Shown in pieces: positions 1 through 64,000 of a stretch of DNA of 64,000 bases. Numbering within the stretch: the stretch's first letter is position 1; each line of letters starts with the position of its first letter. Below the pieces are notes generated by a model. That model was not told the origin of the DNA. It searched no databases and saw only the letters and a program-made list of their open reading frames with translations. A program made the translations under genes and the position numbers. Source of the stretch: Verrucomicrobia bacterium S94. GTDB lineage: Bacteria; Verrucomicrobiota; Kiritimatiellia; Kiritimatiellales; Pontiellaceae. The DNA lies in contig CP036201.1 of NCBI GenBank assembly GCA_004299845.1, forward strand, positions 2,046,001 to 2,110,000, given 5' to 3'.

Positions 1-248
1 CCACAAACAGTTTACGCAAAGAAAAGTTCATGCTCGCGAATCGGAATGCCCTGGTCGGAAAAAAGCCTTATCAAGGATGTGACGGCCTGAAAACCGGCTA
101 CCACTCCAAAGGCGGGTTCTCACTCGCCGCCACAGCAAAACGCGGAAAGAACCGGATTGTGGCAGTCATTCTCGGTTGCGAAAACCGGAATACACGTGAT
201 GTCGAAATCCGGAAACTCCTCGACAAAGGCTTCGCCGCACTGAAGTAG
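1..248 (+). CDS. D-alanyl-D-alanine carboxypeptidase (peptidase S11), C-terminal part
   Basis: The gene enters from the left edge; the reading frame starts at base 3 and ends in a TAG at 246-248. Only about 80 residues remain. They contain the KTG triad followed by YHSKGGF and ATAKR, the third active-site motif and following strand of S11 (DacA/DacF-type) serine D,D-peptidases, which trim the terminal D-alanine of peptidoglycan pentapeptides in the periplasm. The SxxK and SxN motifs lie outside the window, so activity cannot be judged. There is no C-terminal membrane anchor and the protein stops shortly after the catalytic domain, so it may be soluble or held by an N-terminal segment. Family assignment is firm; the exact paralogue is not known. 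Confidence 0.85.
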   Translation, partial: TNSLRKEKFMLANRNALVGKKPYQGCDGLKTGYHSKGGFSLAATAKRGKNRIVAVILGCENRNTRDVEIRKLLDKGFAALK

Positions 249-277
249 CGGTTCTCCACATCCAACCCTGCCACTTT

Positions 278-360
278 ATTCATACATTATAATGTATGGT
301 TTAATTGAAATACCCTGTTTATTAGAATAAAATGAATTTCACACATTATAATGTATGAAA
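278..360 (+). promoter_or_regulatory. Paired palindromic operators (locus 1) flanking a sigma-70-like promoter
   Basis: Two copies of the same palindrome lie at 278-301 (perfect core CATACATTATAATGTATG at 281-298) and 337-360. Their centres are 59 bp apart. Between them is a plus-strand promoter-like pair, TTGAAA at 305-310 and TAAAAT at 328-333, with a 17-bp spacer. The predicted start falls inside the second palindrome. The same paired arrangement with identical spacing recurs at 21079-21160 and 38788-38870. No convincing gene lies downstream on the plus strand before the convergent CII-like gene, so the transcript may be short or non-coding. The palindromes are seen directly; the operator role is inferred. 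Confidence 0.65.
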
Positions 361-513
361 TTTTCTCTCAAAAAGAACGCTCCCTACCTGAGCGATATTC
401 CGTTTCACAGGCTCCGTTCAGATTCGGAACCCTACAGGTTCTCCTCTTTCAAAATCCGAATACCCAACCTTGCCCGACGGGTCATTTCCGACTCATCCCG
501 TCAGTACATTTTT

Positions 514-972
514 CTACTGATTATAAACTTCTCTTTCGCAGGAACTCACAAAACTTTCGGCAGTTGATTTCAGTTCCTCCCACTCTTTGCGGATTTTAGA
601 GGATTCTTCAGGATCAATTTTTCCGTCGTTTTCAATACTTTCCGTCAGCACATCAAGCAACGCGGAAAATTCACGGACAATGCGACGGGTCATATGCAGG
701 AGCGGAATTTTATCCACTTCCCCGGTCGGCACATTTTCTACAAAATAACCATCCGCCTTCCGGCAAAGCCACTCAATCGGACCGCGATCTCCGGTCAATT
801 CATAAATGCGGACCAGCCGATCCAGCGGATTTCCCGTACCGCTGGCATCTTCAGAATCGGTCGGCTGGCACCATTTATAGATTAATGACGTAGAAAGTCC
901 CAGATCCGAGGCCACAGACTTCACCCCCAAATCACTGACCGATTTTTTCAATATTTCATGTGATGATTCCAT
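514..972 (-). CDS. CII-like (Phage_CP76-type) helix-turn-helix protein
   Basis: A 152-residue protein with an N-terminal helix-turn-helix (about residues 14-36, with GLSTSLIYKW as the recognition region). A conserved-looking block follows with LDRLVRIYELTGDRGPIEWL and a Gly-Tyr-Phe-Val-Glu-Asn stretch, then a helical C-terminus. The pattern resembles the phage regulatory protein CII/CP76 family, often found as single chromosomal copies away from recognisable prophages. The start has a good ribosome-binding site (AGGAG about 5 bases upstream of ATG). No other phage genes lie nearby, so this is either a domesticated regulator or a remnant. Its 3' end faces the locus-1 operator pair. Target and inducer are unknown. 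Confidence 0.55.
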   Translation of the reverse strand: MESSHEILKKSVSDLGVKSVASDLGLSTSLIYKWCQPTDSEDASGTGNPLDRLVRIYELTGDRGPIEWLCRKADGYFVENVPTGEVDKIPLLHMTRRIVREFSALLDVLTESIENDGKIDPEESSKIRKEWEELKSTAESFVSSCEREVYNQ

Positions 973-1109
973 TTGATTCTCCTGACGGGCTCACACCATA
1001 GACGCAGGGAGTCCGACACTCTATTACAACTTCCACAGTTTTCTGTACCCACGCGGGATCTTCACCCACCAACGACACCCAAACCGCTCCTGATTTTATT
1101 TACAGCTTA

Positions 1110-1373
1110 TTAAGATAAAAAGAGATAATCAAATTGTCCATCCGCAACCCATATATTCAAAAAACTTCCCGGACAGGCTTCTTCCACCGAAGCCAGCCAT
1201 TCCGGTACGCCCCTTTTCTCGATCATTAAAAACTGCGTGCCGCCGATATAAATCGCCTTGCCGACGGGCTTGACCTCACGGGCCCCTGTGCGTATTGTGC
1301 GCTCTCTTTGACCAATATACAGAGAGCCGTACGTCCAACGCAGGTTGGAACAACGGCTTTTAGTTAGGTTCAG
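1110..1373 (-). pseudogene. Coding-like fragment without a start codon
   Basis: An open frame of about 88 codons runs on the minus strand between a TAA at 1374-1376 and a TAA at 1110-1112. The only ATG is near its 3' end (38 codons before the stop). The translated text looks protein-like (IGQRERTIRTGAREV, then VGKAIYIGGTQFLMIE, then LNIWVADGQFDYLFLS) with a balanced composition. I do not recognise the family. It could be the remnant of a gene whose start was lost, a short gene using a non-ATG start, or chance. Listed because it is the only coding-like content of this gap. Confidence 0.3.
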
Positions 1374-1431
1374 TTATTGGTATCGGGACAAGCCTGCCTG
1401 CAGATGAGTTGACCTGATTACCGATAATCCC

Positions 1432-1485
1432 TAACCGATAACCGGAGAAGGAAACCCGCGGTTTCCGGCTCCATTTATACAGGAG
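1432..1485 (+). promoter_or_regulatory. tig 5' leader: TAACCGATAACCGGAG motif, hairpin and ribosome-binding site
   Basis: The 16-mer TAACCGATAACCGGAG (1432-1447) runs into a hairpin in which GGAG (1444-1447) pairs with CTCC (1469-1472) and GGAAACC (1450-1456) pairs with GGTTTCC (1460-1466) around a CGC loop. A strong AGGAG site follows at 1481-1485, ahead of the ATG at 1497. A nearly identical 16-mer leading into a GGAG/CTCC hairpin precedes leuB (39924-39951), so this may be a shared leader element. Function is unknown. Confidence 0.45.
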
Positions 1486-1496
1486 AAGAAGAATTT

Positions 1497-2792
1497 ATGA
1501 ACGTTTCAGTTAAAGACGACAGCGCCTGCCGGAAAATCATGACCATTGAGATTCCGGCCGATAAAATTGCCGAGGAGAAAGCCGAAACTCTGAAAGCTTA
1601 TGTAAAATTCGCTAATATCCCCGGTTTCCGTAAAGGTAAAGCGCCCAAACACGTAGTTGCCAAAAAATACGCAGCCGACATCAACAAAGACCTGCAGGAA
1701 CGTGTACTGCCTAAATACTATCACGAAGCACTTGCTGAAACCGAACTCAAAGTGGTGAACGTGGTCGATGCCACTGAACCGGAAATCACTGACGACGCAC
1801 CGGTCACGTTCGACGTCACTGTTGATGTTGAACCGGAATTCACTCTTCCGAAATATACCGCCATTCCGGTAAAAGAAGAAAAAATCGAGGTCACCGACGA
1901 ACAGGTACAGGCCCAGATCGATATGATTCTCAGCCAGCACGCCAACTATGAAGAAGTGGAGGATAAAGCCATCGAAGTCGGCGATATGGGCCAGCTGACC
2001 TATGAAGCCACCACCGACGGCCAGCCGCTGCAGGAAGCCGTCCCGGAAGCAAAAGGTATCGGTTCCGGCGAAGGCTACTGGGTATCCGCCGACGAATATT
2101 CCTTCATTCCCGGCATGGGCGAAGCGCTGGTCGGCCTGAATATCGGCGACAAAAAAGAAGTGGAAGTCACTTTCCCGGATGACTTCATGGTCAAAGAGCT
2201 GGCGGGAGTAAAAGCCCTCTACAACATCGAAGTCACTGCAGTACGTGTACGCACCGTACCCGAACTTAACGACGACATTCTTTCCAAACTTCAGGTCGAT
2301 TCCGAGGAAACGCTGCGGTCCAGCATCCGCGAGCAGCTCGAAGCCCAGGCCGCTAACGCAGCGCTCAGTAAAAAACACGAACAGATCGTTGAGTACCTCA
2401 TCAAGAAGACCAAACTTGAAGTTCCGGAAAGCGTCGTACAGCAGCAGACCCGCAATGTCATCAACGACATTGCCAACCGCCGTATGATGATGGGAGAAAC
2501 GCAGGAAGCCATCATGGCCGACCTCGAAAACCTCCAGAAGGAAGCCGCCGACCAGGCGCTCGAGAACGTGAAACTGCGCTATATTGGCCTTGGAATTGCT
2601 AAAGAACAAGGGTTCGAGGCTTCTGAAGCGGAGATCGATGAAGAAATCGCAACGATCGCGATCCAGCAGCGTAAAGATGCTCAGACGCTGCGCAAGGAAA
2701 TGGCGGAAAATGGGTCGATCGACAGCGTGGGCGAGCAGATCCGCTTTAATAAAGCCCTCGATTACATGGTCGAAAACGCGAAGATAAAATAA
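1497..2792 (+). CDS. tig: Trigger factor, ribosome-associated chaperone and prolyl isomerase
   Basis: A 431-residue protein of normal length for trigger factor. The N-terminal ribosome-docking domain carries the signature GFRKGKAP at residues 43-50, which contacts the ribosomal protein L23/L29 region at the exit tunnel. The middle FKBP-like domain (about 150-240) includes YWVSADEYSFIPGMGEALVG and is followed by the FPDD element typical of the family. The C-terminal part is the long helical substrate-cradling domain. It begins a tig-clpP-clpX run, the usual bacterial order, linking folding of nascent chains with quality-control proteolysis. The start is set by AGGAG at 1481-1485. Large minus-strand open frames opposite it are shadows. 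Confidence 0.97.
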   Translation: MNVSVKDDSACRKIMTIEIPADKIAEEKAETLKAYVKFANIPGFRKGKAPKHVVAKKYAADINKDLQERVLPKYYHEALAETELKVVNVVDATEPEITDDAPVTFDVTVDVEPEFTLPKYTAIPVKEEKIEVTDEQVQAQIDMILSQHANYEEVEDKAIEVGDMGQLTYEATTDGQPLQEAVPEAKGIGSGEGYWVSADEYSFIPGMGEALVGLNIGDKKEVEVTFPDDFMVKELAGVKALYNIEVTAVRVRTVPELNDDILSKLQVDSEETLRSSIREQLEAQAANAALSKKHEQIVEYLIKKTKLEVPESVVQQQTRNVINDIANRRMMMGETQEAIMADLENLQKEAADQALENVKLRYIGLGIAKEQGFEASEAEIDEEIATIAIQQRKDAQTLRKEMAENGSIDSVGEQIRFNKALDYMVENAKIK

Positions 2793-2897
2793 ATTTCAGA
2801 TTCGCCGATTCGAGAGGTGGATTATTGGATTGATGGGACAACCCGTTGGCCTGATAATCCTGCCATCTTTTTAAACCAAGAAAACGGAGCGATATTA

Positions 2898-3497
2898 ATG
2901 AACGAAATGGCGAACTATCTTGTTCCAACCGTCATCGAACAGACCGGCCGCGGCGAGCGTGCTTTTGACATTTACTCCCGTCTGCTCAAGGAACGCATCA
3001 TCTTTCTGGGAACAGGAATCGATGATAACGTGGCCAACCTGATCATTGCCCAGCTTCTTTTCCTGCAGAGTGAAGATCCGGAAAAAGACATCAGCGTATA
3101 CATCAATTCCCCGGGTGGCGTGGTGACGGCCGGACTCGCGATTTACGACACGATGCAGTTTCTGAAGTGCGATATCACCACCTACTGCGTCGGACAGGCG
3201 GCCTCGATGGGTGCTGTCCTCCTTGCCGCCGGAGCACCGGGCAAACGGTTTGCCCTGCCCAATTCCCGCATCATGATCCACCAGCCGCTGGGCGGAGCCC
3301 AGGGCCAGGCCACGGACATCAACATCCAGGCCCAGGAAATCATGCGTATTAAACAGATTCTCAACGGTATTCTCTCGACCCATTCCGGTCGAAGCATCGA
3401 AGACCTCGAAAAAGATACCGACCGGGATAATTTTATGTCTGCCGAACAGGCCAAAGAATACGGTCTGATCGACGAAGTCGTCACAAAAGCAAAATAA
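2898..3497 (+). CDS. clpP: ATP-dependent Clp protease proteolytic subunit
   Basis: The frame is open from 2817, but family alignment starts at [15 protein letters not shown], so ATG 2898 is chosen (199 residues; an ACGGAGC sequence lies 8-14 bases upstream). The catalytic serine lies in [14 protein letters not shown], the histidine in [15 protein letters not shown], and the aspartate is expected in the D-rich stretch near KDTDRD. The N-terminal residues [15 protein letters not shown] match the axial-loop region that docks the ATPase. ClpP forms a double heptameric barrel and degrades substrates fed by ClpX, encoded 124 bp downstream. The 27 codons before 2898 do not resemble the family. Confidence 0.97.
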
Positions 3498-3621
3498 AGA
3501 AACGGATGAACGGACTCCAGGATTGACTGGATACAGAGCAGATTCCCGACAGGTGTTGTAAAACCGTCAGCGTCTGCTCATCTATCCTTCCATCAGTCCC
3601 TACATCCAGAAGGATTCTCCC

Positions 3622-4881
3622 ATGGCGGATAAACACAACACACCTGAATGCTCATTCTGCGGTAAAAATGAAAAAGAGGTTAAACGCCTGATCGCCGGAC
3701 CGGGTGTATTTATCTGCGATGAATGTGTCGGATTATGTGATGCACTGCTGGGGCACCAGGCCGGAGAACACGATGAAGCACCCAATTCCTCTCAGGAGAT
3801 CGGGGTACTCGCACCGCATGAAATTAAAGAAAAACTCGATGCCTACGTCATCGGCCAGGAACAAGCCAAAAAAGTGCTCTCCGTAGCCGTACACAATCAC
3901 TATAAGCGCATGTTTGCAGAACTGGATGACGACGGCGTGGAGATCGACAAATCGAACGTGCTGCTCATCGGCCCCACCGGCAGCGGCAAAACGCTGCTTG
4001 CCAAAACGCTGGCACGCTCCCTGAATGTCCCTTATGCCATTACTGACGCAACGACCGTTACCGAAGCGGGCTATGTCGGTGAAGATGTTGAAAATATTCT
4101 GCTGCAGTTGCTGCAGGCGGCGGACTTTGATGTTGCGCGCGCTCAGAAAGGCATCATCTATATTGATGAAATCGACAAGATTGGCCGGCGCACCGATAAT
4201 GTATCCCTCACCCGCGATGTCTCCGGCGAAGGCGTACAGCAGGCACTGCTAAAAATTATTGAAGGTACCGTCGCCCGCGTCCCCCCGAAAGGCGGACGCA
4301 AGCATCCACAGCAGGAATATCTCGAAATCGACACCTCCAACATTCTGTTTATCTGCGGCGGGGCATTTGTCGGCATTGAGGACATCATCAAAAAACGAGT
4401 CGACAAAAAGAGCATCGGATTCGGCCAGGCCAGCAAAACCGAGGAGGAACTTTCTCCGAATTTTGTAAGCATGAATGTTGAATCCGAAGATCTGCTGAGT
4501 TTCGGGCTGATTCCCGAATTTATCGGCCGGCTTCCTGTAGTTACCCGTCTGCAGGAACTGAGTGAAGATGATCTTGTCCACATCCTTACCGAACCGAAAA
4601 ACGCAATGATCAAGCAGTACCAAAAGCTGCTCGCCATGGACGATGTTAAACTCGAGTTTGAAGAGGAAGCACTGCGCGCCCTTGCCCGCATGGCTATCAA
4701 GCGAAAAACCGGAGCTCGTGGTCTGCGCGCTATTATTGAGCACCTTATGCTCGACGTTATGTACGAAGTACCGATGCGCGACGATGTCACCCACTGTATC
4801 ATTACGCGCGACATGGTTGAGCATGGTCTCCATCCGCTCGAAGGACTTAAACTGGTCGAAACCGAAAAAAAATCGGCTTAA
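3622..4881 (+). CDS. clpX: ATP-dependent Clp protease ATP-binding subunit ClpX
   Basis: A 419-residue AAA+ unfoldase. The N-terminal zinc-binding dimerisation domain has four cysteines at residues 10, 13, 32 and 35. Walker A is GPTGSGKT and Walker B is [10 protein letters not shown]; sensor and pore regions ([18 protein letters not shown]) are intact. The IGF-type loop that docks ClpP is represented by KKSIGFG. The sensor-2 arginine lies in [10 protein letters not shown]. The hexamer unfolds tagged substrates and threads them into ClpP. It is the last gene of the tig-clpP-clpX cluster and is followed by an intrinsic terminator at 4906-4938. Confidence 0.97.
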
Positions 4882-4905
4882 GGTTTACGACATACTGACA
4901 CTGTG

Positions 4906-4938
4906 AAAACGCCTTCTGCACTGCAAAGGCGTTTTTTT
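4906..4938 (+). terminator. Intrinsic terminator of the tig-clpP-clpX operon
   Basis: AACGCCTT (4908-4915) pairs with AAGGCGTT (4926-4933) around a 10-base loop, with flanking A/T extension and a run of seven T residues. It lies 25 bp after the clpX stop and 27 bp before the end of the convergent FecR-like gene. The flanking A run may let it also serve the minus strand. Confidence 0.9.
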
Positions 4939-4964
4939 GTACCAGACCGCTCCGATCACTTTGC

Positions 4965-6221
4965 TTAACGCTGATCCGAGATTTTAAGCTCAAGAACCGG
5001 AGCCTGCTCAGTATCGCCTGCACTGAACCAGAAATCGTTGCCGCCGACATCCATCATCAGCAGAAATGCATTCCTGCCAGCAGTAAGCAACGAAACATCC
5101 AGATCCATTACCAGATCTTTTCCTTTTCCGACACCGCCGCTGAAATGAGCAATCGGAACACGCTTCCCCCCTCCCTGTTGATCGGGATCGACGCGATAAA
5201 GCCGCAGGTCGCCACGACCGCCGTATTCTTTCTGCCAGGCGGTCACATGCAGACGAAGAGCAGCTTCCAGAAGAGTTCCTTTCACCTCACCGATATCAAA
5301 AATTAAAAATCCTTCCGCATTCCGCTCAGGATCAACCACCATAAATTTATTACGGGTGAAATTCAGCGTCTGCACCAGCGACGGCCCGATACGCACCTCA
5401 CGAAACGGAAGCGAAGCGTCCTGTTCGATAGACGTATCCGCAAAATGTCCGGCCCGGACAATACGCTTTCCGGGTCGATCGAGCGAATTAAACTGTACCT
5501 TTCCGCTGATCACCGACAGGCGCGTCCCCTCCTCCCCGGCCACAACTTCAAAAGAAGTTCCCAGCACAACCACCTCGGCATCGCGCGTAACCACGCGCAT
5601 CGGCCGCCCCTCCTTCTGACGGGCAACCTGTGCCGACAGATGTCCGCGATCCAGCCGGATGCGCTTTGCCCCCTCAACATCCAGCACATGAACCAGCGAA
5701 TTACCCCCCAGGCGGATACCCGTCTGCTCTTCCAGATACCGGAACGACAACTGACAGCCCGGCGGGATGATGATACGGTCACCCGTTCGTATTGCCGATG
5801 CGGAATTCAGTTTTCGGACATCACCATTGTTAACCACCGAAATCGCTTCACCTTCCACCGCAAAATAATCCGTGATCTTTGCAATTACCGGGGCCGTCGG
5901 CCGTGAAGCCATCATTTCAGAAATCGTTGCCGATTTGGAAAATAAAAGCACCCCCAGCGTGGCACAAACCGCCGAGATGGCTGCGATGGCCTGAATGTTC
6001 CTCCGGCGGCTCCGGCGGGATGTTATATGAATAATCTGCCGGCCTTCTGCATGATGCATATGATGCAACAGCCATTCATCGCGCCCGACCCGAACAAACT
6101 CCGCACGCGCCTCCTCATCCACCGACAACAGATCCTGCAGTTCCTGAAGCTCGGTTCGGCTCAGCTTCCGCAGATAGTATTCCGATATCAGATCAGTTTT
6201 AGCATATGTATGACTCATCAT
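4965..6221 (-). CDS. FecR-like membrane regulator with C-terminal DNRLRE-type domain
   Basis: About 418 residues if translation starts at the ATG at 6221, which overlaps the stop of the sigma factor gene by four bases (ATGA), implying coupled translation. Residues 1-75 are cytoplasmic and helical. A positively charged stretch (RRSRRRN) precedes one membrane segment (about 80-100). The periplasmic part contains a FecR domain (GNSLVHVLDV, VVLGTSFEVVAGEEGTRLSV, SGKVQF). The last 130 residues carry a beta-sandwich domain resembling DNRLRE/CBM96 modules (LNFTRNKFMVVD, FDIGEVKGTLLEAALRLHV). FecR proteins usually act as anti-sigma or sigma-activating partners of an adjacent ECF sigma factor. The added sandwich domain could sense a polysaccharide, but that is inference. 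Confidence 0.8.
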   Translation of the reverse strand: MMSHTYAKTDLISEYYLRKLSRTELQELQDLLSVDEEARAEFVRVGRDEWLLHHMHHAEGRQIIHITSRRSRRRNIQAIAAISAVCATLGVLLFSKSATISEMMASRPTAPVIAKITDYFAVEGEAISVVNNGDVRKLNSASAIRTGDRIIIPPGCQLSFRYLEEQTGIRLGGNSLVHVLDVEGAKRIRLDRGHLSAQVARQKEGRPMRVVTRDAEVVVLGTSFEVVAGEEGTRLSVISGKVQFNSLDRPGKRIVRAGHFADTSIEQDASLPFREVRIGPSLVQTLNFTRNKFMVVDPERNAEGFLIFDIGEVKGTLLEAALRLHVTAWQKEYGGRGDLRLYRVDPDQQGGGKRVPIAHFSGGVGKGKDLVMDLDVSLLTAGRNAFLLMMDVGGNDFWFSAGDTEQAPVLELKISDQR

Positions 6222-6745
6222 ATCTCCGACTGCGACAACCGGAACTCCACACATTTGCGCAGCCCCAGCTTCATACGCTTAAGCATCCCGTAAATTCCCT
6301 GAACCGAACGCCCGATTGTTTTCGAAATCTGGGAGCAGTCGAGTTCTTCAACATAGCGCATCTGCATTATACGCTTCTGTTTTTCCGGCAGTTTTTCCAC
6401 ACAGTTTTTAAGCGCAATCTGGCGCTCGGAAATCTCCTCGTTTTCGTACGAGGTATAAAGCGGCATAAAATCTTCAAGGAGTTCGAAACTGATATTGGCG
6501 GCTTCCCGACCTTTGGTTCGGTAAAACCGCTGGATCTGATTCCGTGCAATGCCCATGAACCAGGGTAGAGCCGGACGTTCCGTATCATAAGTGGAGGCTT
6601 TCTTGGCCACAACAATGGCGATTTCCTGAAGAATATCCTCGGTGGCATGATAATCGCGCGTTGCGGAAAAAATATACCCGCGCAACCGGCCCTGGTCCGC
6701 ATAGAACCGGCGTAGCAGTATTTCAATTAAAACAGCTTCCGTCAT
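6218..6745 (-). CDS. ECF-type RNA polymerase sigma factor
   Basis: A 175-residue protein with sigma region 2 in the first half (DYHATEDILQEIAIVVAKK, then PWFMGIARNQIQRFYR) and region 4 in the second (LPEKQKRIMQMRYVEELDC, then a helix-turn-helix ending GIYGMLKRMKLGLRKC). This is the layout of the extracytoplasmic-function sigma factors common in Planctomycetes and Verrucomicrobia next to FecR-like genes. The downstream FecR-like partner overlaps by four bases, so the two form a regulatory pair. Regulated targets are not evident in the window. The promoter region lies in the 378-bp gap to PNP. Confidence 0.9.
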   Translation of the reverse strand: MTEAVLIEILLRRFYADQGRLRGYIFSATRDYHATEDILQEIAIVVAKKASTYDTERPALPWFMGIARNQIQRFYRTKGREAANISFELLEDFMPLYTSYENEEISERQIALKNCVEKLPEKQKRIMQMRYVEELDCSQISKTIGRSVQGIYGMLKRMKLGLRKCVEFRLSQSEI

Positions 6746-6878
6746 AACGCTCCCTGTTAGATGCTTATGGCCACTTATTCACCATTAATTCACATAAAAG
6801 CGAACAATTAGTCACGGAAAAGCCTGAATTACCGCATCGCCTTTCCAACCCTCAACCTCCCCGCCCATGTGCCGCCGA

Positions 6879-7068
6879 TCATTCCAGCCCGTCACACAGC
6901 CTCGCTCGTTTTCTCCCATGATGCACAGGGACTCTCGATTCATACACAATCTGCGGATCTCCGGTCTTCACCTCATGCCCTAGAGCCTCGATCAGCTCCT
7001 TGCGGCCGTTCACCTGCAACGGCGAAACCCGGCATCCCTAAAACCAGAAGAACAGCGTAATTTTTCAT
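6879..7068 (-). pseudogene. Frameshifted remnant of a secreted protein
   Basis: On the minus strand, the ATG at 7068 begins a classical signal peptide (MKNYAVLLVLGMPGFAVAGE), but that frame stops at 6973-6975. An overlapping frame continues with protein-like text (NGRKELIEALGHEVKTGD, then PQIVYESRV) to a stop at 6879. The simplest reading is an exported protein truncated by a frameshift and early stop, leaving about 60 codons. The family is not recognised. This is the only coding-like content of the 378-bp gap between the sigma factor gene and the PNP gene. Confidence 0.4.
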
Positions 7069-7123
7069 ACATTCACGTTAGCAAAAGGTTGAATCCGGAA
7101 CCACTCGCATCTATTTTTCTGCC

Positions 7124-7948
7124 ATGAAAAACATGATTAATCCGGCGGCACTCAAAACCGCGGCCGCAGAGCTGAAAGCCATGCGCTCGAAATCCCGGGT
7201 CAAATGCGGCATCATTCTCGGCTCCGGCTGGGGCAAAGCCGTCGAGGATTTTGACGGCATCGAAATTCCCTACGACCGCATTCCCGGCCTCGGTAATACC
7301 GGTGTGGCAGGGCATGCCGGTAAACTACTCTGCACCGACGTGAACGGTATGGAGGTTTTTATTTTCCAGGGTCGCCGTCACTGGTATGAAGGCGAAGGCT
7401 GGACGCCGGTCATTCTTCCCGTTTATCTACTGAAAGCAATGGGTGCCGACACGGTTTTGCTGACCAATGCCTCCGGCGGCATTCGCAAAGACCTTGCCCC
7501 CGGCACACTCGTCGCCCTTTCCGACCACATCAACCAGATCGGCTCCAATCCGCTTATCGGGCCGCATCTTCCGGAGCTTGGAACCCGCTTTCCCGACCAG
7601 AGCGAAATTTACCGCAAACCGTTGCGCGAAAAACTGCTCAAAGCAGGTGCCGATGCCGAAGGCGTCTATATTGCCACCTCCGGCCCCTCATTCGAAACCC
7701 CTGCCGAAATTCGGCAATACCAATCCATGGGCGCGGACCTCGTTGGAATGTCCACCGTACCGGAAGCAACAGTTGCCAATGCCATCGGTCTGCAGGTAGC
7801 CGGTCTCTCCTGTGTCTGCAACTGGGCTGCCGGAATTGCACAGCATCCCCTCACCCACGAAGACGTCAACAATACCGCCCACGACACCATGCCCCGCATG
7901 AAATCCACCATTGCCAGATTTATCAAGGATCTCACCTGTGCCCCCTGA
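7124..7948 (+). CDS. Purine nucleoside phosphorylase (PNP/MTAP family)
   Basis: A 274-residue protein of the trimeric PNP family. It shows the phosphate-binding GIILGSGWG near residue 30, FQGRRHWYEG, LLTNASGGI, the loop SGPSFETPAEIR and the purine-site motif MSTVPE. It cleaves purine ribo- or deoxyribonucleosides with phosphate to base and sugar-1-phosphate in the cytoplasm. It overlaps the downstream cytidine deaminase gene by 11 bp, placing both in a nucleoside-salvage operon. The ATG at 7124 lacks an obvious ribosome-binding site; an internal ATG four codons on is an alternative. Specificity for inosine/guanosine versus methylthioadenosine cannot be decided by eye. Confidence 0.93.
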   Translation: MKNMINPAALKTAAAELKAMRSKSRVKCGIILGSGWGKAVEDFDGIEIPYDRIPGLGNTGVAGHAGKLLCTDVNGMEVFIFQGRRHWYEGEGWTPVILPVYLLKAMGADTVLLTNASGGIRKDLAPGTLVALSDHINQIGSNPLIGPHLPELGTRFPDQSEIYRKPLREKLLKAGADAEGVYIATSGPSFETPAEIRQYQSMGADLVGMSTVPEATVANAIGLQVAGLSCVCNWAAGIAQHPLTHEDVNNTAHDTMPRMKSTIARFIKDLTCAP

Positions 7949-8333
7949 AGAGCTGATTCACCATGCGTTCCAGGCCCTGGAACATGCACATGCACCCTAT
8001 TCCGGCTATGCCGTCGGCGCAGCATTGCTGTGCGAAGATGGAACCGTTTATTCCGGATGTAACGTGGAAAACGCCTCATACGGACTGACTAACTGCGCCG
8101 AACGCTCCGCGTTTTTTTCCGCCGTTTCCAACGGCCGGAAAACCTTCCGAGCCCTCGCTATTGCAGCGTCCAGAGCTCCGACGCCCTATCCGTGCGGGGC
8201 CTGCCGGCAGGTCCTCGCTGAATTCTGCGATCCCGGTTTTGAGGTCTATATCGCCGACGGCGACAGCTTCAGCACCATAACCCTCGGCGAACTGCTGCCC
8301 CATTCATTCGATTTTGGAGAATCCCATGCCTAA
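7938..8333 (+). CDS. cdd: Cytidine deaminase
   Basis: With the GTG at 7938 as start, the protein is 131 residues, the normal length for homotetrameric cytidine deaminase; the earlier TTG at 7911 would add nine residues inside the PNP gene. The catalytic zinc site is visible: CNVENASYGLTNCAERSA carries the Cys-Ala-Glu motif and PCGACRQVL supplies the other two cysteines. It converts cytidine or deoxycytidine to uridine or deoxyuridine. It sits between PNP and a SixA-like phosphatase with overlaps on both sides, indicating translational coupling. Confidence 0.93.
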   Translation: MPPEELIHHAFQALEHAHAPYSGYAVGAALLCEDGTVYSGCNVENASYGLTNCAERSAFFSAVSNGRKTFRALAIAASRAPTPYPCGACRQVLAEFCDPGFEVYIADGDSFSTITLGELLPHSFDFGESHA

Positions 8334-8823
8334 AACCCTGTATCTTGTCCGCCACGCCAAATCAAGCTGGGTCAACCCGAGCTACAGCGATTTCGACCGC
8401 CCGCTCAATGACCGCGGGCGACGGGATGCCCTGGAAATGGCCCGCAGACTGAAAGATAAAGGAATGCTCCCCGAAATCATCATCTCCAGCCCTGCCCGTC
8501 GCGCCATAGAAACACTGGATCAGCTTCTGCCAGAACTCTGCGTGGACAAAAAACAGGTGTTTATGCAGAAACGCCTCTATGAAGCCTCCAGCGAAACGCT
8601 GATCGAAATTATTCAGGCTCTGGATCATTCCATCCGGTCAGCCCTGGTTCTCGGCCACAATCCATCCATAACCCGGGCCGCGGAAAAACTGAGCGGCGAA
8701 CCGGTTGGCCATCTGCCGACCAGTTCTGTTGCGGCCATTAAACTGGATTCCGACGACTGGAACCTGGCCGGCATCTGTGCCGCCGATCTGCTTTTTCTCG
8801 ATTACCCGAAAACACAGACCTGA
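8326..8823 (+). CDS. sixA: SixA-type histidine phosphatase
   Basis: A 165-residue protein beginning at ATG 8326 (GGAGAATCCC just upstream), overlapping cdd by 8 bp. The catalytic phosphoglycerate-mutase-like motif is LVRHAKSSW (RHA instead of the more common RHG, as usual in SixA). The second conserved histidine is in VLGHNPSI, and SSPARRAIETLD matches the family. SixA acts on phosphohistidine in histidine phosphotransfer or phosphotransferase proteins. The cellular target here is unknown, and other small histidine phosphatases share these motifs. Confidence 0.8.
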   Translation: MPKTLYLVRHAKSSWVNPSYSDFDRPLNDRGRRDALEMARRLKDKGMLPEIIISSPARRAIETLDQLLPELCVDKKQVFMQKRLYEASSETLIEIIQALDHSIRSALVLGHNPSITRAAEKLSGEPVGHLPTSSVAAIKLDSDDWNLAGICAADLLFLDYPKTQT

Positions 8824-8930
8824 AACGACATCCTTTTGCCCAAACTTTTCAACAGATAAAGATTGCGTCGACGGAGGGGGATGTGTAGGTTCCTCGCCTT
8901 GATTTTTCACCAAATGAATTGAGGTTTGCC

Positions 8931-9113
8931 ATGAGAATTAGAAGAGCAATGCGTAAAAAGCCGTTGCGCCGTCCGGTCAAAAAACCGCGTTTGAAGCGTT
9001 ACCGCATCAAACAGCAGAAATCCCGTCTGGCGGGTGCCGGCTATACGGAAGAACAGCTGGTACACATGAACACCAAGGAGATTCGCGCAGCAATTCGCGA
9101 AACCGGTGCTTAA
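8931..9113 (+). CDS. Small strongly basic protein of unknown function
   Basis: A 60-residue protein starting at ATG 8931 with GAGG 9-12 bases upstream. The first 35 residues are dominated by arginine and lysine (RIRRAMRKKPLRRPVKKPRL), and the rest forms a short helix pair with EEQLVHMNTKEIRAAIRETG. The charge suggests nucleic-acid or ribosome contact. A perfect intrinsic terminator directly follows, so the gene is a defined transcriptional unit. No family was recognised. Confidence 0.7.
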   Translation: MRIRRAMRKKPLRRPVKKPRLKRYRIKQQKSRLAGAGYTEEQLVHMNTKEIRAAIRETGA

Positions 9114-9136
9114 GCAGTACGCTGACTGAGTTTGAG

Positions 9137-9163
9137 AAAACGCTCCTGACCGGAGCGTTTTTT
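9137..9163 (+). terminator. Intrinsic terminator after the small basic protein gene
   Basis: AAAACGCTCC (9137-9146) pairs perfectly with GGAGCGTTTT (9152-9161) around a 5-base loop and is followed by further T residues. It separates the small basic gene from aroK. Confidence 0.9.
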
Positions 9164-9193
9164 CTGTGTCAGGGGCATTGCAAGGAGATTGGT

Positions 9194-9709
9194 ATGAAAA
9201 ATATTGTGCTTGTAGGATTCATGGGCAGTGGAAAAACCTCGGTAGGCAAACTGATTGCTGAACAGACCGGTATGCCCCTGCTCGACATGGATTCCATCAT
9301 CGAGGAACGTGCCGGTAAGTCCATCAATGAAATCTTTGCGGACGAAGGTGAAGCCCACTTCCGCAAACTGGAGCGGGAGCTGGTACAGGAGCTGGCTCAG
9401 ACTGAAGGTAATATCATTTCCACCGGCGGAGGTATTGTCCTGAACCCGGACAACATTGCCGATTTTGAAAAATCCGGCCTGGTGGTCTGTCTACTGGTCG
9501 ATGCGGAGTCCGTGCTCGACCGTGTCCGTAACGACGATACCCGCCCTCTCCTCGCCGGCGACAAGGAAAAAGCGATTGTTGAACTGCTGGAATCACGCAA
9601 ACCGCTTTACGAAGCTGTGACCCATAAAATTAATACCAGCGGACGGCCGTTTCCGCCCGTGCAGACTGCGGCAGAAGTTATTGCTCTCTACAACACATTC
9701 AATTCTTGA
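9194..9709 (+). CDS. aroK: Shikimate kinase
   Basis: A 171-residue NMP-kinase-fold protein. The Walker A loop is GFMGSGKTSVG at residues 8-18. The shikimate-binding DMDS follows at about 31-34, then FRKLERE and STGGG. The lid region contains RNDDTRPLL and the C-terminal part has ESRKPLYE. It phosphorylates shikimate at the 3-hydroxyl in aromatic amino acid biosynthesis. AAGGAG lies 8 bases before the ATG. No other aro genes are nearby. Confidence 0.95.
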   Translation: MKNIVLVGFMGSGKTSVGKLIAEQTGMPLLDMDSIIEERAGKSINEIFADEGEAHFRKLERELVQELAQTEGNIISTGGGIVLNPDNIADFEKSGLVVCLLVDAESVLDRVRNDDTRPLLAGDKEKAIVELLESRKPLYEAVTHKINTSGRPFPPVQTAAEVIALYNTFNS

Positions 9710-9772
9710 TATTCAAGGGACGAATACTGAAACTGTGGTGTATCTTAATCTGAACCACTCGGGGTACGTTAA

Positions 9773-10747
9773 ATGAGCGAAGAGAAAAAAGAACAACAGG
9801 ATTTTCTAAGCGGTCACGAAGCGCTGCTGAACAGTATCAACAGCAAAAAAGAGACGCCTCAGGAAGAAACTGAACCGGAAACTGAAAACTCTGAAAATCC
9901 GGCAAGCGAAGCCGCTGCGCAGAAACCGGCTGACGAACCGACCCGAACAGAGCCCGACTCAGAAGAAACTGAAAACAGCACGGCTGCTGCGGAAGAAGAA
10001 AAGTCGGAGCCGGAAGCGGAAGTTGTAGAACAGAAGGTTGTTCCTGAAGTTCCGCCGGTCGTGACAGAAGTCCCGGCAAAACCGGCCCCCAAAAAGAAAA
10101 AACCGGCCAATCATGAACAGGCCGTGAAACAGCGGCACGAAGCCGTGGAAAAAGCAGAAGTTAAAGAGGTTCTCAAGTTTTATCAGAAATACCTCAAACC
10201 GGCAGCGGCCGCGATCATTGTGATCTGCGTTGTCGTGATCGCTGTCAGCCTGGTGCGCAACAATCGCATCAAAAAAGTAGCGGCCGCCGATTCGGCACTC
10301 ATGTCGGCCCGGACGGCCGCCGATTATCAGGCCATTCTCGAACAGTATGGCAACACCCCATCCGCTCCGATGGCACTGATGGGCCTGGCGCAAAGTAAAT
10401 TCAATGATGCTCAACCGGCCGCTGCCGCCGAACTCTACGCCGATTTCGTTAAAAAATATCCGAAACATGAAATGACGGTTCAGGCGGAGTACAATGCCAT
10501 TTCCTGCCTGGAAGCAGAGCGAAAATACGACGAAGCGGCGGCAGCATTTGCTGCATTTCAAAAGACCCACGAAAAATCACACCTCGCCCCGGTTGCACTG
10601 CTGGATCAGGGCCGTTGTCTCGAAGCAATGGAAAAATATACCGAAGCCAGACAGGTTTACGAAGATGTCCTGGCCTTCTATCCGGACAGCGGCTGGGCAC
10701 AGCTGGCTCAGGACAATATCAGCATTATCGACAGCAAGTTGAAATAA
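9773..10747 (+). CDS. Membrane-anchored TPR protein with acidic N-terminal arm (YfgM/TolA-like layout)
   Basis: A 324-residue protein. Residues 1-105 are very rich in Glu, Pro, Thr and Ala; a Lys/Glu stretch follows to about 138; one transmembrane helix spans about 142-162 (AAAAIIVICVVVIAVSLV); and the periplasmic remainder has TPR-like repeats (APMALMGLAQSKFNDAQ, AEYNAISCLEAERKYDEA, LLDQGRCLEAMEKYTEA). This resembles YfgM/BamD-type periplasmic scaffolds, with a long disordered cytoplasmic arm. The role is unknown; protein-protein bridging at the inner membrane is plausible. A strong terminator follows. Confidence 0.75.
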   Translation: MSEEKKEQQDFLSGHEALLNSINSKKETPQEETEPETENSENPASEAAAQKPADEPTRTEPDSEETENSTAAAEEEKSEPEAEVVEQKVVPEVPPVVTEVPAKPAPKKKKPANHEQAVKQRHEAVEKAEVKEVLKFYQKYLKPAAAAIIVICVVVIAVSLVRNNRIKKVAAADSALMSARTAADYQAILEQYGNTPSAPMALMGLAQSKFNDAQPAAAAELYADFVKKYPKHEMTVQAEYNAISCLEAERKYDEAAAAFAAFQKTHEKSHLAPVALLDQGRCLEAMEKYTEARQVYEDVLAFYPDSGWAQLAQDNISIIDSKLK

Positions 10748-10775
10748 ACAGCGTCTTCAACAGCTGAAAAAAAGA

Positions 10776-10812
10776 CAGGCAGGTGCTCATGGACCTGCCT
10801 GCTTTGTTTTCT
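10776..10812. terminator. Intrinsic terminator between convergent genes
   Basis: CAGGCAGGT (10776-10784) pairs with ACCTGCCTG (10793-10801) around an 8-base loop. T-rich sequence follows on the plus side and an A-rich run lies on the other, so it can serve both the TPR gene and the convergent minus-strand cluster. Confidence 0.85.
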
Positions 10813-10828
10813 GCTCCGATCCTGCTCT

Positions 10829-11521
10829 TTATTGTTCCTCGAATTCCTCATCTTCAAGCAGCAGCTCACGGGCACTGATGAGCGGTCCCGGGAACATTTC
10901 AAGAAATTCAGCATCATCCTCTTCATAGAGCTCAATCATCGAATCATAAGCGGCACGACCGTAGCGAAGGATCTGCCCGAGTTCCTGACTCTGCACATCC
11001 TGCAGTACAAAACAGAATTCCTCATCGGTCGAATCTTCTACATTCAGCAGCAAACGATGCGTTTTAGGATTAGCCTTTTCAGGATTCCGGGTAAAAATAC
11101 TGTATTTCACATATTCCACTACGCGCTGATTCAATCCCTTTTCCAGCATGAAAATAAGCTCTACAAGTTCTACCCGCGTCAGTACCAGCCGCACATTGGG
11201 CGCCTCCTGCCCTTCCGGCATCTGTTCATACATGCGCTCCAGCGACTCCTCAAACTCGTCAAGGATTTCCTCCCGGCCCATTTCCTCGGTTTCGGGTACC
11301 CAGTGAATCAGCATCCCGAGCTTCGGATCATTATACATGAGCGGTTTATCCACCCTGAAATTCAGATCACAGCCTTTGCACTGAATACGGTTGAGCATAT
11401 TCTGCATCAACGCATCCTTCAATTCCGGATCTGTCTTCACGTTAACAACATCATAAAGACGCACATCCTGCTTCGTCCCGCAGGAAGGACAGGTGATATT
11501 TACAGTTCTGCTGATACTCAT
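10829..11521 (-). CDS. CpXC-domain zinc-ribbon protein
   Basis: A 230-residue protein whose first 90 residues form a CpXC domain. Paired cysteines lie at 11/14 (CPSCGTKQ) and 48/51 (CKGC), a likely zinc ribbon, followed by LMYNDPKLGMLIHWVP. The C-terminal two thirds is acidic and helical, with no recognised domain. CpXC proteins have no firmly established function. It overlaps the SrkA gene by four bases (ATGA) and is last in a four-gene minus-strand cluster. Confidence 0.75.
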   Translation of the reverse strand: MSISRTVNITCPSCGTKQDVRLYDVVNVKTDPELKDALMQNMLNRIQCKGCDLNFRVDKPLMYNDPKLGMLIHWVPETEEMGREEILDEFEESLERMYEQMPEGQEAPNVRLVLTRVELVELIFMLEKGLNQRVVEYVKYSIFTRNPEKANPKTHRLLLNVEDSTDEEFCFVLQDVQSQELGQILRYGRAAYDSMIELYEEDDAEFLEMFPGPLISARELLLEDEEFEEQ

Positions 11522-12510
11522 AAAAAATTCCCTCTATCGCCGTTCAGGCGTTCATCATCCATAATAGCGTGATACTGATGCTCCAGGTCATCGATCTCCC
11601 GTTGCCAGAACAGTTCACTGCCCCAGTCCGGAAAGTTGGCCCGGAATTTAAAATCGTCAATCTGCGTACTGCACCACGACAGAAAATAGATAATACGCAT
11701 TGCCCGCAGGATTTCAATCAGCCGCAACTGCCGGTCATCGAAATCCATAAACTGCTCATAGCCCTCCAGAATCAGATTGATTTCACCCCGCGTCTGGTTG
11801 GCGTGGCCGGGCAGCAGCAACCAGATATCCTGTACCGCCGGCCCCATCACCATATCATCAAAATCAATCACCATCAGCCCCTCGCCCGGCCGCTCCAGGA
11901 TATTGGCACGATGACAGTCCCCGTGAATCCGCTGCAGCTCAACCCCCTCAAACTCGCGCAATGCTATCTCAACAATGCGTGATGTAACCTCCCTGAAACG
12001 ACCGGTCTGATGCGATGACATAAAACCGCCTTCCAGCAGCATTTCAATTTCCGGAAGCGTTGTGGTTTCCGGATGCATCTGCAGTCGATGTTCAGCGGCA
12101 CGCCCCCAGCCCGCCTGATGAATCCGTCCCACAAGCCGACCAAGCCGTAACCAGCCCTCATTATCGCAAAGATCCATTTCCCGGCCTGATTTTTTCGGGA
12201 AAACGGCATACAGAATCTTATCATACAAACCGATGGTTCCGCCATGCGCCAGCTCCAGCGGAGCCACCACCGGAATCTCCTCGGCCGCGCAATCGCGGAC
12301 AAAATCGTGCTCATCCTGCAGAGCCGCACGCTCCCAGCGTCCCGGACGGTAGAACTTGGCAATAAGCTTCTCTCCGCCGACCGTTTCCAGTTCATAGACC
12401 CGATTGATATAACTTGGCAACGGCGCTGTAAGACCGGTTAACCGGCAATCCATGCCCGTTTCCACCGCATCGAGAATGCGATCAGGAGTCAGGTCGTCAA
12501 ATGCACTCAT
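11518..12510 (-). CDS. srkA: Stress response kinase A (SrkA/YihE, aminoglycoside-phosphotransferase fold)
   Basis: A 330-residue protein kinase-like enzyme. ATP-binding lysine is in LIAKFYRP (residue 52), the catalytic loop is HGDCHRANIL at 196-205, and the metal-binding motif is VIDFDD at 214-219. These and the length match SrkA (YihE/RdoA), a Ser/Thr kinase linked to envelope and oxidative stress survival in enterobacteria. Four-base overlaps on both sides tie it to the HAD phosphatase upstream and the CpXC gene downstream. The presence of a kinase and a phosphatase in one cluster is suggestive only. Confidence 0.88.
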   Translation of the reverse strand: MSAFDDLTPDRILDAVETGMDCRLTGLTAPLPSYINRVYELETVGGEKLIAKFYRPGRWERAALQDEHDFVRDCAAEEIPVVAPLELAHGGTIGLYDKILYAVFPKKSGREMDLCDNEGWLRLGRLVGRIHQAGWGRAAEHRLQMHPETTTLPEIEMLLEGGFMSSHQTGRFREVTSRIVEIALREFEGVELQRIHGDCHRANILERPGEGLMVIDFDDMVMGPAVQDIWLLLPGHANQTRGEINLILEGYEQFMDFDDRQLRLIEILRAMRIIYFLSWCSTQIDDFKFRANFPDWGSELFWQREIDDLEHQYHAIMDDERLNGDRGNFL

Positions 12511-13175
12511 ACATCCAGAATCCGGAAGAGATGTTCTGCATCGTCAAATGAATCCACAACGATATCCGGTTGCTCTGCTTCAAGCATTTCGCGGGAGAAC
12601 TGCCCGTTGCAAACCGCAACGGAGGTCATCCCGTTGACGCGCGCAGCCTCAATATCCGAGGGGGTATCCCCCAGCAGAAACGAACCCTCCGGATGACCCG
12701 CGCGTTCGAGAGCCAATGCCGCCATACGGTTACGGTCGCTGTCGTCGTCACCGAATCCGCCGATATCGGAAAAATAGCGTTCAAGTCCACCGTGCTTCAG
12801 TTTCAGATAGGCGGTCGTGCGGGTATTCCCCGAAACAAGACCGAGTTTCCACTGACCGCTAACGCGTTCAAGAAAACGGCCGACACCCGGAAAAACGATC
12901 GGCGGCCGCTCTTTCATGTTTTCATCGAGATAAAACGCCATGCGCTCAAAAAAAAGCGCCGTTTTCTCCTCCGACAACACCTGACCGTTTTCGCTGGCCA
13001 ACCGCGCCAGTACACCGAGATCGGTGGCCCCTGAAAAATTAATATGATCTACCGATATCGATACGCCGAACGCATCAAAAAAGGCTGCCCCGAAAGCGGG
13101 GCGGCCGGAACCCTTTGCATAGAGCAGCGTGCCGTCGATATCGCAGAATATAAATCGGTCCTGCACCGCAGTCAC
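12507..13175 (-). CDS. HAD-family hydrolase, phosphoglycolate phosphatase-like
   Basis: A 222-residue HAD hydrolase. Motif I is FCDIDGTLL, motif II is LGLVSGNTRTTA, motif III includes the lysine of LKHGG, and motif IV is LLGDTPSDIEAA. The alpha-helical cap lies between motifs I and II, as in phosphoglycolate phosphatases and beta-phosphoglucomutases. Substrate is undetermined. It overlaps srkA by four bases and begins 6 bp after the NYN-like gene, forming one unit. Confidence 0.85.
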   Translation of the reverse strand: MTAVQDRFIFCDIDGTLLYAKGSGRPAFGAAFFDAFGVSISVDHINFSGATDLGVLARLASENGQVLSEEKTALFFERMAFYLDENMKERPPIVFPGVGRFLERVSGQWKLGLVSGNTRTTAYLKLKHGGLERYFSDIGGFGDDDSDRNRMAALALERAGHPEGSFLLGDTPSDIEAARVNGMTSVAVCNGQFSREMLEAEQPDIVVDSFDDAEHLFRILDV

Positions 13176-13181
13176 CTGTCC

Positions 13182-13781
13182 TTAATCCACCAGATCGATC
13201 AGCTCGTTGATGGCGTCGGCTTCGGACTTGTTTTCCTTCGGCTTACGTTCAGCTTTCGGCTTGCAGTTATTGGTATTGTTGTCACCGCTATTGTTTTTCT
13301 TCTGGCGGCGGCGCTGCAGGCGGTTTCCACGTGAACGATTACCGTTTCCACCTTCGGCTCGGTCGTTTCCACCATCATCTCCACCGGTATCGAAAACTTT
13401 GCGGAAGGTGCTCACCCGCATCTTCTTCACCTGACTGCCAACCAGCTTTTCTGCAGCAACATTCCCGGAGATCAGTACAGCACCGGCCCCTTCGGACCGA
13501 ACAGTTTTCGCAAGATATTTAGCATGATCATCCATTGAAGCACTGTACAACACTGTGATTTCTTCAAATTTTTTCCCGGCCGGGGCTTTGTTAAGCGGTG
13601 TGCCGGAGAGCACAGCAATGACACCCAGTTTTTCGCGCTGGGCAAAGCGTGCCAGGCGGCGAAGCATCTGCAGCTGATTACGCGGGGGAATCTTGCCCTT
13701 CTGGCCAATGGCCTCGTTGAGAGATACGACGTCGACAACCAGCACCGTACGGGCCGGTTTGAACAGGCTGAATAAACCCAT
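13182..13781 (-). CDS. PIN/NYN-like putative ribonuclease with basic disordered tail
   Basis: A 199-residue protein. The first 125 residues look like a PIN/NYN nuclease fold: a hydrophobic strand ending in aspartate (TVLVVDVVSLN), then GVIAVLSG, an acidic position near SMDDHAKYLAKT and a strand AVLISGN. The last 70 residues are low-complexity, rich in Gly, Asn, Arg and Lys, ending in an acidic helix. Such tails commonly bind RNA. The full set of catalytic acidic residues is not clear, so it may be a structural PIN-like domain. First gene of the cluster, with AAAGGAAA before its ATG. Confidence 0.5.
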   Translation of the reverse strand: MGLFSLFKPARTVLVVDVVSLNEAIGQKGKIPPRNQLQMLRRLARFAQREKLGVIAVLSGTPLNKAPAGKKFEEITVLYSASMDDHAKYLAKTVRSEGAGAVLISGNVAAEKLVGSQVKKMRVSTFRKVFDTGGDDGGNDRAEGGNGNRSRGNRLQRRRQKKNNSGDNNTNNCKPKAERKPKENKSEADAINELIDLVD

Positions 13782-14032
13782 ATTTATTTCCTTTATATTG
13801 TCTTTTCATTTTTCCATGCACATGCATCGTCGTTCCGGCTGTAAGCGTCTGGTTGAGATTTACAGCGGTGGCGATGTGCTGCCGTGCGGTTAAAGTTCCG
13901 GAAAGTACCCCAACCCATAAGGCGGCGCAAGCCCCGATTTTCCGAGGTCCCGGAGCGGAATCCGGCTGTTGGCCGGAAATTCCATGTCCGTTTTTACGCC
14001 TGCGTCAGTTAAAAGGCGAAGAATAAGGAGTT
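13782..14032. other. Intergenic region between glgC and the NYN-like gene
   Basis: About 250 bp without a supported gene. It contains the promoter of the minus-strand NYN-like cluster and the 3' trailer of glgC. A 24-codon plus-strand frame starting near 13815 is coding-like in composition but too short to support. CCGG repeats around 13966-13980 could form a weak hairpin. Confidence 0.4.
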
Positions 14033-15268
14033 TTACAATACGGTTCCAGAAGGAATGACCGTATTCTTAGGAATAACCATGATTCCGTCACGAATCCAGT
14101 ACAGATCAGTCCGCTCATTCTCGGGTTTCCCTTCAGGAGAAAGAATGACATTGTCGCCGATGCGGACATTTTTATCGATAATCGCATTTTTCACCCGGCA
14201 GTTTTTTCCAATTCCGATGGGAATACCGGAAGGATCATCCACCTGCCCGTGCTCGTAATAATCAGCGCCCATCAGGATCGAATCTTCAACAATCGAACCT
14301 TCCCCCACCAGAGCCCGCAGACCGACCACACAATGGTCCACCCGCTCACCGGAAATAATGCATCCATCGGACAGCAAACACCGGCTGAGGTTGCACTGAT
14401 TGATCTTCGAAGGCGGCAGATACCGCATCCGGGTGTAGATCACCTTGCTCATATCATAAAACGAAAACTGCGGCAGCGGATCGGTCAGCGCCAAGTTGGC
14501 AGCCCAGAACGAACGAATAGTTCCGATATCCTCCCAGTAATCTTCGAAAATATAGCTGTATACCTTAAAATTTTCAATGGCACCGGGAATAATGTGTTTC
14601 CCGAAATCCGACTCATCACAATTGCAGAGCAGCTCCCGCATCACATTCATATTGAAAACATAGATCCCCATACTGGCCAAATAGGTATCATCATCACGCG
14701 GCGCTCTCAACGCCTCCAGCAGCTCTGCATCATCCGGTTTCTCAGCAAACTGAACAATCCGGCCATCTTCTTCGGTTTTCATGATACCCAGCGATCCCGC
14801 CTCATCACGCGAAACCGGCTTGGTGCTGATCGTCAAATCAGCTCCTTTGTCAATATGCTCATTAATCATTTCCTCCAGGTCCATGCGATAGAGCTGATCC
14901 CCCGAAAGAATAACCACAATATCCGGAGCCTCATCGCGGAAATAACGCATGGAACGCCGTACCGCATCGGCCGTACCCTGAAACCATCCGGCGGAATCCG
15001 GTGTCTGCTCCGCCGCCAGAATACGGACATGCCCGCCGCTGAACTGATCAAAGCGATACGTGTTTCCGATATGCTGATGCAACGAAACACTGTTAAACTG
15101 GGTAAGCAGAAAAATATTCCGTATGCCGCTGTTAATACAGTTGCTGATCGGAATATCGACCAACCGGTATTTCCCCGCAATCGGAACGGCCGGCTTCGCC
15201 CGTTCCGCCGTCAGCGGCTGGAGGCGGGTACCAGCTCCCCCGCCCAGAATAAGTCCCACAACGTTCAT
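14033..15268 (-). CDS. glgC: Glucose-1-phosphate adenylyltransferase (ADP-glucose pyrophosphorylase)
   Basis: A 411-residue nucleotidyltransferase. The N-terminal catalytic domain begins [15 protein letters not shown] with [20 protein letters not shown]. The substrate-binding region has [20 protein letters not shown] and FAEKP. The C-terminal left-handed beta-helix carries hexapeptide-like repeats ([19 protein letters not shown]). It makes ADP-glucose from glucose-1-phosphate and ATP, the committed step of bacterial glycogen synthesis, and is normally allosterically controlled. It stands alone here, without other glg genes. Confidence 0.95.
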
Positions 15269-15359
15269 TCACCATCCCCTTGGGTTAATTACCGAGGCAT
15301 AAATCAAGCATAGGAGAAGTGAGTATTTTTGCGAAACAAAAGAAAATAAAAATAATCGC

Positions 15360-15388
15360 TTGCCTCGCTCAGGCCTCTTCTGTAAAAC
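15360..15388 (+). promoter_or_regulatory. Probable promoter of tRNA-Lys
   Basis: TTGCCT (15360-15365) and TAAAAC (15383-15388) are separated by 17 bp and lie 57 bp upstream of the tRNA gene, a plausible sigma-70 promoter with a short leader. Based on hexamer match only. Confidence 0.4.
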
Positions 15389-15444
15389 ATGCGCTCCTTT
15401 CACGGGAAAGACCTCATCAAACGGTTCGTGAAATGAAAATTTTT

Positions 15445-15520
15445 GGTCCGGTAGCTCAGTCGGTAGAGCATTTGACTTTTAATCAAAGGGTCCTGGGTTC
15501 GAGCCCCAGCCGGATCACCA
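15445..15520 (+). tRNA. tRNA-Lys (anticodon TTT)
   Basis: A 76-base cloverleaf with encoded CCA. The acceptor stem GGTCCGG pairs with CCGGATC (one G-T pair). The D arm contains AGCTCAGTCGGTAGAGC, the anticodon stem TTTGA/TCAAA encloses loop CTTTTAA (anticodon TTT, lysine), and the T arm is CTGGG TTCGAGC CCCAG. An intrinsic terminator follows directly. The single tRNA next to an insertion sequence and tRNA-like debris makes it a possible integration hotspot. Confidence 0.97.
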
Positions 15521-15523
15521 TAT

Positions 15524-15558
15524 TAAACCCCGTTATCAGCAATGATAGCGGGGTTTTT
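15524..15558 (+). terminator. Intrinsic terminator of tRNA-Lys
   Basis: AAACCCCG pairs with CGGGGTTT, with an inner TTATCA/TGATAG helix continuing the stem, followed by a T run. It begins four bases after the CCA end. Confidence 0.9.
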
Positions 15559-15820
15559 GTTGATAGACTCCAGGCTCGCCCATGCTTGGGCACGGAAAAT
15601 TGCGGAATGTATCAAACGCACTCCGCACTTTTCGAAAAAAGCTTAAGTCCGTCAACATAGCGATCCGTAATACGAGCCCCGGTCGGACCTTAAACTTTGT
15701 AAATGATCTGCTCTACCGGACTTTTTACAGTGCCAATCACTTTGCAGGCATGGTCCCTTCAATCCGGTACTTTATTTGAAATTGTGTTATACCAAACGTT
15801 AAAACTATCCGGTATAAATT
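15559..15820. other. Non-coding stretch with tRNA-Lys-like debris
   Basis: No gene is supported. Two pieces echo the adjacent tRNA-Lys: GAGCCCCGGTCGGACC at 15674-15689 resembles its T-arm/acceptor 3' half in direct orientation, and 15709-15721 is the reverse complement of its 5' end with the D-loop deleted (GTCCGGTAGAGCA). The remainder looks like decayed sequence between the tRNA and the insertion sequence. Confidence 0.4.
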
Positions 15821-15843
15821 TGATCTCTCGCAGAGCAACTGTG

Positions 15844-16773
15844 TCATAACTCAACCTTTATTTCTGCTTTTCTAAGTTCGGACTGCATGTGGATGAGCAT
15901 TTTCCTCATCCCTGCGACCATTGCACATTTATAGGGTTTCCCGCGCGATTGGAGTCCATCGGTATAGGCTTTGATTACAGGATTATACATCGCTGCAGTT
16001 CCGGTCCCCATATACAGCGCTTTTCTGACCTTCGCACGCCCGCCTTTGATTTTTCGTTTTCCTTTAAATCTGCCGCTGTCTCTGTTGTAGGGGGCAACGC
16101 CGGCGAGAGCAACGAGTTCATTTCTGCTGAGCATCGTGATTTCACCGAGGAAGGCCATGATCATCCATGCGCTAACTTCGCCAACACCTTTGATGGCAGT
16201 GAGACAGGATAAACAGGCCGACAGACTCTCATCGGATTTGATCAGTTCCCGGATGCGCTTCTCAATGGCTGTAATTTCTTTTTTCAGGACATTGAGCATG
16301 CGTTTGATAGAGGCATGGATGAAGTCCGGGGAGTTCCGGATCCGGTTCTTTTCCCGTGCACCCTGTTCTTTAAGGTGATCGCGCCTGTCGAGCAGGGCGA
16401 TCAATTCCCTGCGCCGACTCGATACCGGAGCTGCAGGACGTAATTCCTTACTTTTTGCGAACTTGAGGATTACATCCGCATCGATCGGATCGGTCTTGGC
16501 CTGTATGCCTTCACTGGCCGCAAATGCCCTTATCCGGGCTGGATTGGCCCTGCAGATCGGTATATCTGCTGCATGCATGCTCTCCAGCAACAGGCGTTCG
16601 TATCCGCCCGTTGCCTCACAAACAACAAAAGGCAGCTGAGCAGCTCTGGCTGCTTTAATTAAACGGGCAATGCCTTTTTTAGTGTTCGGGACATCAAAAG
16701 ATCGTTCATCCGTCTGGATTTCCAGCGATTCTTTGCTAACGTCAACCGCAATCAGGGTTAATTCATGTTTCAT
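15844..16773 (-). CDS. IS110-family transposase (DEDD/serine recombinase)
   Basis: A 309-residue protein when started at the ATG at 16773 (GGAG upstream); the frame is open 15 codons further. The N-terminal RuvC-like DEDD domain shows the first aspartate in IAVDVSKESL, the glutamate in CEATGGYE and paired aspartates in KTDPIDADVI. The C-terminal transposase_20 domain has a helix-hairpin-helix (IKGVGEVSAWMIMAFLGE), then LAGVAPYNRDSGRFKGKR with the candidate nucleophilic serine, and RKALYMG. All catalytic positions look intact and the frame is unbroken, so the element may still be active. Confidence 0.95.
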   Translation of the reverse strand: MKHELTLIAVDVSKESLEIQTDERSFDVPNTKKGIARLIKAARAAQLPFVVCEATGGYERLLLESMHAADIPICRANPARIRAFAASEGIQAKTDPIDADVILKFAKSKELRPAAPVSSRRRELIALLDRRDHLKEQGAREKNRIRNSPDFIHASIKRMLNVLKKEITAIEKRIRELIKSDESLSACLSCLTAIKGVGEVSAWMIMAFLGEITMLSRNELVALAGVAPYNRDSGRFKGKRKIKGGRAKVRKALYMGTGTAAMYNPVIKAYTDGLQSRGKPYKCAMVAGMRKMLIHMQSELRKAEIKVEL

Positions 16774-16908
16774 GGTTTTTCTCCGTCTTGTAGAGGTGAG
16801 CTCAAAAGGCTCTGTCAACTGTTTGAGATAAAACCGGAGCAGCTTCGGAGGATCCCTGCTCTGCGATGAACGCTGCCTCCGGCAGGTTCTGGGCGCTGAA
16901 TGATCTCT
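16774..16908 (-). ncRNA. Candidate bridge RNA region in the IS110 leader
   Basis: This 135-bp leader upstream of the transposase has hairpin potential on the transposase sense strand (CCTGCC/GGCAGG near 16874-16887; GGAGCAG/CTGCTC around 16837-16862) and carries one of the 10-bp inverted repeats. In characterised IS110-group elements the leader encodes a structured bridge RNA whose two loops pair with donor and target DNA. The position fits; the guide loops were not identified, and the space is shorter than usual if the element really ends at 16908. Confidence 0.3.
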
Positions 16909-17413
16909 TCCGAAACCCCGCCGAGCTTTTCGTCAAAAGCTCGGCGGTTCCCTGGTGCTCCTCAGCTTACTTAACTGAGGAGCTTTTTTCCTCCCCTTTC
17001 TCCGACGAGTAATGGTTCCCATTCTCGAAAGGGGAAAAAGCTCAAATGATGTTGGGATAAACCTACAAGGCGCTGAGGACGCAGAGAAATTCAGTCATAA
17101 AGGGCTCCGCGCGCTCTGCGTCGCTGCGCGGAATAACGCTGTCGTTAAGACCGGAATGTTGTAGTAAATGGTATTAATTGCGCATTATGACAGCCAATAG
17201 AACGGTATATTCGCCCGCTCTTATTTGCGGGATAAAATCATCTCTGTTCGCAGAAATCGCATTTCGGCGCACTTTATCATAGACGTCAGAACTTTCACTC
17301 CGGCGGACTTCACATGAAAAAATTACAGCCTGAGCGGTGCTGTATCGATACAGCCTCACCCGGTCTTAGCGCACCGGGACTAAGACCGGCATACATCTCA
17401 TCGGCAAAGGCGA
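16909..17413. repeat. 505-bp gene-free region packed with perfect inverted repeats
   Basis: No gene is supported. Strong inverted repeats follow one another: CCGCCGAGCTTTT/AAAAGCTCGGCGG (16918-16947, 4-base loop); GCTCCTCAG/CTGAGGAGC followed by six T residues (16957-16989, a textbook plus-strand terminator); CCCCTTTC/GAAAGGGG (16993-17034); GACGCAGAG/CTCTGCGTC (17078-17122); the 16-bp palindrome GCTGTATCGATACAGC (17339-17354); and CCGGTCTTAG/CTAAGACCGG (17360-17389). The last lies just past the gpsA stop and could act as its terminator. The upstream hairpins have no plus-strand gene to serve, since the nearest is tRNA-Lys beyond the insertion sequence. Confidence 0.6.
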
Positions 17414-18403
17414 CTATTCAGATTCAGCTTTAGGAGTTCGCCCCATGAGATCAATAACCGCTTCACGGGGATCTTTCCCTTTGTGGACAACAGCATTCAC
17501 CTGATCGGTAATCGGAACCGGCACACCTTTTTCTGCAGCCAGCTTGGCAGCGGCCTGGCAGTTCCACACACCTTCGGCCACCATTTTCATCGAGGCCATA
17601 ATATCCTCTAACGTTTCTCCTTTTCCGAGCCGCTCGCCCACCCCGCGATTGCGCGAATGCCGGCTCATACAGGTCACCATCAGATCACCGATACCACTAA
17701 GCCCGATAAACGTTTCCGGTTTCGCACCAAGCGCTGTACCAAGGCGGGTAATTTCAGCAATACCGCGGGTCATCAGCGCCGCTTTGGTGTTATCGCCGAA
17801 ACCCAGCCCGTCAGAAATCCCGGCCGCTACAGCCACCACGTTTTTCAGTGCACCGCCGAGTTCCACACCGATAACATCGTCAAGCGTGTAAACACGGAAG
17901 GTGTCATTGACAAACAGCTTCTGAATCCGCTCGGCCACGGCATGATCTTTAGCGGCAATCGCCACCGCACACGGGACACCACGTGCAACCTCTTCGGCAT
18001 GGCTCGGCCCGGAAAGCACCGCCACATCGCGCCCGAGAATTTTTTCAGCCACTTCACTCATACGCTCATAGGTTTCTTCATCGAGCCCCTTGGTGGCACT
18101 CACGATGAGGGCGCTTTCAGGCAGATAGGGTTTGAATGCCTTAACCGTGTCCTTGTAATAGCGCGACGGAACAACAATCACCACCAATTCAGCTTCTTCC
18201 ACCGCATTTTCATAACTGGAAGTCCAGCGGATGGAATTCGGCAGCTTGACGCCCGGAAGATAGTTAACGTTCTCTTTGAAAATGCGCATTTCATCCACAT
18301 AACTTTCGAAGGGTCCCCAGACGGTGACCTCGTGTCCGTTGCGATCCAATACCATGGCCAGAGCCGTGCCCCAGCCTCCGTCTCCGATTACGGTTGCTTT
18401 CAT
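17414..18403 (-). CDS. gpsA: Glycerol-3-phosphate dehydrogenase [NAD(P)+]
   Basis: A 329-residue enzyme with the dinucleotide-binding GDGGWGTALA at the N-terminus. The conserved SATKGLDEETYE, LSGPSHAEEVARG and the catalytic lysine region GGALKNVVAVAAG follow, and the C-terminal helical domain has LSGIGDLMVTCMSRHSRNR. It reduces dihydroxyacetone phosphate to sn-glycerol-3-phosphate, the backbone of phospholipids. plsY lies immediately upstream on the same strand with a four-base overlap, so the two first steps of phospholipid synthesis are co-expressed. Confidence 0.96.
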   Translation of the reverse strand: MKATVIGDGGWGTALAMVLDRNGHEVTVWGPFESYVDEMRIFKENVNYLPGVKLPNSIRWTSSYENAVEEAELVVIVVPSRYYKDTVKAFKPYLPESALIVSATKGLDEETYERMSEVAEKILGRDVAVLSGPSHAEEVARGVPCAVAIAAKDHAVAERIQKLFVNDTFRVYTLDDVIGVELGGALKNVVAVAAGISDGLGFGDNTKAALMTRGIAEITRLGTALGAKPETFIGLSGIGDLMVTCMSRHSRNRGVGERLGKGETLEDIMASMKMVAEGVWNCQAAAKLAAEKGVPVPITDQVNAVVHKGKDPREAVIDLMGRTPKAESE

Positions 18404-19002
18404 GCGGATTTCTCCTTTTTCTTTCCAAAACGATTTTCAGTTCCATTGATCAGTCGTTTAATATTGGCACGATGTAGCCATATAACCAGAACTGCCAGAG
18501 TGCTTAATGTAACACATATGATCCGACTGTCTTTAAAAAACCAGACACTGATACCGACAGCCAGAGCCGCCAGAATCGAAGCCAACGATACAATACGAGA
18601 AAGAAGCAGGCTGATCAACCAGACCAGAAAACCGATCCCGACCGATGCGGGAGCCACACCGAGCAGCATTCCCGCACTGGTGGCAACCCCTTTCCCGCCC
18701 TTGAATTTAAGGTAAACCGGAAAACTGTGCCCCAGAATCGCCACCGTGCCGAACAGAACACCATAATCCGCATCAAGATAACCAATCATCGGAAAAACAA
18801 AAGAAGGAATGAATCCCTTAAGCGCATCAAGCAGAAAAGTGAATGTTCCCCATCCCCTTCCAACCACTCGAAAGACATTCGTGGCACCGATATTTCCGCT
18901 GCCCTTTTCACGGATGTCCACCCCCTGCGATTTCGCCACCAGCAGTCCGAAAGGGATCGCGCCGAAAAAATAGGCTGTTATGGTCAGTATTGCTATGGTC
19001 AT
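18400..19002 (-). CDS. plsY: Acyl-phosphate:glycerol-3-phosphate acyltransferase
   Basis: A 200-residue inner-membrane protein with about five hydrophobic helices. The three PlsY signature loops are present: the first helix end through KSQGVDIREKGSGNIGATN, then LGHSFPVYLKFKGGKGVAT, and a third loop near the C-terminal helices. It transfers the acyl group from acyl phosphate to glycerol-3-phosphate, forming lysophosphatidate. It is the first gene of the pair with gpsA (four-base overlap). The C-terminus is a basic cytoplasmic tail. Confidence 0.95.
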   Translation of the reverse strand: MTIAILTITAYFFGAIPFGLLVAKSQGVDIREKGSGNIGATNVFRVVGRGWGTFTFLLDALKGFIPSFVFPMIGYLDADYGVLFGTVAILGHSFPVYLKFKGGKGVATSAGMLLGVAPASVGIGFLVWLISLLLSRIVSLASILAALAVGISVWFFKDSRIICVTLSTLAVLVIWLHRANIKRLINGTENRFGKKKEKSA

Positions 19003-19075
19003 TTAACCGTCTTCTTTCTGCCGCAGAACGAAAATGCTCTGCAAATCTTCATTCGCATATGAATTACCGTTGAAA

Positions 19076-20458
19076 TCATTCCCCGAAAAGCCATCGACCC
19101 AGATTTTTGAGTTCTTTTTTGAGCTCTTCATCCTCCCCGATTTCCTTCACCTCATCTCCGAGAATATCGACAATCGTATCTGATACGGTCGGAGAGGACG
19201 CGTTTGTAGCGGAAGGATCTCCGCCTGCCAAATCCTTTAAAACCTTCTTCACACGTTCATTCTCGCCTATTTCCGGAACAACTTCACCCAGCGCTTCCAC
19301 GGCGGCATCGACATTCGTCGGCACGTCAGAGGGATCTATTCCGTGTTTTTCAGCCTGCCCTTTAACCCATGCATTCAACAGCGAACCGGCATTCCGGCCG
19401 ATCGCCGACATCAGAGCGCCCTGAAAATCGCCGCGTGGTTCACGGAGCGTGCCCGTAACAGGAACCGACAGCTCGAGCGATTCCACTGTCGCCATACCTC
19501 CGAGTTTTCGGGAAAGTTTATCCTCCAGTTCAATTTCACGCATGGCCATTCTGATCGCGGAATCCACAAAACGATGATCACGCACCTGAAGAAGCGGCTC
19601 AATGGAAAAAGGCTCCGGCCGAATCCCGGCCCGTTTCCAGAGCGATTCCAGCGAACGCGGATCAATCTCCATGACCTTACCGAATAAATCAAAGGAAAGC
19701 TGCTCCACATCCCGCACAGGCGCAAGTCTCAGGTTCAGCGTTGTGACATAACTGTTGTGATCATTCCCCAGACTGCCCTCAATAACAGCCCCTCCCCAGG
19801 GTGCGGCAGAGTCGGAAAGCGTGGAAAGATTTGCCGCTTTCAGGTTGAGATCCAGCACGACATCCAGCTGATCCAGTTGAAAATCAATATACCGCACCTT
19901 CGCATCACAGACCATGCGCTCGAACAGCAACTCAGGCAACGGTTTCTCCGGTTTCGGCGCAACAGATTCCCGCCCGGGTGGCGGCTCCGTTTCAACCGGC
20001 TGTTTTCCGGACTCCGGAATACCGGTGGGCTCAGCCGGGGATGCAGTCGCTACCTCCAGTCCCTCTTTCAATCTGTTGAAATTGATTTCGCCATCCTCAT
20101 TACGGATCACATTGACGACAGCATTTTCGACCTCGACGTATTTCACCACAAGCGGCTTCTGCAGCAGCATGGACTTAACATCGACTTTCACATTTATACG
20201 TTCAACCGAAGCCAGATTCTCCAGCAGAAACCCTTCCGGATTACGCACTTCAACATCGTCGAGATGCAGCATGCCCTTTGCCGCATTGATGGACAATCGC
20301 CCTACCCGGACATCAATACCGATTTCGGCTTTGATCCTCGGCAGCACCACCTCACGCATTGTTTTTGTCAGCCCAAACAGCATCACCAGATGAAAGATGA
20401 TTAAAATCACCGTCCCCAGCCCGAACACCAATCCCAGAACTTTAAACGTCGCCTTCAT
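19076..20458 (-). CDS. AsmA-like (DUF748-type) envelope protein
   Basis: A 460-residue protein with an N-terminal membrane helix (about residues 7-28) and an AsmA-type beginning: RIKAEIGIDVRVGRLSIN, DDVEVRNPEGF, VDVKSMLLQKPLVVKYVEVENAVVNV. The middle has a Pro/Glu-rich linker (about 140-170) and then a second beta-rich part (DAKVRYIDFQL). The C-terminal third is helical and contains two related acidic segments, VVPEIGENERVKKVLKDLAG and DEVKEIGEDEELKKELKNLG, an internal repeat. AsmA/TamB-like proteins are implicated in lipid transport between membranes. Specific role unknown. Confidence 0.7.
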   Translation of the reverse strand: MKATFKVLGLVFGLGTVILIIFHLVMLFGLTKTMREVVLPRIKAEIGIDVRVGRLSINAAKGMLHLDDVEVRNPEGFLLENLASVERINVKVDVKSMLLQKPLVVKYVEVENAVVNVIRNEDGEINFNRLKEGLEVATASPAEPTGIPESGKQPVETEPPPGRESVAPKPEKPLPELLFERMVCDAKVRYIDFQLDQLDVVLDLNLKAANLSTLSDSAAPWGGAVIEGSLGNDHNSYVTTLNLRLAPVRDVEQLSFDLFGKVMEIDPRSLESLWKRAGIRPEPFSIEPLLQVRDHRFVDSAIRMAMREIELEDKLSRKLGGMATVESLELSVPVTGTLREPRGDFQGALMSAIGRNAGSLLNAWVKGQAEKHGIDPSDVPTNVDAAVEALGEVVPEIGENERVKKVLKDLAGGDPSATNASSPTVSDTIVDILGDEVKEIGEDEELKKELKNLGRWLFGE

Positions 20459-20508
20459 AAATCAGTATTCGACCATACTAGAGCCCGGCATATTCACCAC
20501 CAGAAAAA

Positions 20509-21063
20509 CTACAAACCGACCGCCAGCGCCAGCAACTCCCGGCCGAGCTCTGAATTCTGCGCAACCAATCGCAGCTCATCATGGTCCTTTTCAACGAAAT
20601 TCCGGGCCTCAAGTTTTCTGAGATGCCGATAGAGCGCCTGCGGAGAAATCCCGGTTTTCACCGACAGCTCCAACTCCGACAATGCTCCCCTGGAAAGCTC
20701 CCGAACAATCGCAATCCGTCTATCGTGCGTAAACGCCGTAACCAATCTGATTACCGCCGGCACCGGCATATAATCATCATACGCACTGCGCAATGCAGCA
20801 AGCAACCGTTCCGCCCCCGCAACCTCCGGATTAGCCTGCGGACGGTACAGTACGAAATTTTTCTGGCGGCGCGGCAGAATCAGCCCCCGGGCATTCAGAG
20901 CGCGCAGATAGACACTGGTACACGGCTCCGTTAATCCCACCGCTTCCCCCAGATGAGTCACACCGGATTCCCCGGCCTGAAACAGCCTCCACAGCAGATA
21001 CAGCCGCTTTTCATTTGCCAGCACTCTGCATGTGCGCCAGAGGGATGGATGTAAATCTGTCAT
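20509..21063 (-). CDS. Double winged-helix (ArsR-like) transcriptional regulator
   Basis: About 184 residues made of two ArsR-like winged-helix units: residues ~5-75 (LANEKRLYLLWRLFQAGESG, LGEAVGLTEPCTSVYLRALN) and ~100-170 (FTHDRRIAIVRELSRGALSE, TGISPQALYRHLRKLEARN). The metal-binding cysteine motif of ArsR is missing, so the signal is probably not a metal. The frame is open to a GTG at 21084, but GGAGAAC places the start at one of two ATGs (21066 or 21063). One of the paired palindromes overlaps its predicted -10 (CATAAT) and the other lies 59 bp away, so autoregulation is likely. Divergent from a phosphatase gene. Confidence 0.75.
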   Translation of the reverse strand: MTDLHPSLWRTCRVLANEKRLYLLWRLFQAGESGVTHLGEAVGLTEPCTSVYLRALNARGLILPRRQKNFVLYRPQANPEVAGAERLLAALRSAYDDYMPVPAVIRLVTAFTHDRRIAIVRELSRGALSELELSVKTGISPQALYRHLRKLEARNFVEKDHDELRLVAQNSELGRELLALAVGL

Positions 21064-21078
21064 CATGTTCTCCATATA

Positions 21079-21160
21079 TTTCACACATTATGATGTATGA
21101 AATAACAGATTATCAATAAAACAATATATTTTATAAACTTCACACATCATAATGTATGAA
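21079..21160. promoter_or_regulatory. Paired palindromic operators (locus 2) in a divergent promoter
   Basis: Near-palindromes at 21079-21102 and 21139-21160 have centres 59 bp apart. Overlapping divergent promoters can be drawn between them. For the regulator on the minus strand: TTGATA (21116-21111), 18 bp, CATAAT (21092-21087, inside the first palindrome). For the phosphatase on the plus strand: TTATCA (21110-21115), 16 bp, TATAAA (21132-21137, touching the second palindrome). A bound protein would occlude both. Sites share half-sites TTCACACAT and ATGTATGAA with loci 1 and 3. Confidence 0.75.
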
Positions 21161-21235
21161 AATACAACTCACCTTTCCTTCTTCCCTGACAAACGTGGAT
21201 TGCACCCTGCCTCCAATCCCTCTATCTTTCTCCGC

Positions 21236-21739
21236 ATGGGATTGTTCGAGAAAAAATTTACGATCGTGGTGGCGTGTAAGGCGAATATTACCCGGAGCGC
21301 ATACCTGCATGGCTATATGGAACAGTACCTGAAGGAAAACTATCCATATGCCCGGAAAAAAATCCGTATCAAGTCGGCCGGTGTACGGGCGCGGCGGGGC
21401 AGTTCGGCCAATTCGGTCGTAAAACATGTGGCGAGAATCCATGGCTTCAGTCTGAAAACACACCGTTCCGATCCCTTCACAAAAAAACTGGTGAAGGAGG
21501 CAGACGTTATTCTGGTGATGGAACAGTGGCAGAAAGAGGAATTGCTGGAGCGCTACCCTAAAGCGGGGGATAAAATCTTCCGCATGATGGAATATCTGTG
21601 GCACGACGATCCGGCGGATATCCGCGACATTCCCGACCCTACCGGACAGAATACGAATGATTTTGAAGAGTTCATCGAGGTCGCTCACGCCGAAGTCGAA
21701 CGCATTTTCCGAGAACTGGGACGGGAAGGCATTATTTAA
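21236..21739 (+). CDS. Low-molecular-weight protein-tyrosine-phosphatase family protein
   Basis: About 167 residues from ATG 21236; the frame is open from 21152 but the extra residues are not family-like. The phosphate-binding loop fits C-X5-R-S (VACKANITRSAYL) after the first strand, and the general-acid aspartate lies in DIPDPTGQN. The loop is unusual: the common CxGNxCRSP is here CKANITRSA, without the second cysteine. The family includes tyrosine phosphatases and thioredoxin-linked arsenate reductases. An ArsR-like regulator divergent from it recalls ars operons, but the diagnostic cysteines of arsenate reductase are absent. Confidence 0.8.
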   Translation: MGLFEKKFTIVVACKANITRSAYLHGYMEQYLKENYPYARKKIRIKSAGVRARRGSSANSVVKHVARIHGFSLKTHRSDPFTKKLVKEADVILVMEQWQKEELLERYPKAGDKIFRMMEYLWHDDPADIRDIPDPTGQNTNDFEEFIEVAHAEVERIFRELGREGII

Positions 21740-21805
21740 AGGCCGCTCACATAAACCCAACATTCGGCGGGAAGAGTTGACTCAATCAAACGAGGCTCAT
21801 TGATC

Positions 21806-23185
21806 ATGAAAATATTATTTATTTCGGCCGCTCTGCTCGCCGGATCCATCCTTGCCCACGAAGGCGTACACGCTATGCGGCACTGGGAAATTCCGAGTCC
21901 GGATCCGGATCGGGTTTTTCTTACATTCAGCGGCGATCCGGCCACCTCACGGGCGGTCACGTGGCGGACAGACCAAACCGTCAGAAAAGCTTATGCCGAA
22001 ATTGCGCCGGCCTGGGGAGAACCGGGGTTTATCCATAAAGCCATGCGGATCGAAGCAGAAACCGAAGTGGTTGAACTGAGCCGGATCATCAACAAAGACC
22101 GCGATCCCGTTCATTACCACAGTGTCGTTTTTCAGAATCTGGAACCCGAAACGCTTTATGCCTATCGCGTGGGCGACGGCAAGGACCGCTGGTCCGAATG
22201 GATTCAGTTTAAAACCGCTTCGGACAGGGAAAAGAATTTCCGCTTTGTCTATTTCGGAGATGCGCAGAATGATGTCTTCAGCCGCTGGTCGCGGGTCATC
22301 CGAATGGCGCACCAGACGGCACCGAATGCTGCATTTGCATTGCATGCCGGCGACCTGATCAACCACGCGAACGCCGATCCGGAATGGGCCGGCTGGTTCA
22401 AAGCCGGCAGCTACCTGCACGCGCAGTGGACCGGTGTCCCCGTGATTGGCAACCATGAATACAGTCCGGTGGGCGGTGCCAGCCGGGCCAATAAAACCAT
22501 GTCCGCACTGTGGCGCCCCCAGTTCACCCTCCCGGTTGATGAATCCCTGCCGGATTCACTGAAGGAAACCGTCTATTCATTCGATTATCAGGGCGCGCGT
22601 TTTATCATCCTGAACTCCTGCTCCGAAAATACGGTCCAAACCCGGTTTCTTGAAAAAGAGCTGAAGAAACCCGGTGCACGCTGGAAAATCGTCTCTTTTC
22701 ACCATCCGGTATTTGCCCCCGGCGGACGGACAAATTATAAACCGGAAGACCGCGAAGCCTGGCTGGATCTGTTTGCCGAATACAATGTGGATCTGGTGCT
22801 GCAGGGTCATGACCACAGCTATCTGCGCGGCCAGGTTCCAGCCCTTGAAAAAAACGGACAGCCATCCAATAATTTCCAAACGCTCTATGTGGTCTCCGTC
22901 AGCGGACCCAAACAATACCCGACCAACAAAGATTTTCTGAAGCAGTATGAACCGGAACACTATAAACCGGTTCGCCGCGGCGAAAACTCTCAGTTCTTCC
23001 AGGTTATCGAGGTGGACATCGACGAACTCATCTATGAAGCCTATACTGCGACCGGCGAGCTGTATGACCGCGCCGTGATCCGCAAAAATCATGAAAACGG
23101 CAAAAAGGAAATCCGGCAGGATTTTGAAGACATCGAATCGCGCACTATGCAGAATACCATTGAGTATTCAAAAAAAGATCTGTAG
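21806..23185 (+). CDS. Secreted purple-acid-phosphatase-like metallophosphoesterase
   Basis: A 459-residue protein starting at ATG 21806 with a cleavable signal peptide (MKILFISAALLAGSILAHEG). An N-terminal fibronectin-like domain of the purple acid phosphatase type follows (RVFLTFSGDPATSRAVTWRT, LEPETLYAYRVGDG). The calcineurin-like phosphoesterase domain has metal ligands in FGDAQND, HAGDLINHA, GNHEY, FHHPVF and QGHDHSYLRG. It probably hydrolyses phosphate esters in the periplasm or outside the cell. It lies 66 bp after the phosphatase gene on the same strand; whether they share a promoter is unclear. Confidence 0.9.
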   Translation: MKILFISAALLAGSILAHEGVHAMRHWEIPSPDPDRVFLTFSGDPATSRAVTWRTDQTVRKAYAEIAPAWGEPGFIHKAMRIEAETEVVELSRIINKDRDPVHYHSVVFQNLEPETLYAYRVGDGKDRWSEWIQFKTASDREKNFRFVYFGDAQNDVFSRWSRVIRMAHQTAPNAAFALHAGDLINHANADPEWAGWFKAGSYLHAQWTGVPVIGNHEYSPVGGASRANKTMSALWRPQFTLPVDESLPDSLKETVYSFDYQGARFIILNSCSENTVQTRFLEKELKKPGARWKIVSFHHPVFAPGGRTNYKPEDREAWLDLFAEYNVDLVLQGHDHSYLRGQVPALEKNGQPSNNFQTLYVVSVSGPKQYPTNKDFLKQYEPEHYKPVRRGENSQFFQVIEVDIDELIYEAYTATGELYDRAVIRKNHENGKKEIRQDFEDIESRTMQNTIEYSKKDL

Positions 23186-23284
23186 CAGATTCAACTAAAC
23201 CGCACACATCCGGTCCATAGAAAGAGTTTGCGGGAGCCGTTCCTGAAAGGTACGGTTTCCTGAGCTTTTATCATGGAGATCTGT

Positions 23285-26200
23285 ATGAAGAGTTTGTTGC
23301 GCGTCGGCCTTTCTGTTTTCACTGTTTTTCTTTTCACCCGGCCGCTTTCGGCCAAAGAATTTCTGGATCCGGATACGATCAGGAAACTGGCCGCCGATGT
23401 CACTGCCGAAAAATATCCCGATGCCGATGAGGTGCTGGTGGATGACGTGATCGAAGTCGAATATCAGGAGGATGGAACCTCCGATTCCTGGGATGACACC
23501 GCAGTTAAAATTATCACCGAAAAAGGCAAACGTAATAACCGCACCATGACACTCGGTTTCGATGTCGCTTACGGCACCAACTATTTCACCCGGGTCCAGC
23601 TGCTCAAACCCGATGGATCCATCGTTGAAATCGACCCCGAGGCCAACAGCAAGGTAATGACTGATCCGGGACAGATGAATGCCAACATCTACAATCCGAA
23701 CTCCAAGCGCCTCACCCTCTCCATTCCCGGTCTCGAAGTCGGTGATACGCTGCGCTATGTCATCCGCCGCCAACACCACAAGACCATTGTTCCCGATTCT
23801 TTCAGCGACTATCAGACCTTTGAAGGTCCCACACCCTATGAACGGATGACCTATCGCATTATCGCCCCGAAATCGCGTCCGCTCGCAAAAATTGCACTGA
23901 AAGACGAAATTCCCGGCACGGTGGAATTTTCCGAACAGAAGAACGAACAGGATGACCGGATTATCTACACCTGGAAAGTTAAAGATGTCCCGCGCATGTT
24001 TGATGAACCGGATATGCCGACCCGCTACACGGTCGTTCAGCGCCTGCTCGTCAGCACCATAGAGAGCTGGGAGGATCTTTCCAGATGGTACTGGGAACTC
24101 TGCCTTCCCCGACTGAAAACCACCCCGGAAATGAAGGCCAAAGCCGCAGAGCTCGTTGAAGGGCCGAAACAACGCAGGAAAAAATCAACGCCGTTTTCAA
24201 TTTTGTTTCACAGGAAATCCGCTACATGGGCATCACCACCGAAGACGAAGCCCCGGGCTATGAACCGCACGACGTCAGTATGACTTTTTCCAACCGCTAC
24301 GGTGTCTGCCGCGATAAAGCCGCCCTGCTCGCCGCCATGCTGCGCGATGTGGGTGTAGAAGCCTTTCCGGTCATCATCATGGCCGGCCCGAAAAAAGATG
24401 AAGAAGTACCCCAGCCCTTTTTCAACCACGCCGTTACCGCCGCGCTGGATGATGACGGAAACTATATTCTGATGGATTCCACCGACGAAAATACAAAAGA
24501 TATTTTCCCGACCTATCTGCAGAATATGAGCTATATCGTCGCCCGCCCCGAAGGCGACACTCTTCGGACCTCCCCGATCATCCCGGCGGAAGACAATCTG
24601 CTCACCATCAGTTCTGCCGGCACGCTCGATAAAGCCGGTAATCTTGAAGCGCAGAGCACCATGGTTTTTGAGGGAATCAACGACACCGCCTACCGCGGCT
24701 ATTTCTCGAAAATCAAACCGGAGGAACGCCGCCGCTTTTTCGAAGGCCACATTAAACGCTCCATGCCGACGGCCGAACTCCAGTCTCTGGAAATTCTCCC
24801 GGCTGAGCTGCGCGACACTACACAGCCGCTGACGGTCAAACTTACATTCTCCGCCGATAATCTGCTCGTCGAAGGCGAAACCAAGAAAATGCTGTCTCTT
24901 CCAAGGCTTGGCAGCTCCCTGGGCTATGCCAATTTTCTGATCGGACAGACCGGCCTCGAAAAACGGGAATACCCGCTCTACACCCGCATGACCGCCGGTA
25001 TCCGGGAAACTCTGGATCTGCGCATTCCAGACGATGTCGGCACCCTGAACATTCCCGACTACCAGACAATTGATAACAAGGAACTGACCTGGAAGATGAA
25101 TGTTTCCCAGCAACCGGGAATGCTGTCGGCCGCCAACACCTTTCTCATGAATGCGGTTGAGTTCACCCCCGAGCAGTATCTGGTGCTGAAGGACAACCTG
25201 AAAGCGATCGAATACAATCTGCGCAAAAAACTGATTCTCGATGTACCGCCCCCCGGAAAAACAACCGAGCCCGATGTACGTATTCTTTCCCGCGACATCA
25301 ACATTGATCTCGAATCGCCCGGTGTCTGGAAAGAGACCCAGCGTTCCCGTATTGAAGTTCTCACCTACGCCGGAAAAAAAGCGAATTCCGAAATCAAACT
25401 CGCTTATAATCCCGCCTGGCAGCACATCGAACTGACCGAGGCAAAAGTGACACTCCCTGACGGAACCGTAAAACTGCTGAGTAAAGACGAACTCAATATT
25501 ATGGATGCCGGATGGGTATCATCAGCCCCGCGCTATCCCGCCGAAAAACTGCTGGTCGCCAATCTGCCCGGCGTGGAAATCGGTAGCATACTCGAATATG
25601 AATTTGTATCAACGGTTGACGGGAAACCCTACTTTTCCACCATACAGTCGTTCAATGCCCACGAGCCGATCGACCGCAAAACAGTGACCGTCAATGCCCC
25701 GGCCGATCTCGACCTTAAGATCCGCAACACCGGCATCAATGAAACCCGCACCGAGAGCAATGGAACGGTGACCTATGTCTGGGATGCCGAGAATCAGCCT
25801 GCCGTTGAAAAAGAAGAGGCCCTGCCCCCGTGGCACACCTTCAATCCAGTGGTCGCCATGGCATCGAGCGACTGGAAAACCTATGGAAACCGGATCCGGG
25901 AGGCGCTGCTGCAGCATACACTCAACCAAACCGACAGCGTTGCGCTGGCAGAAAAACTCACCGCCGGCTTAAAAACCGAAACCGAAAAGGCCACGGTCCT
26001 CCGGAACTGGCTGGCTGAAAATGTACGGCAGGCCGGTCCCGCACTGACGCGCCTTCCGCTCTCCGCACTCAGTACAGCCGATACCACTCTGACCGACCGC
26101 TATGGCAATAACGCCGATCGCATGATCCTGCTGTTCACCCTGCTGAAAGCTTCGGGATTCGAACCTGAATTTGTCCTGTCGGGCAATATCTCCCTGATTC

Positions 26201-27048
26201 CCGAAGCGGCAGAACTCCAGCTCGCAATTCCGGCACGCAACGCCTTCAGCAAAGTACTGTTGAAAGTCGATATCGACGGAGAAACAACCTTCATGGGCGG
26301 TGAATCGCAGTATGCAGAACTGGGAACAACCGCCTACAACCGCCGGGCCTATCTGGACCTCCGGGAGGGACACATTGACACCATTAAAGTCGACAGCGAA
26401 AAAGCGGACCGCGGACATCATATTTATGACATCTCGATGACTGCAGACGGAACGGCTTCCATCAAGCAGACCGCCATTCAGCAGGGCACCGCCTTTGAAG
26501 GTTTCCACCGGGGCTATGCGGAAATCACCCCGGAAAAACGGCGCCGCCATTATCTCGAAATGATCAACGCGGTATCCCAGTCAGCAAAGGCCGCCACCGA
26601 ACTGATTACCGATTACACAACCTATCCCGGTAAACTGGAATATGCCGTGACGGCCGAACGCTATGCGGTGACGGATGGAGAATATCTCTATTTTTCGGTG
26701 CCGGGCGGACTGGGCGGCCTCCTCTCCTACCGTTCCAACGAACGCACCCTGCCGCTGGCCTGGGGTAATTATGTCGACAGCATCATTGAGTACAGCATTA
26801 CCCTTCCGGAAGGATATGAACCGGCCATTCTGCCACGCACCTTTTCCTGGCAGGCCCCGCAGGGTGCCGGACTCGTTGAAATTGCCGTGGAATATTCAGA
26901 AAAGAATCATACGATCCGCATGGTGCAGATGGCCGACCTCAAACCGGCCCTCATTCCGGGCAAGGATTTCCCTGACATCATCCAGGCAATGAAAAAGCTG
27001 GCACATCCGGATATGCGTACTATTCTTCTGAAAAAGACTAAGGAGTAG
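23285..27048 (+). pseudogene. Tandem DUF3857/transglutaminase-like protein, disrupted by one frameshift
   Basis: Two frames join into one protein of about 1254 residues if one base is restored at 24161-24163 (GGG, where GGGG would keep frame): the text passes from AAELVEG into AETTQEKINAVFNFVSQEIR. A signal peptide starts at ATG 23285 (GGAG upstream). Unit 1 has DUF3857, then a transglutaminase core with Cys in YGVCRDKAALL, His in FFNHAVTA and Asp in ILMDSTDENTKD. Unit 2 (from about 25300) repeats DUF3857 and the core, but the core reads YGNNADRMILL and lacks the Cys, His and Asp. Possibly a true pseudogene or a sequencing error. Function unknown. Confidence 0.8.
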
Positions 27049-27052
27049 GATG

Positions 27053-27727
27053 ATGAAACTGCACTGGCTTCAGCACGTTCCGTTCGAAGGTCTGGGCTAT
27101 ATCGAAGACTGGGCAGAAGATCAGGAGTTTTCGATTACCTGCACCCGTCTTTATGACGATGACGACGAGTTTCCCGATGTGGATGATTTCGACTGGCTGA
27201 TCGTTATGGGCGGCCCTATGGGCATTTTCGATTATAATGATTATCCCTGGCTTACCGACGAAAAGGAATTTATCGAGACCGCACTTGATGAGGAAAAAAC
27301 CGTGATCGGAATCTGCCTCGGAGCCCAGTTAATGGCCGATGTGCTCGGCGCCGACGTATACCCGGGGCCCCGGAAGGAAATCGGTTGGTTTCCCATCACC
27401 CGCTCCCCCGAAGCCCCCGACCTGATTCCGGAAAAAATGACCGTATTCCACTGGCATGGCGACACCTTCAGCCTTCCCGATGGCGCGATCAGACTCGCCA
27501 CCAGCGAACCCGGAATTAATCAGGGCTTTATATACAACGACCACGCCGTCGCCCTCCAGTTTCACATGGAAATCACCGAAGACAGCATCGAAGCTCTCAT
27601 TCAGGAATGCGGAGACGAACTCACAGACGCCCCCTATATCCAAAGCCCGGAAGAAATGAAACGCGGCCTTTCAAATATTAAAAATGTTAATGCCGCAATG
27701 AAAAACCTGCTCGACACCCTGCTCTGA
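27053..27727 (+). CDS. Class I glutamine amidotransferase-like protein
   Basis: About 224 residues; two adjacent ATGs (27050, 27053), of which the second is better spaced from AAGGAG, which overlaps the previous stop. The nucleophilic cysteine is in VIGICLGAQLMADVLG, the oxyanion region is VMGGPMGIFD, and His/Glu lie in ALQFHMEITEDSIE. Proteins of this type (GMP-synthase-like amidotransferases) stand alone and transfer ammonia to unknown acceptors or act as gamma-glutamyl hydrolases. Its tight spacing to the transglutaminase-like gene suggests co-transcription. Confidence 0.88.
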   Translation: MKLHWLQHVPFEGLGYIEDWAEDQEFSITCTRLYDDDDEFPDVDDFDWLIVMGGPMGIFDYNDYPWLTDEKEFIETALDEEKTVIGICLGAQLMADVLGADVYPGPRKEIGWFPITRSPEAPDLIPEKMTVFHWHGDTFSLPDGAIRLATSEPGINQGFIYNDHAVALQFHMEITEDSIEALIQECGDELTDAPYIQSPEEMKRGLSNIKNVNAAMKNLLDTLL

Positions 27728-27830
27728 ACCACGCCCTCTCTGCATACGCTCCGCTCAGTCCAGTCGGCATCGAATCAGCGAGTACACATCAGATACCGGC
27801 TCCCCCATTGCGGATAAGCCGTTCACACAG

Positions 27831-27859
27831 TTGACAGCTTCAGGCCGCCTTTGTTACCT
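27831..27859 (+). promoter_or_regulatory. Sigma-70-like promoter of the Gfo/Idh/MocA pair
   Basis: A consensus -35 TTGACA (27831-27836) is followed after 17 bp by TTACCT (27854-27859); the predicted start is about 15 bp before the ATG at 27884, giving a short leader with AAGGA as ribosome-binding site. Confidence 0.6.
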
Positions 27860-27883
27860 TTCATGACAAATTAAGGATTTGCT

Positions 27884-29029
27884 ATGAAATTTGGTATTAT
27901 CGGTCTCGGCAACATCGGCCGGGTTCACGCAAAAAATATTCAGGACGGTTTAGTAGAGGACGCAGAACTGGTTGCAGTGGCGAACCTCCCGATCGAATCT
28001 ACAGACGATTTCAGAAAACAGGGTATTGCCTGTTTCGGCGATGCATCGGAATTGATTGAATCCGCATTGTGCGAAGCTGTGATTGTTGCTCTTCCAACTC
28101 ACCTGCACGCCCCCATCGGCATTCAGGCCCTGGAAGCAGGACTGCACCTGATCATGGAAAAACCGCTGGCCTGTCATAAGGCCGAGGGCGAGCGCATTCT
28201 CGCGGCCCTTCAGCGCGACGACCAGATTGCATCACTAATGATGAACCAGCGCACTCACCCCTGTTATGTCCGGATCAAACAATGGATCGATGAAGGTGCT
28301 CTGGGTGAACTGCAACGCGTTTCTTGGACTATGACCAACTGGTTCCGACCCGAAATCTACTATGCATCAAGTCCCTGGCGCGCAACCTGGAAAGGCGAAG
28401 GCGGCGGCGTTTTGATGAATCAATGCCCTCACAATATTGATGTGCTCCAGTGGCTCGTCGGTATGCCCGCAAAAGTCCGGGCACACTGTTCTTTCGGCAA
28501 ATACCACAACATTGAAGTGGAAGACGAAGTGAATGCCTATTTTGAATTTGCAAACGGAGCAACCGGCCAGTTTTCCGCCAGTACCGGCGAATGTCCCGGT
28601 ACCAACCGGCTCGAAATTGTCGGAGATCGCGGAACTATCATCACCGACGGCAATGAAGTCAAACTGATCCGCACCGAAGAGTCTGTTTCCGCGTTCAGCA
28701 AAACCACAGATGAAATGTTCGGTACCCCCGAAACCTCTGAGGAGATTTACCGGCCTGCGGAAACCGTCAACCAGCATGCCGCTATTTTAAACAACGTTGT
28801 AAAAGCCGCCAAAGGGGAAGCGGAACTGATAGCCCCCGCGGCCGAAGGGCTCAACTCGCTCGAGCTGGCGGGAGCCATGATTTATTCCACCTGGACTGAG
28901 GATGAAGTCAGCCTGCCGCTCGACGGCACAGCCTATGAAAAGATCATTAACGAAAAAATCGCCCGGTCCAAACCCCGTGAGGTCGTTCAAACCGAGGCCA
29001 AAGTGGATATGTCCAAATCCTATCGATAG
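27884..29029 (+). CDS. Gfo/Idh/MocA-family oxidoreductase (cytoplasmic)
   Basis: A 381-residue protein with no signal peptide. The N-terminal Rossmann fold starts FGIIGLGNIGRVHAKN. The conserved lysine lies in LIMEKPLACHK (the EKP motif), MMNQRTHP follows, and the C-terminal domain contains GGGVLMNQCPHNIDVLQWLVG with the family histidine. It probably oxidises or reduces a sugar or inositol using NAD(P). It is the first of two adjacent genes, 9 bp from the next member, and is likely expressed from the promoter at 27831. Confidence 0.9.
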   Translation: MKFGIIGLGNIGRVHAKNIQDGLVEDAELVAVANLPIESTDDFRKQGIACFGDASELIESALCEAVIVALPTHLHAPIGIQALEAGLHLIMEKPLACHKAEGERILAALQRDDQIASLMMNQRTHPCYVRIKQWIDEGALGELQRVSWTMTNWFRPEIYYASSPWRATWKGEGGGVLMNQCPHNIDVLQWLVGMPAKVRAHCSFGKYHNIEVEDEVNAYFEFANGATGQFSASTGECPGTNRLEIVGDRGTIITDGNEVKLIRTEESVSAFSKTTDEMFGTPETSEEIYRPAETVNQHAAILNNVVKAAKGEAELIAPAAEGLNSLELAGAMIYSTWTEDEVSLPLDGTAYEKIINEKIARSKPREVVQTEAKVDMSKSYR

Positions 29030-29038
29030 AGAGTATAT

Positions 29039-30121
29039 ATGAGTAAACATCAGATTTCCAGCGGGGCGGATTATGCCCCGACCGCCGAAGCCGAAAAAGT
29101 GGTTGGACCGGGCGAGTTCATCTTCGCCTCAGCCTTCCTTGATCATGGCCATATTTACGGACAGACCAACGGTCTCCGCGACGCCGGAGCCACGTTGAAA
29201 TGGGCCTATGATCCCGATCCGGCCCGGCTGGCCGATTTTATCGAAAAGAATCCGGAAGCCCGGGCTGCGGAATCCTATGAACAGATTCTGAATGACCCGG
29301 AAGTGAAACTGGTCTGCTCCGCAGCAGTTCCCTCCGAACGGGCCGGCATTGGTTTCAAGGCGCTGGAAGCCGGTAAGGATTACTTTACCGACAAATCACC
29401 TTTCACCACGCTTGAACAACTCGATCGCGCACGTGAACTGGTGAAAAAAACCCAGAAAAAATATATGGTCTACTATTCGGAACGGCTGCATAACGAAGGC
29501 GGTATGGCGGCCGGGAAACTGATCGATGAAGGTGCTGTTGGAACCGTACTGCAGGTCATCAACCTTGCACCGCACCGACTGAGCAAATCGATCCGTCCCG
29601 ACTGGTTTTTCGAAAAAGAGAAATACGGAGGTATTCTGACCGACATCGGCTCCCATCAGTTTGAACAGTTTCTGCATTACACCAAAGCGAATGATGCCAC
29701 CATTAATTTTGCACGCGTTGAGAACTTCAACAATCCCGACAAACCCGGACTGGACGATTTCGGCGAAGCCTCTCTAACTGCAGACAACGGCGCTTCATTC
29801 TATTGCCGTCTCGACTGGTTCACCCCCGACGGTTCTCCGGTCTGGGGCGACGGACGCACCTTTGTGGTCGGCACCGAAGGAACCATGGAGGTGCGGAAAT
29901 ACATGGACGTCGCGCGCGAAGCTCCGGCCAGCAGAATCTTTCTGGTGAACGGGAAAGAAGAACAGGAAATTGAATGTCTGGGCAATACCGGTTTCCCGTT
30001 CTTCGGCGATCTGATTCTGGACTGTATCAACCGTACGGAAAATGCAATGACGCAGGAGCACGCCTTCAAAGCGGCCGAGCTCTCTATGAAAGCCCAGGCG
30101 ATAGCAGACGGGCTCATGTAG
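29039..30121 (+). CDS. Gfo/Idh/MocA-family oxidoreductase (divergent member)
   Basis: A 360-residue protein without signal peptide. The N-terminus has a 30-residue extension before the Rossmann strand (EFIFASAFLDHGHIYGQTNG), and the usual GxGxxG is not clear. The EKP position reads YFTDKSPFTTLEQLD, while YYSERLHNEGGMAAGKLIDEG and GGILTDIGSHQFEQFLHY match the C-terminal half. The loss of the canonical nucleotide loop makes cofactor use uncertain. It follows the previous oxidoreductase by 9 bp; a partner-subunit or sequential-step relation is plausible. A shared terminator lies downstream. Confidence 0.8.
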   Translation: MSKHQISSGADYAPTAEAEKVVGPGEFIFASAFLDHGHIYGQTNGLRDAGATLKWAYDPDPARLADFIEKNPEARAAESYEQILNDPEVKLVCSAAVPSERAGIGFKALEAGKDYFTDKSPFTTLEQLDRARELVKKTQKKYMVYYSERLHNEGGMAAGKLIDEGAVGTVLQVINLAPHRLSKSIRPDWFFEKEKYGGILTDIGSHQFEQFLHYTKANDATINFARVENFNNPDKPGLDDFGEASLTADNGASFYCRLDWFTPDGSPVWGDGRTFVVGTEGTMEVRKYMDVAREAPASRIFLVNGKEEQEIECLGNTGFPFFGDLILDCINRTENAMTQEHAFKAAELSMKAQAIADGLM

Positions 30122-30149
30122 CACCCCGAAGTCTTAACCTGAAAAAGAA

Positions 30150-30188
30150 AAAAGAGACCTGATCCGATAACCGGAAGAGGTCTCTTTT
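30150..30188. terminator. Bidirectional terminator between convergent oxidoreductase genes
   Basis: AAAAGAGACCT (30150-30160) pairs with AGGTCTCTTTT (30178-30188) around a 17-base loop; A and T tracts on both sides allow termination in either direction. The loop contains CCGATAACCGGA, the same 12 bases found in the tig leader. Confidence 0.85.
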
Positions 30189-30208
30189 CATTACAGCTTT
30201 ATCTCCGT

Positions 30209-31558
30209 TTACAGTTTGTAGTACTGCTCCCAGCCCTTGCGCACCTCATCCTTCAGCAGGCTGTTGGCCTTTTTATTGTTGGTAATCTGCTTTGTTTTAC
30301 GGTCGAAATGCAGTTCTCCGCCCAAACGCTGCGCCAGACAGCCCAGAGCCAAGACCTGAGACAGAGGCCCGGAAACCGAGAACGGTGAACGGGTCTTTTC
30401 CTCACCCTTACACGCCCGCAGGAAGTTGGTATAATGATCGGAATTTTTACCGAAGTTTTTCGGTATGCTTCCGGCCTTCAGCAGTTCGCGATACTTTTCG
30501 TAGGGCAGGATCTGGAGCGTTGATCCATGGCTGTCCCCCTGGAACACATAATCTTTTGAATAGATGAATTTACCCGGCTTATCCTTTTTCAGCTCACGGC
30601 CGGCAAACTCCTCCGGAACCGGGGGAAGATTTTCCTGCCCGTCGTACCAGTCGATATCCATAGCCGGCATGTCGCCGCGTGCCGGGAACGCAAAGTTAAT
30701 GGTCGTAGCCAGCGGAAAGATCAGATCATTCGGCTGAATCCACGTTTTCGCGGTGATTTTTTCCGGCAGCCCAAGCTCAAGGAACTGATGAATTGTATCA
30801 AGGATATGTGCGCCCCAGTCGCCGAAACAGCCGGTGCCGTACTGATACCACCCACGCCAGTTTCCGGGATGAAACTTCGGGTCATAAACATTCGGGGTCG
30901 GAGTAACTCCCAGCCAGATATCCCAGTCGAGTCCGGCCGGTTTTTTCGCGCCGGTCGGATAGGCTTTCACATCGCCCCACGGATGCCAGCGCCGCCATTT
31001 ATTCATATAGGCATCCACATGGGTGACATCCCTGATGATTTCCGCTTCCTTCCAGGCCTTGAACTGGAAATAGTTATCGCCGGAGTGCCCCTGATTGCCC
31101 ATCTGCGTCGGAACGCCGTATTTCTTTTCGGCCGCCATAAGCAGTTCAATTTCCTGGAACGTACGGGCCAGCGGTTTTTCCGTGTAAACGGGCTTTCCGT
31201 TAGCCATGGAAACCATGGAAATCGGGAAATGCTGATGGTCCGGCGTAAGATTAATGACGGCATCAAACTGATTGGACATTTCATCAAACAGTTTCCGCCA
31301 ATCCTGATAGACCTTGGCATTGGGATATTTGGCCTTCATCTCCTGCATGTTTTTGTTATCCACATGCACATCGCAAAGCGCAACAACATTCAGAATGCCT
31401 GAACGCTCGAAATTGCTGATGATACGCGGACCGCGGTTGCCCACGCCGATCCAGGCCACATCAACCTTTTCATTGGCCCCGAGCACCTTCCCGGGAATCA
31501 TTGAAAATGAAGCGGCAGCCCCGCCGGCAAATAAGGCATTACGTCTGTTTAGATTCAT
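30209..31558 (-). CDS. Tat-exported Gfo/Idh/MocA oxidoreductase, paralogue A
   Basis: A 449-residue protein with a twin-arginine-type leader (NRRNALFAGGAAASFS, ending at GKVLGAN). The Rossmann part follows (VAWIGVGNRGPRI) with the EKP motif in PVYTEKPLARTFQE. The signature MGNQGHSGDNYFQFKAW and FGDWGAHILDTIHQFLEL are shared with the two genes upstream. The C-terminal tail ends KANSLLKDEVRKGWEQYYK. Export of a folded nucleotide-bound oxidoreductase is typical for the Tat route; related periplasmic enzymes act on sugars and glycosides. Third of three paralogues on the minus strand. Confidence 0.92.
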   Translation of the reverse strand: MNLNRRNALFAGGAAASFSMIPGKVLGANEKVDVAWIGVGNRGPRIISNFERSGILNVVALCDVHVDNKNMQEMKAKYPNAKVYQDWRKLFDEMSNQFDAVINLTPDHQHFPISMVSMANGKPVYTEKPLARTFQEIELLMAAEKKYGVPTQMGNQGHSGDNYFQFKAWKEAEIIRDVTHVDAYMNKWRRWHPWGDVKAYPTGAKKPAGLDWDIWLGVTPTPNVYDPKFHPGNWRGWYQYGTGCFGDWGAHILDTIHQFLELGLPEKITAKTWIQPNDLIFPLATTINFAFPARGDMPAMDIDWYDGQENLPPVPEEFAGRELKKDKPGKFIYSKDYVFQGDSHGSTLQILPYEKYRELLKAGSIPKNFGKNSDHYTNFLRACKGEEKTRSPFSVSGPLSQVLALGCLAQRLGGELHFDRKTKQITNNKKANSLLKDEVRKGWEQYYKL

Positions 31559-31610
31559 ATCCTGCTCCTATATAACAGCAACTCTCACACTGAAAGATGC
31601 CTGATTCCAA

Positions 31611-33011
31611 TTACACTTTATAATACTGCTCCCAGCCTTCACGGACGTCATCCTTTAGAAGCGCATTGGCCGTTTTACTGTTGGTAATCTGCTGCGTTTC
31701 GCGGTCGAACTCAAACTCACCGCCCAGACGCTGGGCAATACAGCCTAGAGAAAACATCTGACAGAGCGGACCGGCCACCGAAAACGGCGAACGGGTCTGC
31801 TCCTCACCGCGCACCGCATTGACAAAGTTCTGATAGTGGTTGGAGTGCTTTCCGTAATCCTTTGTGACCGTGCCGTCGACCAGCATCTGCTTGAACTTCT
31901 CGTAAGGAATCACCTGCAACGGACGATGATGGCTGTTACCATGGAAAATCAGCTCTTTGGAATAGATGAATTTCCCCGGACCGCCGGGATTACGATCACC
32001 CATCTCTTTCGGTTTCGGGCACCAGTTTTTCTGCCCGTCATACCAGTCGATGTCCATGGCAGGGAGTCCTTCGCCACGTTCCGGGAACTGGAAATTAATG
32101 ACCGACTTCATCGGGAAAATATAATCATTGCGTCCTTCAATCATTTTCGTACCGAACTTTTCAGGAAGTCCGAGTTCAAGGAACTGATGAATCGTATCCA
32201 GAATATGCGCGCCCCAGTCACCGAAACAACCGGTCCCGAACTGATGCCAGCCGCGCCAGTTGCCATAATGGAATTTATCGCTGAATTCCATCGGTCTGGG
32301 TGTGGTACCCTGCCAGACGTTCCAGTTCATGGTGGCAGGCACTTTTCCGCCGGTCGGATACCCCTTGACATCTCCCCACGGATGCCAGCGGCGCCAGTTG
32401 TTCATATAGGCATCCACATGCGTGACATCCTTAATGATCCCCGCTTCACGCCAGGCTTTAAACTGAAAATAGTTATCCCCCGAATGCCCCTGATTGCCCA
32501 TCTGTGTCACCACGCCGTATTTTTTCTCGGCCTTCATCAGCAGGTCGCACTCCTGGAATGTACGCGCCAGCGGTTTTTCAACATAGACGGCAATACCCAG
32601 CGACATGGCATGCATGGCTATCGGGAAATGAGAGTGGTCCGGAACCCCGATGCAGACGGCATCAAGCTGATCGCCGATTTCATCGAACATTTTCCGGAAA
32701 TCCCGGTATTTTTTCGCCTTGGGATATTTCGCAGCATTATGCGCCGGCGTGATGGTCGGCTTGCCCCAGCCCAGCTGTCCTTTGCTGTCATCTTTCACCG
32801 GCGAAGAACTGTCGATATCCACATCGCATATCGCAATCAGGTTGACCTTCGGATTTCCGGCAAACGCTCCGGTAATTCCGCCCCCCTGCTGTCCCAGACC
32901 GATGGCCGCGAAGTTCACTTTTTCATTTGCACCGAGTACCCGTCCCGGAATCATGGCCCAGCCGGCGGCAGCCGCACCGGCACCTAAAGTGGTTCTGCGT
33001 GAAATATTCAT
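31611..33011 (-). CDS. Tat-exported Gfo/Idh/MocA oxidoreductase, paralogue B
   Basis: About 466 residues from ATG 33011 (AGGAG seven bases upstream; a second ATG at 33014). The frame runs open to 33245, but the extra residues are a shadow of the upstream gene. The leader is SRRTTLGAGAAAAGWAM, then VLGANEKVNFAAIGLGQQG, a Rossmann start with an inserted loop. EKP is in AVYVEKPLARTFQE; the MGNQGHSGDN and FGDWGAHILDTIHQF blocks match paralogues A and C. It begins 10 bp after paralogue C, so the two are co-transcribed. Confidence 0.92.
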   Translation of the reverse strand: MNISRRTTLGAGAAAAGWAMIPGRVLGANEKVNFAAIGLGQQGGGITGAFAGNPKVNLIAICDVDIDSSSPVKDDSKGQLGWGKPTITPAHNAAKYPKAKKYRDFRKMFDEIGDQLDAVCIGVPDHSHFPIAMHAMSLGIAVYVEKPLARTFQECDLLMKAEKKYGVVTQMGNQGHSGDNYFQFKAWREAGIIKDVTHVDAYMNNWRRWHPWGDVKGYPTGGKVPATMNWNVWQGTTPRPMEFSDKFHYGNWRGWHQFGTGCFGDWGAHILDTIHQFLELGLPEKFGTKMIEGRNDYIFPMKSVINFQFPERGEGLPAMDIDWYDGQKNWCPKPKEMGDRNPGGPGKFIYSKELIFHGNSHHRPLQVIPYEKFKQMLVDGTVTKDYGKHSNHYQNFVNAVRGEEQTRSPFSVAGPLCQMFSLGCIAQRLGGEFEFDRETQQITNSKTANALLKDDVREGWEQYYKV

Positions 33012-33021
33012 CATCTTTCTC

Positions 33022-34446
33022 CTAGATTTTATAGTATTGTTCCCAGCCTTTGCGGACCTCATCCTGCAGCAGACTGTTGGCGAATTTGTTATTGGTGATC
33101 TGTTTCGTTTCGCGGTCGAAGGTGTATTCCCCACCCAGACGCTGGGCAATGCAGCCGAGTGCAAACATCTGACAGAGCGGGCCGGCCACCGAAAACGGCG
33201 AACGGGTCTTTTCATCCCCGCGCACAGCATGAATGAAGTTGGCATGATGCGTCGAGTGCTTGCCGTAATCCTTGGAAACCTGTCCGGCCTTCAGCATATC
33301 CTTGAACTTATCCAGCGGAACAATCTGAAGCGGATGACCATGTGTCGAACCCTTGAACGTGAGATCATCGGAATAAATAATTTTACCGTTGCCCCAGAAT
33401 TCCTTGCCCTCGTCTCCGCCCAGCTCTTTCGGCATCCGCGAACGGTTGCCCACTCCATCGCGCCAGTCAATGTCCATGGCCGGAAGGCCCGGCCCGCGTT
33501 CAGGAAACTGAAAATTAATGGTCGATTCCATCGGAAAGATATAATCGTTTCTTCCTACCAGATGGGTTGCGGCAATTTTTTCCGGCAGCCCCAGTTTCAG
33601 AAATTCGTGGATGGTATCGAGAATATGCGCACCCCAGTCGCCGAAGCAGCCGGTGCCGAACTGGTGCCAGCCGCGCCAGTTACCATAATGCAGTTTATCA
33701 CTGAAATCGACCGGTTTCGGCGTGGTGCCCTGCCAGACGTTCCAGTTGACGCCCGCCGGCAGTTTTTCACCGCTCGGATAACCGGCCACATCGCCCCACG
33801 TATGCCAACGCCGAACACCGTTCATCTGCGCATCAACATGACGGACATTTTTAATGACTCCGGTCTCAGTCCAGAGTTTGAACTGATGATAGTTGTCACC
33901 GGAGTGCCCCTGATTGCCCATCTGCGTTACTACACCGTATTTTTTCTCCGCCTGCATCAGCAGCTCGCACTCCTGAAACGTGCGCGCCAACGGTTTTTCC
34001 ACATAAACGGCTTTCCCCAGCATCATCGCCGCCATCGTGGCCGGAAAATGGGAATGGTCCGGAACTCCGATGCAGACGGCGTCAATCTGATCGCCCATTT
34101 CATCAAACATTTTACGGAAGTCCCGGTATTTTTTCGCTTTCGGAAACTTAGCGGCATTGGCTGCCGGCGTGGCATTCGGATTCATCCAGCCCCGGACAGA
34201 ATACTTCGGTTTCACGTCTTTCGGCACCACCGGCGAATCGCTATCGATATCCACATCACACAGTGCAACCACATTCACACCGGGCTGCCCGCCGATAGCA
34301 CGCAGAATATTTCCACCCTGCTGCCCGATCCCGATCGCCGCCAGATTCACCTGGTTATTCGCTCCAAGGACCCGCCCGGGAATCATCGACCAGCCGACCG
34401 CCGCAGTGCCTGCTGTAAGTGTTGTTCTTCTCGAAATATTCATCAT
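33022..34446 (-). CDS. Tat-exported Gfo/Idh/MocA oxidoreductase, paralogue C
   Basis: A 474-residue protein (start 34446 or the adjacent ATG at 34443) with leader SRRTTLTAGTAAVGWSM and mature start LGANNQVNLAAIGIGQQGG. EKP lies in AVYVEKPLARTFQECE. MGNQGHSGDNYHQFKLW, FGDWGAHILDTIHEF and the terminal SLLQDEVRKGWEQYYK are shared with A and B. B and C look like a recent duplication by their nearly matching leaders and active-site blocks. First gene of the minus-strand operon; its upstream region is shared with the divergent DUF1080 genes. Confidence 0.92.
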   Translation of the reverse strand: MMNISRRTTLTAGTAAVGWSMIPGRVLGANNQVNLAAIGIGQQGGNILRAIGGQPGVNVVALCDVDIDSDSPVVPKDVKPKYSVRGWMNPNATPAANAAKFPKAKKYRDFRKMFDEMGDQIDAVCIGVPDHSHFPATMAAMMLGKAVYVEKPLARTFQECELLMQAEKKYGVVTQMGNQGHSGDNYHQFKLWTETGVIKNVRHVDAQMNGVRRWHTWGDVAGYPSGEKLPAGVNWNVWQGTTPKPVDFSDKLHYGNWRGWHQFGTGCFGDWGAHILDTIHEFLKLGLPEKIAATHLVGRNDYIFPMESTINFQFPERGPGLPAMDIDWRDGVGNRSRMPKELGGDEGKEFWGNGKIIYSDDLTFKGSTHGHPLQIVPLDKFKDMLKAGQVSKDYGKHSTHHANFIHAVRGDEKTRSPFSVAGPLCQMFALGCIAQRLGGEYTFDRETKQITNNKFANSLLQDEVRKGWEQYYKI

Positions 34447-34535
34447 CAGTCTCCTTATACACAGTCACCCGGCCGCCTCTAATGCGCACAACTATTACAA
34501 CATGTATCAATTGAATCTTGCATACACAATCTCAT

Positions 34536-34556
34536 TTTGTAACTTTTGATTACAAA
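34536..34556. promoter_or_regulatory. Inverted repeat in the divergent sugar-gene promoter region
   Basis: TTTGTAA (34536-34542) and TTACAAA (34550-34556) form a perfect 7-bp inverted repeat with a 7-bp centre. It lies in the 202-bp region between the Gfo/Idh/MocA operon (minus) and the DUF1080 genes (plus), a natural place for a common operator. The regulator is not encoded nearby. Confidence 0.45.
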
Positions 34557-34648
34557 TATTTTCCGCGCTGTCCGATTAAGAATCTGGTGAGCGTCGGAAT
34601 TCGTGTAATATTCATATAATTAACGACTCAAAAATGGAGATTTATACC

Positions 34649-35410
34649 ATGAAAAACCTGTTTTTTTCTGTGCTGTGCACGTCGCTGCTGATCTCAGCGA
34701 CCCAGGCCAACACGATTTCAGAAAGCCAGCGGATATATATTAAGAAATACGAAAAACAGAAAACCATTCCAAAGCCGGAAGAAATGCTGATCAATACCGA
34801 AAAAGAACCCGACATCTGCTGCGGATTCACCTCCCTCTTCAATGGAAAAGATCTGACCGGATGGACGGTGCGGGGAGGAAGACATACGTTTGAAGTCATG
34901 GATGGGGCGATCAAAGGCACCTGTGTCAAAGGTTCGCCAAGTACCTACCTGTGCACCGACAAATCGGATTTCAAGGATTTCATTTTCACCTGTGAAATGA
35001 AATGGCTGGTCGATGGCAACTCCGGCGTCATGCTGCGCGCCATCGCGGTCCCCGGCGGAAAACAGGGCTTCGAAAACGTAAAAGGGCCGCAAGCCGAAAT
35101 GGAAGGCTTCAAGCCGGTATCCGGCGCGCATCGCGGCTGGTCCGGCGGAATCTACGGCCAGGGTTACGGCGGATGGGAATACCCGCTCTGGCTTGACGCC
35201 CATGCCGAAGCACGAAAACAGCTTAAAAAAGATGACTGGAACCGTCTCACCGTAAAAGCCGAAGGAGACACCATCAAAACCTGGATCAACGGGGTACCGG
35301 CCGCACACTGGAAAACCACCGACTATCTGGAAGGTTTCTTCGGCCTGCAGGTCCATGCCGGTCATCAGGGAACCATTCTGTGGCGCAACCTTAAAGTGAA
35401 GGAACTCTAA
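34649..35410 (+). CDS. Secreted DUF1080 protein (3-keto-disaccharide hydrolase fold)
   Basis: A 253-residue protein from ATG 34649 (GGAG upstream) with a signal peptide (MKNLFFSVLCTSLLISATQA). The concanavalin-like DUF1080 domain starts at GFTSLFNGKDLTGWTVRGG and includes DFIFTCEMKWLVDGNSGVMLRA, WNRLTVKAEG and the closing HQGTILWRNLKVKEL. DUF1080 proteins are described as periplasmic hydrolases of 3-keto-glycosides. Divergent from three exported Gfo/Idh/MocA proteins that could generate such keto sugars. It overlaps the next DUF1080 gene by one base (TAATG). Confidence 0.9.
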   Translation: MKNLFFSVLCTSLLISATQANTISESQRIYIKKYEKQKTIPKPEEMLINTEKEPDICCGFTSLFNGKDLTGWTVRGGRHTFEVMDGAIKGTCVKGSPSTYLCTDKSDFKDFIFTCEMKWLVDGNSGVMLRAIAVPGGKQGFENVKGPQAEMEGFKPVSGAHRGWSGGIYGQGYGGWEYPLWLDAHAEARKQLKKDDWNRLTVKAEGDTIKTWINGVPAAHWKTTDYLEGFFGLQVHAGHQGTILWRNLKVKEL

Positions 35411-36333
35411 TGAAAAAACTGCTGATTCTCCCTGCCGTGGCTCTGGCCATGACCGGAACCGCGGCCAAACTGCCTCCGGTTCCCTCGTACACCTCTGTGA
35501 CCGAGGCCGAACAGGCCCATCCCGACTTTCCCATGGTTGGAGAATATGTCTCCTTCGATGGGAAAACCGCCCTTCAGGCCAACAAACTGCCCGACGGTAA
35601 ATTCCTTGTCGCCCGGTATGCCGGAGGACTCCCGGGCATGGGATGGGATAAATCCGCCATCGATTCCTCTCTGAAATCTCCGGAAGAGTTGATCGGCGTC
35701 ATACAGAATTTCCAGAAGATCGAACGGATTTCACCCACCCTCGGCAAACCGCAACCTGCCGATGCCATTCTGAAATTCCCGGAAGATTTCACCAACGTGC
35801 AGAACGGTTATCTGATGGCCGGCGGAAAAACCCGGAAAAACATCGGCTCGTTCTCGATGCATCTGGAGTTTATGCTTCCATTTAAACCGGATCGCAACCT
35901 TTCCAGCCAGGACCGTTGTAACAGCGGCATTTATATTTTCAACAATTATGAGCTGCAGGTGATGGACTCATTCGGACTCGATTTCGAGCACCCCGAAAAC
36001 AATGCCAATAAAATTGAATCCAAGAATTATCAGTGGTGCGGAAGCCTCTATAAAAAGAAACTTCCCGATGTAGCCATGTGCTACCCGCCGCTGCGATGGC
36101 AGACCTACGACATCGACTTCACCGCACCGGTTCTGAAAGATGGAAAAAAGATTAAAAACGCCCGGATCACGGTACGGCATAACGGCGTATTGATCCACGA
36201 CGATGTAGAACTCGAGACCGGCACCGGCCTCGGTGCCAAACGCCCGCAATTGGCCGAAGGTCCGATCTTTTTCCAGTCGCACGGCACCCCCGTAATGTAC
36301 CGCAACGTCTGGGCAACCGAATTGAAAAACTGA
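35410..36333 (+). CDS. Secreted DUF1080 protein, second copy
   Basis: A 307-residue protein beginning one base before the end of the previous stop, hence translationally coupled. Signal peptide MKKLLILPAVALAMTGTAA. After an insert with VGEYVSFDGKTALQANKL, the DUF1080 fold is recognisable in GSFSMHLEFMLPF, NSGIYIFNNYELQVMDSFG, RWQTYDIDFTAP and GPIFFQSHGTPVMYRNVWA. It is longer and more divergent than the first copy and may act on a different substrate or partner with it. Confidence 0.85.
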   Translation: MKKLLILPAVALAMTGTAAKLPPVPSYTSVTEAEQAHPDFPMVGEYVSFDGKTALQANKLPDGKFLVARYAGGLPGMGWDKSAIDSSLKSPEELIGVIQNFQKIERISPTLGKPQPADAILKFPEDFTNVQNGYLMAGGKTRKNIGSFSMHLEFMLPFKPDRNLSSQDRCNSGIYIFNNYELQVMDSFGLDFEHPENNANKIESKNYQWCGSLYKKKLPDVAMCYPPLRWQTYDIDFTAPVLKDGKKIKNARITVRHNGVLIHDDVELETGTGLGAKRPQLAEGPIFFQSHGTPVMYRNVWATELKN

Positions 36334-36351
36334 CCCAACCCCGACCGAGGA

Positions 36352-36373
36352 TGCTGCGCCGCTGCGCGCAGCA
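36352..36373. terminator. GC-rich hairpin after the DUF1080 pair
   Basis: TGCTGCGC (36352-36359) pairs with GCGCAGCA (36366-36373) around a 6-base loop. There is no T run, so termination is uncertain. It separates the DUF1080 genes from the AEC transporter. Confidence 0.4.
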
Positions 36374-36421
36374 CCTCAATCGTCACTTGTCACACGCAAC
36401 GGGAATCTCTACGCTTGGCGA

Positions 36422-37354
36422 ATGTTTATTATCAACAGCATCGCCCCGATTTTTATACTGATCCTGCTCGGCAAAGTGCTCCAGAAAACGGGATTCATGC
36501 CCGAGGTGTTTTTCAAAAGCCTCAGTCGATTTGTCTTCTGGTTCGCCCTGCCGTCCCTGCTCATCAGCAGTATCAGTGAAGCCGATCTGGATTTCCCGAC
36601 CATTTCGAAAATCCTGCTTCTCTTTTCGCTGGGTACCCTGTTCAGTATGGCATTCGCCTGGGGGATCTCCAAAATCCTTAAACTGCCCGATCCCAAAGCC
36701 GGCTCATTTATTCAGGGAGCCTTCCGCGGCAACGGCGCATTTGTCGGCCTTCCGGTTATTGCATATTCCCTCGGCAGCATCGACGCCTCCGCAGAACTGC
36801 TCGGCACGGTTGTCCTCGCCCCTGTTGTAATTGTGTTCAATGTACTGGCAGTCACCGTTCTTCTCCGTTACGGGAAAGAAAAACACACCGCCGGCGATTC
36901 CCTGACGACGTTCCTCCTGCAGATGGTCAGGAATCCCCTGATCATGTCCTGTGTGACCGGCATTACCCTCAACCTGCTCGACCTCCACCTGCCTCTCTTT
37001 CTGAACCGCTCACTCGAAGCCCTCGGCCGCGCCGCACTCCCCATGATTCTTATGAGCATAGGCGCAAGCCTCGCCGTCGAAAAACTGAAAGGCGCCGCCT
37101 CGCCGTCACTGATTTCCTCCCTCATCAAGGTCGTTGTCGCCCCGGCAATCGGATTTCTGCTTGCCGGATTTTTCGACCTTACCACCACCGAGAAAATGAT
37201 CGCGATTTTCTATCTCGGATGCCCCACTGCCGGTATGTCCTATGTCATGGCCGAAGTGATGGGAACCGACGCCACACTCGCCGCCCGCATTATAGCGCTT
37301 AGCACCCTGCTTGCAGCCATCACCCTACCCGTTATAATCGCCATCGGACTATGA
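36422..37354 (+). CDS. AEC-family (auxin efflux carrier-like) transporter
   Basis: A 310-residue membrane protein with about ten hydrophobic helices. The N-terminal half begins IAPIFILILLGKVLQKTGF and includes the family motif GAFRGNGAFVGLPVIAYSLG; the C-terminal half has GASLAVEKLKG and GCPTAGMSYVMAEVMG. AEC members such as malate permeases export small organic acids. It overlaps fetA by four bases, so it belongs to the same operon as the iron exporter genes, which is unusual. Confidence 0.85.
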   Translation: MFIINSIAPIFILILLGKVLQKTGFMPEVFFKSLSRFVFWFALPSLLISSISEADLDFPTISKILLLFSLGTLFSMAFAWGISKILKLPDPKAGSFIQGAFRGNGAFVGLPVIAYSLGSIDASAELLGTVVLAPVVIVFNVLAVTVLLRYGKEKHTAGDSLTTFLLQMVRNPLIMSCVTGITLNLLDLHLPLFLNRSLEALGRAALPMILMSIGASLAVEKLKGAASPSLISSLIKVVVAPAIGFLLAGFFDLTTTEKMIAIFYLGCPTAGMSYVMAEVMGTDATLAARIIALSTLLAAITLPVIIAIGL

Positions 37355-37989
37355 TTTATTTTGAAAACATCACCTTAGCAGTGCCCGGAAAAACCCTGCT
37401 GAAGGAAACCGGCCTGCGACTGGCTTCCGGCGATAAAGCCGTTGTACGAGGCCCCTCCGGATGCGGCAAAAGCTCCCTGCTGAAATCAGCAGCCGGAGCA
37501 CTTCCGATTACCGGTAAAATCCGCATCGACAACATCGAATTAAATGCCCGAACCACCGCAGAAATCAGAAGCCGCATCAGCTTCATCGGCCAGGAACCGG
37601 TCCTCGGCGCCGAAAAAGTCCGTGATGCCCTGCTTCTACCCTTTTCGTACAAAATTCACCGGAACAAACTCCCTTCAGACAAAACGATTTTCCAGACGCT
37701 GGAACGTCTCCACCTGAACGCCGAAATTCTGCAAAACGAAGCCGGACGCATTTCCGGAGGAGAAAAACAACGTATTGTTATCGCCCGGGCTCTTCTGTTG
37801 AACAAATCCATCTTTATTGCCGACGAAATTACATCCGCACTGGATCCGGAAAGTAAACAGGCTGTAATGAAAGAACTCTTCCGGAAAGAGATTACTCTTC
37901 TTTCCGTTTCCCACGATCCTGACTGGATAAATGCCTGTTCACGAATCATCGAAATCCATAATCAAAAGCTGACAGAGGCCGAAACATGA
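37351..37989 (+). CDS. fetA: FetA-type ABC transporter ATP-binding protein
   Basis: A 212-residue ABC ATPase. Walker A is GPSGCGKSS, the Q-loop is FIGQEP, the signature is ISGGEKQRIVIARAL, Walker B is SIFIADEITSALD, and the switch histidine is in LLSVSHDP. The short length and adjacent permease identify it as the FetA/YbbL partner of FetB, a putative iron exporter that mitigates oxidative stress in Escherichia coli. Four-base overlaps exist on both sides. Confidence 0.88.
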   Translation: MIYFENITLAVPGKTLLKETGLRLASGDKAVVRGPSGCGKSSLLKSAAGALPITGKIRIDNIELNARTTAEIRSRISFIGQEPVLGAEKVRDALLLPFSYKIHRNKLPSDKTIFQTLERLHLNAEILQNEAGRISGGEKQRIVIARALLLNKSIFIADEITSALDPESKQAVMKELFRKEITLLSVSHDPDWINACSRIIEIHNQKLTEAET

Positions 37990-38768
37990 TCGTTGATATG
38001 AACACCGCCTCCACATGCTCCATGTTCGCCCTGCTGCTCATCCCCACCGGCATCTTTCTCTGGCTCAACCTGGGCCTTGTCCGCGAAACGCTTATATCCG
38101 CAGTCCGGATGACCATTCAGCTCCTGCTGGTCGGGATCTATCTTAAATATATTTTCCAGCTCAACAACGGCTTTATAAATTCAGCCTGGGTCCTGATTAT
38201 GATGATTGCCGCCAACGCCAGCGTCCTCGAAAAAGCCGGCTTAAAACGAAAACTGTTTTTCTGGCGGACCCTCACAGGAATTGCGGTCAGCACCTTTGTG
38301 GTCAGCGCATGGTTCATTCTCGTTGCCATCCGCCCCGACCCGCTCTACGACGCTCGCTACATGGTCCCGATCATCGGAATGATTCTGGGCAACTGCCAGC
38401 GCAGCAACGTCATGAGCCTCGAACGATTTTTCAGCGGAATCCGCGCGAATGAACAGGAATTCATGACCTATCTCATGCTCGGCGCCACTCTTCATGAAGC
38501 GATTCGTCCCTATCTGCGCGCATCGCTGAAAGCCACCATCAACCCCTCGCTTTCCACCATGGCCACCATGGGCATCGTCTCCCTTCCCGGCATGATGACC
38601 GGCCAGATTCTCGGAGGAGCCCTGCCCATACCCGCCATCAAATACCAGATCGGGATTATGCTCTGCATTTTCACCGCCATGGTGATTGCCGCCCTCGTCA
38701 ACATTCTGCTCAGCCTTCCCGTTGCTTTTGACGATCATCAACGGCTGAAAACCGGCATTTTCCAATAA
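37986..38768 (+). CDS. fetB: FetB-type ABC transporter permease (UPF0014)
   Basis: A 260-residue protein with about seven membrane helices. Recognisable UPF0014 blocks are SAVRMTIQLLLVGIYLKYIF, MVPIIGMILGNCQRSNVMSLERF, LGATLHEAIRPYLRASLKA and the coupling-type region GIVSLPGMMTGQILGGALP. It forms the membrane half of the FetAB exporter. An operator pair (locus 3) follows its stop and separates it from the next gene. Confidence 0.9.
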   Translation: MIVDMNTASTCSMFALLLIPTGIFLWLNLGLVRETLISAVRMTIQLLLVGIYLKYIFQLNNGFINSAWVLIMMIAANASVLEKAGLKRKLFFWRTLTGIAVSTFVVSAWFILVAIRPDPLYDARYMVPIIGMILGNCQRSNVMSLERFFSGIRANEQEFMTYLMLGATLHEAIRPYLRASLKATINPSLSTMATMGIVSLPGMMTGQILGGALPIPAIKYQIGIMLCIFTAMVIAALVNILLSLPVAFDDHQRLKTGIFQ

Positions 38769-38787
38769 GACGATCCAGGGACTATTT

Positions 38788-38870
38788 TTTCACACATTTA
38801 AATGTATGAAATCTGTTATATTCAAAATGTTATATATAAAAATTAATTTCATACATTCGAATGTATGAAA
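38788..38870 (+). promoter_or_regulatory. Paired palindromic operators (locus 3)
   Basis: Palindromes at 38788-38811 and 38847-38870 have centres 59 bp apart; the second is perfect over all 24 bases. The 35-bp spacer is entirely different in sequence from loci 1 and 2 apart from being A/T-rich, with TTCAAA (38821-38826) and TATATATAAA (38831-38840) as promoter-like elements. The nearest downstream gene is the unknown coiled-coil protein at 38986. Neighbouring genes read only rightward, so this pair should control that gene. Confidence 0.65.
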
Positions 38871-38948
38871 TACACAGCACTCAATCAGCACCCTTCTTCT
38901 CCCGAATCCCGGCGATTCATTCTTCAAAATAACCTTCCAATAAAAAAA

Positions 38949-38983
38949 ACAGAGCCGTACGTTTTCCACTAACCGGAGAACGT
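38949..38983 (+). promoter_or_regulatory. Hairpin that may mask the ribosome-binding site of the 38986 gene
   Basis: ACGTTTTCC (from about 38959) can pair with GGAGAACGT (about 38974-38982), with one G-T pair and a 6-base loop. The GGAG in the 3' arm is the likely ribosome-binding site for the ATG at 38986. Such a fold could limit translation. Confidence 0.35.
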
Positions 38984-38985
38984 TT

Positions 38986-39762
38986 ATGAATAAAAAAACA
39001 TCGCGCGCAGTTATCGGCACATTGTCATTCATCGCTCTGGTCAGTATGGGGTTCGCCATAATGACAACCTTAAAAAACCGAACTGCAAAAGAAGAAATCC
39101 TGGAACTCAAAACACAGATTGCGAATATGAAAGCGGCCGTGCCGGACGCGTCCAGAGAACCGGCGGTCATCTATCTTACCGGAAGCGGTGACACCAATGA
39201 AATGATGACTCTGAAGTCACAGCTGGCAGAAAAAGAAGCATTACTGGCGGAATTCCAGTCCAGCACCAACCATCCGGCTCAACGTAACCGCGATAACCGC
39301 CCGTCTTTTGAGGAACGTATGGCTCAAATGAAAAAGGAGAATCCCGAAGGCTATGCCGAAATGATCAGGCGTCGGGAAGAACGCTCAAGCCAGATGCGTT
39401 ATAATCTGGCGGAACGCACCGCGACATTTCTGGATATCGACACCTCATCCATGACTGAGGAGGAACGTACAAACCACGAACAGCTTATTGCAAACATGGC
39501 AAAAATCTGGGAAATGACAGCACTTTTTCAGGATCCGGAAGCTGCACCGGACCGGGAATCCATGCGCGAAATGATGGAAGCGGTCCGCGATACACGGCCC
39601 CTTCTCGAAGCAGAACGGGAAGTCATGTTCAAACAGCTCGGCTCCGATCTGGGATACGAAGGTGAAGATGCCGAAGCCTTCGCTTCATATATTGCTGAGA
39701 TCTATGAAGCCACTACCCTGAACCTTCCGGGCGGGCGCGGCGGAGGGGGCCGCGGACGCTGA
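38986..39762 (+). CDS. Unknown membrane-anchored coiled-coil protein with glycine-rich tail
   Basis: A 258-residue protein with one N-terminal membrane helix (about 8-28, VIGTLSFIALVSMGFAIMT), a coiled coil (about 33-50 and again 72-88), a region rich in Met, Glu and Arg (RMAQMKKENPEGYAEMIRR), a helical core and a Gly/Arg tail (GGRGGGGRGR). The met-rich helical part vaguely recalls periplasmic Spy/CpxP chaperones, but no LTxxQ motif is seen. No family recognised. Controlled by operator pair locus 3, so it is a probable target of the double winged-helix regulator. Confidence 0.7.
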   Translation: MNKKTSRAVIGTLSFIALVSMGFAIMTTLKNRTAKEEILELKTQIANMKAAVPDASREPAVIYLTGSGDTNEMMTLKSQLAEKEALLAEFQSSTNHPAQRNRDNRPSFEERMAQMKKENPEGYAEMIRRREERSSQMRYNLAERTATFLDIDTSSMTEEERTNHEQLIANMAKIWEMTALFQDPEAAPDRESMREMMEAVRDTRPLLEAEREVMFKQLGSDLGYEGEDAEAFASYIAEIYEATTLNLPGGRGGGGRGR

Positions 39763-39923
39763 TCATTTCTTCAACATCCGGAAAGCGCCGGACAATACAG
39801 GTTTGCACTATTTGCAGGTCCACGTATAATTCCGCGCTCATTTTTTAAACAGCCGCAGGCAAATCCACGGAGTTCCCTGTGGCCGTTAATTGTTGAAGGT
39901 TATCCATTTTCCAGAATAACCGT

Positions 39924-39951
39924 TAACCAATAACCGGAGTCGACAGACTCC
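39924..39951 (+). promoter_or_regulatory. leuB 5' leader: TAACCAATAACCGGAG motif and hairpin
   Basis: TAACCAATAACCGGAG (39924-39939) differs by one base from the tig leader motif and likewise runs into a hairpin, GGAGTC (39936-39941) pairing with GACTCC (39946-39951). GAGG follows as ribosome-binding site before the ATG at 39965. Upstream, GGTTAT and ATAACC form a second inverted repeat. No leader peptide with leucine codons or T-box was seen. Confidence 0.4.
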
Positions 39952-39964
39952 AAGAGGAAGAATC

Positions 39965-41050
39965 ATGTCCAGATCATACAATATCACGCTGCTTCCGGGC
40001 GACGGCATCGGTCCTGAAGTCATCGCGGAATCCGTAAAAGTGCTCGACGCCGTATCTGAAAAAGCCGGCTTCAGCCTCAACTATACCGAACAGAATGCCG
40101 GCGGCGCAGCCATCGATGCACACAACGATCCCATGCCCGATTCCGTGATCGAAACCTGTAAAGCGTCTGATGCCGTACTTCTCGGCGCGGTTGGCGGCCC
40201 GAAATGGGATGCGCTCACCGGAGCGATGCGTCCGGAAAGCGGTCTGCTCAAAATCCGCAAGGAACTCGGCGCATTTGCCAACCTGCGCCCGGTCACTGTT
40301 CCGGAATCGCTGGCGGAAAACTCCCCGCTTCGCCCGGAAACGGTTGCGGGCCTCGACCTCTTCACCGTTCGTGAGCTGACCGGCGGCATCTATTTCGGTG
40401 AACCCCGCGGTACTGAAGGCGAAGGTGATGAAAAAAAATCATGGAACACCATGGTCTACTCCGCAGGTGAAATTAAGCGTGTGGCACGCGTGGCTTTTGA
40501 ATGGGCCCGTAAACGCCGCAATAAAGTGACCAGTGTCGACAAAGCCAACGTGCTGGATGTTTCCCGTCTCTGGCGCGACACTGTGATTGAACTTCACGCT
40601 GCAGAATATTCCGATGTGGAACTCGACCACCTTTATATCGACAATGCGGCCATGCAGATGGTCGTGAATCCGCGCCAGTTCGATGTCATTCTGACCGGCA
40701 ATATTTTCGGAGATATTCTTTCCGATGCCTCAGCCACTCTCGGCGGTTCTCTCGGCCTGCTGCCATCTGCATCGGTCGGCGGTCCGGTCGGCATTTTTGA
40801 ACCGGTCCACGGCTCTGCACCGGATATTGCGGGACAAGGCAAAGCGAATCCGTTTGCAATGATCCTGTCGGCCGCGATGATGCTGGACACACTGAATGAA
40901 AGCGAAGCCGCCAACGCGATCCGCACGGGGGTGGAGCAGGTTCTCGACAAAGGCTACCGCTCCGGCGATCTGTGGAAAGAAGGCAACACCCTTGCCTCCA
41001 CCACTGAACTCGGCGATCTCGTGAAAGAAGCCGCTCTGACTGCACTCTGA
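39965..41050 (+). CDS. leuB: 3-isopropylmalate dehydrogenase
   Basis: A 361-residue enzyme of normal length. The start NITLLPGDGIGPEV is typical, then GAVGGPKWD, the arginine cluster GLLKIRKELGAFANLRPV, RELTGGIYFGEPRG, the lysine of TSVDKANVLDVSRLWRD, and the metal-binding aspartates in NIFGDILSDASATLGGSLG. It oxidatively decarboxylates 3-isopropylmalate in leucine synthesis. The YF at the tyrosine position is IYFGEPRG, as in LeuB rather than isocitrate dehydrogenase. No other leu genes are present in the window. Confidence 0.95.
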   Translation: MSRSYNITLLPGDGIGPEVIAESVKVLDAVSEKAGFSLNYTEQNAGGAAIDAHNDPMPDSVIETCKASDAVLLGAVGGPKWDALTGAMRPESGLLKIRKELGAFANLRPVTVPESLAENSPLRPETVAGLDLFTVRELTGGIYFGEPRGTEGEGDEKKSWNTMVYSAGEIKRVARVAFEWARKRRNKVTSVDKANVLDVSRLWRDTVIELHAAEYSDVELDHLYIDNAAMQMVVNPRQFDVILTGNIFGDILSDASATLGGSLGLLPSASVGGPVGIFEPVHGSAPDIAGQGKANPFAMILSAAMMLDTLNESEAANAIRTGVEQVLDKGYRSGDLWKEGNTLASTTELGDLVKEAALTAL

Positions 41051-41059
41051 AAATGAAGG

Positions 41060-41128
41060 ACCGCACATTGTGCGGTCAACCGGCAGGAGCATTTCCGCCC
41101 GGCGACCTGAAGCACAACACCCGCAAAC
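41060..41128. terminator. Two hairpins after leuB, the second a terminator
   Basis: GACCGCAC pairs with GTGCGGTC around ATT (about 41060-41078), and AAGCACAA (from about 41091) pairs with TTGTGCTT before a T run ending near 41128. They lie between leuB and the convergent adenylyltransferase-like gene. Confidence 0.8.
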
Positions 41129-41144
41129 CGGGCATTGTGCTTTT

Positions 41145-41705
41145 TTATTGGTTCCGAAGTTCTGTGGAGCTGATGTCCGCACGGAACAGCTCTTCGGGAA
41201 CCGGGATAAACAGCTCTTCAAATCCTTTCGGAATATCGACATGTTCCAGGGACTGAAAAACGCCGTTATGAAGCCGCCCGGCAACAATAAACCGGGTTGC
41301 CAGAATCTGGAATCTCCGCAGTAAAGCCGGTACATCAGGATGATATTTCGGATCAAGAAGCCGGATGGCGGTATCGTAGCCCATAGCAAACCAGGCTCCG
41401 GGAAAAAGCTCCGCCTTTTCAATAAATGTGGGAGAATGGGTCAATACTACCGGAAGATCGATTTTTGCAAGCCGGCGATAAATTTCATCGCGCTCCAGCG
41501 GAGGCTTATCGACATTTTTAACGGAAAGTTCCAGCAGTCCAACCCGCCCGCTCAGCCTTTCAGCGGCTTTCAGCAAACCCGTGTGTCCCTGATGAAGCGG
41601 ATTGAAGGAGCCGGGATAAAGTAACATTTTTTTCGGCAGAGTTTCACACCCCGCCAGCACATAATCAATTTCGCCATCGAGCAGTTGCTGCAACTGATCA
41701 GCCAT
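41145..41705 (-). CDS. Adenylyl/cytidylyltransferase-like protein (NaMN adenylyltransferase-like)
   Basis: A 186-residue protein from ATG 41705. After a 25-residue lead, a nucleotidyltransferase domain appears with the phosphate-binding YPGSFNPLHQGHTGLL (HxGH) and the C-terminal ISSTELR (SSTxxR). These are hallmarks of NMN/NaMN and pantetheine-phosphate adenylyltransferases. It overlaps the upstream CinA-like gene by 8 bp. In some eukaryotes these two domains occur fused in one protein, so together they may act in pyridine nucleotide recycling. Substrate unproven. Confidence 0.75.
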   Translation of the reverse strand: MADQLQQLLDGEIDYVLAGCETLPKKMLLYPGSFNPLHQGHTGLLKAAERLSGRVGLLELSVKNVDKPPLERDEIYRRLAKIDLPVVLTHSPTFIEKAELFPGAWFAMGYDTAIRLLDPKYHPDVPALLRRFQILATRFIVAGRLHNGVFQSLEHVDIPKGFEELFIPVPEELFRADISSTELRNQ

Positions 41706-42150
41706 TCTCCACCCCCAGAAAACCGGCGAGCAGGCGAATGATGTGCTCACTCAGGACAACATCCTGTTCCGCCCGCGCTGCCGGCTCAAGATCGATTTTC
41801 CGGCAGACCGTCTTTTCCGCGGACTGGATGCAGACATAAGCGCGATCAGCCCCTTTACGTTTCCGATTGGTCTGCAGAGCTGCCGTGCAGGCGATTCCGA
41901 GCGTCCCCTTTTCCAGTGCCCGGGCCGCCATTTTCCGGGCGCATTCCCCGGAACAGGCGGATGCCGGCTTTTCCCCGATGAACACTTCGAGAGCTTCCGG
42001 ACTGTAGGGAATATGGACATCAAGAACAAAACGCGAAGCGCCGGGATGGATCAGCATGGCATGTACTGCAGTAATTCCGCCGCCGGTCACGGCCCACACC
42101 GATCTATAGCCGCTGGCCTGAATACGTTCGATAAGTTCGTCTTCAATCAT
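41698..42150 (-). CDS. CinA C-terminal domain (PncC)-like protein
   Basis: About 150 residues from ATG 42150; a GTG at 42186 with GAGGGC before it is an alternative start. The fold is recognisable from VTGGGITAVHAMLIHPGASRF, VHIPYSPEALEVFIG, ECARKMAARALEKGTLGIACTAAL and AYVCIQ. PncC deamidates nicotinamide mononucleotide, but its usual ES-x-TGG motif reads AVTGGG here, so the catalytic serine is missing and activity is doubtful. Coupled by overlap to an adenylyltransferase-like gene. Confidence 0.7.
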   Translation of the reverse strand: MIEDELIERIQASGYRSVWAVTGGGITAVHAMLIHPGASRFVLDVHIPYSPEALEVFIGEKPASACSGECARKMAARALEKGTLGIACTAALQTNRKRKGADRAYVCIQSAEKTVCRKIDLEPAARAEQDVVLSEHIIRLLAGFLGVENG

Positions 42151-42216
42151 GGATAAAAAATAAGGCGCAACCGCCGATGCTGTCACGCCCTCGTTTTCCG
42201 ATATTCGGAACTATTT

Positions 42217-42912
42217 TCAATCGATCACACTGACTTCTGTGATCGTGACCGGTTCAACCGGAACGTTCTGATAAAAGCCGGAATTTCCGGTTTTCACGCC
42301 TTTAATCTCATTCACAACATCCATACCGTCGACCACTTTACCGAATACGCAGTAGCCCCAGCCATCCTGTCCAGGATAGTTAAGAAATGCGTTGTCGTTG
42401 ACATTGATAAAGAACTGCGCACTTGCACTGTGCGGGTCGGACGTACGGGCCATAGCAATGGTGCCGATATCATTTTTCAGCCCGTTATCGGCTTCATTTT
42501 CAACTGTATTGGGGGCGGCTTTCTGATTCATGTTTTCATCGAAGCCGCCACCCTGAATCATGAATCCATCCATAACACGATGGAATATAGTGCCGTTGTA
42601 GTGTCCGGACTCCACGTAGGCCAGAAAATTGGCCACCGTTTTAGGGGCTTTTTCAGCGTTAAGCTCAAGTTTGATATCGCCTTTGGAGGTTTTCATTAAA
42701 ATCATAACAGTATCATTATTCCTTTCTTCCACTTCTGATTTTTTTGTAGAGGACGGAGCAGAGATTCCACTTGCTGTTTCAACCGGTCTGATCTCTTCCG
42801 CCGCAATTGTTTTACCGGCTGTTTCAGCCCGCTTTCCGGCAGGATCAACACTCACCGTTCGGCAGCCGAACATCAGTCCGGTGACAGAGATCAACAGCAT
42901 TAAACGTTTCAT
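42217..42912 (-). CDS. Cyclophilin-type peptidyl-prolyl isomerase, lipoprotein
   Basis: A 231-residue protein with a lipoprotein signal ([12 protein letters not shown], cysteine at residue 17), a linker to about residue 68, and a cyclophilin domain: [33 protein letters not shown] with the catalytic arginine, [20 protein letters not shown] and [13 protein letters not shown]. It should catalyse proline isomerisation in the periplasm, anchored to a membrane. The active-site set looks complete. It stands alone between two oppositely placed genes. Confidence 0.93.
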
Positions 42913-43007
42913 TATCCACTCCTGATTAAGTTTACAGCAATGCGACGAAAAATATTGGTATGCCCGGGGGTTGTCGATAAAGTTTCCGCTCGTTTTTGGA
43001 AACCTCT

Positions 43008-43982
43008 ATGCCTACCCGAAAGAAGAAAACTCAACGAATCATCCGTACTCTGCGGCGCACGGCCCGTCACCCGCTGGAGGCGGCCGGCTATACTTTTTTA
43101 AGCTGGGTCATCCCGTTCCTGCCGCGCAGATCAATCGTCGCGCTGTCCCGGTGCGCCGGACGAATGGCCCTATTACTGCCGATCCGGGAACGGCATATAG
43201 GGTTGAAAAATCTCGACGCCGTTTTCGGCGATTCCAAAACCGCTTCGGAAAAAAAAGAAATTCTACGCACCTCCATTGCCACATTCACGCAAACCATGTT
43301 CGATGTATTCTGGTTTTCGAAAAATCCCGAACACCGTATTCATCAGTATGTGAGCTTCAAAGCATCTCCTTTGGTGGATATTTTCTTTGAAGACAGAGCC
43401 TCCATCTGCATTACAGCCCATATGGGAAGCTGGGAGGTTCTCGGCCAGGCAACCGCCCTGCACGGCGCAAATCTGGCAAGTATCGCCGCAACGGTTAAGA
43501 ACGAAATCGTTAACCGCATTCTGATTAAACAGCGTCAGAAAACCGGGCAGACCATTATTCCACAAAAGGGCGCACTGAAAACCCTCATTGCCCGGCTCCG
43601 GAAAAGGGGTAAGACCGCTTTTGTGCTGGATCAGCATACCAACCCGAAAGACGGCGGCATTCCGGTCGATTTTCTCGGTCTGCCGATGTCTGTTTCCCCG
43701 GCACCGGCCGCTCTGGCCTATCGCACCGGAACGCCCATTTTTTTCGGCTTCAGCATCCCTGAACCCGGCGGAAAATACCGGATTGAAATTACCGACATAC
43801 TGGAACCTCCGCCCTTTGAAAAAGAGGCGGACACCGACCGCATTGTGCAGAAACTGACACAGGAAATTGAAGACCGGATTTCCGCACAGATCCTCAAATA
43901 TCCTCAATTCTGGCTCTGGTCGTATAAACACTGGCGGAAACAAGCGGACGGCACCTATCCGCCGAACTATCCGGACTATTAA
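43008..43982 (+). CDS. Lipid A biosynthesis acyltransferase (LpxL/HtrB family)
   Basis: A 324-residue inner-membrane protein from ATG 43008; the frame opens slightly earlier with a TTG. A hydrophobic segment (AAGYTFLSWVIPFLP) follows the basic N-terminus. The catalytic HX4(D/E) motif is HMGSWE, then RLRKRGKTAFVLDQHTN and KYPQFWLWSYKHWR, both typical. It adds a secondary acyl chain to the lipid A precursor, implying that the organism makes lipopolysaccharide. The closing block FWLWSYKHWR is strongly conserved. Confidence 0.9.
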   Translation: MPTRKKKTQRIIRTLRRTARHPLEAAGYTFLSWVIPFLPRRSIVALSRCAGRMALLLPIRERHIGLKNLDAVFGDSKTASEKKEILRTSIATFTQTMFDVFWFSKNPEHRIHQYVSFKASPLVDIFFEDRASICITAHMGSWEVLGQATALHGANLASIAATVKNEIVNRILIKQRQKTGQTIIPQKGALKTLIARLRKRGKTAFVLDQHTNPKDGGIPVDFLGLPMSVSPAPAALAYRTGTPIFFGFSIPEPGGKYRIEITDILEPPPFEKEADTDRIVQKLTQEIEDRISAQILKYPQFWLWSYKHWRKQADGTYPPNYPDY

Positions 43983-44046
43983 AAAACGTCGACTCGACCC
44001 GGCCGAATCCGTATGGTCTTGCGCAACTTTCAAGTGGATAGAATTC

Positions 44047-45423
44047 ATGTCGGATGTCAACCGGATCAAAGAGCGGATTAATTTCTGCATCAAAGGAGAA
44101 CTCTGGGAACAGATCCCGAAGTTTTTCGAAGAACTGCATCCCGCCGACATCGCCGAAATCATCAACCACGCTCCGTCCAGCAGCTACAAAAAGCTGTTCG
44201 AAATGCTTGATGATGACATTAAACCGGACGTACTGGCTGAACTTGATGACCAGACCGGATCGGACATTCTTGAAGAACTGACCGACGAAGAGATCTCCGA
44301 CATTGTCGAAGAAATGGCGCCGGACGATGCGGCCGACGTACTGGGCGAACTCAAGGACGAGCAGCGCGAGGATATTCTCGGCCTCATGGAAAACGAGGAG
44401 TCCGATGAAGTCCGAGAACTCCTTCAATACGACGAGGAAACCGCCGGCGGTATTATGACCCCCGATTTCGTGGCAGTGCGGGCTGACATGACCGCCGCAG
44501 AGGCCACCGATTTCATCGGTTCACTGGACCTTGACGAACCGGTCTATTATGCTTACGTCGTTGATTCCGAAGGCCGGCTGACCGGCTGGATTCAGCTCTG
44601 GGAACTGCTCAAACACGGCAACCGCAGCCAGAGGCTGGCGGACCTGGCGGAATCCGAAACCATTTCCGTTTATACCGATACCGACCAGGAAGAGGTTGCC
44701 CGTCTTGCATCCAAATACGACCTCAGCGCCCTCCCTGTACTCGACTGGCAGAACAAACTTGTCGGCCGAATTACCATGGATGACATCATGGACGTCATTG
44801 AAGATGAGGCCTCGGAGGACATCTTCAAACTCGCAGGTTCCAGCGAATCCGAACTGGAATACACCTCCCCGCTGCATGCGTCTAAAAGCCGCCTTCCCTG
44901 GTTGCTGATCACGCTGGCCACCGGCTTTTTCAGCGTACTTCTGCTCAACAGCTATCACGCCTACCTTTCGTTTTCCCATACTGTAATTCTCGGCGCATTT
45001 GTTCCCGTAATTCTGGCCATGGGCGGCAACACCGGAATCCAGTCATCCACTCTGGTTATCCGGGGTATTGCGCTGGGTACCGCCCACACTAAAAACATTC
45101 CGAAAATTCTGCTCCATGAAATCACCGCCGGCGCCATTATGGGGGCGATCTGCGGTATCGTATTCGGCCTGTACGCCCTGTTCGTCATCGGACGGGAAGA
45201 GACCGCCTTCGGGCCGACCTACCTGGCCCTCACCGTGGGAAGCGCGCTTTTTTCAGCCATGGCATTTGCCGCGGTTTTCGGCGCAGTGGTTCCGGTTATC
45301 CTGAACCGGATGAGAATCGACCCTGCCGTTGCTTCCGGTCCCTTTGTAACTTCTTCAAACGATATTCTCGCTTTGCTGATTTATTATGGAGTGACCTTCC
45401 TGATGATCAGCCTGAGGAGCTGA
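44047..45423 (+). CDS. mgtE: MgtE-family magnesium transporter
   Basis: A 458-residue protein from ATG 44047; 60 codons of upstream open frame overlap the acyltransferase and are not family-like. The acidic N domain (HPADIAEIINH, then EEMAPDDAADVLGELK) is followed by YDEETAGGIMTPDFVAV, two CBS domains (about 135-255, with SALPVLDWQNKLVGRITMDD) and five membrane helices containing VPVILAMGGNTGIQSSTL, the pore signature. CBS and N domains gate the channel in response to cytosolic magnesium. Confidence 0.95.
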   Translation: MSDVNRIKERINFCIKGELWEQIPKFFEELHPADIAEIINHAPSSSYKKLFEMLDDDIKPDVLAELDDQTGSDILEELTDEEISDIVEEMAPDDAADVLGELKDEQREDILGLMENEESDEVRELLQYDEETAGGIMTPDFVAVRADMTAAEATDFIGSLDLDEPVYYAYVVDSEGRLTGWIQLWELLKHGNRSQRLADLAESETISVYTDTDQEEVARLASKYDLSALPVLDWQNKLVGRITMDDIMDVIEDEASEDIFKLAGSSESELEYTSPLHASKSRLPWLLITLATGFFSVLLLNSYHAYLSFSHTVILGAFVPVILAMGGNTGIQSSTLVIRGIALGTAHTKNIPKILLHEITAGAIMGAICGIVFGLYALFVIGREETAFGPTYLALTVGSALFSAMAFAAVFGAVVPVILNRMRIDPAVASGPFVTSSNDILALLIYYGVTFLMISLRS

Positions 45424-45432
45424 AAGATCACC

Positions 45433-46182
45433 ATGATTATTCGGGCCACAGCAATTCCGCTCGCGATTTACCCCTATTCCAGCACATCTCATATTGTCCA
45501 TTGGCTGACCCGCTACCATGGAAAGATTTCAACACTGCTGAAAGGAGCGCTCCGCCTGAACAGCCGGTTTCTCGGTGAATATGAACTCTTCAGCACGTCC
45601 GAGCTGCTCTACTTCGCCAAATCCGGCAGCACCCTTTTCACGGCCAAAGAGTGCGCACTGCTTGAACGCAGAGGCACTTTCCGGACCAACTGGCGCGCCA
45701 TGCAGTCGGCCTCCTACCTCGCAGCTCTGTTCAACAGCACCACGCCCGAAAACGCCCCCCACCCGGAACTGTTCGCCCTTTTCGAAGAACTGCTCGATCT
45801 CGCAGAAACCCATGGTCATCACCCGCATTTCATCCCTTGGGCCGAACTGAAATTCTGCGATGCCCACGGCCATGCCCCGAACTTTTCAAACTGCCTCCTC
45901 TGCTCCTCCACAGAATCCCTGAAATTCTGTGCATCTCAGGGCGGCACAGTCTGCTCCAGCTGTTCCAGAGAACAGAAACTGCCAACAGTTGAAAGTCCTC
46001 CCGATGTGCTTGCCGCCCTGCGTTCCTGGCAGCAGGCGGCTCATCCATCGACCGCAACCGCATCGGCTTTAAACGCGCAGCAACGTACAAACATAACCAC
46101 GATTATCAGCACCTTTATGCTTTATCAGTTCAACATGAAGTCTGAATATCGCCAGAGCCTTATGGAGACCGTTAATGTTTAA
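45433..46182 (+). CDS. recO: DNA repair protein RecO
   Basis: A 249-residue protein: N-terminal OB fold (ATAIPLAIYPYSSTSHIVHW, then GKISTLLKGALRLNSRF), helical middle, and a zinc-binding motif made of CLLCSS and CSSCSRE in the second half. RecO works with RecR and RecF to load RecA at gaps. The LKGALR sequence corresponds to the family's GARR-like position. The gene begins 9 bp after mgtE and its stop overlaps the aminotransferase start by eight bases. Confidence 0.88.
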   Translation: MIIRATAIPLAIYPYSSTSHIVHWLTRYHGKISTLLKGALRLNSRFLGEYELFSTSELLYFAKSGSTLFTAKECALLERRGTFRTNWRAMQSASYLAALFNSTTPENAPHPELFALFEELLDLAETHGHHPHFIPWAELKFCDAHGHAPNFSNCLLCSSTESLKFCASQGGTVCSSCSREQKLPTVESPPDVLAALRSWQQAAHPSTATASALNAQQRTNITTIISTFMLYQFNMKSEYRQSLMETVNV

Positions 46183-47299
46183 AACACCCTTGCATGTGGG
46201 CGCACCGAATATCGGGGATCGTGAAGCCTTTTTTGAACTGGCCAATGCCATGTTTGACAAACGCTGGCTGACCAATAACGGCGAAACTGTTCAGGCCTTT
46301 GAGCGCCAGCTGGAACAATATACCGGCGCGAACCATGTTATCTGCACCTGTAACGGAACCCGGGCAATTGAAGTTGCGGCGAAAGCACTGGAACTGACCG
46401 GAGAGGTGATCATGCCGGCGAGCACATTCATTGCCTCTGCCCATGCACTGAGCTGGGTGGGCCTGAAACCGGTCTTTTGCGATATCGATGATTCCTTCTG
46501 CATTGATCCGGACCATGTCGAAGCACTGATCACCGAAAACACCACGGCCATCCTGGGCGTGCACCTTTATGGCCGGATCTGCAATAATGATGCCCTGCAG
46601 TACATTGCTGATAAATACAACCTGAAACTGTTCTACGATGCCGCCCACGCCTTCGGATGCTCCCGAAACGGAATCATGGCCGGCAACTTCGGTGAATGCG
46701 AAATTTTCAGCTTCCATGCCACAAAATATTTCAACACCTTCGAGGGTGGAGCTATTGCAACCAACGACCCCGAACTGGCAGAACGTATCCGACTCATCAT
46801 TAATTTCGGATTTGCCGATACGGATACCGTCGTTACGCTGGGTACCAATGCCAAAATGAATGAAGTCTGCGCCGCCATGGGAATGGTTAATTTACAAATG
46901 ATCGACAGCCTCAAAGAGACCGGCCGGCGGAACTACGAAGCCTACAAAAACCACATAGACCTGATCGACGGACTGGACCTTCTGACCTTCCCCGAAGAAG
47001 AGGCCAATAACTGGCAGTACATTGTGGTTATGGTGCAGGAAAACTATCCGCTGACCCGTGACGAACTCATCCAGAAACTGGAAGCCCACAACGTACTGGC
47101 CCGGCGCTATTTCTGGCCCGGATGTCATCATATGGCCCCCTATTCCGGATCTGCGGAAATCGGAAACGATCCCCTGATAAATACCGAAAAACTCAATACC
47201 GGAGTAATCTGCCTCCCCACCGGAACGGCGGTTACCACGGAATCCATTGATGCTGTTGCCGGATTGCTGAAAACCGCCTCTGAACCGGCAACCCGCTGA
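46175..47299 (+). CDS. DegT/DnrJ/EryC1/StrS-family PLP-dependent aminotransferase
   Basis: A 374-residue sugar aminotransferase-like enzyme. The PLP lysine is in FSFHATKYFNTFEGG, and the aspartate/cofactor region is LKLFYDAAHAFGC. NGTRAIEVAAKALELTGEV and MPASTFIASAHALSW bind the cofactor phosphate, and KMNEVCAAMG closes the active site. Members aminate keto sugars for surface glycans. It opens the plus-strand glycan gene run, so its product probably supplies an amino sugar for that structure. Overlaps recO by eight bases. Confidence 0.93.
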   Translation: MFKTPLHVGAPNIGDREAFFELANAMFDKRWLTNNGETVQAFERQLEQYTGANHVICTCNGTRAIEVAAKALELTGEVIMPASTFIASAHALSWVGLKPVFCDIDDSFCIDPDHVEALITENTTAILGVHLYGRICNNDALQYIADKYNLKLFYDAAHAFGCSRNGIMAGNFGECEIFSFHATKYFNTFEGGAIATNDPELAERIRLIINFGFADTDTVVTLGTNAKMNEVCAAMGMVNLQMIDSLKETGRRNYEAYKNHIDLIDGLDLLTFPEEEANNWQYIVVMVQENYPLTRDELIQKLEAHNVLARRYFWPGCHHMAPYSGSAEIGNDPLINTEKLNTGVICLPTGTAVTTESIDAVAGLLKTASEPATR

Positions 47300-47354
47300 A
47301 CAGGAAATTACATGGACATCCGATACAGACGCCCTTTATGCTCTGTAATTTATT

Positions 47355-48185
47355 ATGACTGAACAGACACCCAAAGTGAGCATTGCCATCCCACTGTACA
47401 ACTGCGAATCACACATTCGGGAAACCATTGATTCTGTACTGTCCCAGACGTTCAGCAACTTTCAGCTGACGGTTCTTGATGATCACTCCACCGACCGCTC
47501 GGCGGAAATTGTAAAATCCATCAACGATCCGCGTATCCGCTACGAACGCAACCCGACCAATCTGGGCTTCTTCGGCAACTGGAACCGCTGTCTGGACGTA
47601 ATGACCGGCACCTACTGTAAACTGCTGCCGCATGACGATACCCTCGAACCGACCTGTCTGGAAAAGCAGGTTGCTGTACTGGATGCGTTTCCGGAAGTTA
47701 CTCTGGTACACAATGCACGCAAAATTATTGATCCGTCCGGGAAGGTTCTGACCACCCGACGATTAAACGAAAAAACAGGCATAAAAGATTCTAAAGCCAG
47801 CCTGAAAGCCATTGTACGCTCCGGAACCAACCCGATCGGGGAGCCGGCGGCGGTGATGTTCCGGCGCGCAACCAAAGAACAGATCCGTGGTTTTTCCGAC
47901 GTCGATATGTATTCAATCGACATTGAATACTGGACCCGCCTGCTGGAAAAAGGACAGCGCTACTATATCGATGAAGTACTCAGCTCATTCCGCGTCTGGC
48001 CCGACTCCGCCTCCGTCAAACTGTTCGGTACCCAGTCCCGCTCCATGAAGGCCTTCTACCGGCGGCTGGAAAAACAGTTTCCCGAATCCATACACCCCGC
48101 CGATGTGCGGATAGGCGCGTTGAAAAGCAGATTTCTTGAGCTCGCACGTGGAGGCTTCTACCTGATGATGAAGCTTAAAAACTAA
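47355..48185 (+). CDS. GT2-family glycosyltransferase
   Basis: A 276-residue GT-A fold enzyme: VSIAIPLYNCESHIRETIDS at the start, VLDDHSTDRSAEIV for nucleotide sugar binding, and the DxD-like LLPHDDTLEPTCLEKQV. The acceptor half has GEPAAVMFRR and DIEYWTRLLEKG, with the ED-type catalytic position replaced by DIEYW. No membrane helix is evident, so it is a cytoplasmic transferase. Donor sugar unknown; part of the glycan locus. Confidence 0.9.
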   Translation: MTEQTPKVSIAIPLYNCESHIRETIDSVLSQTFSNFQLTVLDDHSTDRSAEIVKSINDPRIRYERNPTNLGFFGNWNRCLDVMTGTYCKLLPHDDTLEPTCLEKQVAVLDAFPEVTLVHNARKIIDPSGKVLTTRRLNEKTGIKDSKASLKAIVRSGTNPIGEPAAVMFRRATKEQIRGFSDVDMYSIDIEYWTRLLEKGQRYYIDEVLSSFRVWPDSASVKLFGTQSRSMKAFYRRLEKQFPESIHPADVRIGALKSRFLELARGGFYLMMKLKN

Positions 48186-48231
48186 CAACGCCGTGATTGC
48201 ATCGCAAACCGCGAAACACCATTATGTCTAT

Positions 48232-49191
48232 ATGAATGCCGATTCTGAAACGTCAAGAGTCTCCATCATTGTTCCCTTTCTGAATGAACAGGAGAACCTC
48301 CCTTTGCTGTATAAGCGCTGCCTGCAGGTTTTCCGGAGATTGGAAGAAACGCCTGAATTTATCTTTATTGACGACGGCAGCACCGATGGAAGTCTCTCCT
48401 GGGTTCTGGAAACGGCAGAAAACGATTCAAACGTAAAATACATCCAGTTATCGCGCAATTTCGGTCACCAGCGAGCCATCACCTCCGGAATGAATCTCTG
48501 CACCGGCGATGCGGCGGTTATTATCGATGCAGACCTGCAGGATCCCCCCGAAGTGATCGTCGAGCTTATAAAAAAATGGAAAGAGGGTTTCGATGTAGTA
48601 CACGCCGTCCGCTCCGAACGGAAAGGAGAAACCGGACTCAAAAAATTCCTGGCCCACTGCTTCTATCGTATCATGACCCATATCACCGAAGTGGAAATGA
48701 CAGTCGATGCCGGCGATTTCCGGCTGCTCAGCCGCAAAGCACTCGATGCCCTCAACTCAATGCCCGAACAGCACCGCTATATGCGCGGCCTCGCCTCCTG
48801 GATCGGATTTTCCCAAACCTCGGTTGAATATGTCCGCGACGCCCGCCACGCCGGCGTCACCAAATATCCCCTCATCAAATCGATCGGACTGGCGCTGAAC
48901 GCCATCACCTCATTCAGTGGAACCCCTCTTCGCTTTATCTTTTATCTAGGCGGACTCCTCTGCACCCTTTCCGTCGGCATCGGAATCTATCTCTTTATTG
49001 TCTGGAATCTGGCGGACCGCTCCCCGAATCATGCAGGAACCACCTATCTGACGCTGGCCATTTTCTTCGTCTCCGGCCTGCAGATGTTCTGCATGGGCAT
49101 TCTCGGTCAATACCTCCGCCGCGTCTTCGACGAAATCAAAGACCGTCCGCTTTACCTGATTAAACAAACTAATCTGGAGATTCCGGAATAA
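48232..49191 (+). CDS. GT2-family polyprenyl-phosphate glycosyltransferase (DPM1/GtrB-like)
   Basis: About 319 residues from ATG 48232; a GTG at 48193 would add 13. The GT-A domain shows VSIIVPFLNEQENLPLLYKR, FIDDGSTDGSL, the conserved QLSRNFGHQRAITSGM, and IIDADLQDPPEVI. Two C-terminal membrane helices (about 230-260 and 275-305) are typical for GtrB/ArnC-type enzymes, which load a sugar on undecaprenyl phosphate. A GtrA-family gene lies at the other end of the locus. It shares one base (TAATG) with the next gene. Confidence 0.9.
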   Translation: MNADSETSRVSIIVPFLNEQENLPLLYKRCLQVFRRLEETPEFIFIDDGSTDGSLSWVLETAENDSNVKYIQLSRNFGHQRAITSGMNLCTGDAAVIIDADLQDPPEVIVELIKKWKEGFDVVHAVRSERKGETGLKKFLAHCFYRIMTHITEVEMTVDAGDFRLLSRKALDALNSMPEQHRYMRGLASWIGFSQTSVEYVRDARHAGVTKYPLIKSIGLALNAITSFSGTPLRFIFYLGGLLCTLSVGIGIYLFIVWNLADRSPNHAGTTYLTLAIFFVSGLQMFCMGILGQYLRRVFDEIKDRPLYLIKQTNLEIPE

Positions 49192-50339
49192 TGAAGATCA
49201 TTGCCATCATTCCTGCCCGGGGCGGGTCAAAAGGTATTCCACGAAAGAACATCTACCCATTCAATGGAAAGCCGTTAATCTCCTGGACGATAAATGCAGC
49301 ACTTCAATCCTCATATATCAATGCGGTGGTCGTTTCAACCGATAATGCGGAAATTGCCCGGGTTGCCAAAGACTGCGGCGCGGAAGTGGTTATACGCCCG
49401 AATGAAATCAGTTCCGATATTGCCTCTTCAGAGGATGCCCTGATCCACACATTAGAAAATCTGAACGAAAAACCGGACCTTACCGTATTCCTTCAGTGCA
49501 CCTCTCCCCTGACCCGAAGCGAAGATATTGACTGCTGTATCAAGAAACTGATTGATCTTGATGCCGACAGTGCTTTTACCGCCACGGAGTCGCATCGCTT
49601 TCTTTGGAGAAAAACCGACCATGCCGAAGGAATCAACCACAATAGCAGGGAACGCCTGCGCCGTCAGGATATGGAACCGGAATTTGCAGAAAACGGTGCT
49701 GTTTATGTAATGAAAACGGACGGATTTCTAAAGTCCCGGCACCGCTTTTTCGGGAAAACCGTAATCGCTGAAATGCCCTCTACACGCAGCTGGGAAATCG
49801 ACACCCCGGACGATCTCGTGGTCGCGGAGGCACTTTCCCGCTTGGCACAACCAAAAAATCCACTTCCGGAAAGAGTGGATGCTGTGGTCTTCGATTTTGA
49901 CGGTGTTCTGACAGACAATACGGTATTTGTGAGCGAAGACGGCCGAGAAAGCGTCCGGTGCAACCGGGGCGATGGCTGGGGTATTGCCCGCTTGCGTGAT
50001 GCAGGAATTCGTATGGCCGTGATGTCAACTGAAGAAAATCCGGTGGTTCGCTCCCGTTGTGAAAAACTGAAACTCGAATGCTTCCACCGGCTCGGCAACA
50101 ATAAGATTGACCGCTTCACCGCGTGGTGCCAGGAAAACGGGCTGGATCCGGAGCACACAATCTATGTCGGAAATGATGCAAATGACATTGAATGCCTCAC
50201 AGCTGCCGGTACCGGCGCAGTACCTCAGGATGCCCACCCTTCCGCTATTCAGGTAGCGGATCTGGTACTGAATAACAAAGGCGGACATGGCGCTGTACGC
50301 GAACTCTGCGACATGATTCTGACACAAATAAAGGAATAA
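49191..50339 (+). CDS. neuA: CMP-nonulosonate (acylneuraminate) cytidylyltransferase fused to a KdsC-like HAD phosphatase
   Basis: A 382-residue two-domain protein. Residues 1-220 are NeuA-like: the CTP-binding IIPARGGSKGIPRKNIYPF, LQCTSPLTRSEDID and ENGAVYVM. Residues about 230-382 are a HAD phosphatase with motif I VVFDFDGVLTDN, motif II AVMSTEEN and motif IV YVGNDANDIECLTAAG, as in KdsC and the C-terminal half of some animal and bacterial NeuA proteins. The fusion would dephosphorylate the acid-9-phosphate and activate the sugar with CMP. Fits the adjacent NeuB. Confidence 0.93.
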   Translation: MKIIAIIPARGGSKGIPRKNIYPFNGKPLISWTINAALQSSYINAVVVSTDNAEIARVAKDCGAEVVIRPNEISSDIASSEDALIHTLENLNEKPDLTVFLQCTSPLTRSEDIDCCIKKLIDLDADSAFTATESHRFLWRKTDHAEGINHNSRERLRRQDMEPEFAENGAVYVMKTDGFLKSRHRFFGKTVIAEMPSTRSWEIDTPDDLVVAEALSRLAQPKNPLPERVDAVVFDFDGVLTDNTVFVSEDGRESVRCNRGDGWGIARLRDAGIRMAVMSTEENPVVRSRCEKLKLECFHRLGNNKIDRFTAWCQENGLDPEHTIYVGNDANDIECLTAAGTGAVPQDAHPSAIQVADLVLNNKGGHGAVRELCDMILTQIKE

Positions 50340-50341
50340 CC

Positions 50342-51213
50342 ATGAACCCTCCGAAAGTAATCGCCGAAATCGGATGCAATCATAAAGGCGAAATAGATAT
50401 TGCACACGAACTGATCATGACAGCCGCCATGTTCTGCAAAGCCGACGTGGTAAAATTCCAGAAACGCTGTCCGAAGGAGCTGCTCACCGAAGAGCAATAT
50501 AATGCCCCCATCCCAACCCCATGCATGCCTACGGCGACACCTATGGCGCACACCGTGAATTTCTTGAGTTCGATCTCGATCAGCATCGGCAGCTGCAGAA
50601 GTGGTGCAAGGAATTCGGCATCGAATACAGCACCTCCGTCTGGGACACCACTTCCGCAAAAGAAATTACTGAACTGCAGCCCAAACTTATAAAAATCCCG
50701 TCAGCCTGTAACCTGCACTGGGAAATGCTGGGCTATCTCTGCGAACACTATAACGGAGAAATTCACCTCTCCTTCGGGATGACAACTCATGCAGAAGAAG
50801 AGCTGGTGATTCAATTCTTTGAATCCAAAGAACGCGCCAGAGATCTTGTCATCTATAGTTGCACCTCCGGTTACCCCGTGGCGTTTGAAGACATTTGTCT
50901 GCTCGAAATCAAACGCTTGAAAGAAAAATTTAAGGACCGGGTCAAAGCAATCGGTTTTTCCGGCCATCACCTTGGTATCGCGGCGGACGTAGCCGCTATG
51001 GTGATTGGAGCAGAATGGATTGAACGTCATTTTACCCTCGACCGCACTTGGAAAGGAACGGATCATTCCGCATCGCTCGAACCAGACGGCATGCGTAAAC
51101 TTGCTCGCGACCTCCGCAATGTCCATAAAGCACTGACTTACAAACAAACAGAAGTACTCCCTGTGGAACTGATCCAGCGCGACAAACTCAAATTCAGAAA
51201 CGAGAATCTATGA
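50342..51213 (+). pseudogene. neuB: NeuB-like nonulosonate synthase, disrupted by a one-base frameshift
   Basis: Two frames combine into about 290 residues if one C is restored in the run at 50505-50509 (restored text: YNAPHPNPMHAYGDTYGAHRE). Family features: IAEIGCNHKGEIDIAHELI, VKFQKR, LIKIPSACNLHWEML, LSFGMTTHAEEE, YSCTSGYP, GFSGHHLGIAADVAAM and AEWIERHFTLDR, then KGTDHSASLEPD. The enzyme condenses phosphoenolpyruvate with an N-acyl sugar. The C-terminal SAF domain is missing, so the protein ends at the barrel. Either inactivated or a base-calling error. Confidence 0.8.
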
Positions 51214-51944
51214 ACAACTGTTGCCCCATTTGCGCCTCCAAGAATCTTGATTTCTGCTTTACTCACGAAAAATGGAAGGTCCCCTGTCTGAAGTGCGGTG
51301 ATTGCTCACATGTTTTCGCATCCGAGCATATTGAAGAGACGGAAGACAGCTTCACGACAAACCAACAAAGAGCTGACTTCTATCTTCACTACATAAAGTC
51401 ACTTTGTCCTGCGGTCATGATGGACATAGGAACCCCCGCAGACTTCTATATTCTCAAATCCGCCAAAAGTGTGCTTCCCGAAATCTGTTTATATGCTTTG
51501 GACTTATATGAGAAAGAACATCCGCCTTATGTCACACTGCTCAACAACTTCCCCGAGACACCGGTTGATTTAACTACTGCATTCCATGTTCTAGAGCATG
51601 TTCCAGACCCGAAACCCTTCATTCACTCTTTGATCAGTTCATCACAACACTTCATTATTGAGGTTCCTGATTGTTCCTCCATTGAGAAAATGCGCCGCTC
51701 CAGCACAAAACCGCACACTCATTTTTTCTCTGCGGACAGCCTTACGCGGTTGTTAAGTTCCTTTTCCTCTAATGTGCAAGTTGCTGTTAGATACGGAGCA
51801 GGCATCCCGCTCAAAATGTCGAGCATCATGGCATATTCTCTTCCGAACGATCTTACGATTCCTGCTGACTCAAGAAGTATTTCCAATTTCCTACCGAGGC
51901 TCCTCCTCAGTCAATACCTACTTCACCCATTAAAGAAATCATAG
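51210..51944 (+). CDS. SAM-dependent methyltransferase with N-terminal zinc-binding motif
   Basis: A 244-residue protein. The start has CCPICASKNLDF and CLKCGDC, a putative zinc ribbon, followed by a methyltransferase_23-like domain: a shortened motif I (VMMDIGTPADFYIL) and AFHVLEHVPDPKPFI, the signature of such sugar or lipid methyltransferases. The usual glycine-rich loop is degenerate, so SAM binding is uncertain. Overlaps neuB by four bases (ATGA). Its A/T-rich codons look unlike the preceding genes and may mark later acquisition. Confidence 0.7.
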   Translation: MNNCCPICASKNLDFCFTHEKWKVPCLKCGDCSHVFASEHIEETEDSFTTNQQRADFYLHYIKSLCPAVMMDIGTPADFYILKSAKSVLPEICLYALDLYEKEHPPYVTLLNNFPETPVDLTTAFHVLEHVPDPKPFIHSLISSSQHFIIEVPDCSSIEKMRRSSTKPHTHFFSADSLTRLLSSFSSNVQVAVRYGAGIPLKMSSIMAYSLPNDLTIPADSRSISNFLPRLLLSQYLLHPLKKS

Positions 51945-51976
51945 CCGGACTTTATTCGCAGAGCCTCACAATCCCT

Positions 51977-53182
51977 ATGACACCCTTTCTCGACAAAGCA
52001 TTGAACCGCGCATACTGGCTGAAACAACGAGTGAGCTATTCGCTCTTTCCTGACCACATAAATCAGGATGTACCCGCTCTCGTTTCGACGGACAAAGAGG
52101 CTACAGGAAAACGGATCGGCCATGTGGCGATGTATACCGATGGAAATGCGGGAGACACTCTGCTTCCTCGCACGGTTCGCGACGCTGTTGATCTTGAAAC
52201 ACCGAACCACTGGACTGGTATTCATGCACACCGAACAGTGAACAAAACCCTTCTGAAAAATATCAATGACCAGGACGGACTCCTGATCGGAGGCGGCGGA
52301 CTGTTCCTGCGGGATACCAACCCCAACAACCTGAGCGGATGGCAATGGAGCTGCAGTCTGGAGGCCCTGAAACGGATCGAAATCCCTATTGCTTTATTTG
52401 CCGTAGGATATAATCGTTTCCGAAATCAGCCGGATTTCAGACCCGTTTTTCAAAAACACCTTGAACAGCTTACCCGAAAAAGTGTGTTCATCGGCCTTCG
52501 CAATTCCGGCAGCATCCGTGCTGTAAAATCCTATCTCCCGGAAGAGCTTCATCATAAGGTCCGTTATCAACCCTGTCCGACAACACTGTGCCGGATGCTT
52601 TATCCCGGATTATGCGGCGATGCGGAAAGAAAAAAGGGGAAACCGCAGGTTGTTCTAAACTGTGCTTTCGATCGGATCCAACTTCGACTGGGAAAAAAAG
52701 CGGATATCATTCTAAACGAACTGGCTCAGGTCGCCAAAGAGCTCTCCAATGATTGCCGCATTGCTTACTATGCCCATGCTCGCAGTGATCACCAAATGCT
52801 ACCTTACCTGAACAAAGCAGGAGTCACTTATGATATGGTGGATCTGTTCCACATACACCCTCGCGAAGTAGTGAAAGCGTATGCAAAACCCGCACTGGTT
52901 ATCGGCATGCGCGGTCATGCACAGATGATCCCCTTCGGATGTGGAACCCCGATTCTATCTCTTGTGTCACATGATAAGATTCGTTGGTTTCTGGACGACA
53001 TCAAACGGAAGGAGTGGGGAGTGGAAATGACCACCCCCGATTTCAAAGAACATCTTATTTCATCGGCAAGACGAATGTTGAAAAACAACCCATCCATTCG
53101 GAAAAGCATTCATCAGATTCAAAACAATCTGCTGGAAATAACGCGCCGGAATGCATTGGATTTTCTGTCCGAATTAAAATAA
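51977..53182 (+). CDS. Polysaccharide pyruvyl transferase family protein
   Basis: A 401-residue protein with NAGDTLLPRTVRDAV near the start (the GNxGDxxL motif), GLLIGGGGLFLRD, IPIALFAVGYN, SVFIGLRNSGSIRAVKSY and a C-terminal part with VIGMRGHAQMIPFGCGTPIL. These match PF04230 (WcaK/CsaB-type), which transfer pyruvate ketals or related groups onto polysaccharide sugars. Its 3' end overlaps the convergent glycan transferase gene by 9 bp. Confidence 0.9.
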   Translation: MTPFLDKALNRAYWLKQRVSYSLFPDHINQDVPALVSTDKEATGKRIGHVAMYTDGNAGDTLLPRTVRDAVDLETPNHWTGIHAHRTVNKTLLKNINDQDGLLIGGGGLFLRDTNPNNLSGWQWSCSLEALKRIEIPIALFAVGYNRFRNQPDFRPVFQKHLEQLTRKSVFIGLRNSGSIRAVKSYLPEELHHKVRYQPCPTTLCRMLYPGLCGDAERKKGKPQVVLNCAFDRIQLRLGKKADIILNELAQVAKELSNDCRIAYYAHARSDHQMLPYLNKAGVTYDMVDLFHIHPREVVKAYAKPALVIGMRGHAQMIPFGCGTPILSLVSHDKIRWFLDDIKRKEWGVEMTTPDFKEHLISSARRMLKNNPSIRKSIHQIQNNLLEITRRNALDFLSELK

Positions 53183-54334
53183 CCGCACCAGCGTATCCTC
53201 CAGAACTTCACCGGAATTACGATTATACGCATAGTAGGACATATCAACATCAGAAGCTTTCCACTCCAGGATCCCAGACAGATCCTGTGGTCTGGTCAGA
53301 CTTACCGCCGCCCCATCAGAGTCCAGATTGAGCACATAGGCCTTATCATCCACCCAGCGAATAATCCCGACCGGTCGTTTTAAGATCAGCGCATTAATCA
53401 ATGCCGTAGAAAAATATCCCGCGATATGACTGCATTCCAGAATCGCTTCATTAATATTTTTCTCTGTTGGATACAGTATAAGTTCAGATGAATTAAAATG
53501 CTCAATATACCACTGCCGATCCTCCCGCGGATGCGGCTTAACGGCAACCGGAACCGGCGATGCATCGATGATCTCCCTGAAATGTTTCTCTTTGGCTGCA
53601 AGCCCACCTTCTAACACGTAATCTTCAAACAGCGGTTGAGATACAATCAGCAAACGTTCTTCAGGATCAAATGAATCCATTGCATAAGCTTCTTCAAACT
53701 GGGCGGCCCCCATAGGAATAAGCTGTTCCGGAGAATAGCCTTCTTTTTCAACAAAAAACCGCTGATCCCGCTCTCCGATGATACAAGCCAAATCCGCTCT
53801 CGTTTCATGACGATGATTATAATAGTAATTATTCGGATTAATCAACAGACGCAGCTGAAACGGAATCGACCGGAAAAACGGCAGATATCCAATCTGAAAT
53901 AAAGTGGCATCATAAAGCAGAAACGTACGAACAACCTTGATCATTTCCTTACAAATACGACGGAAGCGATTGCCGGTTGCGACAGATTCAAGTTCGGCAA
54001 TGATTCCGTGCTGAATATGCAACGACGGAATTCCCAAATAGCGAGCCGCATGCAACAAAGCACGATCCTGAACCCAGCCTTTATCAAAAACCACGACAGC
54101 ATCTGCCCTCATCTTTTTCAGGGCGGTAACAAATGAACATGTTCCCAGCGACTTAAGATCTATGGTTTCAATCTTTCTTCCGGACAGATCCGGACAGTCG
54201 TCCCATCCGTACACCGCCTGTTCCGTATGGAAGAAAATAATGTCATATCGCCCCGCCAGCGGCTCAAAAAGCGGTAGCGCAAAATGCCCGAAATACCGCC
54301 AGGACGGAAAAAAAACGACCAGCCGCTTACTCAT
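53174..54334 (-). CDS. GT-B surface-polysaccharide transferase, polysialyl/glycerophosphotransferase-like
   Basis: A 386-residue protein from ATG 54334 (GGAGTG upstream); the longer open frame is not family-like. It has a GT-B pattern: RLVVFFPSWRYFGHFALPLFE, PSLHIQHGIIAELESV, LLIVSQPLFEDYVL, PVAVKPHPREDRQWY and LECSHIAGYFSTALINAL. The KPHPRE motif and the S/T-rich closing block resemble CDP-glycerol glycerophosphotransferases and bacterial polysialyltransferases (HP motif). With neuA and neuB nearby, transfer of a nonulosonate is plausible. Last gene of the minus-strand run. Confidence 0.55.
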   Translation of the reverse strand: MSKRLVVFFPSWRYFGHFALPLFEPLAGRYDIIFFHTEQAVYGWDDCPDLSGRKIETIDLKSLGTCSFVTALKKMRADAVVVFDKGWVQDRALLHAARYLGIPSLHIQHGIIAELESVATGNRFRRICKEMIKVVRTFLLYDATLFQIGYLPFFRSIPFQLRLLINPNNYYYNHRHETRADLACIIGERDQRFFVEKEGYSPEQLIPMGAAQFEEAYAMDSFDPEERLLIVSQPLFEDYVLEGGLAAKEKHFREIIDASPVPVAVKPHPREDRQWYIEHFNSSELILYPTEKNINEAILECSHIAGYFSTALINALILKRPVGIIRWVDDKAYVLNLDSDGAAVSLTRPQDLSGILEWKASDVDMSYYAYNRNSGEVLEDTLVRLF

Positions 54335-55597
54335 GCACACTCCTTTCCGAATCCCGAAATATGGCAACCGAAACCACACAAAGAGAGAGAAGAGAAAGAA
54401 ATCCAAGGCTGACAAGCAGAGCATCGGGACTCTTTAAAAACGCGAAGCTGACAATAACGTATCCCAGTGCAGCCACAGGAATAACCGACGCAATTGTAAA
54501 ACGATACTGAGCAAGAGCATATCGCATAACACTACTCAAAAGGGCTACCGGAACCATGACCCATGACAGAACGCGCAACCAACGAACCAGATCTACAGAA
54601 GGCACTTCAATACCAAATAAAACCTGCGGCAGCCAACGGGCCAGAACCGTAAACAGTAATGCAGTTGCACTCGAACTTACCAAAGAAGCCAGCAGCGTTT
54701 TTTTCAGTAATTTCTGCTGTTTTGCTGAGCCTCGTCCTTCCGCAACAACTTTAGGAAACATGGCTCCGACCAGAGATTGCGGAATAAAAAGTATCAGTCG
54801 CGCCAACGTCGCAGCATAGGCAAAATCGCCAGCACACTCAGGGAAAAGATTTTTCACCATCACAACATCACCCGTCATCAAAACGGAATATCCCAACATA
54901 ATAAAAAAACTGCCAAACAGATACTGCCTTATGGAAGGTAAGGGCTCCTCCGTTGGCACCTGCTTCTTCAAACACCAGACCAGAACCAGCCCCCATAAAT
55001 AATCGTGGCATAAAACCCCAATCCATGTCCCAGCAATCCCCATCCGGCAAATGGAGAAACAGCTATTACGAAAAAGACACCTATTAAGAGACGAATCCCC
55101 GCCCCGATAACCATTCCCCAACACCATCCATCAAAGTGCTGTAATCCCAGCAAAGCACCATTCACAACAGGCCGGCAGAACAACCCCGTCAAAATAATCC
55201 CGAAAATAAAAACCGGAGCCTTACGCTCCAAATGCATAAAACCGGCAATCGGGCCCGAAAATAAAAAGCAGAGAGAAGAACACAGGAGCCCCACAGCCAC
55301 CAAACGCCATCCCCAGTATATCAGTAGCCGGGAAACATCACCGGGTCGGTTCGCTTTAATCAGTAAATTTGAATACCGACTGATCGTCGTTGAAAAAACG
55401 CCCAATGGAAACGTAAGAATATTCAGTATTCCCAGTAATGAAACGAGTAAGGCGAATTCATCATGCTGCAACTGACGCCCCATAAACATCTGAAACAGAA
55501 GATTAAACACATGCGCTATCGCCATGCCCGCAAACAGGATGGAACTGTCTTTAAGAAGAGCGTCCGTATTGAAAAACCTGATCAACAGATTAATCAT
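54327..55597 (-). pseudogene. Wzx-like polysaccharide flippase, disrupted by a one-base frameshift
   Basis: Two frames join to about 423 residues if one base is restored in the C run at 54990-54994 (G run on the coding strand). The product has about 12 hydrophobic helices of the MOP/Wzx type: AIAHVFNLLFQMFMGRQLQ, FPLGVFSTTISRYSN, YSVLMTGDVVMVKNLFP, AGDFAYAATLARLILFIPQS and MFPKVV. Such flippases move lipid-linked glycan units across the inner membrane. It overlaps the YfhO-like gene by four bases (ATGA). As sequenced, the frame is broken in the middle. Confidence 0.8.
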
Positions 55598-57977
55598 TCA
55601 GTACCAATCCTTTTTCGAATCACAATACAGACTACCCCGCCCACAAATGACAAAATAAACACCCCCGACGAAAACACCATTTCAGAAGCGCCACTCACAC
55701 ATCGGAATTCAACCGTGTGCTTTCCTTCAGGAACAGCCACTCCCATGCAAAGGTAGTCCACGCGCAGCAGCTCGGCCGGTTTTCCATCCACCTCAACACG
55801 CCATCCCGGCTGAAAACGCTGGGCAAAACGAAGGATGGACGGTTTATCTGTTTCCAGTTCCACTACTGCGGCCTTTTTGGAAACCTCGGCCTTCAGTGCC
55901 TGAAAACGACTGCCATTCAGCTTCGCTTCCGGAAGACCGGCTCCGGAATCCACCAGAACTGTCGTTTGTGGATTATGAGACTCTGAAACAAGCAGACTGC
56001 ACTGATTCTCCAGCGGAACAACCTGCCAGTTCGAATAGAGGGCAAAACGCGGAACAGCATTTTTAAATTCCAGCAACACCTCCGGTCGCATACCTTTTGC
56101 CGTTGGAATCTGATAATTCAGCACCGGTGTAAACTGTTCGCCCAGCGCCGGATTATTTTTAAACTGCTGAAGAACAGTCTGCGGTGCGGCCACATATTTC
56201 ACGGCCGAAAGTTCCCATACGCGAATCTGGTTTCGACCGACGGTTCCAAGAAATTCCTTATATTCGGAGGGCATGCGCGGCATCTGCCAGATGTTAAACA
56301 GATTCAGGCCGTGAAAAGGTCCGTCAGAGGCCAGCCACTGATTATAGATCCCGCTTTGATCCATAAAAAAGGTTCGTTCATTCCCCTGATTTTCTTTTAT
56401 GAACCGGACGATGTCGTTGCCCTTTTTGATCCGGGCTATGTTATCCGCCTTGAAATAATGGGAGGACAGCATCACGCTGTCCAGCGCCAGCACAGCAATC
56501 AGAACCGAGCCCCCCACCGCGCATATTTCCAGCCTTTCCAATAAGCAAAGACCAATCCGGCAAGGAACAGACTCAGCAGTGCCGCATGGAACCAGGCACT
56601 GGATATATTTTTCACAATAATTTCTGAAAATTCTTTCAGTCCGATTGCAGTCAGATCGGCCTCGTATGAGCCTGGAAAAACAAGCGCCTTTAATCCGGCC
56701 AACAGCATCAAACCGGCACACCCCGCCGCTGCAATGCATAAACGGCGTACGGCTTTCGATTTTTTTGGGCCGGACAACAGCTGATCCAGTCCGTAAGCAG
56801 CCAAAACCGCCAGACAGATTTCTACATTATCGAGCAGCTTGATCGGTGCACGGATATTACTGACCATCGGCAGCTGATAAAACAGTTTATAAAATATGCT
56901 GTATTTGCCGAAAGACAACAGCAGCCCAATGAGCCCGGCAATTCCCCAGAAAAGCGCTGCACCGCCATCCTGTTCCCGGCGCTTTCCGAAAGCAGCCCAA
57001 AGACCGTAGAAAGCCAGTATTACCGGAATAATACCCAGGTAAATGCTGTCGAGTTTGAAGTTTGCAAACCCCTGCTTCTGCGTCTCCCATTCAGCGGATT
57101 GTCCGATTTTACCCCAATAGGGTCCTTCCGGATTCCCGCTGCTCCATCCCCCCCAGCCCGGCGCAATCAGATCCGGCCACTCACCCGGAACCATGCTCCA
57201 TTGCGTGATAAAATTCCATTTTTCAGCACCCCCACCCTGAACAGAAGCAGCACCGGCAATATTGTTTTTATAGGATTTCAGCAGTGTCGAACCGGAAAGC
57301 AGCAGCGCAATGACAGCAATCGGCAAAAGCAAACCTCCCCAGCGAACAACTGATTTCAAATGCATCTGCAGCAGACGGAAAAGCGCATAGGGCCCGATAA
57401 ACAAACCGGCCAGCAATGCCACATCCTGCTGTTCAATCATCATGATCCCGACCGCGAGTCCCGCCAGCATGGAAAATCCAATCGATTTCCGAAGCAATTC
57501 CGCACGAACTGATTTTTCAATCAGGCAGAGACTGAGCACTGAAAATGCAAGCACTTCCATTTTATAGGCATGACCGCCGGAAGCCAGCGTGAGCGAATTA
57601 AACCAGAATGCAATCAGGGCACCCGCAATTGATGCCGCCCAGCTGCGCCCCCATATCCTCAGAAACCAAACCATAGAAAGGGATCCGCCCAAAAGCACAA
57701 GCCCGTAAAATGTGTTGGCAAACATCGTAAGCGGCATAATCGCCAGCAGTATATTAAACAGGGTAAAGCCATAACCACTGCTCCCTAATACCTGATTGGC
57801 TGTAAACTGTCCGGTCAGCAACTCCGGCAGCATTGTTTTCTTTGCCGCCAGCCGCCCGATATTAAGATCCGATGCGGAAAAGACATGATCAGGAGCAAAA
57901 ACACAACGGAAGGTGATCGCGGCCAGGACAATAAAAAAGAGGAGGCAGAATAAATATTTCGTACGATCTTTTTTCAT
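55594..57977 (-). pseudogene. YfhO-family membrane protein, disrupted by a one-base frameshift
   Basis: Two frames join to about 794 residues if one base is restored in the C run at 56510-56515. The N-terminal 480 residues have about 12 membrane helices in the glycosyltransferase-C style (VLGSSGYGFTLFNILL, SFGKYSIFYKLFYQLPMVSN, IRAPIKLLDNVEICLAVLA). The extracellular C-terminal part has the YfhO ending: RFQPGWRVEVDGKPAELLR, GVAVPEGKHTVEF and a final membrane helix. YfhO proteins take part in glycosylation of cell-wall polymers. First ATG with spacing is 57977. Confidence 0.8.
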
Positions 57978-57988
57978 TTTCCAACATC

Positions 57989-58699
57989 CTAACAATTTAA
58001 CGCTCTTTTAACTCGCCATATCGAAGCCAGCATCTGCAGCCCCATCACAAAAAATCTGGTTGGGTTTCCTGGAACGTGGTGCCACTTAATCGGAAACTCA
58101 CGAATACGATAACCGGCCCGCTTTGTTCTGCATAACAGATCAATATCGAAAGCCCAGCCCGGCTCAACGGCCTCCGGCAGGATGTTCTGAATCACTTCCG
58201 CTTTGAACAACTTGGCCCCGCACTGGCTGTCACGAACCGGCACCCCGAATAAACCCTGTACAAAGATCTTATTCAGTATCCGCGAAGCCGCCCGGCGCAT
58301 CCATGACTGCCGTGGATAAACCTGAGCACCTTCAATCCAGCGAGAACCGATAATGCACCCATAATCCTCTATGTTTTCAAACATCTTAAAAAAGGATTCC
58401 GGCGGAGTCGCTCCATCAGCATCAACAAAGCCGATCAAACTTCCGCGGGCCTGCTTCATTCCAAGCTCAACCGCCCCGCCCTTCCCTGTTTTTCCAGGCT
58501 CATTCAGCACTTTAATCTGCGACCATTCCTGCGCAATTTTTTCTGCGACCCCGACCGTATCGTCGGAACAGTGATTGGCCACCACAATAATTTCCATTTC
58601 GTTACCAAACTTTTCCGCAAAATACGCTGAATACTCCCGCAACGTTTTCGGCAGCCGGAACTCTTCGTTATACGCCGGAATTACAATCGACAGCTTCAT
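57989..58699 (-). CDS. GT2-family glycosyltransferase (dolichyl-phosphate glucosyltransferase-like)
   Basis: A 236-residue enzyme: LSIVIPAYNEEFRLPKTLRE, IIVVANHCSDDTVGVA, GKTGKGGAVELGMKQARGS, the DxD in FVDADGATPPE, then GSRWIEGA, RDSQCGAKLFKAE and the catalytic region GWAFDIDLLCRTKR. This is the ALG5/DPG-synthase layout without C-terminal membrane helices. It likely makes a lipid-linked sugar donor for the membrane-bound YfhO- and GT83-like enzymes beside it. Start overlaps the upstream gene by four bases. Confidence 0.9.
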   Translation of the reverse strand: MKLSIVIPAYNEEFRLPKTLREYSAYFAEKFGNEMEIIVVANHCSDDTVGVAEKIAQEWSQIKVLNEPGKTGKGGAVELGMKQARGSLIGFVDADGATPPESFFKMFENIEDYGCIIGSRWIEGAQVYPRQSWMRRAASRILNKIFVQGLFGVPVRDSQCGAKLFKAEVIQNILPEAVEPGWAFDIDLLCRTKRAGYRIREFPIKWHHVPGNPTRFFVMGLQMLASIWRVKRALNC

Positions 58700-60204
58700 G
58701 GTGCCGCCTCATAAAGTTTAAGCGTCGTATGCGCCTGACCGAAGTCCGGAAATTCATCGAGGAGTTGATAACGCATTTCCACAAGGTTGAAGAACGCTTT
58801 CCGCTCAGCCTCGCCGACTTCGGCAATGGCCGGCGATTCGATCGACAGCCCATAGCCGCTGAAAGCCGCGACGGGAGCGGAGGAAGTTTCCAGCAAATGC
58901 AAGAGGAGATCACGATTAAGCAGGTGCAGTTTTTCCGCCTGCTCGGTCGGCATATCGGGATAGTAGGAAAACGGGCCCATTTCCATGCCGTGCGGCACGG
59001 AGCGTCCGGCCTCGATGGCCAGATAGGTGTCCTGTGTCAGCAGCACAGATTCCTCCGGAGAGTGCCGTTTAACGATTTCCGCCGCATCACGCAGCAGTTC
59101 GAGGTCGCTCTTTTCCTTAAACTTCCACCAGATGCGGTCGCGTCCTCGAACAAACCATTCCTGATTGATGGGAGAAGAAAAGGCGGTGGCGATCGACGCC
59201 AGCAGCAAAAACGAGAGCGAAGGAACAACCCATCGAGGTTCAATTCTTGGAAGAACCGTCAGTACTGCAGCGGCGGCAAGAATGGGATAGGCAATCGCCT
59301 GATAATCGTCATATGGAAACGCCGCCAGCCCGTGCACCAGCGAAATACCGATCCCGCAGCTCCACAGCAGCACCGCAGTCGGCTCCAGTTTCTTTTCCAA
59401 TGGTTGGAAAACCAGCACCGCCAGTGTCAGCAATGTAAAAATGAGGTAAGCCTGCACAAAACGGGAGATAAAACCAACCTTCAGCGTCAGGATTGTACCG
59501 ATCCCGCCGGGATCGCGGCCGGTGTGGTAGCCGAGCAGCCCGAAATGCGCCTGCTCCGGTGATTGAAAAAACAGCGGCGCATAAACCGCCAGCAGCATCA
59601 CGCCCCCGCCGATGCCGAACCACAGCCAGTCAAGTTTGCGCTCTTTCTGAAAAATCAGCCAGATTCCGGTGATCGGCAGCACAATGCCGGCAGAAAGCCG
59701 CGTCCCCGCCGCCAGCGAAAGCAGTGCCCCGCCGAAGATCAACGCCATCCTGTTCCGAAAGGATAGCAGATAAAATCCCGCCATCAGGAAAAAGACGGTC
59801 AATCCGTAGGTTTTGACCACCGTCGTAAAATAGCTCTGGTAAACATTGCAGGCAATCAGCAGAAAAACCGCAATCCACGCCACCCCGCGTTTTTCCGAGA
59901 TCCTGAATGCCAGCAATCCCGCAAAACCGGCAGCCGAAAGACCGAACATCATGGTAATCAGACGACCACCGACAACGCCGGATTTCTCGATAACCGGAAA
60001 AAGTGCGCCATAAACCTTCGGCAGTACCGGCCCCTGCGTGAAGGCAAAGTCGGCATATGGCCGCTGCCCTTCGAACACCATTTTAGCGGCGTAAAGATAC
60101 CATCCTTCGTCCTGATTCAGGTTTCCGTGTATCAGATTCATACAGGAAAGCAGCAGTGCCAGCAGCACCGAAAGACCTCCAAGGATTGGAACCGCTTTTC
60201 CCAT
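58696..60204 (-). CDS. GT39/GT83-like membrane glycosyltransferase
   Basis: A 502-residue protein with about ten membrane helices. The first loop holds the acidic DEGWYLYAAKMV (D-E pair typical of PMT/ArnT catalytic loops) followed by GQRPYADFAFTQGP. Later hydrophobic blocks include AVFLLIACNVYQSYF and LSLAAGTRLSAGIVLPITG. The C-terminal 170 residues are soluble and periplasmic (ESVLLTQDTYLAIEAGR). These enzymes use polyprenyl-phosphate sugars as donors. Starts four bases after the GtrA-like stop. Confidence 0.8.
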   Translation of the reverse strand: MGKAVPILGGLSVLLALLLSCMNLIHGNLNQDEGWYLYAAKMVFEGQRPYADFAFTQGPVLPKVYGALFPVIEKSGVVGGRLITMMFGLSAAGFAGLLAFRISEKRGVAWIAVFLLIACNVYQSYFTTVVKTYGLTVFFLMAGFYLLSFRNRMALIFGGALLSLAAGTRLSAGIVLPITGIWLIFQKERKLDWLWFGIGGGVMLLAVYAPLFFQSPEQAHFGLLGYHTGRDPGGIGTILTLKVGFISRFVQAYLIFTLLTLAVLVFQPLEKKLEPTAVLLWSCGIGISLVHGLAAFPYDDYQAIAYPILAAAAVLTVLPRIEPRWVVPSLSFLLLASIATAFSSPINQEWFVRGRDRIWWKFKEKSDLELLRDAAEIVKRHSPEESVLLTQDTYLAIEAGRSVPHGMEMGPFSYYPDMPTEQAEKLHLLNRDLLLHLLETSSAPVAAFSGYGLSIESPAIAEVGEAERKAFFNLVEMRYQLLDEFPDFGQAHTTLKLYEAAP

Positions 60205-60207
60205 CAA

Positions 60208-60720
60208 TCAGCCCTTAAATACAAACTTCTTGCGCATAGTGAAGTTGATTACCATAGCACAGGTGAACACAAAAAAGTAAGCCCATGTAACCTGCCAGTT
60301 ATACTGTGCAATGAGGTAACGGCTCAGCAACGTGAAAAAGACAAAGGAGGCCGTGGATAACGCATAAAACAGGGCTACTTCTTTGAATTTCTGATGCCGC
60401 CCATCATTAAAAACAAAAATAACATTGGTAATATAGGCCACAGTATTGGAGGAAAGAAAGGCCACGATTTTATTAAGAACAAAATGCCTCAGCAGGGTCT
60501 CCTCCGGTACTACGCGGATGTGGCCGCCAACCCAACCGATGACCATTCCGAAAGGATCACCTTCCCGCAGACTCGGCAGAACAATCCAGGCCATAAGATA
60601 AAACACCAGCACATCCACCACAAACGTAACACCCCCGAAAAAGAGATATTTAATGAACTGGATACCGGTTTTTTCCTTATTGCGAAGGAAAGCATTCAAG
60701 CTGGTTAAAGAATCCGTCAT
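60208..60720 (-). CDS. GtrA-like membrane protein
   Basis: A 170-residue protein with four hydrophobic segments: FIKYLFFGGVTFVVDVLVFY, FVLNKIVAFLSSNTVAYITN, VALFYALSTASFVFF and WAYFFVFTCAMVINFTMRK. An insert between helices 1 and 2 (LREGDPFGMVIGWVGGHIRV) is longer than usual. GtrA proteins are thought to help lipid-linked sugars cross the membrane together with GtrB-type transferases; one such transferase is encoded at 48232. First gene of the minus-strand run, divergent from the DUF2723 gene. Confidence 0.85.
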   Translation of the reverse strand: MTDSLTSLNAFLRNKEKTGIQFIKYLFFGGVTFVVDVLVFYLMAWIVLPSLREGDPFGMVIGWVGGHIRVVPEETLLRHFVLNKIVAFLSSNTVAYITNVIFVFNDGRHQKFKEVALFYALSTASFVFFTLLSRYLIAQYNWQVTWAYFFVFTCAMVINFTMRKKFVFKG

Positions 60721-60906
60721 AGATAAAAAGCGGCAGACATAGTACGCAAAGCAAACCGGGATAAGCGAGTGTTTTATCCCCCTGCGTACTGTTAATTTCC
60801 GGGAAAAACATCGAAAAAAATGAACGGTCCCGCACGGCCATGCAAACTTGACCTTAAAGCGGATTACTTTATCTTATGGGTTCATTTTGTAAATGAGAGG
60901 TATGCT

Positions 60907-63900
60907 TTGAGTTCTGAAAAGTTTTTCCGCAAGTCCGACTGGATTGCCTGCTGGGTAACCTTTGCCATTTCACTGATCGTTTACACGCTGACCCTTCAGC
61001 CGACCTTGGGCCTGGAGGACTCAGGCGAGCTGATTGTCGCCTCCGACTTTCTCGGCGTACCCCACCCGCCCGGCTATCCGATCTGGACACTGCTGACCTG
61101 GTTCTTTCAGTGGATCTTTCATGCTGTCACATTCCATGGCCAGCCCAATCCGGCCTGGGCCGTCAACTGGTTTTCTGCCGTTTCCGGTGCTGCGGCCTGC
61201 GGAATGATCGCCCTGCTGATCAGCCGGTCCGGCATGGACCTTCTGCGCAGTCTGCATAAGGAATCCCGTATTCTCGGCGAAAAAACAGAGCGTCACTTCT
61301 GCCTGGTGGCCGGTATTTCCGGCGGTCTGCTGCTCGCCTTCGGTCAGGGCATGTGGTCACAGGCTGTCATTGCCGAGGTTTACACCCTGAACATCTTTTT
61401 CCAGTCTCTGGTTCTTATTTTCCTCTATCGCTGGTTCCGGGAACCGGGCAGTACGAAATGGCTTATTCTCTGCGCCTTTGTCTTCGGCCTCGGCATCACC
61501 AACCACCAAACCCTGCTCTTCATGGGTCTGGCTATGGCGGTTGCGGTAGTGTTCAACGAACTTGAAATCTTCGCCCCGAAACATCTCGGTTTCACACTGG
61601 GGGCTCTGGCAGCACTCGTGCTCTCCCTGATCGGGGTCTATTTCGGCAACCTGTTCCTTCAGATTATCGGCATTGCCGGCTGCATAATCTGCTGTCTGCT
61701 GATTCGCGAAAAATTTCTGGTACGCGACTTCATCGTAACGGGTTCCATGTACATTCTTCTGGTCGGTTTCAATAAAATGGCCGCCGGAAATCCCGAACTG
61801 GCCGATTACATGTGGGTGGCCGGCCCCGATAAAGCCGGTTTCTGGATCTGGACGATCTATGCGCTGGCCGTGCCGCTTCTGGCCACATTTATCCTTCCCA
61901 AGGGGAAAATCGTGGGCCCGACCTTTCTCGTTTTATTCATCGGCCTCGGCTTCTATTTCTATATGGCCTTCTCTTCCGACCAGAATCCGCCGATCAACTG
62001 GGGCTATCCCCGTACCTGGCAGGGATTCATGCACGCCATCACCCGTGGACAGTATGAACGGGTCAAGCTGGCCCACGTCTTCACGCCGCGCTTCCTTGAA
62101 CAGATCGGCACCTATTTCGGCGACCTACGCTCCCAGTTTATGTGGCCGATTGCCATTCTCGCGATCATTCCGCTCGGCTTTATCTGGAAAACAGGCAAGC
62201 GGAATATCTGCTGGTTTGTAACCACCATAGTTGCATTCATTTCCGTAGGCCTGGTGTTCATGATTCTACAGAACCCCAAAACCGACATCCAGAGCCTCTT
62301 CATCGGCCGAGTACAGTACATTCAGTCACACGCCATCTTCGTCATCTGGCTGGGCTACGGCATCCTTTTTCTCATGGCCTCGCTTGAAGCGCTGGTAAAA
62401 AACAACCCCTACACAAAAATTGCCGGCGTTGCCCTGGTTCTCCTGCTCCCACTCGCCCTTATTCATAAAAACTACTTTAATGAACGTCAGCTCAAAGTCG
62501 TCGGCGGTGCCGAACAGAACGGCCACGACTTCGGCTGGCAGTTCGGCAACTGGCAGCTCCGCGGCGTCGAAGGCATTAAAGACGACATGAAATACTGGTA
62601 TGGCGAAGACACCGAAGAATTCAAAAAGCAATGGGCCGCCTACCCGAACAAAAACTATCCCGAACCGATGGGCCCCAACGCCATCTTCTTCGGAGGGACC
62701 GACCCCGGACGATTTGTTCCTACCTATATGATCTACTCCGCCAAAGTCCGCCCGGACGTCTACCTCATCACCCAGAACGCCCTGGCCGACAATACCTACA
62801 TGAACGTCATGCGCGATCTGTACGGGGATCAGATCTGGATTCCTTCGCCCGTCGACTCCAACCGCGCTTTTCAGATGTATGTACAGGGTGTCAGAAACGG
62901 CACCATTAATGCCGGAGCCGACGTAACAACCGAAGGCGGAAAGGTTCAGGTGCAAGGCGTTGCCGGTGTGATGCAGATCAACGGCTTCCTGAGTAAAATG
63001 ATCTTCGACCACAATCAATATATCACCGAACCCAAAACCGATGAGAAAACCCGTCCCGTTGGTGCGGCCGTGGTTTACGAAGATCCCGTAATTGATCCGC
63101 AGACCGGCCTGCCGCCCCTGCGCTCATTCTACGTCGAAGAAAGCTACGTCCTGCCCTGGATGTATCCCTACCTCACACCGCACGGCCTGATCATGAAGAT
63201 CAACAACAAACCCACGCCATTGACGGCTGAAATCATCAAAAATGACACCGATTTCTGGAACTGGTACTGTGAACGTCTGCTGAACGACCAAAAATTCATT
63301 CGCGATATCGTCGCCCGCAAATCGTTCTCCAAACTCCGCAGTGCCATCGCCGGCCTCTACGCCGCTCGCGGAAAACCCAAAGAAGCCGAAGCCGCATTCC
63401 GCCAGGCGGTTGATCTCTATGACCTCAGCCCGGAAGCCAACTTCCGCCTCGCCGACCTGATCTCCAAACAGGGCCGTTACGACGAAGCCATCAAAATTTT
63501 CGAGATTTTCCTGGAGAAAGATCCGAAAAACGACAAGGCAGAAGCCTTCCTGGACAATCTGAAAAACATGAAAAAAATGGGTGCACGCCGTGCTGAACTT
63601 GAAGCCGGTCTGAAGAGCGGAAAAACCACTTTCCCGGGAATGATGGAACTCGTTCAGATTTATTACGCCATGAACAACTCCCGAGCCGGCGAGGCCCTGG
63701 CCCGTAACATGCTCAATTCCTCCGAACTTCCGCCCGAAGGGATGATGTCGATCGCCCAGTTCATGGCCCAGAAACGCAATCTCGACATTGTGGAACTGGC
63801 CCTCAAAAAATATACCGCCGCACGGCCGAAGGACAGCCAGGGCTGGATCAATCTTGCCGGACTGCAGCTGGCCCTGAATAAACGCAGTGAAATGTGGCCG

Positions 63901-64000
63901 TCCCTGCGTAAAGCGGTCGAAGCAGGCGGCGAACCGGCCCGCAATGCACTCCGCAAAGACAAACGTTTCGATACGGTTCGGAATACAACCGAATTCAAAA
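60907..64000 (+). CDS. DUF2723 membrane protein with C-terminal TPR repeats, cut off at the window edge
   Basis: The frame from TTG 60907 (GAGAGG six bases upstream; no ATG fits) is open to the last base, giving 1031 codons so far. The N-terminal DUF2723 part begins QPTLGLEDSGELIVASDFLG and continues VPHPPGYPIW, with about 12 hydrophobic helices up to residue ~520. A periplasmic region follows (NAIFFGGTDPGRFVPTYM), then TPR repeats (AAFRQAVDLYDLSPEANFRL, YDEAIKIFEIFLEKDPKN). DUF2723 proteins resemble GT-C glycosyltransferases. Adjacent glycan genes support a glycosylation role; substrate unknown. Confidence 0.88.
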   Translation, partial: MSSEKFFRKSDWIACWVTFAISLIVYTLTLQPTLGLEDSGELIVASDFLGVPHPPGYPIWTLLTWFFQWIFHAVTFHGQPNPAWAVNWFSAVSGAAACGMIALLISRSGMDLLRSLHKESRILGEKTERHFCLVAGISGGLLLAFGQGMWSQAVIAEVYTLNIFFQSLVLIFLYRWFREPGSTKWLILCAFVFGLGITNHQTLLFMGLAMAVAVVFNELEIFAPKHLGFTLGALAALVLSLIGVYFGNLFLQIIGIAGCIICCLLIREKFLVRDFIVTGSMYILLVGFNKMAAGNPELADYMWVAGPDKAGFWIWTIYALAVPLLATFILPKGKIVGPTFLVLFIGLGFYFYMAFSSDQNPPINWGYPRTWQGFMHAITRGQYERVKLAHVFTPRFLEQIGTYFGDLRSQFMWPIAILAIIPLGFIWKTGKRNICWFVTTIVAFISVGLVFMILQNPKTDIQSLFIGRVQYIQSHAIFVIWLGYGILFLMASLEALVKNNPYTKIAGVALVLLLPLALIHKNYFNERQLKVVGGAEQNGHDFGWQFGNWQLRGVEGIKDDMKYWYGEDTEEFKKQWAAYPNKNYPEPMGPNAIFFGGTDPGRFVPTYMIYSAKVRPDVYLITQNALADNTYMNVMRDLYGDQIWIPSPVDSNRAFQMYVQGVRNGTINAGADVTTEGGKVQVQGVAGVMQINGFLSKMIFDHNQYITEPKTDEKTRPVGAAVVYEDPVIDPQTGLPPLRSFYVEESYVLPWMYPYLTPHGLIMKINNKPTPLTAEIIKNDTDFWNWYCERLLNDQKFIRDIVARKSFSKLRSAIAGLYAARGKPKEAEAAFRQAVDLYDLSPEANFRLADLISKQGRYDEAIKIFEIFLEKDPKNDKAEAFLDNLKNMKKMGARRAELEAGLKSGKTTFPGMMELVQIYYAMNNSRAGEALARNMLNSSELPPEGMMSIAQFMAQKRNLDIVELALKKYTAARPKDSQGWINLAGLQLALNKRSEMWPSLRKAVEAGGEPARNALRKDKRFDTVRNTTEFK

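What the first reader, a model, noticed from the sequence alone, without database searches (positions are those of the whole stretch)
15821..16908. IS110-family element with inverted repeats, direct repeats and a candidate bridge RNA
An intact DEDD-serine transposase lies within a perfect 10-bp inverted repeat (15828-15837, 16857-16866) and an 8-bp direct repeat (TGATCTCT at 15821 and 16901). The direct repeat may be the recombination core and flank. If so, the leader (16774-16908) is unusually short for a bridge RNA, which would make this either a compact variant or an element whose true left end lies farther out, within the hairpin-rich DNA.
Basis: partly seen in the sequence, partly recalled or inferred. 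Interest (0 to 1): 0.6.

Follow-up and report, generated by a model that had tools for sequence, protein, structure and literature searches.

The report
RNA-guided jumping gene inside a repeat
This is a jumping gene that carries its own guide RNA, and the guide matches the small repeated element in which every copy in this genome sits; next to the guide it also carries a folded hairpin that turns up in many unrelated jumping genes of the same phylum.

Summary
Three other near-full-length copies and 30 aligned empty sites put the element at 15836-17069 (1234 bp, minus strand). It is inserted at an AG/CT core in a 152-bp MITE. The leader is therefore 295 bp, not 135 bp. All four bridge-RNA guides can be read. 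The 10-bp inverted repeat is the right target guide facing its target. The 8-bp repeat is a coincidence involving the GATC that precedes the left target guide in relatives. Across 14 lineages three of the guides (left target, right target, left donor) track their own targets or ends; permutations reach the observed score 0, 1 and 0 times in 20000. This is an ordinary IS110-group element that targets a MITE, with two guide alleles in one genome. The unexpected part lies between the left end and the bridge RNA: a hairpin capped by GAGAAUGGG...CUCGUCGGAG. It occurs in 63 of 387 sampled genomes of the phylum (0 for the reversed pattern), in IS110, IS256, IS3, IS21, ISL3 and IS481/ISNCY-type elements, with strong covariation in its stem and no Rfam match. 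Its function is unknown; I favour a shield against transcription entering the element.

The parts
15790..15835 (+). Left half of the host MITE (TNA duplication TTA at 15787-15789); its last bases hold the right target (RT, CTGCGAG on the minus strand, 15827-15833)
   Evidence: Blast of a 152-bp MITE consensus; 30 empty copies aligned; TIR pattern at 48 places in the genome with up to 2 mismatches
15834..15835 (.). Core dinucleotide, RE side (AG on +, CT on the element's strand)
   Evidence: Duplicated in occupied sites, single in empty sites
15836..17069 (-). IS110-group insertion sequence, 1234 bp with one core copy; LE at 17069, RE at 15836
   Evidence: Ends shared by full-length copies L009, L010, L011 (98.7-98.9% over 1236-1237 bp) and by empty sites
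15836..15841 (-). RE end, left donor (CAGTTG-CT)
   Evidence: matched by the LDG
15844..16773 (-). tnp, 309-aa DEDD/serine-type transposase (recombinase)
   Evidence: Pfam PF01548 and PF02371; NCBIfam NF033542
16774..16950 (-). Predicted bridge RNA (177 nt as folded; true 5' and 3' ends not measured)
   Evidence: MFE -70.5 kcal/mol, z -3.85; covariance model hits upstream of tnp in relatives not used to build it
16787..16793 (-). Right donor guide (RDG), CTACAAG, complementary to CT+TGTAG of the LE
   Evidence: 7-nt match; not testable by permutation because LE starts are nearly invariant
16816..16822 (-). Left donor guide (LDG), ACAGTTG, same as the RE end
16859..16866 (-).
16892..16899 (-). 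Left target guide (LTG), TCAGCGCC, same as LT TCAGCGC + C; a second allele (TCTGCGTC) in copies L013, L014, L015
16918..16947 (-). 5' stem-loop of the bridge RNA, 13 perfect base pairs
16957..16983 (-). Second hairpin between the cap hairpin and the bridge RNA
   Evidence: fold
16980..17042 (-). Hairpin carrying the conserved cap GAGAAUGGG..CUCGUCGGAG (cap at 17000-17026), also found in many other IS families of the phylum
17062..17067 (-). LE start, right donor (CT-TGTAGG)
17068..17069 (.). Core dinucleotide, LE side (AG on +)
17070..17173 (+). Right part of the host MITE (duplication TTA at 17174-17176); first bases are the left target (LT, TCAGCGC on the minus strand, 17070-17076)

Best explanation
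The locus holds an IS110-group insertion sequence on the minus strand. Its 309-aa recombinase and a bridge RNA from its left end insert it at CT cores inside the palindromic interior of a 152-bp MITE. From its anatomy: the element leaves as a circle joined RE-CT-LE; the target loop of the bridge RNA pairs with LT and RT of a MITE, the donor loop with the RE-LE junction; the recombinase exchanges strands at CT, leaving one core at each end and no other duplication. Shown here: ends, core, empty sites, the four guides, fold, and coupling of guide to target across relatives. Inferred from IS621 and ISEc11/ISEc21 in print: circle, RNA expression, catalysis. The left end also carries a conserved cap hairpin upstream of the bridge RNA that many unrelated IS of the phylum share. 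I take it as a separate module that folds in transcripts running into the element from outside.
For: Transposase domains. Four near-full-length copies in one genome with the same ends. All ten copies or remnants found lie inside copies of the MITE: window, L009-L016 and the RE remnant L124. Thirty empty copies aligned; the core is AG once when empty and twice when occupied. Four guides in the order LTG-RTG-LDG-RDG; a summed match of 30 was reached by 0 of 5000 first-order Markov shuffles of the leader. Across 14 lineages own-target matches exceed permuted pairings: LTG 98 against mean 74.4 (0 of 20000), RTG 94 against 74.5 (1 of 20000), LDG 104 against 77.3 (0 of 20000). The bridge-RNA fold has z -3.85; 6 of 29 consensus pairs show changes on both sides. 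A model built from 8 sequences of 6 lineages hits upstream of tnp in lineages not used for it, for example L085 3.7e-20, L079 1.6e-15, L052 8.2e-14, L054 1.4e-12 and L082 1.1e-9. The guide rule is that of Durrant et al., PMC11208160 (passages and section 12).
Against: RDG coupling could not be shown: 74 against 74.1 by permutation, because LE starts hardly vary. LT of L009 and L011 fits the LTG of those copies poorly, and a better match lies one base off the core, as also in L014 and L016. The LTG allele does not sort cleanly with the LT found. No sigma-70-like promoter was found in 15700-17300. The weakest family hits of the model are E=0.001-0.008 (L058, L078, L059), and it does not hit four other IS110-type loci of this genome at E<=1 (L091, L096, L097, L098). 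Five of the 14 lineages in the permutation are close relatives and two come from one genome.
Confidence: 0.93

Rival explanations
1. One reading: the element ends at the TGATCTCT repeats (15821, 16901), with a very short leader.
For: The two copies of TGATCTCT exist at the stated places.
Against: Full-length copies extend to 17069 and empty sites join at AG. The 16901 copy lies in the bridge-RNA backbone, and GATC is conserved there in relatives.
Confidence: 0.01
2. The copies sit in MITEs because MITE plus IS moved as one composite, not because the guide targets the MITE.
For: Every copy is inside a MITE; the window MITE has intact ends and a TTA duplication.
Against: Insertion points differ: site A (window, L010), a variant of it (L009), a core 8 bp away (L011), and the opposite strand on the other arm (L012, L013). 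The guides match the MITE interior.
Confidence: 0.06
3. The cap hairpin is not a separate module but the 5' part of a longer bridge RNA of about 290 nt.
For: The whole 296-nt leader folds with z -6.39. The hairpin lies 38-57 bp inside the LE in ten IS110 lineages; for L085 this is counted from its LE at 306, the script having printed 142 from an upstream look-alike.
Against: The same cap sits in IS256, IS3, IS21, ISL3 and IS481/ISNCY-type elements, and other IS110 lineages lack it (L052, L054, L058, L079, L084).
Confidence: 0.3
4. The leader-only remnants (L014, L015, L016) and the MITE half cut exactly at the core (L125) were made by the recombinase at cryptic G-CT sites.
For: In all four the RT keeps its CT core and is joined to sequence ending in G just before CT.
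Against: Microhomology of 3-5 nt (GCT, GCTC, TGCTC) explains L014-L016 without the recombinase. L012 and L124 break with microhomology away from the exact core.
Confidence: 0.3

Closest known systems
IS621 (IS110 group, Escherichia coli REP elements)
   Same: Long LE with a bridge RNA, short RE, target and donor loops with LTG/RTG/LDG/RDG, insertion into a palindromic repeat (passages and section 12 of PMC11208160). That IS621 uses a CT core and a 177-nt RNA is recalled, not read here.
   Different: Different target (a 152-bp MITE with TNA duplications, not REP); extra hairpins between LE end and bridge RNA; two LTG alleles in one genome.
REP-targeting IS such as ISPpu9, ISPpu10, ISPa11, ISPsy8
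   Same: Specific insertion into repeated extragenic palindromes (abstract of PMC1525189; search listing for PMC8450116).
   Different: Other hosts and repeats; none compared by sequence here.
ISEc21 and other IS110-type seekRNA elements
   Same: Noncoding region upstream of tnp, bottom-strand match before top-strand complement, natural reprogramming (passages of PMC11187229).
   Different: In this window's genome the two guide alleles both fall within one MITE family.
G005 element (same genus, 9 copies; e.g. L055)
   Same: 40% identical transposase, same architecture, donor ends and cap hairpin.
   Different: Different target (LT ..CGCA, RT CCAG[GA]) and matching different guides.

Membership tests
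IS110 family | DEDD (RuvC-like) N-terminal domain and Transposase_20 C-terminal domain | tested here: met
   PF01548 and PF02371 over cut-off; NF033542 over cut-off
IS110 family | No target duplication beyond a short core; precise empty site | tested here: met
   Two-base core AG/CT only
IS110 group (not IS1111) | Long noncoding LE upstream of tnp, short RE | tested here: met
   LE 295 bp, RE 8 bp beyond the stop codon
IS110 group (not IS1111) | Bridge RNA in the LE with target and donor loops matching LT, RT, RE and LE | tested here: met
   LTG, RTG, LDG coupled to own sites across 14 lineages; RDG match present but coupling inconclusive; fold; model hits
IS1111 group | Subterminal inverted repeats of 7-17 bp and a bridge RNA in a long RE | tested here: not met
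IS110 family | Circular RE-LE intermediate | not testable with these tools
   No reads or bench data
Bridge/seekRNA systems | Expressed RNA bound by the recombinase, RNA-directed insertion | not testable with these tools
   Inferred from IS621 and ISEc11/ISEc21 in print
Known RNA families (Rfam 15), for the cap hairpin | Match to a described family | tested here: not met
   No match at E<=1 for window 15000-18000 other than tRNA and two low-scoring matches far below cut-off; only two hits far below cut-off at E<=0.5 for L121, L122, L055, L082

The most novel reading that the evidence does not exclude
The hairpin at 16980-17042 belongs to an undescribed structured RNA module, a family-specific stem under a nearly fixed cap GAGAAUGGG(N)CUCGUCGGAG, that unrelated insertion-sequence families and MITEs of one phylum share. 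It acts on transcripts that run into the element from outside, for example by binding a host factor that stops or degrades them.
Probability: 0.4. Interest if true: 0.82.

Novelty: new variant of a known kind. Interest (0 to 1): 0.55.

Why it matters
The element is a complete, readable natural example of RNA-guided target choice in a phylum with few studied elements, with 30 aligned empty sites and two guide alleles inside one genome, so its targeting rules can be checked directly. The cap hairpin matters more if it holds up. The IS families that share it use unrelated transposases, so the likely common denominator is the host. A conserved hairpin they have all acquired would point to a host factor or process that insertion sequences must deal with, and the short cap motif makes it easy to search for and to test.

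Tried and rejected

Leader-only copies as transposable bridge-RNA-only elements: L014 and L015 keep the target loop but have lost the donor loop, L016 has lost both, so they cannot be complete guides. They look like deletion remnants with microhomology. A split-guide role (target loop alone supplied in trans) is not excluded but nothing supports it.

LTG alleles as clean retargeting: L013 differs from L009-L011 in the aligned LE and bridge-RNA part of the leader only at two LTG positions (L011 has one further private difference of its own), which is striking, but the alleles do not sort with the LT of each copy, so I make no stronger claim.

Parent transposon of the MITE: the TIR search and the extra places read showed more MITE copies, not an autonomous element.

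Syntenic empty locus in relatives: glgC/tRNA and gpsA matches lie on different contigs or far apart in the genomes listed, so no MITE-level empty site was obtained.

My first pairing register for the hairpin stem was off by one and gave little support; the corrected register is. Both are reported.

Papers: searches (10 of 10). None of those aimed at the hairpin found a description of it; the library is open-licence PubMed Central only. Seen: passages and section 12 of PMC11208160, passages of PMC11187229, abstract and outline of PMC1525189; others as search listings only.

Full report
WHAT WAS CHECKED. The transposase is IS110-type by Pfam (PF01548, PF02371) and by NCBIfam (NF033542).

TRUE ENDS. 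A search of the window's own genome (one 4.1-Mb contig) gave 87 matches. Three are near-full-length copies (L009, L010, L011; 98.7-98.9% identical to the window element over 1236-1237 bp). About thirty others are a short repeat that joins window base 15835 directly to 17068. I fetched 40 regions around these places, including one upstream stretch that was not used. Thirty empty copies were aligned; L045, a truncated copy, was left out. In 27 of 30 the junction is uninterrupted..CGCAGAG|GCGCTGAGG.. with a single AG; L022, L040 and L041 have small deletions over it. In the occupied site AG stands at both ends. The element is therefore 15836-17069 with core AG on the plus strand, which is CT on the strand of the element. 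Its left end (LE) is at 17069 and its right end (RE) at 15836.

THE TARGET REPEAT. The empty copies are a 152-bp MITE-like repeat with terminal inverted repeats. In several copies it is flanked by a three-base TNA duplication (read by eye; TTA in the window, 15787-15789 and 17174-17176). Its terminal sequence occurs at 48 places in the genome with up to two mismatches. Related repeats were matched in 15 of 28 genomes of the genus. All ten copies or remnants of the IS that I found lie inside it: window, L009-L011, two with deletions (L012 lacking the left end, L013 internally), three leader-only (L014-L016) and one RE-only (L124). L009 carries a frameshift in tnp. Insertions use several CT cores of the repeat in both orientations: window and L010 at one site, L009 at a variant of it, L011 at a core 8 bp away, L012 and L013 on the other arm. 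This speaks against spread as one composite.

THE GUIDES. On the minus strand the leader contains, in order, LTG TCAGCGCC (equal to LT TCAGCGC plus core C), RTG TCGCAGAG (reverse complement of CT+CTGCGA), LDG ACAGTTG (equal to the RE end) and RDG CTACAAG (reverse complement of CT+TGTAG of the LE). This is the rule described for IS621 in PMC11208160 (passages). The 10-bp inverted repeat is the RTG facing its target. For the window alone a summed match of 30 was reached by 0 of 5000 Markov shuffles; the single guides had p 0.023-0.037. I then took 14 lineages of relatives (the window and 13 others with 35-43% identical transposases) and permuted leaders against flanks: LTG 98 against mean 74.4 (0 of 20000), RTG 94 against 74.5 (1 of 20000), LDG 104 against 77.3 (0 of 20000), RDG 74 against 74.1 (12484 of 20000). 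RDG cannot be judged because LE starts hardly vary. Limits: five of the lineages are close relatives, two are from one genome, and L058 and L079 have truncated right flanks.

THE RNA. The 177 nt from 16950 to 16774 fold at -70.5 kcal/mol, z -3.85, into a 13-bp stem-loop, a hairpin whose internal loop carries LTG and RTG, and a hairpin carrying LDG and RDG. In an 8-sequence alignment 6 of 29 predicted pairs have changes on both sides. A covariance model of it, searched over 42 sources, hit upstream of tnp in lineages not used to build it at E from 3.7e-20 (L085) to 0.008 (L059). It did not hit four other IS110-type loci of this genome at E<=1.

TWO GUIDE ALLELES. Copies L013, L014 and L015 carry TCTGCGTC where the others carry TCAGCGCC. 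L013 differs from L009 and L010 in the aligned leader only at these two positions. Both versions occur as sites within the MITE. The alleles do not sort cleanly with the LT of each copy, and L009, L011, L014 and L016 have an extra base between the matching stretch and the core. Natural reprogramming between elements is already in print (PMC11187229, passages).

REMNANTS. L014, L015 and L016 end at internal CTs joined exactly to the RT core, and a MITE half at L125 stops exactly after the core and runs into coding-like DNA. That would fit recombinase action at cryptic sites, but 3-5 nt of microhomology explains the first three, and L012 and L124 show deletions with microhomology elsewhere. I leave this open.

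THE CAP HAIRPIN. Between the LE end and the bridge RNA lies a hairpin whose cap reads GAGAATGGG(N)CTCGTCGGAG (17000-17026). It stands 38-57 bp inside the LE in ten IS110 lineages (relaxed cap) and is missing in five others (L052, L054, L058, L079, L084) (for L085 I count from its LE at 306, where the script printed 142 from an upstream look-alike). A loose pattern hit 26 of 117 relatives, with one hit in all for the reversed control. The strict pattern hit 63 of 387 genomes drawn from the phylum, 0 for the reversed control. In viral contigs the strict pattern hit twice.

NEIGHBOURS OF THE CAP. Proteins next to it were scanned in five batches of ten, some ORFs twice. Transposases found: IS256 type (L278, L282, L299, L313), IS3 type (L131, L133, L136, L143), IS21 IstB (L274), ISL3 (L293), IS481/ISNCY type below the curated cut-off (L140, L292), IS110 (window, L309), a REP-type tyrosine transposase (L272) and an IS4 type (L135). 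In L135 the hairpin more likely belongs to a fragment on the other side, judged by eye. L132 has only a weak IS66 C-terminal match 591 bp away. No transposase was recognised at L138, L139/L288, L141, L271, L275, L281, L284/L311, L305/L306, L315 and L319; L283 has a replication protein. In G198 the cap sits in a repeat of about 226 bp.

POSITION AND DIRECTION. In repeated elements whose ends could be mapped, the cap lies 75-160 bp inside one end and its strand points inward: IS256 type in G274/G363 (75), G032 (86-95) and G173 (115), and an unassigned repeat in G053 (160). It is at the tnp start side in G274/G363 and at the tnp end side in G032. Of 27 listed hits within about 100 bases of the low contig end, 25 are cut on the 3' side of the cap, as expected if the repeated element lies there; G198:C96 and G194:C7 are not (my count from the listing). 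Against the rule: in G111 the shared sequence ends 62 bp 3' of the cap, and two G307 contigs are cut on the other side.

STRUCTURE OF THE CAP. Among 30 non-redundant hairpins from the loci in hand, the base after GGG and the base before CTC form a Watson-Crick pair in 26 of 30, against a shuffle mean of 12.6 and maximum 22 (0 of 10000). Stem pairs 1-4 are paired in 27, 29, 28 and 24 of 30, each above all 2000 shuffles, with four or more pair types; pairs 4-15 are paired in 69% of cases against 40-50% when slid by 1-3. My first register was off by one and showed little. Between two Watson-Crick pairs there are 19 G-U against 5 A-C (one-sided binomial p 0.003, cells not independent), which favours the inward-reading strand as the folded one; single-stranded DNA would show the same. 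No Rfam match.

HOW IT WORKS, BEST READING. The IS110 element most likely works as IS621 does. That the ends, core and guides are as stated is shown; the circle, RNA expression and strand exchange are inferred. For the cap hairpin I favour a shield that folds in transcripts entering the element (perhaps one in three), ahead of a part of a longer bridge RNA or a protein-binding site in transposition. Nothing here tests function.

VERDICT. The finding is a real IS110-group element with wrong ends. The element is a new member of a known kind; the added hairpin module makes the left end a new variant and is the reason for the score.

Noticed in passing
window 17000-17026; L148, L133, L299, L274, L293 and others: Cap hairpin GAGAATGGG..CTCGTCGGAG shared by several unrelated IS families in the phylum (63 of 387 genomes).
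   Followed up: yes
L125 (G000:C1:3295600-3296200): A MITE left half stops exactly after the IS110 core AG and continues into what looks like the 3' end of an oxidoreductase gene (my reading of the translation); the rest of the MITE is missing.
   Followed up: partly
L124 (G000:C1:2814200-2814700): A MITE that contains only the last bases of the IS (RE side), joined with microhomology.
   Followed up: partly
L013, L014, L015 leaders: A second LTG allele, two substitutions inside the guide, in the same genome.
   Followed up: partly
window 15445-15517: A tRNA gene lies directly upstream of the MITE that hosts the element.
   Followed up: no
L306, L304, L305 (G198): A repeat of about 226 bp with TGTCAA..TTGACA-like ends carries the cap hairpin without a transposase.
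   Followed up: partly
L121, L122 (G017): Two copies of the window's exact 28-base cap in a different repeat, in a genome with no related transposase at E<=1e-20.
   Followed up: partly

Follow-up and report, generated by a model that had tools for sequence, protein, structure and literature searches.

Putative tandem-ArsR autoregulators and their predicted palindromic binding sites at conserved, re-specified chromosomal addresses in Kiritimatiellota and related bacteria

Six 24-bp palindromes in the stretch of DNA analysed here are best explained as predicted binding sites of the family of an adjacent tandem-ArsR regulator, a presumed autoregulator, and as occupants of chromosomal addresses that appear to be conserved and re-specified. 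We assign this reading a probability of about 0.85. It is founded on comparison of sequences, in which cognate pairing of regulator and palindrome, conservation, covariation and decay were each apparent. The window is the whole 64-kb stretch, positions 2,046,001 to 2,110,000 of the 4.11-Mb single-contig genome of a Pontiella-like member of the Kiritimatiellota (G000).

The window palindromes, to which no strand is assigned, form three pairs (a, b and c). Pair a, at 278..301 (ATTCATACATTATAATGTATGGTT) and 337..360, lies between the convergent 3' ends of a dacA-like and a CII-like gene. Pair b comprises a regulator-proximal palindrome at 21079..21102 and a regulator-distal, phosphatase-proximal palindrome at 21138..21161, and pair c (38788..38811 and 38847..38870) is situated between a UPF0014 gene and the gene at 38986-39762. 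As a first, sequence-only reading of this DNA had described, the centres were 59 bp apart in 3/3 pairs and the 35-bp spacers were unrelated; only 0.00-0.03 matches are expected by chance, as judged from dinucleotide-preserving shuffles. Scanning the whole of G000 returned 26 sites at up to 3 mismatches, and the reversed-pattern control gave 0 matches under the same conditions. Palindromes of the window type (type A) formed 31 pairs across G000 and the same-genus species G042 and G017, with spacings of 57 bp (2 pairs), 58 bp (5), 59 bp (18) and 60 bp (6). The spacing is tight, without being exactly invariant. The AT-rich spacers were unconserved even between orthologous pairs of the three species, bearing out the earlier contention that the distance is what is kept. 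A second palindrome family in G000 contributed one pair, with a spacing of 62 bp. Some of the 59 generic sites of G048, a Kiritimatiellota-class genome, form evenly spaced triplets approximately 345 bp apart (for example C33:54462, 54811 and 55155).

The gene beside pair b (20509..21066, minus strand) encodes a tandem ArsR-type winged-helix protein of 185 residues, presumed to be both binder and autoregulator on the evidence of Pfam and NCBIfam matches, an AlphaFold2 model and covariation. It matched HTH_5 (Pfam, E=9.2e-11) and, over two stretches, HTH_metalloreg (NCBIfam, 72 bits against a cut-off of 55). The model (pLDDT 95) contained two winged-helix units; residues 3-100 aligned with CzrA (Z 13.3, rmsd 2.8, 90 aligned) and residues 96-185 with BigR (Z 12.5, rmsd 2.3, 87 aligned). 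A likeness of the two units together to RPC62 or SelB, returned by Foldseek, was rejected: the TM-scores were low (~0.3) and the matches probably reflect just repeated winged helices. No ELCVCDL-like metal-site motif was apparent by eye. Transcribed divergently is a low-molecular-weight tyrosine-phosphatase-type gene (21236..21739, plus strand; PF01451, E=6.5e-20), and the initial identification of the two neighbours as a double winged-helix regulator and a phosphatase was upheld, as HTH_5/ArsR and PF01451 respectively. The regulators of several relatives are also adjoined by a divergent gene, belonging to one homologous cluster. In-frame fusions of the tandem-ArsR regulator with a further domain of approximately 150 residues at its C terminus, carrying the motif SGGQTGADRAALDAA, occur in G027, G037 and G033 (L121, L146 and L147).

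Relatives of the regulator were present in 27/58 related genomes, at 1-7 copies each, the genomes compared being mostly draft MAGs. An alignment-based scan of named genomes confirmed 122 relatives, whereas a single-sequence scan of the contigs of those genomes gave no match; the 80 that were kept derive mainly from Kiritimatiellota, Lentisphaerota and Verrucomicrobiota MAGs, with a few from Planctomycetota. Literature searches returned no description of a tandem-ArsR regulator family. A palindrome of the form NNNCAYACNTNNNNANGTRTGNNN was found within 200 bp upstream at 61/79 named PVC regulator loci, mostly 20-40 bp before the start, and at 0/79 in either control (in-gene sequence or shuffled upstream sequence). 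For 18/79 regulators, no palindrome was detected in those 200 bp. Most regulator paralogues of the related genomes likewise had a palindrome upstream. Three palindrome families of G042 (ATTGCAAT, CTTCGAAG and CTGCGCAG) paired with three regulators and define types A, B and C. Generic sites numbered 9-59 in regulator-bearing genomes (G000, G042, G017, G024, G013, G019, G022 and G048) and 0-1 in regulator-free ones (G001, G004, G008, G012, G046 and G052-G054). The exceptions were G056, with 4 sites and no regulator found, and G055, whose regulator has a different operator core (GGACGGAC) and which has no generic site.

The window regulator has pair b at its own gene, and comparison of orthologous loci placed this pair at the same position in G042, G017 and G024; the regulator is very probably an autoregulator, as had been proposed. 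Autoregulation would appear to be the common denominator of the tandem-ArsR family. Type C regulators occupy a conserved neighbourhood, rsmE-regulator-pgpA (L166, L315, L096 and others), with mnmE adjoining in some genomes; these genes were named by eye from their protein sequences. A further paralogue, L168 (G005 C3:531934), is seemingly truncated (92 residues, internal stop) and retains a palindrome pair spaced by 45 bp.

Covariation was assessed over 89 regulator-operator pairs, of which 77 remained once thinned at 60% identity, with phylogeny not fully corrected; each regulator was assigned the best palindrome within 200 bp. The most informative residue for each operator position had a plausible location on a single protomer. 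Residues 53, 52 and 49 covaried with the dyad bases of the operator, residues 55 and 52 with position 11; the residues informative for these bases were enriched in the N-terminal recognition helix (47-59; p ~8e-4 and 7e-4). For operator position 6 the covarying residue was 70, in the wing of the N-terminal unit (z 17); for position 3 it was 143, where the C-terminal recognition helix begins (z 8.7-14). Where residue 70 was Arg or Lys, position 6 was C in 46/51 cases; Met or Leu at this residue went with T in 17/18. For Asn, Gln or Val the base was mostly a mixture of C and T, and the window regulator, which carries Asn70, fits this pattern: its own sites mix CAC and TAT. Since operator bases covary with recognition residues, direct binding by the tandem-ArsR family is the best reading, and binding of the window palindromes by the product of 20509-21066 is strongly supported by these comparisons. 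The earlier attribution of the palindromes to the adjacent double winged-helix regulator thus appears sound, given the covariation, the 61 loci with upstream palindromes and the empty controls. The companion suggestion of one palindrome for each winged-helix unit was not borne out, as the covariation would instead place both units on one half-site.

We infer physical binding, contact between dimers and autorepression as parts of the following mechanism. A PVC-wide paralogous family is envisaged in which each member would regulate itself via its cognate 24-bp palindrome. One protomer would sit on each half-site and one dimer on each palindrome, inasmuch as the N-terminal unit maps to inner and the C-terminal unit to outer bases: the former would read the inner bases, with its wing at base 6, and the latter outer base 3. 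In the subfamily of the window, two dimers would be held 59 +/- 1 bp apart and would probably interact. Each paralogue may possess about 5-20 sites of its own at conserved chromosomal addresses: the promoter of its own gene and certain others, the gaps that separate convergent genes, and intragenic positions. Selection would act on the DNA site, such that a change of resident regulator leads to re-specification and loss of the regulator leads to decay.

Approximately 14/15 type A addresses of G000 are matched by a palindrome at the orthologous position of the nearest relative, G042, while the palindrome centre shifts from AT, TA or CG in G000 to GC throughout G042. Five G000 addresses also match positions in G017. 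Pair c is conserved in G042 (L181) and G017 (L085), and the orthologue of pair a in G042 (L182) is a single site. More distant relatives are represented by loci selected for the presence of sites, which inflates conservation among them; comparing G000 with G042 avoids this bias. At one and the same codon of dus, the palindrome reads ATTATAAT in G000, ATTGCAAT in G042, CTTGCAAG in G024, CTTCATGAAG in G019 and CTTCGAAG in G021, mostly matching the variant that belongs to the regulator of the same genome. In several other genomes the loop encoded here is shorter and the palindrome absent, and G001, in which no regulator was found, keeps a near-palindrome. The dus loop of G010 (L344) carries an unrelated in-frame palindromic insert of approximately 75 bp (AAGCCACGAAGACACGAAG...) where its relatives have the palindrome, which suggests that the loop tolerates inserts.

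A resident regulator's variant at a shared codon was also seen in other genes, among them an amidohydrolase gene, where a single position bears type B in both G000 and G042, type A in G017 and, in G022, type C. In a radical-SAM gene, a type C palindrome is intact in G042, G022 and G024, all of which carry type C regulators. G000 has no type C regulator and keeps the encoded peptide HTCAGV, the palindrome having been lost by synonymous changes; in G017 the palindrome is wholly lost. As the alignment is free of gaps, this site originated in situ rather than through an insertion. In G009 (L351, about 1360-1810), the type C regulator between rsmE and pgpA is broken; only six sites are left in this genome, and two intact palindromes still surround the broken gene.

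What the sites away from promoters do is a separate question, on which transcription control (by roadblock or antisense effects) and chromosome marking seem to us about equally probable. In the former case, the system would be an ordinary local regulon in which the regulator represses itself and some 8 promoters, the other sites being roadblocks, operators of antisense promoters or tolerated noise; we hold this to be credible, if a little short of even odds. Most family members have a site at their own promoter, and in G000, where genes are mechanical ORF calls mostly backed by Pfam or homology, approximately 8/15 type A addresses are placed where promoter contact is possible. A histidine-kinase gene (L035), a Ser/Thr kinase gene (L032) and the pair c gene are each preceded, at 28-116 bp, by a pair; a site next to the first recurs in G042, G024 and G005, and this address, like some others, could serve as a promoter operator. 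Against a local regulon, 5/15 addresses lie between convergent genes (pair a; folB/accA, L024; hisG/fmt, L027; NAD synthase/ferredoxin-type, L028; reductase/pyruvyl-transferase, L033) and one lies inside dus (L026), with another at a gene boundary (L029). The same sequence contains 43 background gaps of 90 bp or more, 7 of which are convergent, so that the sites, unlike promoter operators, do not avoid such gaps. The flanking genes are housekeeping genes with no common function, and type C sites in G042 are mostly intragenic, seemingly regardless of gene structure. In-gene sites are moreover conserved, whereas most intragenic PhoB sites of E. coli are not (PMC10294691). The 35-bp spacers held no excess of sigma-70-like promoters over shuffled spacers (mean z -0.37), although the E. 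coli matrix used makes this a weak test; it follows that the proposed flanking of RNA polymerase by dimers does not hold generally. Of the probable regulon first suggested, the own-promoter sites stand and the simple promoter regulon does not. Chromosome marking of the kind performed by SlmA, Noc or MatP, whereby the palindromes would be landing sites for chromosome organisation or division control, has the same standing in our estimation. It would account for about 10-25 palindromes per factor dispersed with little regard to genes, a number comparable to those of SlmA (24-52 sites) and Noc (~70 sites; PMC4726725), and for addresses that are conserved and interchangeable between paralogues. 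It sits less easily with the several paralogues per genome, with a presence that is patchy within the genus and with the distribution in G000, where dnaA lies at 3.34 Mb and a skew change fits a terminus near 1.28 Mb: no clear ori/ter bias of sites was seen, the largest gap adjoining ori and one of 477 kb spanning the inferred terminus. More tentatively still, and possible rather than probable, tandem-ArsR families may mark fixed chromosomal positions, codons included, as an undescribed PVC chromosome-address system. The marking function, not the exact sequence, would then be conserved, and addresses would pass between paralogue specificities.

We regard it as unlikely that the palindromes are mobile or selfish repeats (of REP/BIME, MITE or Rickettsia-palindromic-element type) that spread and were later captured by the regulator. 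Such repeats would be dispersed and homogeneous within a genome, as observed, and the dus loop is slightly longer with the palindrome and bears the unrelated insert in G010. Nevertheless, addresses are shared between species, spacers are unrelated even at orthologous pairs, the radical-SAM site involves no indel and the sequence tracks the resident regulator. Y1/REP-type transposases (PF01797) do not track the motif, being found in 10/10 genomes searched, palindrome-bearing and palindrome-free alike. An Rfam search of the examined loci returned tRNAs only. The repeat-spacer-repeat geometry also recalls single-spacer mini-CRISPR arrays with 24-bp repeats and a 35-bp spacer, an idea to which we give next to no credence: the repeats are complete palindromes that differ within a pair, never exceed two in number, occur also singly inside genes, and are tied to a DNA-binding protein.

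The preferred reading, of re-specified sites of a tandem-ArsR family, presents a natural replicated experiment in which a DNA-binding protein and all of its genomic sites shift specificity together. It offers a readable recognition code (residue 70 and operator base 6, for example), and its intragenic and convergent-gap sites under selection bear on whether intragenic transcription factor sites do anything. To judge from the sparse literature found, hardly any regulators seem to have been characterised in the Kiritimatiellota and related phyla.

Each half of the regulator shares the ArsR fold and the HTH_metalloreg match with ArsR/SmtB repressors (CzrA, SmtB, NolR and BigR), which likewise have a palindromic operator at their own promoter, the counterpart here being predicted from sequence alone. 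Those repressors are single-domain chains of approximately 100 residues, whereas here two ArsR units are fused in 185 residues, with a 24-bp palindrome and 10-25 sites dispersed over promoters, convergent gaps and coding sequence. The nucleoid-occlusion systems SlmA/SBS and Noc/NBS, and MatP/matS, also pair a sequence-specific protein with tens of dispersed palindromes; as in SlmA- and Noc-type systems, the palindromes are not tied to promoters, and SlmA, too, derives from a transcription-factor family (TetR). The present system differs in its protein family, in showing no clear terminus depletion in G000, in its site pairs of fixed spacing and in its multiple paralogues with private sites. 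An in-gene location is shared with the PhoB sites of E. coli, but the intragenic palindromes described here keep their codon position across species and change specificity along with the regulator. REP/BIME and Rickettsia palindromic elements are also short, dispersed palindromes, frequently close to the 3' ends of genes or in frame within them; those described here, in contrast, have fixed addresses, show no sign of mobility and have a sequence that appears to be set by a DNA-binding protein.
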